37,997 nucleotides of DNA from Minisyncoccota bacterium (GTDB lineage Bacteria > Pseudomonadota > Alphaproteobacteria > Elsterales > Elsteraceae). The position numbers were made by a program, and so were the translations under genes. Of the stretch, positions 1 to 37,997 are shown one piece after another (position 1 is the stretch's first letter; every line of letters begins with the position of its first letter). A model generated the notes under the pieces. The model saw only the letters and a list, made by a program, of their open reading frames with translations. It was not told the DNA's origin and ran no database searches. Location: positions 1-37,997 of the forward strand of contig JASGCE010000005.1 of NCBI GenBank assembly GCA_030054295.1. Direction: 5' to 3'.

Positions 1-4
1 TATA

Positions 5-79
5 CCTCCCCTTCTTTAGAAGGGGAGGATAGAAAACCTTAGCGAAGCCGAAGGCAAGCTTTAGGTTTTCTTGGAGGGG
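5..79 (+). repeat. Double-hairpin intergenic repeat, copy A
   Basis: The element has a C-rich palindrome at 5-28 (11-base arms CCTCCCCTTCT and AGAAGGGGAGG), the linker ATA, a second hairpin with arms GAAAACCT (32-39) and AGGTTTTC (63-70), and a G-rich tail ending near 79. The same architecture recurs at 23381-23455, 23489-23576, 37707-37781 and 37871-37940, and the first 18 bases of another copy close the window. It lies 3' of the mptG gene. A role as terminator or REP/BIME-like element is inferred. Confidence 0.7.
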
Positions 80-115
80 TTGCCTAAAAAATTTTCCTTA
101 GTTTTTAAACCTTCC

Positions 116-1156
116 TTATGGGATGACTTCAATTTTTGCCCCGTGGTTTTGGCCCCTAACAATGACGGTGCTTAAGCCTTGATACTGCGGATCGGTCTGG
201 CTCAACTGACGAATGGTGGAGATCAGCTGGGCCTTGACCGCCTCGGCAACCAACTGAGATTCGACCAGAATAAAGGCGGTTGGCCCCCACGAACTTTGCC
301 CAATTCCATAGGCCTGGCTGCGGGATTTGCTAAGTTGCGACGCGACCATAGGCTCCAGCAGCTTGGCAATTCTTGGGTTGCTGAAGCGGCTGCCGCCCTG
401 GGCTGGGGCAAAATAATCCCCGACCAGAGTCTGGATCTCGGTCAGGGCATCGGCAACCGAAGTAAGGTCTTGCTCGACCAGCCCGGGCAGTAAAAGCATC
501 AGCACCAGCTGGGCCAGGCGACTGGCAGACTGGTCGGCCATCGGGGCCAGCTGGGCAAAGGCCTGTTTTTCGCTGTTACCCGACAGACCCTGATCATTGT
601 CATCACGGAGGAGGATAAACCGCCAGTCTTGACAAAAATCATAGCGGGCAAGAATGGGCGGGGTTGATTTCTGCGACTCCCCGGACTGGGGATTCTCCTT
701 GTGACCGCCATCGACTAAGAACCCGCCTTGAGCAAAGGCGGCCATGCCAATGCCCGAACGGGCCCCGCGGTCAATGATGGTCAAGGCGCGGTTGATTGGC
801 TCGGGGCTGCCAGCCAATGCGGCGAGACCAGCGGCCAATGCCAGTTCAAGCTGGGTTCCCGAACCGAGGCCCTGATGACTCGGGATGGCGGAGTCCAGAG
901 TGACATTTACCGAGCCGCTAAGGCCAAGTTCTTGAAGCAACCGCGGCAGCAGGGACAGGAGGCGCGGCTGCTGCGCTCCAATAATCCGCGTCTCGGAAGA
1001 GGGGCTGATCATCAAACGGGTAATGGGCTGATCAATCGCCACCCCGATACTGCCAAAGCGGCGACCAAGGCTGCCATTAAGGTCTAAAAAACCCAAGTGG
1101 AGTCTAGCGGAAGTGCTTACTGTCACCCGGCTCGGATGGGTACCGATAGATTTCAC
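116..1156 (-). CDS. mptG: Beta-ribofuranosylaminobenzene 5'-phosphate synthase (beta-RFAP synthase)
   Basis: This enzyme joins 4-hydroxybenzoate or para-aminobenzoate to PRPP, the first committed step of methanopterin biosynthesis. The 346-residue protein has the GHMP-kinase-like fold of the family: an N-terminal TSARLHLGFLDLNG segment (about residues 15-28), the motif IPSHQGLGSGTQLELA (91-106) and a Gly-rich SGIGMAAFAQGGF segment after residue 130. The length is usual. The start at 1156 has GAGTG just upstream. It faces the fhcBADC operon across about 117 bases, as expected for the H4MPT C1 pathway, since the Fhc complex uses the cofactor this enzyme helps make. Family assignment is firm. 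The symbol follows methylotroph usage. Confidence 0.9.
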   Translation of the reverse strand: MKSIGTHPSRVTVSTSARLHLGFLDLNGSLGRRFGSIGVAIDQPITRLMISPSSETRIIGAQQPRLLSLLPRLLQELGLSGSVNVTLDSAIPSHQGLGSGTQLELALAAGLAALAGSPEPINRALTIIDRGARSGIGMAAFAQGGFLVDGGHKENPQSGESQKSTPPILARYDFCQDWRFILLRDDNDQGLSGNSEKQAFAQLAPMADQSASRLAQLVLMLLLPGLVEQDLTSVADALTEIQTLVGDYFAPAQGGSRFSNPRIAKLLEPMVASQLSKSRSQAYGIGQSSWGPTAFILVESQLVAEAVKAQLISTIRQLSQTDPQYQGLSTVIVRGQNHGAKIEVIP

Positions 1157-1273
1157 TCGAATTATCGCCCTTCAATCATTATCTTGCTGGAGGCAATAGT
1201 ATAGAATCGAAATGGTGTTAAGGCTAGTAAGATTGAGGCTTCTAACCCTCGGCAAAATCGGGTACTAAAAACA

Positions 1274-2578
1274 ATGATCACTTTAAATTCCCCCGCGACT
1301 CCCCCCGCGACACTTCATCCTGATCCCATCTCCTGTCCGGGCTGCGGTCTGGCCTGTGATGATCTCAGCTGGAATGATGGTCATGTCGATAGCAGGGGCT
1401 GCCCGATTGCGGCCGACTATTTTAAACCGAGTCATGCCGCGCCAATGCCCCATCTATTCGAGGGCAAGCCAATTGATTTAAACTCGGCACTCGATTTTGC
1501 CGCGAGTCTGATTAAGGTCGCGCGGATGCCGATCTTTATTGGCGGCGGCTGCGACATTGCCGGGGTTCAGTCGCTCTTGGCTCTGGCTGATTCGATCGGC
1601 GGAGTCGTCGATAGCCGCTCGCGAATCCTGCCCATCAATATGCAGGTCATGCAGGAAAATGGCTGGATCGCCACGACATTTAGCGAGGTCTATAACCGCG
1701 CCGATCTGGTGATTTTAATTGGCGGCAATCCCCTGCCCAACTGGCCGCGGCTGCTGTCACGATTGGTTGCGAATCATGATTCCATGTTTCGCACTCGGCC
1801 GCCACAGGTCTTGCAGCTTGGCACGGCCATACCGCCCGAGCAGCTTCCGCAAGGTCTCGACTATCAGGCCATTACCGTTGAACCGAGCGAGATTCTGAAC
1901 ACCCTCTCGGCCTTGACCGCCCATCTTAAAGGGGGGGCATGGCGCGAAGCCAGCCCGGTTCACCCCGAGCTTTTGCAGTTGGCCGAAAGAATCAAGTCAG
2001 CCCACTATCCGGTGGTGATTTGGGATGCCGCCAACCTCTGTCCAACCGCGACCGAATCGATTCTGGCGATTGATTATCTGGGGGAGGTGATCAGGCTTTT
2101 GACCCCCAGTCAGAGAATCGTCGGCCTGCCCCTCAGCAGCAGCGACAATGCCGGTGGCATGGCCTCGGTCATGACCTGGCAGACTGGTTTTCCCAACCGT
2201 TTATTCTACACCCCCGAGGGGCCAGAGAGTCACCGCTACCGTGACCAGGGGTTGGAACGGGTCGCTGATGGCGATGCGGATCTCTTGGTTTGGGTCTCGG
2301 CCATTACCCCCTATCCCATGCCTGAATTCAAGGGTCAGATCATTGCCATTGTCGGCGATGACTATCCCGAGTCTGAATTGACCCGCGCCACGGTTACCCT
2401 GCGGGTTGGTCGGATTGGTATCGACCATGGTGGCGAGGTTGGGCGCAGCGATTCGGTCGTGATGATTCCGGTTCCCGCCGCCTTCCCCACCGCCAGCACC
2501 ACTGAACGACCCCGGGTCGATTTGGTCTTTAACCAAATTCTGGCGCGGCTTGAGCGAAGTCAAGGAGCGATCTTATGA
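1274..2578 (+). CDS. fhcB: Formyltransferase/hydrolase complex subunit B (formylmethanofuran dehydrogenase B-like)
   Basis: FhcB is the FwdB/FmdB-related subunit of the bacterial Fhc complex, which with FhcA, C and D hydrolyses formyl-H4MPT to formate plus free cofactor in formaldehyde or C1 oxidation. The N-terminus carries the cysteine cluster CPGCGLACDD (C21, C24, C28) and C43 in RGCPIA, matching the Fe-S-type motif of formylmethanofuran dehydrogenase B. The remaining roughly 390 residues resemble the molybdopterin-oxidoreductase fold. In known bacterial Fhc complexes this subunit is not thought to act as a redox dehydrogenase. It is the first gene of the fhcBADC order known from Methylobacterium, and its stop overlaps the fhcA start (ATGA at 2575). 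No strong Shine-Dalgarno sequence is visible before 1274. Confidence 0.9.
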   Translation: MITLNSPATPPATLHPDPISCPGCGLACDDLSWNDGHVDSRGCPIAADYFKPSHAAPMPHLFEGKPIDLNSALDFAASLIKVARMPIFIGGGCDIAGVQSLLALADSIGGVVDSRSRILPINMQVMQENGWIATTFSEVYNRADLVILIGGNPLPNWPRLLSRLVANHDSMFRTRPPQVLQLGTAIPPEQLPQGLDYQAITVEPSEILNTLSALTAHLKGGAWREASPVHPELLQLAERIKSAHYPVVIWDAANLCPTATESILAIDYLGEVIRLLTPSQRIVGLPLSSSDNAGGMASVMTWQTGFPNRLFYTPEGPESHRYRDQGLERVADGDADLLVWVSAITPYPMPEFKGQIIAIVGDDYPESELTRATVTLRVGRIGIDHGGEVGRSDSVVMIPVPAAFPTASTTERPRVDLVFNQILARLERSQGAIL

Positions 2579-4260
2579 TTCATTTGCACAACCTCCGCCG
2601 CATCGACCCGCAGCATCCGACCAGTGCGGCACAGGTCAATGGCGTGACCGACGATATTTGGCTTGATCAGGGGCGGATTGTGGCCGCGCCAGACTCACCG
2701 CAGAATTGCGAATCCATCGACCTTGGTGGCAAAACCGTCATGGCCGGAGCCATTGATATTCACAGCCATATTGCCGGCGGCAAGATGAATCTTGGCAAGC
2801 AATTGATGACGGCAGATCGCCATTTGCAGAAATTTGGTAAGCGCGGGCGGCTCCGTTCGGGCAATGGTTTTGCCACGCCGGTGGCCAGTACGACCGCCTA
2901 TCGCTATTTGGCGATGGGCTATACCATGGCCTTTGAACCGGCGATGGTTGGGGTCAATTCGCGCGGCTGCCACCGCGAGATGGGGGATATTCCGTTGCTC
3001 GACCGCGGGGCCTATATTATGCTCGGCAATGATGATTTTTTACTGCGGCTGCTCCAGACCAAGGCCGAGCAAGGGCGGATCAATGACTATGTTGGTTGGA
3101 TGATCGCCCGTACCCGCGCCATGGGGGTTAAGATTGTCAATCCCGGCGGTATCAGTGCCTTTAAATTTAACAAAAGGAATCTCGGTCTGGATACGCCCTG
3201 CCCGCACTATGATTCGGTAACGCCGCGCCAGATTGTCTACAGCCTTTGCCGCGCGGTCTATGAACTGGGCCTGAGTTTTCCGCTCCATCTCCATTGCAAT
3301 GATCTTGGCATTCCCGGCAATGTGGCGACGACTCTGGCGACCATCAAGGCGGCGGAGGGCTATCCGCTGCACCTGACCCATTTGCAGTTTCATTCCTATG
3401 GCGCCGAGGGCAAAAGGCAATTCTCCTCCGCCGCGGAACAGATTGCCGAGGCGGTCAATAGCAACCCCAATGTCACGGTCGATGTGGGCCAGATCGCCTT
3501 TGGTCACACGGTCACGGCATCCGGTGATACCATGATTCAATATATCAATTCAGCCCATGCCGATCCCAAAAGATTTGTCTGTATGGATATTGAATGCGAC
3601 GGCGGCTGTGGCGTTGTGCCTTTTCGCTACCGTGATCAGAATTTTGTCAATGCCCTGCAATGGGCGATTGGGCTGGAACTGTTTTTATTGATCAAAGACC
3701 CGTGGCGGATATTCCTGACCACCGACCATCCCAATGGCGCGCCCTTTACCGTCTATCCGAACCTGATTCGTTTGCTGATGGAGCCCGACTATCGCCGCCA
3801 GTGCCTGTCGCAGATTCATCCGGCGGCGCAGAAGGCCACTGTGCTGGGCAGTCTGGATCGTGCCTATAGTCTCGAGGAGATTGCCATTCTGACCCGCGCC
3901 GGCCCGGCCAGGATTCTCGGGCTTGAAGACCATGGCTCGCTCAAGATTGGCGCGGTCGCCGATATTGTGGTCTATGAAGAACGCCCCAATCTCGAGGATT
4001 ATTTTGCCTTGCCGCAGATGGTCTTTAGGCGCGGCTTGTTGGTGGCGCGGAATGGCGAAATCATCAATGATCGCATCCTGCCTGATGGAGTTACCCACTG
4101 GATTGAACCCGACTATGACCGGTCGATTGAGAAGGAGGTCAAGGCGTTTTTTGATCGCTATATGGCGATTGACTATATGAACTATGGACTCAATGGCGAG
4201 CGACTCTATGGCAAGCCAATCGATTTTATCCGCCATAGCCCCAAGCGGAGGATCGCCTGA
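2575..4260 (+). CDS. fhcA: Formyltransferase/hydrolase complex subunit A (amidohydrolase family)
   Basis: FhcA is the amidohydrolase-type subunit that releases formate from the formylated methanofuran-like carrier. The 561-residue protein shows the metal-binding DIHSHIAGGK motif (H63, H65), a conserved LHLHCNDLGIPGN segment and the TTDHPNGAPF motif near residue 383, all typical of FwdA/FmdA/FhcA. The start overlaps the fhcB stop in an ATGA arrangement, and the stop overlaps the fhcD start (TGATG at 4258-4262), so translation is probably coupled. The length is normal and no lesion is visible. Confidence 0.94.
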   Translation: MIHLHNLRRIDPQHPTSAAQVNGVTDDIWLDQGRIVAAPDSPQNCESIDLGGKTVMAGAIDIHSHIAGGKMNLGKQLMTADRHLQKFGKRGRLRSGNGFATPVASTTAYRYLAMGYTMAFEPAMVGVNSRGCHREMGDIPLLDRGAYIMLGNDDFLLRLLQTKAEQGRINDYVGWMIARTRAMGVKIVNPGGISAFKFNKRNLGLDTPCPHYDSVTPRQIVYSLCRAVYELGLSFPLHLHCNDLGIPGNVATTLATIKAAEGYPLHLTHLQFHSYGAEGKRQFSSAAEQIAEAVNSNPNVTVDVGQIAFGHTVTASGDTMIQYINSAHADPKRFVCMDIECDGGCGVVPFRYRDQNFVNALQWAIGLELFLLIKDPWRIFLTTDHPNGAPFTVYPNLIRLLMEPDYRRQCLSQIHPAAQKATVLGSLDRAYSLEEIAILTRAGPARILGLEDHGSLKIGAVADIVVYEERPNLEDYFALPQMVFRRGLLVARNGEIINDRILPDGVTHWIEPDYDRSIEKEVKAFFDRYMAIDYMNYGLNGERLYGKPIDFIRHSPKRRIA

Positions 4261-5219
4261 TGGAGATCAACGGCGTAAAGATCGCGGCGGAATTTGCCGA
4301 GGCCTTCGACATGACGGCAACGCGAATCATCGTCACCGCCGACAGTGCTCAATGGGTCAAGATTGCCGCCACCACCATGACTGGCTTTGCCACCTCGGTC
4401 ATTGCCTGTGGAGTGGAGGCCGGGATCGAGCGATATTTTTTGCCAACCGAAACCCCGGATGGGCGGCATGGCGCAGCGATTCTGCTCTTTGGCTTTAGCC
4501 GCGATTCGCTGGTTGAGCCAGTGCGCAACCGCGTCAGCCAATGTGTCCTGACCTGCCCTGGAACCGCCTGTTTTGCCGGAGTCACGGCCGATGGAATCAA
4601 GGGCTCGGCCATTCCGCTCGGGCGGAGTCTGAGGTATTTTGGCGATGGTTTCCAGACTGCAAAAAGATTGCTAATGTCTCCCCCTGAAAGACAGTCTGGC
4701 GCGGCAATCGAACGGCGATTCTGGCGCATACCGGTGATGGATGGCGAATTCCTCTGCGAAGATATGCTCGGCCATGTGTCAGCCATTGGCGGGGGTAATT
4801 TTTTAATCCTTGGCCAGTCGCGGCGGCAGGCCCTGCTGGCGGCGGAGGCGGCCATAGTCGCCATGCGTAAAATCCCCGAGGTCATTATGCCCTTCCCGGG
4901 CGGGGTGGTTCGTTCTGGCTCTAAGGTCGGTTCGCGCTATCCGGCCCTGATGGCCTCGACCAACCAGGCCTATTGCCCGACATTGGTTGGGATTGCCGAA
5001 ACATCCTTGGTCGAAGGCACAGCAGCGGTTTACGAAATCGTCATCGATGGTTTAAACTTTGCCGCTATTGCCGAGGCGACGCGGGTTGGAATAATTGCCG
5101 CCTGTCATGCGCCTGAGGGGGGAATCTTGGCCATCTCGGCGGGTAATTACGGCGGCAATCTTGGTCGGCATCATTTTAAGCTGCACGAGATTCTGGCCGA
5201 TGCCGGGGGTGTAAAATGA
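4260..5219 (+). CDS. fhcD: Formylmethanofuran:tetrahydromethanopterin formyltransferase subunit
   Basis: FhcD is the Ftr-type subunit that moves the formyl group between H4MPT and the methanofuran-like carrier of the Fhc complex. The 319-residue protein begins MEINGVKIAAEFAEAFDMTA, a typical Ftr start, and retains family segments such as ATTMTGFATSVIACGVEAG (about residues 37-55) and FPGGVVRSGSKVGSRYPAL (about 211-229). Length and order (B-A-D-C) match known bacterial fhc operons. The stop TGA at 5217-5219 overlaps the fhcC ATG at 5216. Confidence 0.94.
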   Translation: MEINGVKIAAEFAEAFDMTATRIIVTADSAQWVKIAATTMTGFATSVIACGVEAGIERYFLPTETPDGRHGAAILLFGFSRDSLVEPVRNRVSQCVLTCPGTACFAGVTADGIKGSAIPLGRSLRYFGDGFQTAKRLLMSPPERQSGAAIERRFWRIPVMDGEFLCEDMLGHVSAIGGGNFLILGQSRRQALLAAEAAIVAMRKIPEVIMPFPGGVVRSGSKVGSRYPALMASTNQAYCPTLVGIAETSLVEGTAAVYEIVIDGLNFAAIAEATRVGIIAACHAPEGGILAISAGNYGGNLGRHHFKLHEILADAGGVK

Positions 5220-6028
5220 CGAGATTGGTGCTTAAAAACCCGCTGCAATTTCGCCTCTCGATGGCCGGGATTCTGCCGCAAAATCTGGGGAGCCAGACCC
5301 TTAGCGAAATCGAAAAGATACCGCTGCTCTATGGCAATCGTCGATCTCCTTTGGGCGAATTCTTTACCGTCAGCAAAACCAGCGGCAGCGAAGATGGTTT
5401 GGAAATCATCGGCGATGGCAGCCGAATGGATGAGGTGGCGGCGGGAATGATCGGCGGCACCGTGACCATCGAGGGCAATCTCGGGCACTCGGTCGCCGCC
5501 GCTATGACCGGCGGAGTGGTTACCGTCATGGGTTCGGTTGGTCATGGTGCCGGCCATGGCATGAAGGGCGGAGGCCTGATCATCAGCGGCGATGCTGGGG
5601 ATGGACTTGGCAGCGACCTTAACGAGGGCCATGGCCCCATGACGGGCGGGGTGATTAGGGTGGCGGGGAAAGTTGGCGACCAGGCAGCCCATCGCCTTAA
5701 TCGCGGAGTCATATTGGTGGGTGGCTCGCTCGGCAAGGGGGCGGCGACGCGGATGAATGGCGGCACGGTGGTGGCTCTGGGCAAGATCGATTCGGGTCTC
5801 GGGGTCATGAGTCAACGCGGAACCATTCTCGCCCTCGGTGGGGTGCAATCTCTATTACCGAGCTTCGCCGACTGCGGTAACCACGATCTGGTGATTCATC
5901 GCCTGCTGGGGCAGGGTTTGCGGCAGATTGGCGCGGAGGATTTTGCCGCGCGATTGGCATCAAGCGAGTCGCTCCATCGCTATTTGGGGGATTGCGCGGT
6001 GGCGGGTATGTCAGAGATATGGCTTTAG
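5216..6028 (+). CDS. fhcC: Formyltransferase/hydrolase complex subunit C
   Basis: FhcC is the FwdC/GltB-C-terminal-like beta-helix subunit that scaffolds the FhcA-FhcD complex. The sequence is a run of Gly-rich turns (for example GGTVTIEGNLGHSVAAAMTG and GVVTVMGSVGHGAGHGMKGG, about residues 80-125), the repeat pattern of the right-handed beta-helix. Its 270 residues match bacterial homologues. It is coupled to fhcD by an ATGA overlap and is followed after 17 bases by the ThiF/MoeB-like gene on the same strand. Confidence 0.93.
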   Translation: MTRLVLKNPLQFRLSMAGILPQNLGSQTLSEIEKIPLLYGNRRSPLGEFFTVSKTSGSEDGLEIIGDGSRMDEVAAGMIGGTVTIEGNLGHSVAAAMTGGVVTVMGSVGHGAGHGMKGGGLIISGDAGDGLGSDLNEGHGPMTGGVIRVAGKVGDQAAHRLNRGVILVGGSLGKGAATRMNGGTVVALGKIDSGLGVMSQRGTILALGGVQSLLPSFADCGNHDLVIHRLLGQGLRQIGAEDFAARLASSESLHRYLGDCAVAGMSEIWL

Positions 6029-6045
6029 CTTCAATGGGATAGAAC

Positions 6046-6822
6046 ATGGCTTCGACATTGGCTGCGGAAGATATGGCTCGCTATGCAAGGCATGTTTCTC
6101 TCCCCGAGATTGGGGCCGAGGGGGTCGCCATGCTTCGCGCCAGTAAGATTCTGGTGGTGGGGGCGGGGGGCTTGGGGGCCCCGGTTCTGCTCTATCTGGC
6201 AGCAGCGGGAATTGGGTCAATTACGGTCATCGATGATGATCGGATTGCGGTGAGCAATCTGCAAAGGCAGATTATTTTTGACCATGACACGATTGGCCAG
6301 CCGAAGGTGGAGGCGGCGCGGCAAAGACTGGTGGCCTTGAATCCAACGGTGGAGATTAATTCCATTGCCTCGGTTCTCAGGCAAGACAATGCCGCTGAAT
6401 TGATAAGGGCGGCCGATCTGGTCGTCGATGGCAGTGATAATTTTGCCTGTCGTTATCTGGTCAACCGAGTTTGTTTCGAACTGGGTAAGGTACTGGTCTC
6501 GGCAGCGGTGACTGGATTTGCCGGACAGCTGACGGTCATTGCTGCGGATGGAGATAATCGCCCCTGCTACAATTGCCTCTTCCCCGAATCCGATTCCACC
6601 ACCGACCCCTTTGCCAATTGCGAAGGCCTGGGCGTCTTGGGCCCGGCCGCCGGAGTCATGGGCAGCCTGCAGGCGGTGGAGGTGATTAAATCAATAGTTG
6701 GCATTGGTGATTCCATGGTCGGGCGGCTCTTGGTCTATGAATCCCTGTCGGCCAGCCTGCAAGAATTTGCCTATGACCGCGACCCCCATTGTACCGTCTG
6801 TGGCGGTCGCCATGGTTCCTGA
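6046..6822 (+). CDS. ThiF/MoeB/HesA-family adenylyltransferase (E1-like)
   Basis: Members of this family adenylate the C-terminal Gly-Gly of a ubiquitin-like sulfur carrier such as MoaD or ThiS. The 258-residue protein has the nucleotide loop GAGGLGAP (39-46), DDDRIAVSNLQRQ (63-75), a CxxC zinc pair at C174/C177 with its partner at C249/C252, and C192 in NCEGLGVLGPAAGVMGS, the usual thioester cysteine region. It could serve molybdopterin, thiamine or another sulfur-relay pathway. The motifs do not settle which, and no MoaD or ThiS partner is visible. Its end overlaps the TSUP gene start by 11 bases, so it appears to belong to the fhc transcription unit. Confidence 0.88.
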   Translation: MASTLAAEDMARYARHVSLPEIGAEGVAMLRASKILVVGAGGLGAPVLLYLAAAGIGSITVIDDDRIAVSNLQRQIIFDHDTIGQPKVEAARQRLVALNPTVEINSIASVLRQDNAAELIRAADLVVDGSDNFACRYLVNRVCFELGKVLVSAAVTGFAGQLTVIAADGDNRPCYNCLFPESDSTTDPFANCEGLGVLGPAAGVMGSLQAVEVIKSIVGIGDSMVGRLLVYESLSASLQEFAYDRDPHCTVCGGRHGS

Positions 6823-7645
6823 ATTTACAGTCGAGATACTGTCGTTTTTATTTGCCGTGGCCTTTTTGGCGGGATTGATCGACACCATTGCCGGGGGCGG
6901 GGGACTCCTCAGCGTCCCGAGTCTCTTGGCGGTGGGTTTGAGTCCAGCCGCGACTCTGGCGACCAACAAGGGTCAGTCGGTTTTTGGCGCGGCCACCTCC
7001 AGCTTTACTTTTTTGCGTTCGGGTTTGCGCACCGGCGAGATTGTCTGGCAGAGATTTCTGCTGGGGATGGGATTCAGTCTGGTCGGTGCCTTTTTGGGCT
7101 CCTTGACCGTATCGATGATTCAGGTGCGGTTTTTAAACCAAATCGTGCCGATTCTGTTGATTGCCATTGCGGTCTATACCCTGTTGCGGCGCGAAGCATC
7201 GGAGCAGGTTTCCCATGCTCTGCTGCCGCGAAAGGTCTTTACCCCGATCTTTGGCACTGGCCTTGGTTTTTACGACGGGTTTTTTGGCCCCGGCACCGGT
7301 TCCTTTTGGGTCGTGGCATTGGTGGGTCTGCGCGGTGCCAATCTTCGCGATGCCACGGTCGAGACTAAATTCTATAACTTTGCCAGCAACCTTGGCTCCC
7401 TGCTGGTCTTTATCGTCGTCGGCCATATGGTCTGGCTGGTGGTTATGGTGATGGCGGTCGGCCAGATGATCGGCGCAAGAATCGGCGCAAAGTTGGTGCT
7501 TCGTCGCGGCACTCGCCTGATTCGCCCCCTGTTGGTGGTCATGTCGCTGGGCTTGACCGCGCGGCTGATATATACCAATCCCGACAATTGGCTGAGATTG
7601 GCGGCGGTGCAGGTCTGGGGGTTTTTGTCCCGCGTAATTGCCTAA
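6812..7645 (+). CDS. TSUP-family (TauE/SafE-like) membrane permease
   Basis: This is an integral inner-membrane protein of the TSUP family, whose members are linked to export or uptake of sulfite, sulfonates or other organic anions. It has about eight hydrophobic segments and the two repeated family motifs: [20 protein letters not shown] near residue 20 and [15 protein letters not shown] near the middle. The start at ATG 6812 is preferred because it begins right before the first membrane segment; it overlaps the upstream E1-like gene by 11 bases. A longer in-frame extension to 6698 would be wholly inside that gene. The stop overlaps the convergent sdhB stop (CTAA at 7642-7645). The substrate is unknown. 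Confidence 0.87.
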
Positions 7646-8421
7646 CCCGCCCGTTCGACGATCATCTCCTTGATCTTGCTGATGGCCTTGGCGGGGTTCA
7701 GTCCCTTGGGGCAGGTGTTGGTGCAGTTCATAATTGTATGGCAGCGGTACAGCCTGAACGGGTCTTCAAGGGCATCGAGTCGCTCGCCGGTATGATCGTC
7801 GCGGCTATCGGCCAACCAACGGTAAGCCTGGAGCAGCACCGCCGGCCCCAGATAACGGTCGCCATTCCACCAATAGCTTGGACAAGAAGTCGTGCAACAG
7901 AAACAAAGAATACATTCCCACAACCCATCGAGCTTGGCGCGGTCTTCGGGCGACTGGAGTCGCTCCTTCGGCGGTTCGGTCACAGTGGATTTTAACCAGG
8001 GCTCGATCTGCTGATATTGGGCGTAAGGCACCGACAGGTCTGGCACCAGGTCCTTGATCACTGGCATGTGCGGCAGGGGGGTGATGGTGACGGTGTTCTT
8101 ACATTCCTCAATCGGATGGAGACAGGCGAGGGTATTCTTGCCGTCGATATTCATCGAACAGGAACCGCAGATCCCCTCGCGGCAGGAACGGCGAAAGGTC
8201 AGGGTCGAATCCATCTCAGACTTGATCTTGATCAAGGCATCCAAGACCATCGGGCCGCAATTACCGACATCGACCTCGAACTCATCCATCCGCGGATTCT
8301 CTCCGGTGTCGGGATTCCAGCGGTAGACGCTAAATTGCCGCGTCCGCTTCGCCGATTGCGGCGCGGGGAAAGACTGACCCTTCTTGACCCGCGAATTTTT
8401 TGGCAGCCGTAATTCAACCAT
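7642..8421 (-). CDS. sdhB: Succinate dehydrogenase iron-sulfur subunit
   Basis: SdhB carries electrons from the SdhA flavin to ubiquinone in complex II. The 259-residue protein has the [2Fe-2S] ligands C80, C85, C88 and C100 ([12 protein letters not shown]), then the ferredoxin-like clusters [11 protein letters not shown] (170-180) and [11 protein letters not shown] (227-237), which supply the [4Fe-4S] and [3Fe-4S] centres. The length is usual for alphaproteobacteria. AGGGAT precedes the ATG. Unusually, it is separated from sdhA by a two-gene A+T-rich cassette and lies only 37 bases after the proteasome-like gene, so its expression must pass through the cassette or start from the cassette promoter. 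Confidence 0.97.
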
Positions 8422-8458
8422 TTTTTTGATCCCTATGATTCATCATTCTTGGACTATG

Positions 8459-9217
8459 TTATTTATCACTCTTCTTGACGATTGATTCTAATGAATTTCC
8501 TGTATCTTCACTGGTTTTAGAAAAAAATGTTTTATCACGCCATTTTTGCAGATCGAATTTAATTTTGGTAACCCAGTCTCTTGATTCGTCTATCTGCCCC
8601 TCTTTAAGTTCATTAATGTTTATTTTATCTGACTCGTTATAATTAATAGTAGCAATTCTAATGGGTCCAGCAACGCCCCCAGCATTTGTGGCAATAACAT
8701 GCTCAATAACCCATGTGGTAATAAATCGCGCGATGTTTACATTAGGTTGCTTACCGTCACAAAAAATATCAAGAAGATGAATAAGAAATGGTTCCGCGCC
8801 AAGCTGACCTGAACCCATTGCCTGATAAAAATGATCCTTGTCGAGAATAAAGGGACGGTTAATTGTATTAAGAATCGTGCAGAAGAAAGAATTATCACGA
8901 TGATAGGCGAGCAGACCCGCTGTAACCCCTTGATCAATTTGTAATAGGTTAACAGATAAGGAATTGGCCAATCGCTTTACAAACTGAAAATTATCATTTT
9001 GCGGTTGAATTGGCTGCTTGAAATGGGATTCGACAAAATATTTTATCGAATGACCAATATCTGTATTTCCGGCATAAGCAAAAATCCACTCCTCATCCGT
9101 CCAGATTTTTTTACCACTATGATGGGCGAGCGGCTGATTGCCCCAGCTCGAGGTCAACATACTATCGGCACCAATCACCACGCCATCGGTGCATAGAATT
9201 CCAACCAATAGGGTCAT
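8459..9217 (-). CDS. Proteasome/HslV-like N-terminal-threonine (Ntn) hydrolase
   Basis: The 252-residue protein begins MTLLVGILCTDGVVIGADSM. Thr2 follows the initiator Met directly, as in mature HslV and proteasome beta subunits where Thr1 is the nucleophile. The Asp17 equivalent (D18) fits without gaps, Lys33 is probably K36 or K37 (GKKIW), AYAG (47-50) matches the Gly47 region, and GSG (135-137) matches the Ser129 region. The distal Asp166/Ser169 pair is not evident (NAGG at 178-181). The last 50 residues are polar and lysine-rich. I infer an active self-compartmentalising or dimeric peptidase-like enzyme. It is not HslV, Anbu or the 20S beta subunit by length and context. It overlaps the upstream SocA/YwgA-like gene by ATGA (start 9217). 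Base composition is low in G+C (19 of 60 at 8521-8580). It has no ATPase partner nearby. Confidence 0.72.
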   Translation of the reverse strand: MTLLVGILCTDGVVIGADSMLTSSWGNQPLAHHSGKKIWTDEEWIFAYAGNTDIGHSIKYFVESHFKQPIQPQNDNFQFVKRLANSLSVNLLQIDQGVTAGLLAYHRDNSFFCTILNTINRPFILDKDHFYQAMGSGQLGAEPFLIHLLDIFCDGKQPNVNIARFITTWVIEHVIATNAGGVAGPIRIATINYNESDKININELKEGQIDESRDWVTKIKFDLQKWRDKTFFSKTSEDTGNSLESIVKKSDK

Positions 9218-9639
9218 TTGTTAAACACCCAATTAACCGCCATCTCGGGATAGAGATTAAAGACTGAGCGAGTCAAATTACTAATATCGGCCGCAGCAAC
9301 CCAGTCGCAAATATCGTGCAGATATTTTTTCTTTTCCTCGGTTAAGGTCTTTGCGATTTCGACTCCGCGTTCCATCCCCTTTTCGGTCAAGGAATATGTC
9401 CGAAAGGTTTTAAAAGGTTTGATTCTCAACAAACCCTGAGCTTGCAAAGCCTTTAACTCGTCATGTAACTCCATGTCGAAGGGGCCATAACTATCGGCAA
9501 TAAAATTAAATTTGTTTTGCTCATTTAACTTTGCTTCGCGGTCAATGATGAAGATCAGCTTTTGAATTTTTGTCGGGGTAAATTCATGGATTTCACCCAA
9601 TGCTGCCATTGTTACCAGAATCACTTCAGACTTTTCCAT
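9214..9639 (-). CDS. SocA/YwgA/DUF4065 (Panacea)-like small protein
   Basis: The 141-residue protein shows TPTKIQKLIFIIDRE (about residues 21-35), SYGPFDMELHDELKALQAQG (50-69), TYSLTEKG and a C-terminal YPEMAVNWVF. This pattern fits the winged-helix YwgA/SocA/DUF4065 group, which includes antitoxin-like and adaptor proteins such as the SocA proteolytic adaptor. The match is from memory of family motifs, so the exact subfamily is uncertain. A strong GGGAGG lies 5 bases before the ATG. The gene has its own promoter and overlaps the proteasome-like gene, implying coupled production of a regulator or adaptor and a hydrolase. Confidence 0.65.
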   Translation of the reverse strand: MEKSEVILVTMAALGEIHEFTPTKIQKLIFIIDREAKLNEQNKFNFIADSYGPFDMELHDELKALQAQGLLRIKPFKTFRTYSLTEKGMERGVEIAKTLTEEKKKYLHDICDWVAAADISNLTRSVFNLYPEMAVNWVFNK

Positions 9640-9675
9640 GGCTACCTCCCTTCATAAAACTAAACAAGATTCAAA

Positions 9676-9704
9676 ATTATCATGCAATTGAGAAATTATG
9701 TCAA
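9676..9704 (-). promoter_or_regulatory. Sigma-70-type promoter of the two-gene cassette
   Basis: Read on the minus strand, TTGACA (9704-9699), a 17-base spacer and GATAAT (9681-9676) form a near-consensus promoter in the 72-base gap after sdhA. It would start transcription about 30 bases before the SocA-like gene, so the cassette, and probably sdhB, can be transcribed independently of sdhCDA. Confidence 0.6.
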
Positions 9705-9711
9705 TTTCACC

Positions 9712-11499
9712 CTAATAGACCCGTGGCTTGGGCGGAAATGACTGTACCTCGTCGGTCATGGGCTGGAGGTGAACCGGCCGGTCGCCGAGCTTGACCTTAC
9801 CTTTGCTATCCACCCAGGCGAGGCTGTGCTTAAGCCATTTTATATCGTCACGGTTGGGGTAGTCGTCGCGGGCATGGGCTCCGCGGCTTTCGGTGCGGTT
9901 GTGCGCCGAATAGACGGTAGCCTGGGCCTGCACCACCAGATTATCGAGTTCCAAAGCCTCGACCAGATCAGAGTTCCAAATCAAGGAGCGGTCGCTGATG
10001 CCCAGATCATTCATGCCCTTGGCAATCCTGTCGATCTCGGTCACGCCCTGTGACAGAAGTTTGTCCTCGCGGAAAACCGCGCAGCTCTGTTGCATTTGTT
10101 TTTGCAGCTTCAGGCGATGGGCACCAACCGCCCGCTCGCCCTTGGCCTGGCGCATTCTGTCGAACCGCGCCAGAGCTGCCTCCTCGCTCCCTCCCGTAAC
10201 TGGCGCATGTTTTGCCCCGGGTTTGATAAGCTCGGCGGCGCGAATGGCGGCGGCGCGACCAAAGACCACCAGATCGACCAGCGAATTACAGCCGAGTCGA
10301 TTGGCACCATGAACCGAGACACAGGCAGCCTCCCCAATCGCCATCAGACCCGGCACAACCGCGTCGGGGTTCTTGGCCGTGGGTCGCAGCACCTCGGCGT
10401 GGTAATTTGTCGGAATCCCACCCATATTGTAATGGACGGTGGGTAAGACGGGAATCGGCTGGCGAGTGACATCGACCCCGGCAAAAATCTTGGCGGTCTC
10501 GGAAATGCCCGGCAGTTTTTCGTGGATGGTCTCGGCGGGCAAATGTTCGATATGGAGCAATATGTGATCCTGATGCTCGCCCACGCCGCGACCCTCCAGA
10601 ATCTCCATGGTCATGGCGCGGCTGACGACATCGCGCGAGGCCAGGTCTTTTGCCGATGGAGCATAGCGTTCCATGAATCGCTCCCCGGCGGAATTGGTCA
10701 GGTAACCGCCCTCGCCGCGCACACCCTCGCTGATCAAACAGCCCGCGCCATAGATTCCGGTCGGATGGAACTGAATAAACTCCATATCCTGAAGCGGTAA
10801 TCCCGCCCTGAGGGCCATAGCATTGCCATCACCCGTGCAGGTATGGGCCGAGGTGCAAGAAAAATAAACCCGCCCATAGCCGCCGGTCGCCAACACCGTT
10901 TGATGGGCGCGAAAGCGATGGAGCGAACCATCATCCAGACACCAGGCCAGCACCCCTTGGCAGGCACCAGACTCATCCATCAACAGATCAAGCACTATAT
11001 ATTCGACATAGAATTCCGACCGGTGTTTTAGACACTGCTGGTAAAGACTGTGGAGAATCGCATGGCCAGTGCGATCTGCCGCGGCATTGGCACGACGCAC
11101 CGGAGCCTCGCCATAGTTGGCCGTATGACCGCCAAAGGGCCGCTGATAGATTTTGCCATCTTCGGTGCGGCTGAAGGGAACTCCGTAATGTTCCAGTTCA
11201 ATCACCGCCGGAATCGCATTGCGGCAGAGATATTCAATCGCATCCTGATCCCCCAGCCAATCCGACCCCTTGACCGTATCATACATGTGGAAACGCCAGT
11301 CATCCGCCCCTAAATTACCGAGAGCAGCGGCGATACCCCCCTGGGCCGCGACCGTATGGCTGCGGGTCGGAAAGACCTTGGTCAGACAGGCGGTTCGGAG
11401 GCCGACGGCACTCATCCCGAGGGTCGCGCGGAGTCCCGCTCCGCCCGCGCCAACGACAATGACATCATATTCATGTTCGGTAATCGGATAGGCCGTCAT
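9712..11499 (-). CDS. sdhA: Succinate dehydrogenase flavoprotein subunit
   Basis: SdhA oxidises succinate to fumarate with covalently bound FAD at the inner face of the cytoplasmic membrane. The 595-residue protein has the dinucleotide loop [11 protein letters not shown] (15-25), the FAD-linking histidine H48 in [11 protein letters not shown], the substrate-site motif [16 protein letters not shown] and the C-terminal DDYPNRDD with HSLAW. The length is standard. It follows sdhD after 48 bases. The usual next gene, sdhB, is displaced by about 1.3 kb. Confidence 0.98.
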
Positions 11500-11547
11500 T
11501 TACTGTTTCCTGATCTGTACAAAATAGTTCGTCGAAGGATTTGGGGG

Positions 11548-11988
11548 TTATCCTGCCTGCGCCGCCTGAAATACGGTCACCAGGGCCGATACCCGAAGCA
11601 GTGCCAGCACAACAAAAAGACCCAAGAAGCCAAAAACCCCATAGAGCGATAGCCGCAAAAACCAGCGTAGACTGGTATGGTGAATATAGTCGTCGATCAC
11701 CACCTGCATCCCCAAAACCGCATGAACAAAACCGAGACCTATGGTCGCAATCAGCAGGCCTGTGTTGAGCGGCTGGGCCATCCAGACGACGATCATATTC
11801 TGCTTGGCATCCCTGATCTCAAAGAGCGCAAAGGTAAACCAGATCATCAGCCCCATCAGCACCAGACTGGTCAGTCTTTGCCACAGCCAATGGCCAGCTC
11901 CATGCTGGGCCGAACCGTGATTGCGCAGGTGAGTCATAAGATCGGCATTGGATCTTATGCTCTTATCTTGATAGTTTTTTCTTGCCAT
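11548..11988 (-). CDS. sdhD: Succinate dehydrogenase membrane anchor subunit
   Basis: SdhD is the second membrane subunit of complex II, binding heme b and ubiquinone together with SdhC. The 146 residues include three hydrophobic segments and the family motif HAVLGMQVVIDDYIH (H89 as probable heme ligand, D100/Y101 at the quinone site). It lies 9 bases after sdhC and 48 bases before sdhA. Confidence 0.94.
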   Translation of the reverse strand: MARKNYQDKSIRSNADLMTHLRNHGSAQHGAGHWLWQRLTSLVLMGLMIWFTFALFEIRDAKQNMIVVWMAQPLNTGLLIATIGLGFVHAVLGMQVVIDDYIHHTSLRWFLRLSLYGVFGFLGLFVVLALLRVSALVTVFQAAQAG

Positions 11989-11997
11989 TTTAAATCC

Positions 11998-12447
11998 TCA
12001 GTCCAGTGGGAACCAGCGCATAAAGGTGACCCAGTAAAGTATAGCCGTCAATAGGATGGAGGCAATAATGACAATGATACTGCCACTGCGCGCCGAGCTT
12101 GGCTTAAATCCATAGCCAATATCCCAGATGAGATGTCGGATGCCATTGCAGATATGGAAGGCAATGCTGAATCGCCAACCCAGGATCAAAAGCTTGCCGA
12201 GCGGGCTGTGGAGGAAGCCATAGAATTCGGCAAAACGATCTTCCTGAAGCGAAGTCACAGCCAGAATCCACCAGCCCATCATGACAAGGCCAGCGGTCAA
12301 AAAAACCCCGGTCATGCGGTGACAGATGGAGGTTGCCATGGTCACCGACCAACCATAGCGGGATATATGGGGGGATAGGGGCCTCGGATGAACCGTCCTG
12401 ACGGCCCCCTCGGCAGGCTCAGAAATTGAAGATTTTGTTTTTGGCAT
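11998..12447 (-). CDS. sdhC: Succinate dehydrogenase cytochrome b556 subunit
   Basis: SdhC anchors complex II and contributes a heme ligand and the quinone site. The 149-residue protein has the signature RPLSPHISRYG (22-32), SICHRMTG (40-47) and the helix FHICNGIRHLIWD, where H98 or H105 is the candidate heme ligand, and three membrane segments. It is the first gene of the minus-strand sdh unit and diverges from ctaA across 140 bases that hold a 15-base palindrome. Confidence 0.95.
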   Translation of the reverse strand: MPKTKSSISEPAEGAVRTVHPRPLSPHISRYGWSVTMATSICHRMTGVFLTAGLVMMGWWILAVTSLQEDRFAEFYGFLHSPLGKLLILGWRFSIAFHICNGIRHLIWDIGYGFKPSSARSGSIIVIIASILLTAILYWVTFMRWFPLD

Positions 12448-12479
12448 GAATGGCTTCTTTAAAGGGTTGATTATGCTAA

Positions 12480-12494
12480 AGTCTGATTCAGACT
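12480..12494. promoter_or_regulatory. Palindromic operator candidate between sdhC and ctaA
   Basis: AGTCTGA-T-TCAGACT is a perfect 7-base inverted repeat around a single base, 33 bases upstream of the sdhC ATG. A consensus TATAAT lies at 12549-12554 on the plus strand before ctaA, but without a good -35 element. The palindrome may be a regulator site. No regulator gene is nearby. Confidence 0.35.
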
Positions 12495-12587
12495 CAAATA
12501 TAACGCAGTTGTCACCAATTTGACTAGCCTTAAAGTCGTTAATTTTACTATAATTTAGTTTAATTCAGAAGCCCGGGGGTCACAAGG

Positions 12588-13712
12588 ATGAATAGTTACG
12601 AAAACTACGAAGGCGTCGAGCAGGTCGCAAAATGGCTGTTTTTTTGTGCCTTGATGATTGCCATAATGGTTGTCATTGGTGGTATTACGCGCCTGACCGA
12701 AAGTGGAGTTTCCATCACCGAATGGAATCTCATGACGGGAATCATTCCGCCACTAAACCCGCAGGACTGGCAGGAATTATATAGCAAATATCAAAACACG
12801 CCCCAGTTTAAAGAAATCAACTCCCACATGACGGTTGACGAGTTCCAGACGATATTTTGGTGGGAATGGATTCATCGTCTGTGGGGTCGATTGATTGGGG
12901 TGGTTTTTGTCGTGCCATTGCTGTGGTTTGCTTGGAAGAATCGTTTGCCCTCGACCCTGTTTTTAAGTCTGGCGGTATTGCTGATCTTGGGTTCGATGCA
13001 GGGCTATCTCGGCTGGTGGATGGTGCAGAGTGGGATTAAGGATCAACCCTGGGTCAGTCCGGTGCGTTTAACGGTTCACCTTGGTTTTGCCATTTTGCTT
13101 TTTGGTCTGGTGATGTGGATTGGCCTCAGCCTGATTCGCGGAGTCTCGCCGACCAAGTTTTACAGCAAGTCGAGATCAGCCCTGGTCAGCAAGATTCTCT
13201 TGCTGATGATTTTTGGCACGATTCTGTTGGGCGGGATGACGGCGGGTTCGCGGGCGGGTTTGGTCTATAACCAGTTTCCGCTGATGGGTGATGGATTTAT
13301 CCCCAGCGACTATTGGCTGGCCACCCTCTCCTTTTGGGACAATGGCTTGATCAATCCGGTGGCGATTCAGTTTCATCACCGTATTGCTGCCGAGATTACC
13401 GGTCTGCTGATCATAGGTTTGGCGGTGACGGTCTATTATAAACGCCACCATCAAAAAATCATTCGCCGCGCGGCACTGGTGTTTTTGCTGGCTGCGCTGT
13501 TGCAGATTGGGCTGGGGATTGCGACCTTGGTTATGGCGGTTCCGATTGTACTTGCCGCCCTGCATCAATTTGGCGCGGTGTTTTTGTTTGGCAGCGGCGT
13601 GGTCTTGACTCACCTTTTATCGACGGGCGAGCCGCGGGAAGATAAAAGATTCATCAGCGAGAAAAATAAGCAACCAGCTCGACATGGGGCGACCAGACAA
13701 ATTGATCAATAG
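12588..13712 (+). CDS. ctaA: Heme A synthase (CtaA/COX15)
   Basis: CtaA oxidises the C8 methyl of heme O to the formyl of heme A for aa3-type cytochrome oxidase. The 374-residue protein has eight hydrophobic segments and the four conserved histidine regions: WWEWIHRLWGR (H96), VHLGFAI (H164), FHHRIAAE (H263/H264) and LHQFGA (H326). It begins MNSYENYEGVEQVAKWLFF, lacks the Cys-pair loop of Gram-positive CtaA and so fits the alphaproteobacterial/mitochondrial type. A G-rich stretch lies about 8 bases before the ATG. Its 3' end overlaps the convergent RNA methyltransferase gene by 59 bases, giving a charged C-terminal tail that may be non-conserved. Confidence 0.96.
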   Translation: MNSYENYEGVEQVAKWLFFCALMIAIMVVIGGITRLTESGVSITEWNLMTGIIPPLNPQDWQELYSKYQNTPQFKEINSHMTVDEFQTIFWWEWIHRLWGRLIGVVFVVPLLWFAWKNRLPSTLFLSLAVLLILGSMQGYLGWWMVQSGIKDQPWVSPVRLTVHLGFAILLFGLVMWIGLSLIRGVSPTKFYSKSRSALVSKILLLMIFGTILLGGMTAGSRAGLVYNQFPLMGDGFIPSDYWLATLSFWDNGLINPVAIQFHHRIAAEITGLLIIGLAVTVYYKRHHQKIIRRAALVFLLAALLQIGLGIATLVMAVPIVLAALHQFGAVFLFGSGVVLTHLLSTGEPREDKRFISEKNKQPARHGATRQIDQ

Positions 13713-15033
13713 GCTGAATTTGACTCAGTCTGAATCCGGCGGCGGCGAGGATCGAGGCATCCTTGGCAAAACTCTCGGGCCCGCAGGAGACATAGATCAG
13801 ATTTTGCAGGCTGGATTTGGCGATCTCGGTGACCTGAGCCTCGGCCCCGACGCGCGGGGGGTCGAGAATCACCGCATCATAGTCAGCAAATTCGATTGAC
13901 AGGAGCGGCTGTTTGACCAGATCACGGCGGGTGATTTTCAAGCTGTTTTTAAGGTCGGAATAGTCAGCACGGGTCGCCATCAGGGCGGCGGTTGCGGTTG
14001 GGTCGCCCTCCACCGCATGGAGACTATATCCCGCCGCCACCAGGGGGAGGGTCAAGGTGCCACTACCGGCATAGAGATCGAGGATCTTGGCTGGCGGCGG
14101 CAGGTGGGTAAGTCCCGCCAACACTGCCGCGACGATCAATTCCTCCCCCGATTGGGTTGCTTGCAAAAAACCACCGGTGGGGAATGGCACGGCAAAACCG
14201 CCGTGACGGACGGTGGGTTTTTGCCCTTCATGCAATGTCTCGGGTCGGTGTCCGGCGCTCTGCCAAATCAGACGGGACAGTTTTTGCTGGTGGGCCAATT
14301 GCAACAGGGAGTCCAGGGCCGCAGGGGTCAGCAAGGGCAGGGGTTTCTTGTGACCTCCCTTTAATCGGTCGTGGGCGCGAATCACCATCTCGGTTCCGCT
14401 GTCGGTGGCGGTGGTCAAAATATCAGCCGAGACCCCTGGGTTCAGGCAGGATTGAAGCACCAGCCGCAGTAGTTCGAGCAGGGCAAAGAGCTGGGGCAAA
14501 AGCACTGGACATTCTTGGAGGTCAATGATGCGGTGGGCTGATTTTTGGTTGAAGCCGATGGACAGTTCTCCGCCTTGGTCGGCATAGGCGCGTTTGGCGG
14601 TAAAGACGGCGCGGCGGCGTTGTCCGGCGGCGGAGGATTGGATCGGCAGAATCGGGATTGATTTGGCATCCCAGCCGCGATTGGTCAGGCCGGTGATAAT
14701 TTTTTCGGTTTTGAATTTTGCCTGTTCGGTTGGGCTGATATGTTGCAGGGCGCAGCCGCCGCAGTGACCAAAATGTTGGCAGTGGGGTTTGGTGCGGTTG
14801 GGGGCGGAGTTGGTGATCTCGATCAGATTGGCGCGGAGGCCTTCGCTGCTTCGTTCGAAGGTTTCGGCGATGACGGTTTCTGTGGGCAAGCAATAGGGGA
14901 TGAAGATTCGGCGTGGAAATTGATTCTCGGCGGTTGTGATTGTGGCGATACCGTCGCCGCTGCCGCCGAGTTTATCGATGGTTACGGTGATGGTTTCGCG
15001 TAGAAATGGTTTTTTGGGACTTCGTGCGGTCAT
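13654..15033 (-). CDS. TrmA/RlmC/RlmD-family RNA (uracil-5-)-methyltransferase
   Basis: This enzyme methylates C5 of a uridine in rRNA or tRNA using SAM. The 459-residue protein has an N-terminal TRAM-like region (about 10-75), an iron-sulfur motif CQHFGHCGGC (C85, C91, C94, with a fourth Cys near 172 in DLQECP), the SAM site ILDLYAGSGTLTLP, ILDPPRVGAEAQ, the nucleophile C417 in YVSCGPESF and the base E452 in HVELVAYF. The Fe-S motif favours RlmC/RlmD-type rRNA enzymes over TrmA. The exact target (such as U1939 or U747 of 23S rRNA) cannot be fixed here. It is convergent with ctaA. Confidence 0.9.
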   Translation of the reverse strand: MTARSPKKPFLRETITVTIDKLGGSGDGIATITTAENQFPRRIFIPYCLPTETVIAETFERSSEGLRANLIEITNSAPNRTKPHCQHFGHCGGCALQHISPTEQAKFKTEKIITGLTNRGWDAKSIPILPIQSSAAGQRRRAVFTAKRAYADQGGELSIGFNQKSAHRIIDLQECPVLLPQLFALLELLRLVLQSCLNPGVSADILTTATDSGTEMVIRAHDRLKGGHKKPLPLLTPAALDSLLQLAHQQKLSRLIWQSAGHRPETLHEGQKPTVRHGGFAVPFPTGGFLQATQSGEELIVAAVLAGLTHLPPPAKILDLYAGSGTLTLPLVAAGYSLHAVEGDPTATAALMATRADYSDLKNSLKITRRDLVKQPLLSIEFADYDAVILDPPRVGAEAQVTEIAKSSLQNLIYVSCGPESFAKDASILAAAGFRLSQIQPIDQFVWSPHVELVAYFSR

Positions 15034-15132
15034 GCCCTGTTATAAACAGACTTGGCTGAAAAGTCTAAATGTCTGATCGAAAGAATTTAAACGAAATACA
15101 AAAAAATAAAAAAACAAAAGAAAAAAAGCGGT

Positions 15133-15160
15133 TTGGCTGCAAGCCAATGGGCGAAGCCCA
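15133..15160. repeat. Tandem short hairpins
   Basis: Two adjacent small inverted repeats, TTGGCT/AGCCAA (15133-15147) and TGGGC/GCCCA (15148-15160), sit just upstream of the RNA methyltransferase gene in an A-rich stretch. No T-run follows, so a standard terminator is not supported. This opens a 524-base non-coding gap (15034-15557) that holds repeats but no recognised gene. Confidence 0.4.
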
Positions 15161-15249
15161 AGTTAGGGTGTCACAGACCTTTGCTACAATTTGAAGCGCC
15201 GCAGGCATTTCCCCGCCCGACACGATCAAAAAATTTATGAATGCTTAAC

Positions 15250-15349
15250 AGCGCGTTCGTTTTCTCCCAATGAATTATTTATCCTTGCGAGCTTGCGAAC
15301 AAAGTGAGCAAAAAGGCGAGTAAGGATAAATAATTCATAAGAACGCGCT
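15250..15349. repeat. 100-base inverted repeat with 17-base perfect arms
   Basis: Outer arms AGCGCGTTC (15250-15258) and GAACGCGCT (15341-15349) enclose perfect 17-base arms ATGAATTATTTATCCTT (15270-15286) and its complement (15322-15338). The loop holds GCGAGCTTGCGAAC. The stem-and-loop style recalls the double-hairpin family elsewhere in the window, although the arm sequence is different. It could form a cruciform or an RNA hairpin. Confidence 0.7.
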
Positions 15350-15370
15350 TGTTTCACAATCCAATCTTTT

Positions 15371-15545
15371 ATTGTCATTCCCCGCACCGCCGACGAATGT
15401 CGGCATTCGCCGACAGGGGCGACGGGGAATCTCGCTTCCTTTTTTTCAATGAAAGCAAAGGGAGATTACCCGTCTCGCTGCTATCGCAGCGGCGGGTAAT
15501 GACAAGCGGGGGCGCGGAGTCCTTTTTTATTGTCATTCCCCGCAC
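15371..15545. repeat. TTGTCATTCCCCGC-type intergenic repeats
   Basis: The 17-base word ATTGTCATTCCCCGCAC occurs at 15371-15387 and again at 15529-15545. A nearly complementary GCGGGTAATGACAA ends near 15504, so 15371-15504 is a unit with inverted ends and inner hairpins (GCCGACgaatGTCGGC, GCTGCtatcGCAGC). The appearance is that of a non-autonomous intergenic repeat. No coding content was found. Confidence 0.6.
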
Positions 15546-15557
15546 AGGCCGTGTCTG

Positions 15558-15671
15558 TTATTTTTTCTTTCTTGGCGGTGGCGGGCCATCTTTAGAAAAA
15601 TAGATCGTCAAACTTCCAAAGATCAGGATAAATAAACTAGCACCGAAAAGCGCATAGGATAAAGGTGTCAT
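15558..15671 (-). CDS. Small single-pass membrane protein (37 residues)
   Basis: A short open frame reads MTPLSYALFGASLFILIFGS and ends with a charged Pro/Lys tail (SKDGPPPPRKKK). Residues 5-25 form one hydrophobic segment, with the basic tail predicted on the cytoplasmic side. A strong AAGGAGGGC lies 6 bases before the ATG at 15671, the main reason to accept so short a gene. I do not recognise the family. It resembles in general form small subunits or assembly peptides of membrane complexes. It lies downstream of the acyl-CoA dehydrogenase gene on the same strand (72-base gap). Confidence 0.6.
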   Translation of the reverse strand: MTPLSYALFGASLFILIFGSLTIYFSKDGPPPPRKKK

Positions 15672-15742
15672 TTAATTGCCCTCCTTATTTGACTTGAAAC
15701 AAAAAAACTAATGTACAGAAGGAAATTATACCCCTTTTACAT

Positions 15743-16921
15743 CTACCCAATCTTGCCCAGAATCCCATTGACCCCTCTTTTGATCATCGAACGGGCGATG
15801 ATCAGCCTTTGAATCTCCGAGGTTCCTTCCCAGATGCGGTCGACGCGAAGCTCCCGAGTAAATCTTTCGGCAACATTGTCGCGACGGTAACCGCGACCGC
15901 CAAAAATCTGCGTGACGCGATCGGCCACACGCCCAGCCATCTCGGTAGCATAGAGTTTAGCCATCGAGGCCTGGGTATGTAAAACACTCGCCTCCTCTCC
16001 ACGGTCGCTGGCGGCGGCAGCCTCGTAAGTCATCAGCCGCGCGGCATAGAGTTCGGTCAAACTATCGGCCAGCATGGCTTGAATCAGCTGAAAATCGGCA
16101 ATTACCTCCTCTCCTACCTTGCGGGTCTTGGCGAAGGCCATCCCCTCCTCGATCAGGCGGCTGGCAGCGCCGCAGCAGCGGGCGGCAATCATGATTCGCT
16201 CGCGGCGGAACCAGCGGCGGGTAAAGTCGAGGGCATCGCCCGGCTTGCCCACCAGCTGGTCGAGCGGAATCTTGACATTGTTAAAACGCATGGTGGCGTG
16301 GTGGCAGGGGAAGGTGTGAGAAAATTCAGGCTCCTCGAGATATTCAATTCCCGCCGTTCCCTTATCGACGATAAAGAGTCCATGGCGACCTTCGGGGTCA
16401 TCGGTCATGATGGCCTCAAAGAAGAAAAAGTCAGCGATATTGCTGAAGGTCACAAACCATTTCTCGCCATTCAGAACAAACTGATCGCCCTGCTTGGTCG
16501 CGGTCGATTTGATCGATGAAGCGTCAGAGCCAGCCTCAGCCTCGGTCAGGGCAAAGGCCTCATACTTTTCTCCCCTGACCAATGGGTTGATCCATTTATC
16601 AATCTGGCTGGGGGTGCAGGCCTCGAACATCCAGGGTTGAGCCTCGGTAAAGTGCCAGGCGACGGCATTGGTGGCGCGGCCGAGCTGCTCCCAAATCACC
16701 GCCTGATCGAGCAGGGGCAGTTCCAGCCCGCCATGCTGTTTTGGCACATCCAGCCGCGACAGGCCGAGGGCCTTGGCCCTTTCCTTGGCCTTCTTGGCCT
16801 CCCCATCGGGCAGGGCGCCGTGATGGCCCTCGGCATAGACCTCAAACGGAATCACCGAATCGACATAGTTCCTTGCTTTTGCTTGCCATTCGCGGGTTGA
16901 CGGCGATAGATGATAGCCCAT
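15743..16921 (-). CDS. Acyl-CoA dehydrogenase
   Basis: This FAD enzyme introduces a trans-2,3 double bond into an acyl-CoA and passes electrons to ETF. The 392-residue protein has the family signature EAEAGSDASS, the FAD/ETF region IFGGRGYRRDN and the catalytic-base motif RIWEGTSEIQR near the C-terminus, with Glu in WEGTSE. The substrate chain length cannot be told. The start at 16921 is chosen because GGAGAG lies 7 bases upstream. An in-frame ATG at 16951 is less well placed. It diverges from the aminotransferase cluster, with an operator-like palindrome between, so it may act in the same degradation route. Confidence 0.93.
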   Translation of the reverse strand: MGYHLSPSTREWQAKARNYVDSVIPFEVYAEGHHGALPDGEAKKAKERAKALGLSRLDVPKQHGGLELPLLDQAVIWEQLGRATNAVAWHFTEAQPWMFEACTPSQIDKWINPLVRGEKYEAFALTEAEAGSDASSIKSTATKQGDQFVLNGEKWFVTFSNIADFFFFEAIMTDDPEGRHGLFIVDKGTAGIEYLEEPEFSHTFPCHHATMRFNNVKIPLDQLVGKPGDALDFTRRWFRRERIMIAARCCGAASRLIEEGMAFAKTRKVGEEVIADFQLIQAMLADSLTELYAARLMTYEAAAASDRGEEASVLHTQASMAKLYATEMAGRVADRVTQIFGGRGYRRDNVAERFTRELRVDRIWEGTSEIQRLIIARSMIKRGVNGILGKIG

Positions 16922-16955
16922 AGTAATCTCTCCACTGTTACAAAAATTCACCGTG

Positions 16956-16984
16956 AAGATAGGGCAATTTTACTGTCAATGCAA
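16956..16984 (-). promoter_or_regulatory. Putative promoter of the acyl-CoA dehydrogenase gene
   Basis: On the minus strand TTGCAT (16984-16979), a 17-base spacer and TATCTT (16961-16956) resemble a sigma-70 promoter 35 bases before the ATG. The palindrome at 16991-17004 abuts the -35 element. Confidence 0.4.
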
Positions 16985-16990
16985 GAACTC

Positions 16991-17004
16991 TGAACGGTCG
17001 TTCA
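16991..17004. promoter_or_regulatory. TetR-type operator candidate
   Basis: TGAACGGTCGTTCA is a palindrome with 5-base arms, of the form often bound by TetR/AcrR regulators of acyl-CoA metabolism. It sits between the divergent acyl-CoA dehydrogenase and aminotransferase genes and could control both. No regulator gene is in the window. Confidence 0.4.
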
Positions 17005-17144
17005 AATTTGACTCGACCGTTTGGGTTATAGCTGCTATGCTTAATCATCCAAACATAAGGATAAGGCCGGAAGACGAAAGGAACTCCGATTCTTTAAGAC
17101 TCTTAATCTTTAAAAACTGAGCTTAGGGACTATGGGTTTAAAAA

Positions 17145-17210
17145 CAGGTAAGTACCTGAATCTTCGGGGGCAACCTTCGCAATCCCGGTAACATGGTTCT
17201 GGGAGGAACC
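17145..17210 (+). promoter_or_regulatory. Structured 5' leader of the aminotransferase cluster
   Basis: Three successive small hairpins can be drawn: CAGGT/ACCTG (17145-17158), CGGG/CCCG (17165-17187) and GGTTC/GAACC (17195-17210). The last ends 5 bases before the Shine-Dalgarno AGGAG (17216-17220). The leader does not match a riboswitch class I can recognise by eye. Attenuation or translational control is possible. Confidence 0.3.
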
Positions 17211-17227
17211 AAAACAGGAGAATGATC

Positions 17228-18595
17228 GTGCTTCGCACAATGACAAAGAGCAACGCGCAATTTAAACGCGCCGTAACCAAACTCCCCTTGGGCGTATCTT
17301 CGAATTTTCGCTATTGGGGCGATGACAAGACAATCTATGTTAAAAAGGGTAAGGGAGGGCGGATAACCGATCTCGACGATAATGTTTATGTCGATTATCG
17401 GCTGGGCTATGGCCCGGCGATTCTCGGCTATGCTCACCCCGAAGTCGACGAGGCTGCCAAACGCGGTATGGAGGTTGGCGGAGTCTTCGCCCTCGGGACG
17501 GAGATGGAATATACGGTGGCCAGCCGGATCTCGAAGATGGTGCCAGCCGCCGAATTGATCCGTTTCTCTAACTCGGGTACCGAGGCGGTGATGGCGGCCC
17601 TGCGGATCGCTCGCGGCTATACCGGTAAGGATGAATATATCTTGATCGAAGGTGGCTATCACGGCCTCTTTGATGCCGCCCTGTGGATGAAGGCCATGGA
17701 TGAATGGACCGAAACGGGAGAGCCAGAAACGGTGGCCTATTCCAAGGGTGTGCCGATGATTACCGGCAACCTGGCTCACTTTGTTCAGGCCAATGATTCC
17801 AATGCTTTGGAAGCGGTGATGAAGAAACATTCGGGCAAGATTGCCGCCCTGCTGATCGAGCCGATTATGGGCAATTGCCTGGGTATCAATCACAGCCCCG
17901 AATCGATTCGCAATGCCCGTGCCCTCTGCGATAAATATGGCATTGTCATGATTATCGACGAGGTCAAGACGGGCTTCCGCGTTGGTCGCGGTGGCGTTCA
18001 GGGTCTGATGGGTGTGAAGCCCGACTTGACGACCTTTGCCAAGGCGGTGGCCAATGGCTATCCGATCTCGGTGGTGGCCGGCAAGGAGGAGATTATGCGC
18101 AAGGTCGGTAAGGGTATTGCCCATGGTGGTACCTATACAGCCCATTCGGTGTCTTTGGCGGCGGCCGATACCTGCCTGCGGATCCTGGACGAGACCGATG
18201 CCCTCGATCGGATCGCGGCCTACGGCACCAAGATGCGCGAAGGGATTACGGCCATCCTGAACAAGCGGGATATTGAGCATAGTTTCATCGGTCACCCGGC
18301 CATGAGCGGACTCTATTTTGATAAGAATCCGCCCAAGACCTACCGCGACTGGAAACGCAGCGACTATACCTTCTATGACATTATGGCCCAGTTCTTGATC
18401 GATAAGGGTATCCTGGTTGAACCCGATTCGCGCGAACCCTGGTTCCTCAGTGCCGCCCATGATGAATCCTGCATGAAGGATACTTTGGCGGCGATGGAAT
18501 ATTCGGTTGACGAGACGATCAAATTCATTGCCAAGGGCGGTTCGCTCGAGAAGATGAATCAGACCGTCCCGACATTGGATCTCATCAATAGCTAA
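17228..18595 (+). CDS. Class III PLP-dependent aminotransferase (GSA-aminomutase-like)
   Basis: This enzyme of the glutamate-1-semialdehyde aminomutase/omega-aminotransferase group transfers an amino group via PLP. The about 455-residue protein has RFSNSGTEAVMAA (cofactor phosphate site), EGGYHG, LLIEPIMGN, the Asp of IIDEVKTGFR (D244) and the Schiff-base lysine in TFAKAVANGYP (K272). It is longer than HemL and lacks its heme-pathway context, so a catabolic omega-amine substrate is more likely. AGGAG at 17216-17220 fits the GTG at 17228 (7-base spacer) better than the ATG at 17222, so the start is uncertain by a few codons. It is the first gene of the plus-strand cluster. Confidence 0.88.
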   Translation: MLRTMTKSNAQFKRAVTKLPLGVSSNFRYWGDDKTIYVKKGKGGRITDLDDNVYVDYRLGYGPAILGYAHPEVDEAAKRGMEVGGVFALGTEMEYTVASRISKMVPAAELIRFSNSGTEAVMAALRIARGYTGKDEYILIEGGYHGLFDAALWMKAMDEWTETGEPETVAYSKGVPMITGNLAHFVQANDSNALEAVMKKHSGKIAALLIEPIMGNCLGINHSPESIRNARALCDKYGIVMIIDEVKTGFRVGRGGVQGLMGVKPDLTTFAKAVANGYPISVVAGKEEIMRKVGKGIAHGGTYTAHSVSLAAADTCLRILDETDALDRIAAYGTKMREGITAILNKRDIEHSFIGHPAMSGLYFDKNPPKTYRDWKRSDYTFYDIMAQFLIDKGILVEPDSREPWFLSAAHDESCMKDTLAAMEYSVDETIKFIAKGGSLEKMNQTVPTLDLINS

Positions 18596-18617
18596 AGGCC
18601 GTAAAGACCGTTCAAGC

Positions 18618-18661
18618 ACTCGCCATTCTTTGGGGTTGGTTTTTCTCAAAGGGTGGCGAGT
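18618..18661 (+). promoter_or_regulatory. Intercistronic hairpin
   Basis: ACTCGCCA (18618-18625) pairs with TGGCGAGT (18654-18661), with CTTTG/CAAAG inside. It lies 23 bases after the aminotransferase stop and before the first flavoprotein gene. No T-run follows, so it is more likely an mRNA-processing or stability element, or a weak attenuator, than a full terminator. Confidence 0.45.
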
Positions 18662-18699
18662 CTTGATTCCCTCCTTCAATTTACAAATTGGAATCGTCC

Positions 18700-20475
18700 A
18701 TGGTAAACAAGACGCAATCTCGAGACGCGCGTAACTCCCGTGATTCTGGGGCTGTTAAAAAACAACAGTCGGTGCAACAAACCTCATCCCATCGCTATGA
18801 TGTGGTGGTGATTGGTTCGGGCCACAATGGTTTGGTCACCGCCAGCTATTTGGCGCGGGCAGGGCTTGATGTTTTGGTGGTGGAGAAGAACGACTATATT
18901 GGTGGAGCCGCGGTCAGTCGCAATCTCTATAAAGACTTTACATATTCGAACTGTTCCTATGTCTGTAGTCTATTGCGACCCGAGATTATGCGCGATTTGG
19001 AATTGCCGCACCATGGACTACAGGTGATTCCGTACGAGGGTGGGGCGGTCTTGATGCCCGGCAAACAGTTTCTGGGATCATCCAATAACCACGAGATTCA
19101 AAGGCGTGAATTTGCCAAGTTCTCCATCCGCGATTCCGAAGCCTATGATCGTCTCAGTCGGGATGTGATTCGCCAGTGTAAATTTATCAAGCCGCTGTTG
19201 CTGCGGACTCCGCCCGACCCGACTTCGTTTAAGCCGCGCGACTTGACCGAGCTGCTCTATCTGGGTCAAAAGCTCCATCGGCTGGGCGAAAAACAGATGC
19301 ACGAGACCATGAGATTCTGGACCATGTCAGTGTCTGATTTTCTCGATGAATATTTTGAATCCGATCTCATCAAGGCCATGTATGCGGGCAGTGCGATTAT
19401 CGGCACGGCCCTCGGGCCAAAATCACCGGGAACGGCCTATGTTATGCTCCATCATTTTATGGGGGATGTTGACGGGGCGGTGGGGGCCTGGGGTTTTGCC
19501 CGCGGCGGCATGGGTTCGGTGACCAAGGCTCTGGCCAGTTCTTTTCGAGCGGCGGGCGGCGAGATTCGCACCGGCGACGGGGTCGCCCAGATTCGCATCA
19601 AGGGCGGCAAGGCGGTCGGGGTTGTCTTGGAGTCGGGGGAGGAGATCAAGGCCAAGCGCGTCATATCGGGGGCCGATGTCCGCCGCACCTTCACGGGCAT
19701 GTGTGACCCATCCGACCTGCCAGCCGAATTCCTCCAGCAGGTGCAGAATTACAAGGCGCGGGGCTCGAGTGGTAAACTCAATATTGCCCTTGATGGTCTG
19801 CCAGAATTCTCGGCCCTGCCCAAGGGTTCGCCCTTTGTCACCGGCGATATGCATATTCGCGACTCGATGGAATCGCTGGAGCGGGCCTATGACGATTGGA
19901 AGAATGGCAGTTGGTCAGAGGCCCCCTATGTCGATATGTTGATTCCGTCGCAGATTGACCCGACCATGACGGCCGATGGTAAACACTATATGACGGTCTT
20001 TGTCCAATATTGCCCCTATAAACTCGCGGCGGGGGAATGGACGGATGCCAGGCGCAAGGCCTTTGGCGATACGGTGATCAATGCCATTGCCAAACATAGT
20101 CCTAATTTTAAATCCCTGATTCTCCATGCCGAGGTCCGCACCCCGTGGGATATTGAACGGGAGGTTGGCTTGACCGAGGGTAATATTTTCCAGGGCGAAC
20201 TGACCATGGATCAGCTGCTCTTTAACCGCCCGATTCCGGGCTATGCCCAATATCATACGCCGATTGATAACCTGTATCTCTGTGGCTCCACCACCCATCC
20301 CGGTGGCGGGGTGATGGGGGCCCCGGGGGCCAATGCCGCGCGGACGGTGCTCGGCGATATTGGCAAGCTTTCGCGGAGTCTGGGTCAGCCGAGCTATCGC
20401 TCGCTCTTTTATAAATCACATGGGCGGACGGCCAAACCCATCAAGGCCATGTCGGTCGCGGGGAGTGCTCCATAA
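18700..20475 (+). CDS. PYROXD2/phytoene-desaturase-like FAD oxidoreductase 1
   Basis: The 591-residue protein is a flavin-dependent oxidoreductase of the phytoene desaturase/PYROXD2 superfamily. It shows the FAD-binding loop VVVIGSGHNGLVTASYLARA (GSGHNG 39-44, ribose-binding E62), the central ARGGMGSVTKALA and the C-terminal LYLCGSTTHPGGGVMGAPG that contacts FAD. Carotenoid genes are absent, so a carotenoid role is unlikely. Oxidation of an amine or related substrate is inferred from the neighbours. ATG 18700 is chosen; a TTG 12 bases upstream is possible. Its stop overlaps the start of the second flavoprotein gene (TAATG). Confidence 0.85.
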   Translation: MVNKTQSRDARNSRDSGAVKKQQSVQQTSSHRYDVVVIGSGHNGLVTASYLARAGLDVLVVEKNDYIGGAAVSRNLYKDFTYSNCSYVCSLLRPEIMRDLELPHHGLQVIPYEGGAVLMPGKQFLGSSNNHEIQRREFAKFSIRDSEAYDRLSRDVIRQCKFIKPLLLRTPPDPTSFKPRDLTELLYLGQKLHRLGEKQMHETMRFWTMSVSDFLDEYFESDLIKAMYAGSAIIGTALGPKSPGTAYVMLHHFMGDVDGAVGAWGFARGGMGSVTKALASSFRAAGGEIRTGDGVAQIRIKGGKAVGVVLESGEEIKAKRVISGADVRRTFTGMCDPSDLPAEFLQQVQNYKARGSSGKLNIALDGLPEFSALPKGSPFVTGDMHIRDSMESLERAYDDWKNGSWSEAPYVDMLIPSQIDPTMTADGKHYMTVFVQYCPYKLAAGEWTDARRKAFGDTVINAIAKHSPNFKSLILHAEVRTPWDIEREVGLTEGNIFQGELTMDQLLFNRPIPGYAQYHTPIDNLYLCGSTTHPGGGVMGAPGANAARTVLGDIGKLSRSLGQPSYRSLFYKSHGRTAKPIKAMSVAGSAP

Positions 20476-22121
20476 TGGTCAAGCAGAAATTTGATTCCAT
20501 CATCATTGGTGGCGGCCACAATGGTCTGGTCACGGCGATTAAACTGGCCAAGGCGGGTCAAAGGGTGCTGGTGCTCGAGGCCAAGGATCAGTTTGGCGGA
20601 GCGGCGGTAACCCGTGGTCTAGCCCCGGGCTATAATATTTCGGCGGCGGCCCATCTTCTTCACCTGCTGCCGAAAAAACTCCAGCGGGAGTTAAGGCTGG
20701 AGCAGTTTGGTCTGGTGTTGGCGGCGCAGAATCTCAAGACCATTGCCTTGGATCTGGCGGGTAATCATGTCGTCTTTGACGGCAAGAACCTAAGCGGTGG
20801 GACGGCGGCGGATCAGTCCCACTATCCGACCTATCACCGCGACATGCAGGAATTGGCTAGGTTTTTTGCCCCCTTGCTGGCCTCGCGCGCGCCGCGATTG
20901 GCGCGGGGCAAGCATGAACCCCATGCTAGGGCGGAGAAACTCAGGGATGCCTGCAATTTGGCCATGACCGGGCTGCGGCTGCGTTTGCTGGGGCGGCGTA
21001 GGATGAGGCAGATGCTGCGGATCATCGGGATGAATGCCTATGATCTGGTCGATGAGCATTTTGAATCGCCACTGGTCAAGGGGGCCATTGCCCTTGATGC
21101 CGTGATCGGTACTGAATTTGCGCCGCGGACTCCGGGAACGGTGATCAGTTATCTCTATCGTTTAGGGGCCGAATATGCGGCGGGCAATAGTTTGGCCCAG
21201 CCGCAGGGCGGCATGGGGAGTGTGAGTGCAGCCCTGGTCAAGGCGGCCGAGGCGGCGGGTGTGACCCTTAAGTTAAAATCACCGGTGGCCAGGATTCTGG
21301 TCTCGCGGGCCGATTCATCACAGGGTTATGACGATGAATATGCTCCCGACTATGCCAGTGGTGTGGTTACGGTCAATGGTACGGAATATCATGCCAACCA
21401 TATTGTCTCTAATGTCGATCCCAAGACGACGGTTTTGCAGCTGGCGGGGCCGCAGCATTTTGATACCGACTTTGTGCGACGGATCAATAATATCCGCATG
21501 AAGGGGGTTTCGGGCAAGCTCCATTTGGCTTTAAAGGCTCTGCCGGAATTCAAGGGTTTGTCCAGGCTCGAACTTGGTAATCGCCTGCTGATTGCCCCGA
21601 GTAGCGAAGCGATCGAACGGGCGATTGACCCCACCAAATATGGTGAATTTGCCGAGCAACCGGTCTTGGAAATCACCATTCCGACCCTGGCTGATCCCTC
21701 CTTGGCGCCCGCTGGAACCCATTTGCTGTCGGCGGTGGTGGTGGGGATTCCGACCGAACTCAAGGGCGGATGGAAGGCGGAGTCGCGCAAGGCGCTGCTT
21801 AAGAATGTCATGGCGGTTTTGGAATCCTATGCCCCGGGGATTGGCAAACTGGTGGTTCAGTCTGAATTGCTGACCCCTTCGGATATTGCCGAGGAATTTG
21901 CCCTGCCCGGTGGCTGTTGGCACCAGGGCAGCTTGACCTTTGACCAATTCTATTTTATGCGACCGACCTATGGCGCGAGTCAATATCAGACTCCGCTTAA
22001 GGGACTCTATCTCTGCGGTGCCGGCAATCATCCGGGCGGGGGTGTGATGGGATTGGCGGGCTATAATGCCGCGCAGCAGGTGCTTCGGCATCCGATTAAA
22101 AACCAGAATAGCAAAGGGTGA
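20475..22121 (+). CDS. PYROXD2/phytoene-desaturase-like FAD oxidoreductase 2
   Basis: This 548-residue paralogue of the preceding gene has the FAD loop IIIGGGHNGLVTAIKLAKAG (GGGHNG 12-17), PQGGMGSVSAALVKAAEAAG and the C-terminal LYLCGAGNHPGGGVMGLAG. The two proteins share layout throughout, which suggests duplication and possibly a heteromeric enzyme. Start and stop overlap with the previous gene in TAATG, so translation is probably coupled. It is followed after one base by the GcvT-family gene. The substrate is unknown. Confidence 0.86.
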   Translation: MVKQKFDSIIIGGGHNGLVTAIKLAKAGQRVLVLEAKDQFGGAAVTRGLAPGYNISAAAHLLHLLPKKLQRELRLEQFGLVLAAQNLKTIALDLAGNHVVFDGKNLSGGTAADQSHYPTYHRDMQELARFFAPLLASRAPRLARGKHEPHARAEKLRDACNLAMTGLRLRLLGRRRMRQMLRIIGMNAYDLVDEHFESPLVKGAIALDAVIGTEFAPRTPGTVISYLYRLGAEYAAGNSLAQPQGGMGSVSAALVKAAEAAGVTLKLKSPVARILVSRADSSQGYDDEYAPDYASGVVTVNGTEYHANHIVSNVDPKTTVLQLAGPQHFDTDFVRRINNIRMKGVSGKLHLALKALPEFKGLSRLELGNRLLIAPSSEAIERAIDPTKYGEFAEQPVLEITIPTLADPSLAPAGTHLLSAVVVGIPTELKGGWKAESRKALLKNVMAVLESYAPGIGKLVVQSELLTPSDIAEEFALPGGCWHQGSLTFDQFYFMRPTYGASQYQTPLKGLYLCGAGNHPGGGVMGLAGYNAAQQVLRHPIKNQNSKG

Positions 22122-22122
22122 C

Positions 22123-23358
22123 ATGATGATGAGATTGAGCCCCAAGCCGGCCCTTGTTAAGCCAGCTCCCGACCATTTTAAGCAACTTTTGCAGGAATCC
22201 CCCTTTGCCAAGCGGGCCATGCCCCTGTGTCGCACCCGCGATGTCATGAACTGGAATGGCTTTGCCCTGGTTAATGTCTATTCGACGGTGGAGGAGGAAT
22301 ATTTCGCCATTCGCAACCGCAGCTCGGTTTTTGACCTTGCCCCGATGATGAAATATCGCATCAGTGGCAAGGATGCCGAGGCCTATTGCAACCGACTGGT
22401 AACCCGCGATGTCCGCAAACAGAAACCCGGGCGCGTATCCTATGTCGTCTGGTGCGACGAGGCGGGAATGGTCATTGATGATGGGACATTGTTCAGGTTC
22501 TCGGCGACCGAATTCCGCCTCTGTTCGCAGGAACGGCAGATCGATTGGCTGCTCGATTGCGCCCTTGGCTATGATGTGACGATAAGCGATGTCAGCGAAT
22601 CGATCATGGCCTTGACCCTGCAGGGCCCGACCTCGGCTTCATTGCTGAAGCTCTGTGGCTTTAAGGGGGTGGAGAATATTAAACCCTTCGAGATTAAGGA
22701 TTGGAAGATCGGCAAGCTGGCGGTGACGGTTTCCCGCACCGGCTTTACCGCCGATCTGGGCTATGAACTGTGGGTTGATGCGGGTGATGCCATTGCCCTG
22801 TGGGATCTGTTGTTTGAGCATGGTCAGGGTCGCGGCCTGGTGCCGATTGGCAACGAGGCCCTGAATATGGCGCGGATCGAGGCGGGTTTGCTTTTGCCGG
22901 GGATCGATTTTATCTCCTCCATGGCCAATGTCAGGATGGGTTTTTGCCGCTCCCCCTATGAACTGGGTTTGGACTTTACGGTTGATCTGGCCAAGCCGCA
23001 TTTTAACGGTCGCGCGGCCCTGGTCGCCGAAAAACAGAACGAGACCAGCCGCTCCAAACTGATCGGGCTGGAGATCGAGAGCAATAAACCGGTCAATGAC
23101 TCGATCGTCTATTCCGATGAATCCTGCCAGACCGAGATTGGTTTTGTTACCTCGGCCATCTGGTCGCCGACCTGCAAGCGGAACATTGCCATTGCCCAGA
23201 TCAATGCCCCCTATTATGGAACATTGACTCAGTTTTGGGTTGAACTCTATTTGAAGCGGGAACTGACCTGGCAGCGGCGCGTGCTGGAGGCCTGGCCGGT
23301 CGAACGGCCCTTCTTTGCCCACCCGAGAAGAAGGCAAACACCCGCTGGGGATTATTAG
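22123..23358 (+). CDS. GcvT-family (aminomethyltransferase/demethylase-like) protein
   Basis: GcvT-family proteins move one-carbon units from amines or sulfonium compounds to tetrahydrofolate. The 411-residue protein has YFAIRNRSSVFDLAPMMKY, the catalytic-Asp-type segment MVIDDGTLFRF, the folate-domain GFTADLGYELWVD and EALNMARIEAGLLLPGIDF, and a C-terminal GCV_T_C-like domain. It is about 40 residues longer than the glycine-cleavage T protein, and no gcvP or gcvH is nearby. With two flavoproteins before it, it may remove a methyl or methylene group produced by amine oxidation, like the folate domain of dimethylglycine dehydrogenase. A DmdA-like demethylase is an alternative. ATG 22123 follows AGGGTG. 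Confidence 0.85.
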   Translation: MMMRLSPKPALVKPAPDHFKQLLQESPFAKRAMPLCRTRDVMNWNGFALVNVYSTVEEEYFAIRNRSSVFDLAPMMKYRISGKDAEAYCNRLVTRDVRKQKPGRVSYVVWCDEAGMVIDDGTLFRFSATEFRLCSQERQIDWLLDCALGYDVTISDVSESIMALTLQGPTSASLLKLCGFKGVENIKPFEIKDWKIGKLAVTVSRTGFTADLGYELWVDAGDAIALWDLLFEHGQGRGLVPIGNEALNMARIEAGLLLPGIDFISSMANVRMGFCRSPYELGLDFTVDLAKPHFNGRAALVAEKQNETSRSKLIGLEIESNKPVNDSIVYSDESCQTEIGFVTSAIWSPTCKRNIAIAQINAPYYGTLTQFWVELYLKRELTWQRRVLEAWPVERPFFAHPRRRQTPAGDY

Positions 23359-23380
23359 GGGGTGATATAAATGCCCCCCC

Positions 23381-23455
23381 CTTCCCGCCATCTTTAGATG
23401 TGGGGGAAGCGAGGGGAAGCCTCCCTCTGCATTGCAGAGGGAGGCAGGGGGGGTA
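23381..23455 (+). repeat. Double-hairpin intergenic repeat, copy B (plus orientation)
   Basis: A palindrome at 23381-23409 (CTTCCC...GGGAAG with inner CATCT/AGATG) is followed by a perfect 13-base hairpin at 23419-23445 (GCCTCCCTCTGCA, one-base loop) and a GGGGGGGTAGGG tail. It is the plus-oriented member of an inverted pair filling the 284-base gap between the gcvT-like and acyl-CoA synthetase genes. Confidence 0.65.
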
Positions 23456-23488
23456 GGGTGCTTAATTTATACATAAATACAAAGACAT

Positions 23489-23576
23489 ACCCCCCAAGCT
23501 GCTCTAAGATTTTCGCTGCGCTTTGCTTGCTCAAATCTAAGAACAGCTATCCCCCGCTTTCTAAAGAAAGGGGGGA
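23489..23576 (-). repeat. Double-hairpin intergenic repeat, copy C (minus orientation)
   Basis: ACCCCCCA is followed by 16-base arms (23497-23512 and 23533-23548, two mismatches), then a palindrome at 23551-23575 (CTTTCT/AGAAAG inside C5/G5), ending in GGGGGGACA. Read on the minus strand it has the same order as copy A: palindrome, ATA linker, inner stem, CTTGGGGGGTA. Confidence 0.68.
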
Positions 23577-23642
23577 CATTCAATTAATTTGCCCGCTTCA
23601 CACTCTGATCCGTTCAGACTATCCAAAAGGGAGTAGCTAAAC

Positions 23643-25802
23643 TTGTCGCACTATCTTGATTCACTGATGCAGCCGCGGGCGATTGCCGTGGTCGGGGCCT
23701 CTGACCGGGTTGATTCGGCGGGCGGGGTCATTATGCGCCAGCTTTTGGCGGCCGGTTATCAGGGTATGATCTATCCCATCAATCCCAAGCGGCCCGAGGT
23801 GGCGGGAATTGCCGCCTATCCTTCGCTCGATGATTTGATGGCGGACCTGGCCAATAAACCCGAATCGCAAAAACCCGAATTGGCGATTTTGGCCATTGCC
23901 AATGGCGCGATTGAGGAGGCATTGGACTCCCTGATTCGTCATGGCATCAAGGCCGCCACCATCTATTCGACATTGGTGGTGGAGGAGGATGGGGCGGTCG
24001 TCGCCCCGGCCCTTAAACTGGTCGAGCGGGTTAAAAAACGCGCGAAGGAGGGCGGAATCGCCCTCTGCGGTGGCAATTGCATGGCCTTCTATAACTATAA
24101 ACACCGGGTCATGGCCGTACCCTTTATGACCCGCACCGATCACAAGGTGGGGGAGGCGGCGGGGAGTCTCGCCCTCATTACCCATTCGGGTTCGGTCTTT
24201 AATTCGCTGCTCGATTCCGATGCAAGGTTGGATTTTAACTTTGCGGTATCGAGCGGGCAGGAGCTGACAACCTCAGCCGCCGATTACCTCGACTATGCCC
24301 TCGAACAGCCGGAGATTGTCGCGGTGGGAATGGTGTTAGAAACCGTCCGCGACCCACAAAGATTCATTGCCGCGCTGGAGAAGGCGGCCAAAAAACGCAT
24401 TGCGATTATCATTTTAAAACTGGGGCGCACCAGTCACTCGGCGGTCTTGGCCCAGTCCCACAGTGGCGCCCTGGTCGGTAACCACGGTTCATACCGCGCC
24501 CTTTTTGCCAAATATGGCGTCTTTGAGGTCGAGACCATCAGTGACCTCGGGGCGAGTCTTTTGCTTTTTCAGCACTGTTTTGGCGGTGGTAAAAAAATAC
24601 CGCCCGGTGGTCTGGCAACCATTCACGATTCGGGGGGGGAGCGAGTCCTTTTTGTCGATCTCGCCTCTGATCTCGGGGTGCCGCTGGCCCCCTTGACCGA
24701 GACGACCATCGCCCGATTAAGCAAGAGGTTGGAGCCGGGGATGCTTCCGGTCAATCCCTTGGATGCCTGGGGCACGGGTCGGGACAATACTGAACTTTTC
24801 CATGGTGGCTTTGAAGACCTGGCCCTCGATGATAATGTTGCCCTTGCCGCGATCATTGGCGACCGCCAGGCCCCGGGGATTGTCGATGCCCCCTTTTATC
24901 TGCCGCTGCTCAATCGCGTCCGCGCACAAACCAGCAAGCCGATAGCCTTGGTGTCGAACCACCGTGGGGTGGGGAGTGACGATTCGTTGCGGCTGATTAT
25001 GGATCAAGACTATCCGGTGATGGATGATGTTAAGCAATTTCTGATGGCGGTCAAACAGGTTTTTGACCACCGTGATCGGCCTCAATTTGAATCGGTGGCG
25101 GCGGTCAATGCGATGAAGCCCGTGGTTGCCAAATGGCGACCGATCTTGGATCAAAGGGGCGGATTGGGGGAGGTCGAGACTCTGCAACTGCTGCGCGATA
25201 TTGGGATTGAAACGACACCCTCGGTGGTGGTTACCAGCCTTGATGAACTGGCGGCGGTGGCGGACACAATGCCCTATCCCTTGGTGATGAAGACGGCCAT
25301 GCCTGACATTGCCCATAAGTCCGAAGTCAAGGGAGTCAAACTCAACCTCAAGGATTTTGCCGCGGTGGAGGCAGCCTGGCATGACCTGTCGCAGCGACTG
25401 GGGCCGCGGGTGCTGATGACGCCGATGGTCGATCTGGCCGAGGGGATGGAGATGATTATTGGCGTCAGTCAAGATGCCCAGTTTGGCTCGATCTTGGTTT
25501 TTGGCCTCGGGGGAATCTATGCCGAGATTCTTAAGGACACGGTCACCGCCCTGCCGCCCCTGTCGCCGGCGATGGTCGAAGGGCAGCTCAAGAAACTCCG
25601 TGGCTATAGTTTGCTATTGGGGCAAAGGGGCAGGCCTGCTGTGGCGATTGACCAGTTGGTAGCGGTGATTGTCAAGCTCGGTCAGTTTGTGGCGGAATAT
25701 GGAGCGGGCTTTGGCGACCTCGATATAAATCCGATTCTGGTTACACCAAAAAAAGCTATTGCACTTGACGGATTTTTGAATCATTGTACAAGAATTGATT
25801 AA
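23643..25802 (+). CDS. ADP-forming acyl-CoA synthetase (acetate-CoA ligase family, fused alpha-beta)
   Basis: This family interconverts an organic acid, CoA and ATP with acyl-CoA, ADP and phosphate. The 719-residue protein has an N-terminal CoA-binding Rossmann domain (MQPRAIAVVGASDR, residues 9-22), the ligase domain with SHSGALVGNHGSYRALFAKY (about 272-291) that normally spans the active-site region, and a C-terminal ATP-grasp domain (VMKTAMPDIAHKSEVKGVKL, about 547-566). Start TTG 23643 has GGGAG 9 bases upstream, and MSHYLDSLMQPRAIAVVGAS begins the family domain. It could activate the acid product of the amine route. The exact acid is unknown. Confidence 0.9.
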   Translation: MSHYLDSLMQPRAIAVVGASDRVDSAGGVIMRQLLAAGYQGMIYPINPKRPEVAGIAAYPSLDDLMADLANKPESQKPELAILAIANGAIEEALDSLIRHGIKAATIYSTLVVEEDGAVVAPALKLVERVKKRAKEGGIALCGGNCMAFYNYKHRVMAVPFMTRTDHKVGEAAGSLALITHSGSVFNSLLDSDARLDFNFAVSSGQELTTSAADYLDYALEQPEIVAVGMVLETVRDPQRFIAALEKAAKKRIAIIILKLGRTSHSAVLAQSHSGALVGNHGSYRALFAKYGVFEVETISDLGASLLLFQHCFGGGKKIPPGGLATIHDSGGERVLFVDLASDLGVPLAPLTETTIARLSKRLEPGMLPVNPLDAWGTGRDNTELFHGGFEDLALDDNVALAAIIGDRQAPGIVDAPFYLPLLNRVRAQTSKPIALVSNHRGVGSDDSLRLIMDQDYPVMDDVKQFLMAVKQVFDHRDRPQFESVAAVNAMKPVVAKWRPILDQRGGLGEVETLQLLRDIGIETTPSVVVTSLDELAAVADTMPYPLVMKTAMPDIAHKSEVKGVKLNLKDFAAVEAAWHDLSQRLGPRVLMTPMVDLAEGMEMIIGVSQDAQFGSILVFGLGGIYAEILKDTVTALPPLSPAMVEGQLKKLRGYSLLLGQRGRPAVAIDQLVAVIVKLGQFVAEYGAGFGDLDINPILVTPKKAIALDGFLNHCTRID

Positions 25803-25807
25803 TCAAT
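25794..25807. promoter_or_regulatory. A+T-rich palindrome before the ABC transporter genes
   Basis: ATTGATTAATCAAT is a perfect 14-base palindrome covering the acyl-CoA synthetase stop codon, 70 bases before the transporter ATPase gene. It may be an operator. No clear promoter pair was found in the gap. Confidence 0.25.
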
Positions 25808-25876
25808 GAGGGATGTGGATAAAAACAGTTAGACTTAAAACGAAACCGTTAGATCAATCTTCGTAGGGAGGATACC

Positions 25877-27043
25877 GTGTCTACAAATCATCAAACTGCT
25901 CATCGCAATGCAAAACAAGACCCTGAGAAACCTTGGCTCAATCCAAATGCCAAGCCCTTTGTGCGGTTCCAGAATGTCTCGAAACAGTTCGGCGACTTTA
26001 CCGCCGTCGATTCGATCAATCTAGATATTTACAAGGGCGAGATGTTCGCTCTGGTCGGTGGCTCGGGCTGTGGTAAAACCACTCTACTGCGAATGTTGGC
26101 GGGATTTTTGGACCCGTCGGCGGGCAAGGTCATGATCGACGGCACCGATGTCAATGGGGTTCCGCCCTATGAACGGCCAGTCAATATGATGTTCCAGTCC
26201 TATGCCCTCTTCCCCCATATGACGGTGGAGAAGAATATTGCCTATGCCCTCAAGCTCGATAAGATGGAAAAGGACGAGCGCAAAAGGCGTATCGATGAGG
26301 CCCTCGAGATGGTACAGATGAGCAAATTTGCCCATCGCAAACCCCATCAACTATCGGGTGGTCAAAGGCAGCGCGTCGCCCTTGCCCGCGCCTTGATTAA
26401 GCGGCCAAAAGTGCTGTTGCTGGATGAACCCCTGTCGGCCCTCGATAAAAAACTGCGGGAAGCGACTCAGTTTGAGTTGATGGCGATTCAATATAAGCTC
26501 GGCATCACCTTTATTTTCGTGACCCATGATCAGGAGGAGGCAATGGCCCTCTCCTCGCGGATCGCGGTGCTCGATAAGGGGCAGGTGATTCAGGTCGGGA
26601 CCCCATCGGAGATTTACGAATTCCCCAATTCGCGCTTTGTCGCCGAATTTGTCGGCTCGACCAATATGTTTGAAGGTACGGTGGTGGAGGATACCCCCAA
26701 TCAGGTGGTGATCGAATCTGCCTCGACCAAGGGCAATATCAATGTCGATGATGTGGGTCGTTATCAGATTGGTCAGACCGTCTGGGTCAATGTTCGGCCA
26801 GAAAAGATCAAACTCAGCAAAACCAAACCGGCAAAACATGCTGGCTTGAATGTGCTGGAGGGGACGGTGTCTGAACTCGGTTATCGCGGTAACCATGTCA
26901 TCTATCGGGTCAAGGCAGCCAGCGGCAAAATCATCATGGTTTTTGCCCAAAGCCAGAATCGTACCGAGGAACTCGATATTACCTGGGACGATAAGGTCTT
27001 TATCAGCTGGGAGGCCGATGGCTGTATCATTGTCAAGTCATAA
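25877..27043 (+). CDS. Spermidine/putrescine-type ABC transporter ATP-binding protein (PotA-like)
   Basis: This is the ATPase subunit of an importer of the polyamine/opine/iron class. The 388-residue protein has Walker A GGSGCGKT (61-68), Q-loop Q107, signature LSGGQ (159-163), Walker B VLLLDEP (179-185), H217 in THDQEE and a C-terminal TOBE-type domain (about 290-386). The GTG start at 25877 has a strong GGGAGG. It is followed by two permease genes, completing a PotABC core, but no periplasmic binding-protein gene is in the window. Confidence 0.92.
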   Translation: MSTNHQTAHRNAKQDPEKPWLNPNAKPFVRFQNVSKQFGDFTAVDSINLDIYKGEMFALVGGSGCGKTTLLRMLAGFLDPSAGKVMIDGTDVNGVPPYERPVNMMFQSYALFPHMTVEKNIAYALKLDKMEKDERKRRIDEALEMVQMSKFAHRKPHQLSGGQRQRVALARALIKRPKVLLLDEPLSALDKKLREATQFELMAIQYKLGITFIFVTHDQEEAMALSSRIAVLDKGQVIQVGTPSEIYEFPNSRFVAEFVGSTNMFEGTVVEDTPNQVVIESASTKGNINVDDVGRYQIGQTVWVNVRPEKIKLSKTKPAKHAGLNVLEGTVSELGYRGNHVIYRVKAASGKIIMVFAQSQNRTEELDITWDDKVFISWEADGCIIVKS

Positions 27044-27102
27044 GGATTTGCCCTGAAGCCTCCATCCCATCCGCTCACACCCGTTAAGCAAGAGGTGTCC
27101 CA

Positions 27103-28173
27103 ATGTCCGATAGTACCAATACCGAGGCCGCAACGGCCCCTAACAGCGGCGCAAAAAAGAAGAATTTTCTGGTCAGGATCATCAGCAATAACAGCAAGTG
27201 GCTGATGATTGCGCCGCCACTCTATTACATGGTTTTTCTGTTCTTGATCCCGTTTTTGCTGGCCCTCAAGATCAGTTTTGCCGATTCGATTCTGGCGGTG
27301 CCGCCCTTTACGGCGATTTATGAATATAAGGATGATCATCTGCTTTTAAATCTATCCTTGCTGAATTTTCAGGCCCTGGGTCACGATGTCGTCACCTATA
27401 AGAACGAGCTGATTTACAATTTCGGCAATCTGGTTGGTTGGATTGGCGGGCTCTTCTCCTCCGCCCCGGCTGTGGTGACGGAGGTTGTTGCGCCTGAACC
27501 AAGTCAATATCTCTCGGCCTTTGTCGAATCCCTGCGATTGGCAACCATTGCTACGATAGTCTGTCTGTTGATTGGCTATCCGGTGGCCTATGCCATCGCC
27601 CGCGCCCCCAAGTCGCGGCAGAATATCTATATTATGCTGGTGATTCTGCCCTTTTGGACTTCGTTTTTGCTGCGGGTCTATGCCCTGCAGGGGGTGCTGC
27701 GCGACAGTGGGTTGCTCAACCAGTTATTGATTTTTATGGGCTTTATCGACGAGCCGATTCACATTCTGCAAACCAGTTTGGCGGTGCAGATTGGGATTGC
27801 CTATTCCTATGCCCCCTTTATGGTTTTGCCGCTCTATGCGACATTGCAAAAGCTCGACCCAGCCCTGCTGGAGGCTGCGAGCGATCTAGGGTCTAGGCCC
27901 TTCCGCGCCTTTTTGGATGTGACCCTGCCCCTGTCCATGCCTGGGGTGATTGCCGGTTCGATGCTGACCTTCATTCCGGCCATGGGTGAATATATTATTC
28001 CCGACATGTTGGGAGGGCCTGGGGTTCAGACCATCGGACGAGTCCTGTGGGATACCTTCTTTAATGATCGCGATTGGCCGATGGCTGCGGCGGTGTCGAT
28101 TGCCTTCCTGTTGTTTCTGGTCGTGCCAATCGGGATCTATCAATATTACAGTATTCGTGAAAGGGAGGCTTAG
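27103..28173 (+). CDS. ABC transporter permease (PotB-like)
   Basis: This is the first membrane subunit of the importer. The 356-residue protein has an N-terminal cytoplasmic tail, a membrane segment near 32-54, a long periplasmic insert (about 60-135), then five segments. The EAA loop reads LLEAASDLGSRPFRAFLDVTLP, and GEYIIPDMLGG is typical of PotB/PotH. The insert is larger than in E. coli PotB. The stop TAG at 28171 abuts the next ATG at 28174. Confidence 0.9.
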   Translation: MSDSTNTEAATAPNSGAKKKNFLVRIISNNSKWLMIAPPLYYMVFLFLIPFLLALKISFADSILAVPPFTAIYEYKDDHLLLNLSLLNFQALGHDVVTYKNELIYNFGNLVGWIGGLFSSAPAVVTEVVAPEPSQYLSAFVESLRLATIATIVCLLIGYPVAYAIARAPKSRQNIYIMLVILPFWTSFLLRVYALQGVLRDSGLLNQLLIFMGFIDEPIHILQTSLAVQIGIAYSYAPFMVLPLYATLQKLDPALLEAASDLGSRPFRAFLDVTLPLSMPGVIAGSMLTFIPAMGEYIIPDMLGGPGVQTIGRVLWDTFFNDRDWPMAAAVSIAFLLFLVVPIGIYQYYSIREREA

Positions 28174-29022
28174 ATGTCAAAATTCCTTCGTAAGTTTGAT
28201 TTTTTGCAGGTGATTTTGATTCTATCGCTCGCCCTGCTCTATATTCCGATCATTGTGATGGTGGTTGGTTCCTTCAATGCTTCGCAATTGGCGAATCACT
28301 GGACGGGATTTACCCTCGAATGGTTTGTCAAACTTTTTAACGACCGTCGGGTGCTGGAGGCGGCTCTGCTTTCGGTGGAGATTGCCTTTTTGGCCTCGAC
28401 CATTTCGGTGATTTTGGGGACATTGATTGGAATCTCCCTGGTGCGAGTCCCGCGGTTCTTTGGGCGGTTACTCTTGACCACCATGATCACTGCGCCCTTG
28501 GTTATGCCCGATGTGATTACCGGACTCTGTCAGGCCCTGCTCTTTAATCAGACGCGGGTTCTGTTTGGCTGGCCGACTCAGGGTGGATTTGTAACAATTC
28601 TGCTGGCCCATATTACCTTTACCATGGCCTATGCGGCGGTGACGATTCAGTCGCGGATGCTGACGGTGGATCGATCCTTGGAGGATGCAGCGATGGATCT
28701 GGGGGCTGGGCCGGTGCGGGCCTTTGTCGAGATTACTCTGCCGATTATTGCGCCGGCGCTCTTCTCGTCGTGGTTGCTGGGTCTGACATTATCGCTCGAC
28801 GATGTGGTGATTGCCAGTTTTGTGACCGGGCCAGGCGCGACGACTCTGCCCATGACCATCTATTCCAAGGTCAAGCTGGGGGTGAGCCCGGACATGAATG
28901 CCTTGGCAACAATCATTCTGGCCATAGTCGGCGCGGGTGTCATTATCTCCAACATCATCATGGTGAGGGCCGAGAAGCAAAGGCAACTCGATGAGTCAAA
29001 AGCCATGGCTGAAGCGCATTGA
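28174..29022 (+). CDS. ABC transporter permease (PotC-like)
   Basis: The second membrane subunit of the importer, 282 residues with six membrane segments, has the EAA-loop segment LEDAAMDLGAGPVRAFVEIT and the PotC/PotI-type SLDDVVIASFVTGPGATTLP. It starts directly after the potB-like stop (TAGATG). It ends the catabolic/transport cluster. The next genes are A+T-rich and unrelated. Confidence 0.91.
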   Translation: MSKFLRKFDFLQVILILSLALLYIPIIVMVVGSFNASQLANHWTGFTLEWFVKLFNDRRVLEAALLSVEIAFLASTISVILGTLIGISLVRVPRFFGRLLLTTMITAPLVMPDVITGLCQALLFNQTRVLFGWPTQGGFVTILLAHITFTMAYAAVTIQSRMLTVDRSLEDAAMDLGAGPVRAFVEITLPIIAPALFSSWLLGLTLSLDDVVIASFVTGPGATTLPMTIYSKVKLGVSPDMNALATIILAIVGAGVIISNIIMVRAEKQRQLDESKAMAEAH

Positions 29023-29138
29023 CTCCTTCATCATTACTTAACTTTGAATGATTATGATAGGAAGTCTAAACTGATTAAGGTGTAGCTTGACAAACAGTCA
29101 ATTTATACCTTATTAGGTTGAAAACAAAGGAGTAGGTT

Positions 29139-29375
29139 ATGCCCATCAATGAGAGAGAATCACAAGCACTCAAAAATTCTGGCTTGTTAATAGTAAATGA
29201 ATCTAATCCATATGGTGATGCCATAAGGCAAAGGCGGCGCTTTGAATTTGCAAAGCTTTCAAAAAACAGTCCAGCAAATCAGGTTACAGACAAGCAGATC
29301 GAAGATTACTTTGATGGGGGCAAAAGGGACATTAAAACCGTTCCGGCCTTTATTAATAGTAAGAATCTTACTTGA
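29139..29375 (+). CDS. Hypothetical protein, 78 residues
   Basis: This small polar protein begins MPINERESQALKNSGLLIVN and has basic stretches (RQRRRFEFAK, GGKRDIK). No membrane segment or known motif was seen. AAAGGAG lies 7 bases before the ATG, and TTGACA at 29087-29092 may be a -35 element, though no good -10 follows. Its TGA stop lies inside the -35 hexamer of the next gene's promoter. It belongs to an A+T-rich two-gene island and may be horizontally acquired. A toxin-antitoxin role is possible but unsupported. Confidence 0.6.
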   Translation: MPINERESQALKNSGLLIVNESNPYGDAIRQRRRFEFAKLSKNSPANQVTDKQIEDYFDGGKRDIKTVPAFINSKNLT

Positions 29376-29399
29376 CACAATTCTATTGACTGCTAAGAT
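29372..29399 (+). promoter_or_regulatory. Promoter of the 198-residue hypothetical gene
   Basis: TTGACA (29372-29377), a 16-base spacer and TAAGAT (29394-29399) lie 29 bases before the GTG start. The -35 overlaps the stop codon of the upstream small gene. Confidence 0.5.
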
Positions 29400-29428
29400 T
29401 GTCTTCCTATAAAAATGGGGGGAAAATC

Positions 29429-30025
29429 GTGACAATTGATTACATGTCCACAGTATCGGCAATAACAATTCTTATTAGGAGACTTAAAAATCTCCAAGCA
29501 ATTGGTTATGAGTTAAAAATTCATAATCCAGAATTGGTTAAATTGTATGTCAATACAAATAAAATGTTAAGTTTATCCTATCCTGAAGAGGGAGGAATTG
29601 GTCCAAGTGCTTTAAAAATTTCGGGCTACTTTCTGTATAATTTTGTAGAACAATGCCCTATTCATATAAATAAAATACCTCTTAGCTCTGATTTTAACAA
29701 TGAATCCTACAGGGTTGAAGGTGCAGTTGATTTCAAATTAGTAACCGAAGACATAGTTCCATTTCTTGGCTTATTGGTTGTCTTTGATATATGTTCAATT
29801 GCAAATAGAGAATTTGAATTTAACAAACATGTTGATTTTGACATCTATCAGAACAAACCAAGTTTTGAAAGAATTGTTGTTTATACTAATCCTGGATTTT
29901 TGAAAGATTTTATCCAGCTCTTGAAGGTTGGTGTTTTGAACCCGCAGGGCATTGTGATGTCTCTATCAGCTTTAATGGAGGGATTGCATGGCTATCGTCG
30001 GGAAAATGTTGAATCAGGTTGGTAA
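29429..30025 (+). CDS. Hypothetical protein, 198 residues, A+T-rich
   Basis: This protein of unknown family begins MTIDYMSTVSAITILIRRLK and has hydrophobic stretches (FLGLLVVFDICSIA, about residues 112-125) but no clear signal peptide or catalytic motif. The GTG start at 29429 is preferred because GGGGGGA lies 6-7 bases upstream. A TTG at 29399 would fall in the promoter. Base composition is very low in G+C (14 of 60 at 29521-29580), unlike all core neighbours, so recent acquisition is likely. It sits between the transporter genes and lysA. Confidence 0.62.
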   Translation: MTIDYMSTVSAITILIRRLKNLQAIGYELKIHNPELVKLYVNTNKMLSLSYPEEGGIGPSALKISGYFLYNFVEQCPIHINKIPLSSDFNNESYRVEGAVDFKLVTEDIVPFLGLLVVFDICSIANREFEFNKHVDFDIYQNKPSFERIVVYTNPGFLKDFIQLLKVGVLNPQGIVMSLSALMEGLHGYRRENVESGW

Positions 30026-30044
30026 GTCTTGAATTATCGGCTAT

Positions 30045-31313
30045 TCAGCACTCATTGCAGAGTTTATCAAATTTATAAAATTCCTCCGCTCCAATCCTCG
30101 GTCTAATCACATCGAACCTGTCGCCTTTGACCATCACTTCGGGGACCAGGGGGCGGGAATTATAGCCGTTGCTCATGCTCGCGCCATAGGCCCCGGCGTC
30201 GAGGAAGGCCAGCAAATCGCCTTCAGCGAGTGGCGGCAGTTCTCTCCCGCTGGTAAAGCTATCGGTGGATTCGCAGATCGGCCCGACAATATCAAAGGGA
30301 GTCAGGGGTGCTCCATCCGCCGCCTCTGCCACTGGCACAATATGGTGGTAAGAACCATAGAGGGCGGGCCGCATCAGGTCGTTCATGGCGGCATCGACAA
30401 TGGCAAATTCCCGTCCTGACTGGGATTTGCGGTACAGGACTTCGGTCAGTAAAACCCCTGAATCTCCGACCAAATATCGTCCGGGTTCCAGAATCAATTG
30501 GCAGCCGAGGTCGCCAATCACCTCACTTATCAGGGCGATAAAATCTTCGGGGGCAACTGTTTTTTCGCCGCGATAGGATATGGCCAGGCCGCCGCCGAGA
30601 TCGAGCCGTTCGATCACCGCCCCTTGACTGCGCAGGTTTAGAACCAGTTCCCGCATCTTGATAAAGGCCTGCCGCGATGGCCCGAGTTCGTTGATCTGCG
30701 AGCCAATATGGACGGCGAGACCGAGCAGCTTGACATTCGGCAGCTTCAAGGCCAATTGCCACAGGGAAGGAATCTCGTCGATGGCAATACCGAATTTATT
30801 GTCTTTTTTCCCCGTCGAGATCTTGGCGTGGGTCGCGGCATCGACATCGGGATTGACGCGGAATACCACCGGCGCGACAAGATTGACCGCAGCGGCGAGG
30901 CGGTTGATCATCGCCAATTCTGACGGGGATTCGACATTAAACTGGCCGATTCCGACCTCGAGGGCGCGGGCGATCTCGGCGCGGGTTTTGCCGACGCCCG
31001 AGAATACAATCCGTTCAGCCGCAATTCCCGCCCTCAGGGCTCGCTCCAATTCGCCGCCTGATACGACATCGGCCCCGCTGCCGAGTTTGGAAAATAGATT
31101 AATTACGGCGAGGTTGGGATTGGCCTTGACGGCAAAACAGATGGTGGTTGGAATCTTGCTGGCCAAAACTGCGGCTTCTAAACGGCGATAGGCCCTCTCC
31201 ATTCCGGCTGCCGAATAGACATAGCAGGGGGTTCCTACCGCTGCGGCAATTTGCCGCATGGTGACCGATTCCATGGTCATCTGGCCGTTACGATATTCAA
31301 TATTCCGATCCAT
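30045..31313 (-). CDS. lysA: Diaminopimelate decarboxylase
   Basis: LysA converts meso-diaminopimelate to L-lysine, the last step of lysine synthesis. The 422-residue protein has the PLP lysine in CFAVKANPN (K63), VHIGSQI, the Gly-rich LDLGGGLAISY, LILEPGRYLVG and the substrate-site CESTDSF with the active-site cysteine. The start at 31313 (MDRNIEYRNG) matches the family better than the in-frame ATG at 31331, which would overlap no good ribosome-binding site. It follows argH and the small lipoprotein gene in the order usual in alphaproteobacteria. Confidence 0.95.
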   Translation of the reverse strand: MDRNIEYRNGQMTMESVTMRQIAAAVGTPCYVYSAAGMERAYRRLEAAVLASKIPTTICFAVKANPNLAVINLFSKLGSGADVVSGGELERALRAGIAAERIVFSGVGKTRAEIARALEVGIGQFNVESPSELAMINRLAAAVNLVAPVVFRVNPDVDAATHAKISTGKKDNKFGIAIDEIPSLWQLALKLPNVKLLGLAVHIGSQINELGPSRQAFIKMRELVLNLRSQGAVIERLDLGGGLAISYRGEKTVAPEDFIALISEVIGDLGCQLILEPGRYLVGDSGVLLTEVLYRKSQSGREFAIVDAAMNDLMRPALYGSYHHIVPVAEAADGAPLTPFDIVGPICESTDSFTSGRELPPLAEGDLLAFLDAGAYGASMSNGYNSRPLVPEVMVKGDRFDVIRPRIGAEEFYKFDKLCNEC

Positions 31314-31354
31314 AGTCCAAGCCCTTACCATGCCGCGCCGCGCGGCTTCAAGAC

Positions 31355-31486
31355 CTATTCTGCCGGATAATTACCCGGCCAGGTCACATCAGCTCCGGCG
31401 GGAGGAGTCGGGGGGCCGCGCAGGCCACAGGCGGCGAGCGGAAAAGCCAGCAGAGCCAACAGCAACAGGGTCATAGAAAACTTCAT
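31355..31486 (-). CDS. Small lipoprotein, LptM/YifL-like (43 residues)
   Basis: The short open frame reads [20 protein letters not shown], followed by [14 protein letters not shown] and a short tail. LAAC at residues 17-20 is a lipobox with the lipidated Cys20, and GLRGPP matches the GL[KR]GP motif of LptM (YifL), a lipoprotein that assists LptD assembly in enterobacteria. The ATG overlaps the argH stop (ATGA, 31486-31483), and lysA follows after about 40 bases. The gene position between argH and lysA is conserved in many alphaproteobacteria. The LptM role here is inferred. Confidence 0.8.
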
Positions 31487-32931
31487 TTTACATATTTCTT
31501 TCTGGCGGCAGCGGTGGCGGCCTTGACCCGCTCAGGGGCGGTTCCGCCGAAGGAGTTTCGCTTGGCCACCGATGATTCCAATGTAAGCTGTTCATATACC
31601 GCTTCTGTCAATTTTGGTTCAATCGATTGCATGGCGGTTAGGGGCAGTTCGGTCAATCCTACCCCGAGAGACTCGGCTAGGGCGACGATTTCGCCGGTTA
31701 CCCTATGGGCCTGACGGAAGGGGAGTTTCAGTTCCATCACCAGATAGTCGGCCAGGTCGGTGGCGGTGATAAAGCCGGTGAAGGCGGCCCTGTATAGGCG
31801 TTCGCGGTTGACGGTCATGTCCTTGACCATGCCAGTTGCGGCAGCCAGGCAGAGGTTGAGGGAATCGACGGTGGCAAATACCGGTTCCTTATCCTCCTGC
31901 AGATCCTTGGCATAGGCGAGGGGCAGGGCCTTGACGACCAGCACCAGATTGGTAAAGGCCGCCAGCGATCTACCGACGCGGGCGCGGAGAAGTTCGGCGG
32001 CATCGGGATTGCGTTTTTGTGGCATGATCGAACTGCCGGTGGTAAAGCGATCCGACAGCTGAATATAGCGGAAATTATCGCTGACCCAGATAATCAGCTC
32101 CTCGGCAAAACGCGACAGATGCAGGCCCAAGATGGTCGCAGCGGCTAGGAATTCCAAAGCAAAGTCGCGGTCGGATACGGCATCCAATGAATTGGCGGTG
32201 GGGCGGTCAAAACCCAGTGCCCTGGTCGTAAAGTCTCGGTCGATGGGGTAGGGGGTTCCGGCCAATGCTGCCGAACCGAGGGGGTTTTCGTTCATTCGTG
32301 CCCGGCAATCCGACAGGCGACCGCGATCCCGCCCGAGCATCTCGACATAGGCAAGTAAATGATGCCCGAGGGTCACGGGCTGGGCCGCCTGCATATGGGT
32401 CAGGCCCGGCAATATGGTATCAATATGGGCCTCGGCGAGGATTATCAGCTGCTCTTGTAGGGATTGAATCGAAAGGTTGAGTCCATCGATCTCCTCGCGT
32501 AACCAGAGCTTAAAATCAGTCGCCACCTGATCGTTGCGGGAGCGGGCGGTGTGGAGCCGTCCGGCGACTGGACCGATCAATTCGGCCAGCCGAGACTCGA
32601 TATTCATGTGAATATCTTCATGCTCAATTTTAAAAACAAACTCACCGCGGGCGATCTCGGTGCCGATGGTCGCAAGACCCTCCAGAATCTGGCTGCCATC
32701 TTCCGCCGAGATAATCCCTTGCTTGACCAGCATGTGACAATGGGCGGTGGAGCCAGCCAGGTCCTGCATCGCCAGTCTCTGGTCAATATCGATCGAGGCA
32801 TTGATTTGCCGCATGATCTCGCTGGGGCCGCCCTTAAACCTTCCGCCCCACAGGCTATTGACCCCCATATCCGCGTCATTCTGGCTGGAACTGGCTGGAG
32901 CGACCTCAGGGGTGCGCGATGATTCTTTCAT
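31483..32931 (-). CDS. argH: Argininosuccinate lyase
   Basis: ArgH cleaves argininosuccinate to arginine and fumarate. The 482-residue protein has TARSRNDQ (128-135), [10 protein letters not shown] (176-185) and the fumarase/lyase signature [12 protein letters not shown] (299-310) with the catalytic Ser. The first 22 residues ([16 protein letters not shown]...) look unconserved, and a start at the internal MGVNSLWGG (residue 22) is possible. It is the first gene of the argH-lptM-lysA unit and diverges from the TlpA-like gene across 104 bases. Confidence 0.96.
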
Positions 32932-33035
32932 AGATTGATATCCGTAATTTGACCTAAATAATTAATTAGGCTAAAGCTGCTGAAGATGCAACCCTTGCCC
33001 CTTGATCTCGCCCTATCTTATCAACTGAGACGCCC

Positions 33036-33797
33036 GTGATTAAACCTAAAAAACTTTCCGCAGCCTCGGTAAGGCAGCTTAAGAAGATTAAATCGGCGGG
33101 GAGTCGTGCGACCTCGGCGGCGGCGGTTTCGGGGCGGAGGCTGATCAGGCCCTTTGACCATTTGCTTCAGGTTTCACGATTTGCTCGGGTGACATTTATC
33201 AGTGGCTTTGTTCTGGTCTGTTTGGTCTTGGCGACTCTGGTTGGTTTTCATCTCTCTCGGATTCTGTGGAGCGAAGAGACTGCAAGGCAAGACCATGGGG
33301 CGAGCGGGCTCTTGCCGATTGAAACCAATCTCGAGACAGCCGAATTTGCCGAGTTCAAACCGAGCGGGGCCGAGGCTGGTAACCTATCAGCCCTGCGACT
33401 AATCGATTCAAACAACCGCCCCTTTGACATATCCGCCCTTAAGGGTCGAGTCATAGTGATTAACTTCTGGGCCACCTGGTGCGCCCCCTGTATTGCAGAA
33501 TTGCCGAAGCTAGCCCAAATGTCATCGGTGTGGAAAAATCGCGGAGTCGAGTTTATCGCGGTCTCGGTCGATGAAGAGGGCTGGAACAAGGTAAGGCCCT
33601 TTTTAGAACAGCATAGAGTCAAGTTTTTAACCGTCATGGTCGATCGAGACTTGACCGCGACCCAGAGTTTCCATATTCGCGGCTTGCCGACGACGGTATT
33701 TTTTGATCGCCAGGGGCGGGATATTGGCCGCATCGCCGGTGAATATGATTGGTTAAATGCCTCGGCCATGAATCTTTTACAAACACTATCCCGATAA
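33036..33797 (+). CDS. TlpA-like membrane-anchored thioredoxin
   Basis: This is a periplasmic thiol-disulfide protein of the TlpA/ResA group, which reduces disulfides in cytochrome c or oxidase assembly. The 253-residue protein has a basic N-terminal region, one membrane segment (about 53-71) and a periplasmic thioredoxin domain with FWATWCAPC (C149, C152), a cis-Pro segment GLPTTVFFDRQG and the AhpC/TSA-like SVDEEGW. The start is GTG 33036, with GAGA upstream; the N-terminal 40 residues are poorly conserved in appearance. It precedes the petABC region, in keeping with respiratory-complex maturation, although the target is not shown. Confidence 0.85.
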   Translation: MIKPKKLSAASVRQLKKIKSAGSRATSAAAVSGRRLIRPFDHLLQVSRFARVTFISGFVLVCLVLATLVGFHLSRILWSEETARQDHGASGLLPIETNLETAEFAEFKPSGAEAGNLSALRLIDSNNRPFDISALKGRVIVINFWATWCAPCIAELPKLAQMSSVWKNRGVEFIAVSVDEEGWNKVRPFLEQHRVKFLTVMVDRDLTATQSFHIRGLPTTVFFDRQGRDIGRIAGEYDWLNASAMNLLQTLSR

Positions 33798-33814
33798 AAG
33801 AGTAAGATGAAATA

Positions 33815-34822
33815 ATGGGTACCATTGGTTTAGTCCGGGTGATGATGATGGCCCTCGCTTTTTGGGCGGGTCTGTCGCACTATCTATGCCAAATCGACCT
33901 GGCAGTGGCGGCAGAGTCGGCAGAGTCGGTTGCCGCGGTTCAGGCTCAGACCAATCAACCGCCAGCGGTTAAAAAAAAACCAGGTAAAAAAAATCCGTCA
34001 AGGTTGGTGACAATTCCGCCGGGGGAGATTGATCCCACCGAGCCGCGCCCCTTGGCCGCTCCGATTGATCCGGTGGTTAGTTTGCGCCTGCTGGAGGCCG
34101 AGATTAAGTCATCTGATGACAAGAAACTCCCTGATCTGCAACCCCCGCCGCAATTTGTTACCGTGACCAGTCCGGTCATGCCCTCATCCCGCGATGCAAA
34201 ATCAGCCGATCATCTGCCCCCATCGGAGCCAGACCGCACCCTGGCTGTGGTGGCGGGTGAGTCTTCTCCGTCACCAGCATCGACTAAGGATGGGGTCAAA
34301 AAATTCGTGCCACCGATAGAGATTGTCAGCCTGTGGGTCAATCTTCGCTCCACGGCGGCACTCGGCGATATGAGTCGCGCGATGGTCTTGCAAAAATGGC
34401 AGGAGCTTACAGCCGATAGGGCAGTGTCAAAAAAACATCAAAGGGGATTTGTGACTCTCTTGAATGCTACGGCGGTACTTGTCGATGGCCGCGACCATCG
34501 GCTGGCCCTCGAGACCATCAGGCAAAGAAGCCGAGTCTGGCAGGCGGTTCAGAATGGCTTTGACCCTATGGGTCTGCCGCTGGATGAGTCCTTGATTGTG
34601 GCGGCGACCGAGCAGCAAAATCCCAACTACCGCCCCCCGACTCGCTATGATGATCTTCGCGGTGTGCTGTTGCTTCAGGGCCTGACCTGTCCGCTGGTGA
34701 CGCGCTTTATCAAGCTTACCGAGGGGGATTGGCTGGTATCCTGTAACAACCGCCATAGATACCGTGTTAACCAGATGCCAAGCGGGGAGATTCTGGCCGC
34801 AGCCTATGAATGGCGGGAGTGA
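33815..34822 (+). CDS. Secreted protein of unknown function
   Basis: The 335-residue protein has an N-terminal hydrophobic signal (about residues 7-32, ending LAVAAES), a Pro/Lys/Ala-rich linker (about 40-150), and a C-terminal domain (about 170-335) with two Cys (LTCPLVTR and WLVSCNNRHRY) and WLVSCNNRHRYRVNQMPSGE. I do not recognise the family. The C-terminal part has a compact, possibly disulfide-stabilised look. It follows the TlpA-like gene after 17 bases and precedes petA, so an envelope or respiratory-assembly role is possible but unproven. Confidence 0.7.
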   Translation: MGTIGLVRVMMMALAFWAGLSHYLCQIDLAVAAESAESVAAVQAQTNQPPAVKKKPGKKNPSRLVTIPPGEIDPTEPRPLAAPIDPVVSLRLLEAEIKSSDDKKLPDLQPPPQFVTVTSPVMPSSRDAKSADHLPPSEPDRTLAVVAGESSPSPASTKDGVKKFVPPIEIVSLWVNLRSTAALGDMSRAMVLQKWQELTADRAVSKKHQRGFVTLLNATAVLVDGRDHRLALETIRQRSRVWQAVQNGFDPMGLPLDESLIVAATEQQNPNYRPPTRYDDLRGVLLLQGLTCPLVTRFIKLTEGDWLVSCNNRHRYRVNQMPSGEILAAAYEWRE

Positions 34823-34990
34823 GCTGCGGCGGGTTCAATCCTCGCGATAAACAAAAGATTAATCCGCAGGTCTCAAATTTAACTAGAAAGATTCCCAAAA
34901 CTTGGGTAAAGGATAGACCAGGCCCTAAGTTGAATTTATTTTCTGTTCAACCCCATCAATCGTGCATCGCTAGTGGAGCGGAGGTTCGGA

Positions 34991-35548
34991 ATGGCACAGC
35001 GAGACCAAGAGATCATTGATATCAAGGCTGATTCAACCGAATCGCGGCGGGATTTTTTGCTGCTGGCGACAACAACAATCGGTGCCGTTGGTGCTGCCAG
35101 CCTCGCCTGGCCCTTTATAAATAGTATGAATCCGGCGGCGGATGTGCTGGCCCTGGCAACGACCGAGGTCGATCTAGCCCCCTTGAAGCCCGGCCAGGCC
35201 ATCACCATCGTTTGGCGCGGCAGTCCGGTTTTTGTCCGCTATCGTACCGAGGCCGAGATTACCGCCGCTTCAGCCGTCAAGATGAATGAATTGCCCGATC
35301 CGCAAACCGACGAGGCGCGGGTCAAAAAGTCACAGTTTCTGGTCGTGGTTGGAATCTGTACCCACCTTGGTTGCGTGCCGCTTGGGCAGAGGCCAAACGA
35401 CCCCAAGGGTGAATATGGCGGCTGGTTCTGCCCTTGCCATGGTTCGCAATATGATACTTCGGGTCGGATCCGCCGTGGGCCAGCCCCGCGTAATCTTGAT
35501 GTCCCGCCCTATGTCTTTAAATCTGACACGACCCTGCTCATTGGTTGA
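34991..35548 (+). CDS. petA: Ubiquinol-cytochrome c reductase Rieske iron-sulfur subunit
   Basis: The Rieske protein passes an electron from ubiquinol to cytochrome c1 in complex III. The 185-residue protein has a twin-arginine-type N-terminus ([11 protein letters not shown]) with one membrane segment, and the cluster-binding boxes CTHLGC (C123, H125, C128) and CPCHGSQ (C147, C149, H150). The start at 34991 has GGAGG 6 bases upstream. The in-frame start at 34973 is less likely. It is the first gene of petABC. Confidence 0.97.
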
Positions 35549-35562
35549 GAAAGAGAATCGCC

Positions 35563-36852
35563 ATGAAACCCGAAACTAATCAAGCTTCAGCCCACCAGGA
35601 CCATCAGGGAATGCGCAAGAATGCCATCGTGCGCTGGATCGATCACCGCCTGCCGGTGGTTAATTTTATCGAGAAGGATTTGATCGGCTATCCCGAGCCG
35701 AAGAATCTCAACTATTGGTGGAATTTTGGCTCCTTGGCTGGAATTGTTCTGGTGGTGATGATTTTAAGCGGACTATTCTTGTCGATGCACTATACGGCTC
35801 ATATTGACCATGCCTTTAATTCGGTCGAGTCGATCATGCGCGATGTCAATGGCGGTTGGCTCATTCGTTATATCCATATGAATGGGGCCTCGCTGTTTTT
35901 TGTCGTTGTCTATATTCATATTTTCCGTGGGCTTTATTATGGGTCGTACAAGAGCCCCCGTGAACTGCTGTGGATGCTGGGAGTGGTGATTCTGCTGCTG
36001 ATGATGGCGACGGCCTTTATGGGCTATGTTCTGCCCTGGGGTCAGATGAGTTTTTGGGGCGCGACGGTTATCACCAATCTCTTCAGTGCTATTCCCGTGG
36101 TGGGGCCAGACATTGTGACCTGGCTGTGGGGAGGATTTGCGGTGGGTAATCCAACCCTCAACCGTTTCTTCTCCCTCCATTTTTTACTGCCCTTTGTGAT
36201 TGTGGCGGTGGTCTTGCTTCATATTGTTGCCCTGCGGATTCATGGTTCCAATAATCCGGTGGGGATTGATATTAAGAATGATTCGGATTTTATCCCCTTC
36301 CACCCCTATTACACGGTGAAGGACCTCTTTGGCCTCGGGATATTTGCCATGGTCTTTGCCGGGCTGGTCTTTTTTAGTCCTAATCTTTTGGGCCATCCCG
36401 ATAATTACATTCCGGCCAATCCTTTGGCGACGCCGCCCCATATTGTGCCGGAATGGTACTTCTTGCCCTTCTATGCGATTCTGCGCTCGATTCCGTCGAA
36501 GCTGGGGGGAGTCTTGGCGATGGGTTCGGCGATCTTTGTCCTGTTCCTGCTGCCCTGGCTTGATCGCAGCAAGGTTCGTAGTGCGACATTTAGACCCATC
36601 ACAAAGATTCTCTTTTGGCTCCTGGTTGTTGATGTACTGATCCTGGGCTATTTGGGTGGTAAGCCGCCGGAGGGCTGGTATGTGATCTTTGGTCGGATTG
36701 CTACGGGCTGGTATTTTTTACATTTTCTGCTTTTTATTCCGCTGGCCAGTTGGTTTGAAACGCCTCATGCCTTACCGACCTCGATCAATCTATCGATCAA
36801 GGAGGGCACAGCGACGGCCATTGCCTCAGCCAAGAAAAAGGGAGTCCGTTAG
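35563..36852 (+). CDS. petB: Cytochrome b subunit of complex III
   Basis: This integral membrane subunit of the bc1 complex binds two b hemes and both quinone sites. The 429-residue protein has eight membrane segments, the heme-ligand histidine pairs (in [19 protein letters not shown] and [12 protein letters not shown]...[10 protein letters not shown]) and the Qo motif [13 protein letters not shown]. Cytochrome c1 is a separate gene. The ATG at 35563 is preferred. A TTG at 35545 overlaps the petA stop. Confidence 0.97.
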
Positions 36853-36853
36853 A

Positions 36854-37669
36854 ATGAGACAATGGAATTGGAAAATTGGATTTGCCTCCTTGACTGTTCT
36901 TGGCCTGGTGTTTTTGTCGGCACAGCGGGTAGGTGCTGCGGAATCGACCGAACCAGTTCCTCAGGACTGGTCCTTTGATGGCCCCTTTGGCAAGTTTGAT
37001 CGGGCGGCATTGCAGCGCGGTTATCAGGTCTATAAGGAGGTCTGTTCGGCTTGCCATTCGATGAATTTGCTTTCTTTCCGCAATCTGGGTGGCGGAGCGG
37101 GCTTTGCGGCGGGGGATGAGGAATCATCGGGCCCGGGATTTAGTGCGGAACAGATTAAGGCCTTGGCGGCCAGCTTTACGGTCAAGGATGGCCCCAATGA
37201 TCAGGGTGAATTTTTTGACCGGCCGGGTCGGGCGAGTGATCGTTTTGTCGCCCCCTTTGCTAATGAACAGGCGGCGCGGAGTGCCAATAATGGCGCCTTG
37301 CCGCCAGACCTTTCGGTGATTGTTAAGGCGCGGGAGGGTGGTGCTGACTATATCTATGGACTTTTGACGGGCTATAAGACTCCGCCCGCTGATGTTATTC
37401 TTGGCGCGGGGATGAATTATAATATTGCATTTGCCGGGCAGCAGATTGCTATGGCCCAGCCCTTGAATGACAATGGAGTTACCTTTGCTGATGGGACTAA
37501 GGCTTCGGTGGAACAACAGGCGCACGATGTTGTTCAGTTCTTGACCTGGGCGGCGGAGCCTAATCTCGAGACTCGGCATCGGATGGGGATTAGTGTTTTG
37601 ATCTATCTGGCTGTTTTTACCGGTCTGCTCTATGCCCTGAAGCGGCGGATTTGGAAACGGGTTCGTTGA
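36854..37669 (+). CDS. petC: Cytochrome c1
   Basis: Cytochrome c1 takes electrons from the Rieske protein and reduces cytochrome c. The 271-residue protein has an N-terminal signal (to about residue 29, VGAAES), the heme site CSACH (C64, C67, H68), PPDLSVIVKAREGG, a probable methionine ligand in the GQQIAMAQPL region (the more usual pattern is AMPxPL), and a C-terminal membrane anchor (ISVLIYLAVFTGLLYALKR). It starts one base after the petB stop with GGAG upstream. Confidence 0.95.
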   Translation: MRQWNWKIGFASLTVLGLVFLSAQRVGAAESTEPVPQDWSFDGPFGKFDRAALQRGYQVYKEVCSACHSMNLLSFRNLGGGAGFAAGDEESSGPGFSAEQIKALAASFTVKDGPNDQGEFFDRPGRASDRFVAPFANEQAARSANNGALPPDLSVIVKAREGGADYIYGLLTGYKTPPADVILGAGMNYNIAFAGQQIAMAQPLNDNGVTFADGTKASVEQQAHDVVQFLTWAAEPNLETRHRMGISVLIYLAVFTGLLYALKRRIWKRVR

Positions 37670-37706
37670 GCTAGTTTTTTACTGAATTGTCAAAAAAATT
37701 TAATTG

Positions 37707-37781
37707 TCCCCCCTCCCTTCAGGGAGCGGGGGATAGCAAGTCTTAGCGAGTGCTTACGAGCGTTAGACTTGCTTGGGGGGT
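37707..37781 (+). repeat. Double-hairpin intergenic repeat, copy D (plus orientation)
   Basis: TGTCCCCCC opens a palindrome (CTCCCT/AGGGAG inside C/G runs, to 37732), followed by the ATA linker, perfect 9-base arms AGCAAGTCT (37735-37743) and AGACTTGCT (37765-37773) and a TGGGGGGTAGG tail. It starts 38 bases after petC and may end its transcript. Confidence 0.7.
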
Positions 37782-37802
37782 AGGCAGGCACGGCCTGAGC
37801 TA

Positions 37803-37840
37803 TTCTTTGGTTTTTAACTCTGTACTTAAAAACCTAAGAA
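37803..37840. repeat. A+T-rich inverted repeat
   Basis: TTCTTTGGTTTTTAA (37803-37817) pairs with TTAAAAACCTAAGAA (37826-37840) with one mismatch, 8-base loop. It lies between copies D and E. Read on the minus strand it is preceded by a T-run rather than followed by one. Confidence 0.5.
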
Positions 37841-37870
37841 AAAAAATGGCACCGCGACCATCGCGACCTA

Positions 37871-37940
37871 CCCCCCAAGAGGTTCTAAGTTTTCAGCTGC
37901 ACTTCGTTTGCTAAAAACTAAGAACCTCTTTCCCCCGCTC
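37871..37940 (-). repeat. Double-hairpin intergenic repeat, copy E (minus orientation)
   Basis: CCCCCC is followed by 17-base arms AAGAGGTTCTAAGTTTT (37877-37893) and a partner at 37914-37930 with one mismatch, then CCCCCGCTCCCT. The last palindrome is not completed, so the outer end has decayed. It faces copy D in inverted orientation, as copies B and C face each other. Confidence 0.65.
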
Positions 37941-37979
37941 CCTAGAGCATTTGCTAATCTAATAGAGGCAATATATGAA

Positions 37980-37997
37980 ACCTCCCCTTCTTTAGAA
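37980..37997 (+). repeat. Start of a further double-hairpin repeat (truncated by window end)
   Basis: The last 18 bases (ACCTCCCCTTCTTTAGAA) are identical to positions 4-21, the left part of copy A. The rest is outside the window. Confidence 0.6.

Follow-up and report, generated by a model that had tools for sequence, protein, structure and literature searches.

A predicted proteasome-family hydrolase and its Panacea-like partner: a candidate two-gene conflict module

The gene pair and its place in the sdh operon

The DNA analysed here, termed the window, is a stretch of 37,997 nucleotides from a Minisyncoccota bacterium (assembly GCA_030054295.1, contig JASGCE010000005.1, positions 1 to 37,997 of the forward strand). 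On its reverse strand, two overlapping genes lie between sdhA, whose stop is at 9712, and sdhB, which starts at 8421. The first encodes a SocA/Panacea-like winged-helix protein, termed the partner below, and the second a predicted hydrolase of the proteasome family. The features of the locus, with the conservation of the predicted active site in the hydrolase family, are as follows.

8422 to 9711, no strand: stretch inserted between sdhA and sdhB compared with seven relatives, whose gaps are 5–288 bp
9676 to 9704, reverse strand: the pair's own promoter, TTGACA-N17-GATAAT, 11 of 12 matches, spacer 17
9644 to 9650, reverse strand: ribosome-binding site GGGAGGT, ahead of the ATG of the partner gene, from sequence
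9214 to 9639, reverse strand: partner gene, SocA/Panacea-like winged-helix protein, 141 aa, from sequence, Pfam and predicted fold
9214 to 9217, reverse strand: ATGA, stop of the partner gene over the start of the hydrolase gene, a 4-base overlap (translational coupling)
8459 to 9217, reverse strand: gene for a proteasome-like N-terminal threonine hydrolase, 252 aa, from predicted fold and alignment
9212 to 9214, reverse strand: Thr2 codon (Thr1 after Met removal), predicted nucleophile, 75 of 75, aligned with the first residue of mature beta subunits
9164 to 9166, reverse strand: Asp18 codon (Asp17 equivalent), 75 of 75
9107 to 9109, reverse strand: Lys37 codon (Lys33 equivalent), 75 of 75
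8810 to 8812, reverse strand: Ser136 codon, in GSG (Ser129 equivalent), Ser in 68 of 75

The initial annotation of this DNA had described two genes overlapping by ATGA, with a near-consensus promoter of their own, richer in A+T than their surroundings and situated inside the sdh operon, and each of these points holds. The promoter is only supportive, since about four sites with at least 9 of 12 matches are expected by chance in the window. The GC content of the pair is 39.8% compared to 53.7% for the window, and an equally low value occurs in only 9 of 737 segments of the same size. In the seven relatives of the same family in which both sdhA and sdhB could be read, the two genes are separated by 5–288 bp without the pair, and the hydrolase was found nowhere in the genomes of eight relatives of the same order. 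In view of these absences, the pair is most simply regarded as a lineage-specific insertion of a compact cassette.

Predicted fold and affiliation of the two proteins

Single-sequence searches of plasmids, phages, viral contigs and GTDB genomes returned no relatives of the pair, and profiles were needed; the hydrolase alignment comprises 75 homologues gathered by profile searches. Met1, Thr2, Asp18, Lys37, Gly50 and Gly135 are invariant in this alignment. Thr2, Asp18, Lys37 and Gly50 correspond to the Thr1/Asp17/Lys33/Gly47 core of proteasome-like Ntn hydrolases, and the catalytic triad is complete in all 75 sequences. The threonine after Met, the Asp17 and Lys33 equivalents and the GSG motif, all noted earlier in the single sequence, are therefore invariant or nearly so across the family. 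The suspected absence of the distal Asp/Ser pair is also borne out: the equivalents of Asp166 and Ser169 are Ala176 and Ala179 in the window hydrolase, while the family has Asp in 19 and Ser in 7 of 75 sequences, and most relatives carry the Pro of an NPGG motif at the Ser169-equivalent position. Asp166 and Ser169 are accessory residues outside the Thr/Asp/Lys triad and are not defining on their own.

The window hydrolase itself matches the proteasome family PF00227 at E 0.1, with 12.7 bits against a gathering score of 22.4; across the family, 74 of 75 sequences reach PF00227 with E values no higher than 1, the lowest being 2.5e-14. A profile search of the PDB with the hydrolase retrieved proteasome beta subunits at 2.7e-12, with Thr2 falling on mature residue 1. 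The AlphaFold model (pLDDT 91, pTM 0.87) contains two sheets, helices H1–H4 and a 31-residue C-terminal helix, H5 (residues 206–236). Structure prediction had been named at the outset as a check on the proteasome fold, and Foldseek matched the model to proteasome and Anbu chains (E 4.5e-11, TM up to 0.67, probability 1.00), with 1045 matches below E 0.001. Model and alignment together show a predicted hydrolase of the proteasome family in which Thr immediately follows Met and the Thr-Asp-Lys core is intact.

Among the families compared, the closest relatives of the hydrolase, as judged by profiles, are proteasome beta subunits and Anbu, not HslV. HslV (ClpQ) shares the threonine after the initiator Met, the D17/K33 equivalents and GSG, and the PHROG “peptidase HslV family” is matched at E 6.6e-6; however, HslV aligns with the hydrolase profile over the N-terminal part only, and the hydrolase has an extra C-terminal helix and no hslU neighbor. 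In a one-to-one comparison of profiles Anbu aligns along most of the length, but only as a distant match (E 7.7e-9), and the Anbu loci found adjoin, by inspection, alpha-E-like and transglutaminase-like genes. Two groups of collected loci were placed outside the hydrolase family, namely the weak matches L006–L008, which are Anbu, and L105–L109, which are HslV-like.

A 2021 survey by Fuchs, Alva and Lupas listed proteasome homologues and described 22 new clusters; Anbu, WPH, PHI, PMI and others are among the homologues (PMC8665760). The hydrolase shares with them the proteasome fold, the Thr1/Asp17/Lys33/Gly47 core and a spread over bacteria, archaea and phages (PMC8665760), and it has the long C-terminal helix described for Anbu and WPH (PMC8665760). 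The modelled H5, without large insertions, favors a WPH-like protein over PMI. Distribution alone would fit PMI-4, but this assignment was not made; the model shows none of the large insertions that PMI proteins have.

The partner is less readily assigned by sequence. It matches SocA_Panacea (PF13274) at E 0.026, with 15.9 bits, under the cut-off of 25.7, and it also matches the NCBIfam DarG model (2.1e-4). Weak SocA_Panacea matches occur in 47 of 84 partner relatives (best 2.5e-5), and PadR matches in 36 of 84. Its AlphaFold model has a pLDDT of 92.7, and among solved structures its fold is matched best by the DarG antitoxin in the DarTG complex (TM 0.59, probability 1.00). Residues 52–54 form a GPF motif that is invariant or near-invariant, with Gly52 invariant, where the Panacea motif is GPV (PMC8832971). 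The predicted fold shows a winged-helix SocA/Panacea-like protein, so that the earlier designation as SocA/YwgA/DUF4065-type stands at the level of fold, while the window protein itself remains under the Pfam cut-off. The PADLOC candidate-defence model PDC-M19A also matches the partner (7.2e-12) and nothing matches the protease; the pair was not taken as a known defence system.

Recurrent pairing, spread and mate exchange

Searches with the partner as the only probe supplied 80 genomic loci, and the hydrolase adjoins the partner in 75 of them. The five exceptions are three loci with a DUF2335 membrane protein in its place (L039, L091, L095), L046, which has neither of these mates, and L082, which lies at a contig end. 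When the hydrolase served as probe, the partner was present at all nine further strong matches and absent at a distant phage homologue (L115). The recurrent pairing that the initial annotation had asked to be looked for in other genomes was thus found. Eighty-two pairs are co-directional, 34 of them with the 4-base overlap seen in the window, and four are convergent with overlapping stops; a few places enter this count twice, and among the four convergent pairs one locus accounts for two. Recurrence in two orientations rules out chance adjacency. In addition, pairwise distances of partners and hydrolases correlate with an r of 0.605, compared to a permuted maximum of 0.169. These comparisons of sequence and gene order show that the two proteins co-diverge and are almost always neighbors, and on the same grounds their pairing is near-obligate.

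The pair is spread over at least a dozen phyla, including archaea, and is also found in phages. Record titles name Alpha-, Gamma- and Deltaproteobacteria, Chloroflexi, Acidobacteria, Nitrospirae, Nitrospinae, Planctomycetes, Verrucomicrobia, Kiritimatiellae, Latescibacteria, KSB1, a CPR bacterium and Methanomicrobiales. In the host class the pair is rare, occurring in 3 of 385 genomes, and one MAG carries four copies (L023, L027, L029 and L047). In genome contigs the genes directly next to the pair vary; those that recur are restriction-modification subunits, helicases, integrases and transposases. Genome comparison thus shows what appears to be a mobile module.

No AAA+ unfoldase is found among the recurrent neighbor families of the genomic loci, no ATPase is encoded with the pair, and a complete hslVU lies separately in the host genome, with no hslU beside the pair. 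The proposal that the pair works without an HslU-type ATPase is in line with this gene context. On the host contig that carries the hslVU operon (C285; L145:2745-4149 and 4318-6233), two tandem SocA/Panacea genes, both above the Pfam cut-off, follow directly.

The partner also occurs with other neighbors. In the close relatives paired with DUF2335, from Rhodothermales and Longimicrobiales (L039:5998-7143, L091:5995-7122 and L095:6001-7082), a C-terminal extension of about 70 aa replaces the tail common to other members, and these loci represent an apparent partner swap. In haloarchaeal plasmids, Panacea-like genes (L146:1758-2950 and L147:714-1903) come after a gene for a helix-turn-helix protein of about 245 aa, another candidate partner family.

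At seven loci (L016 and copies, L027, L056, L074, L075, L096 and L123) the hydrolase is disrupted and the partner intact; in L016 the hydrolase is truncated after about 10 codons. The reverse, a broken partner with an intact hydrolase, was not seen among the loci examined. This asymmetry has a chance of about 0.04 if breaks are proportional to gene length, from a small sample that consists partly of MAGs, and it is weakened by MAG sequencing errors and by the collection of most loci with the partner as probe.

In several unrelated phages, the pair or a lone partner adjoins terminase, portal or head-protease genes. Placements at or near terminase or portal genes of the head module are L113:1774-2981, L111:7391-8571, L126:2140-2589, L129:3389-4219 and L121:8001-8429. 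One phage contig has two tandem Panacea-like genes and no protease (L124:8001-9220), and another has a distant proteasome-like protein without a partner (L115:8001-8852). In Chloroflexota/Anaerolineae copies of the pair (L087, L088, L090, L092, L093, L094 and L101), the neighbors are alike in size and placement, with uvrB in the two that were checked. This suggests a conserved place and vertical inheritance in that group.

Proposed function and competing explanations

The reading favored here is that the pair forms a mobile two-gene conflict module of the toxin-antitoxin type, in which the partner would directly bind and control the protease; its probability is put at about one half. An antitoxin-like role is preferred because of the DarG fold match, the Panacea-like swapping of mates, the partner-first gene order, the patchy and mobile spread, and the persistence of intact partners next to broken proteases. 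Also in its favor are the proteasome fold with its active-site core, the near-obligate pairing and correlated distances, the several copies in one genome, the insertion at sdh in this lineage, and the integrase, transposase, restriction-modification and phage neighbors. As is typical of type II toxin-antitoxin systems, the two genes are tightly linked, co-inherited and patchily distributed. By extension from known families, methionine aminopeptidase would expose the threonine of the hydrolase, which would then self-assemble into an oligomer in the manner of HslV and Anbu. The partner would bind the hydrolase directly and either keep it from doing harm or give it direction, in the way that Panacea proteins act on their toxins; once released or redirected, for example through a phage product, the hydrolase would cleave a cellular or phage protein. 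Counting against a conflict module are the score of the window partner under the Panacea cut-off (15.9 versus 25.7 bits) and the shared place in Chloroflexota, which resembles a housekeeping locus rather than a mobile toxin.

The main rival, a serious though less probable one, is that the partner is an adaptor or activator, which recruits substrates to a latent proteasome-like oligomer, or opens it, without ATP. Its C-terminal tail, which reads NSVFxx in most members but NWVFNK in the window, would dock as activator tails do on proteasomes or HslV. This explanation is taken seriously because SocA is a known proteolytic adaptor, delivering SocB to ClpXP (PMC8832971), and because the tail is both conserved and flexible: its conservation is 73% compared to 51% for the core, yet it is weakly ordered in the single-chain model (pLDDT 73, then 44). 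Moreover, most pairs have Phe at position −3, as does the host HslU, which ends in SKFIL, and the tail is lost in the DUF2335-paired relatives. However, tails of this kind also occur without the protease, in the haloarchaeal plasmids (NSVLR, NSVW) and in phage L126 (NAVF), so that the idea of a tail exclusive to protease pairs was dropped and the tail is no proof of docking; its distance to the C-terminus also ranges from 1 to 8 residues. The initial annotation had offered both an adaptor with a protease and a regulator with an effector. The regulator with its effector stands at roughly even odds, and the adaptor at a clearly lower likelihood.

It is improbable that the pair is a phage protein-processing cassette, serving head maturation or a late-gene function and picked up by bacteria. 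Proximity to terminase, portal or head-protease genes, seen at L111, L113, L120, L121, L126 and L129, is what such a cassette would show, but virus-based contig selection favors hallmark neighbors, L120 and L129 also have an ordinary head-protease-like gene, and most loci are bacterial or archaeal genome contigs with varied, unrelated neighbors, as with sdh here. A housekeeping pair for quality control or regulation, with the winged-helix protein as transcription factor or chaperone for the hydrolase and no conflict role, would suit the PadR-like similarity of 36 of 84 members and the apparently common chromosomal place in some Chloroflexota, but is very doubtful given the patchiness (3 of 385 class genomes, none of 8 order relatives) and the several copies per genome in places.

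The pair stands near several known systems. Like SocA/Panacea (DUF4065) and PanAT pairs (Kurata 2022, PMC8832971), it has a two-gene overlap with the antitoxin-like gene first, a GP-x motif, mate swapping and a predicted antitoxin-type fold; exchange of toxin mates has been described for Panacea (Kurata 2022, PMC8832971). It differs in that the window partner is under the Pfam cut-off and that its mate is a protease. Proteases appear in the Panacea paper as rare accessory third genes, or as ClpXP and Lon in tests, and no proteasome is among them (PMC8832971). The C-terminal antitoxin domain of DarG is the best solved match of the partner, but at 14% identity, and the pair has no macrodomain or DarT toxin. 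Unlike the surveyed proteasome homologues, for which the 2021 survey reported no genomic context or co-occurrence suggestive of function (PMC8665760), the hydrolase almost always adjoins a Panacea-like gene. In the main text of the papers searched, nothing was found that links Panacea or DUF4065 with a proteasome homologue; a listing in a supplementary table is possible. The parts are of known kinds, and the module looks like a new combination, so far undescribed.

The near-obligate, antitoxin-like partner provides a functional clue for an orphan proteasome homologue, which can be seen as half of a two-protein system. Should the partner be an activator, the pair would represent a new mode of driving a proteasome-like enzyme independently of ATP. 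Should the protease be the effector, toxin-antitoxin and phage-defence modules would gain proteasome-type proteolysis as an activity. Somewhat more tentatively, with the balance just short of even, the pair may represent a widespread toxin-antitoxin or anti-phage class, in which a proteasome-family protease self-assembles and serves as the effector, and a Panacea-like partner restrains and triggers it without ATP. This would give an orphan proteasome homologue its first genetic context and function, and would be the first proteasome-type effector under a Panacea-type antitoxin.
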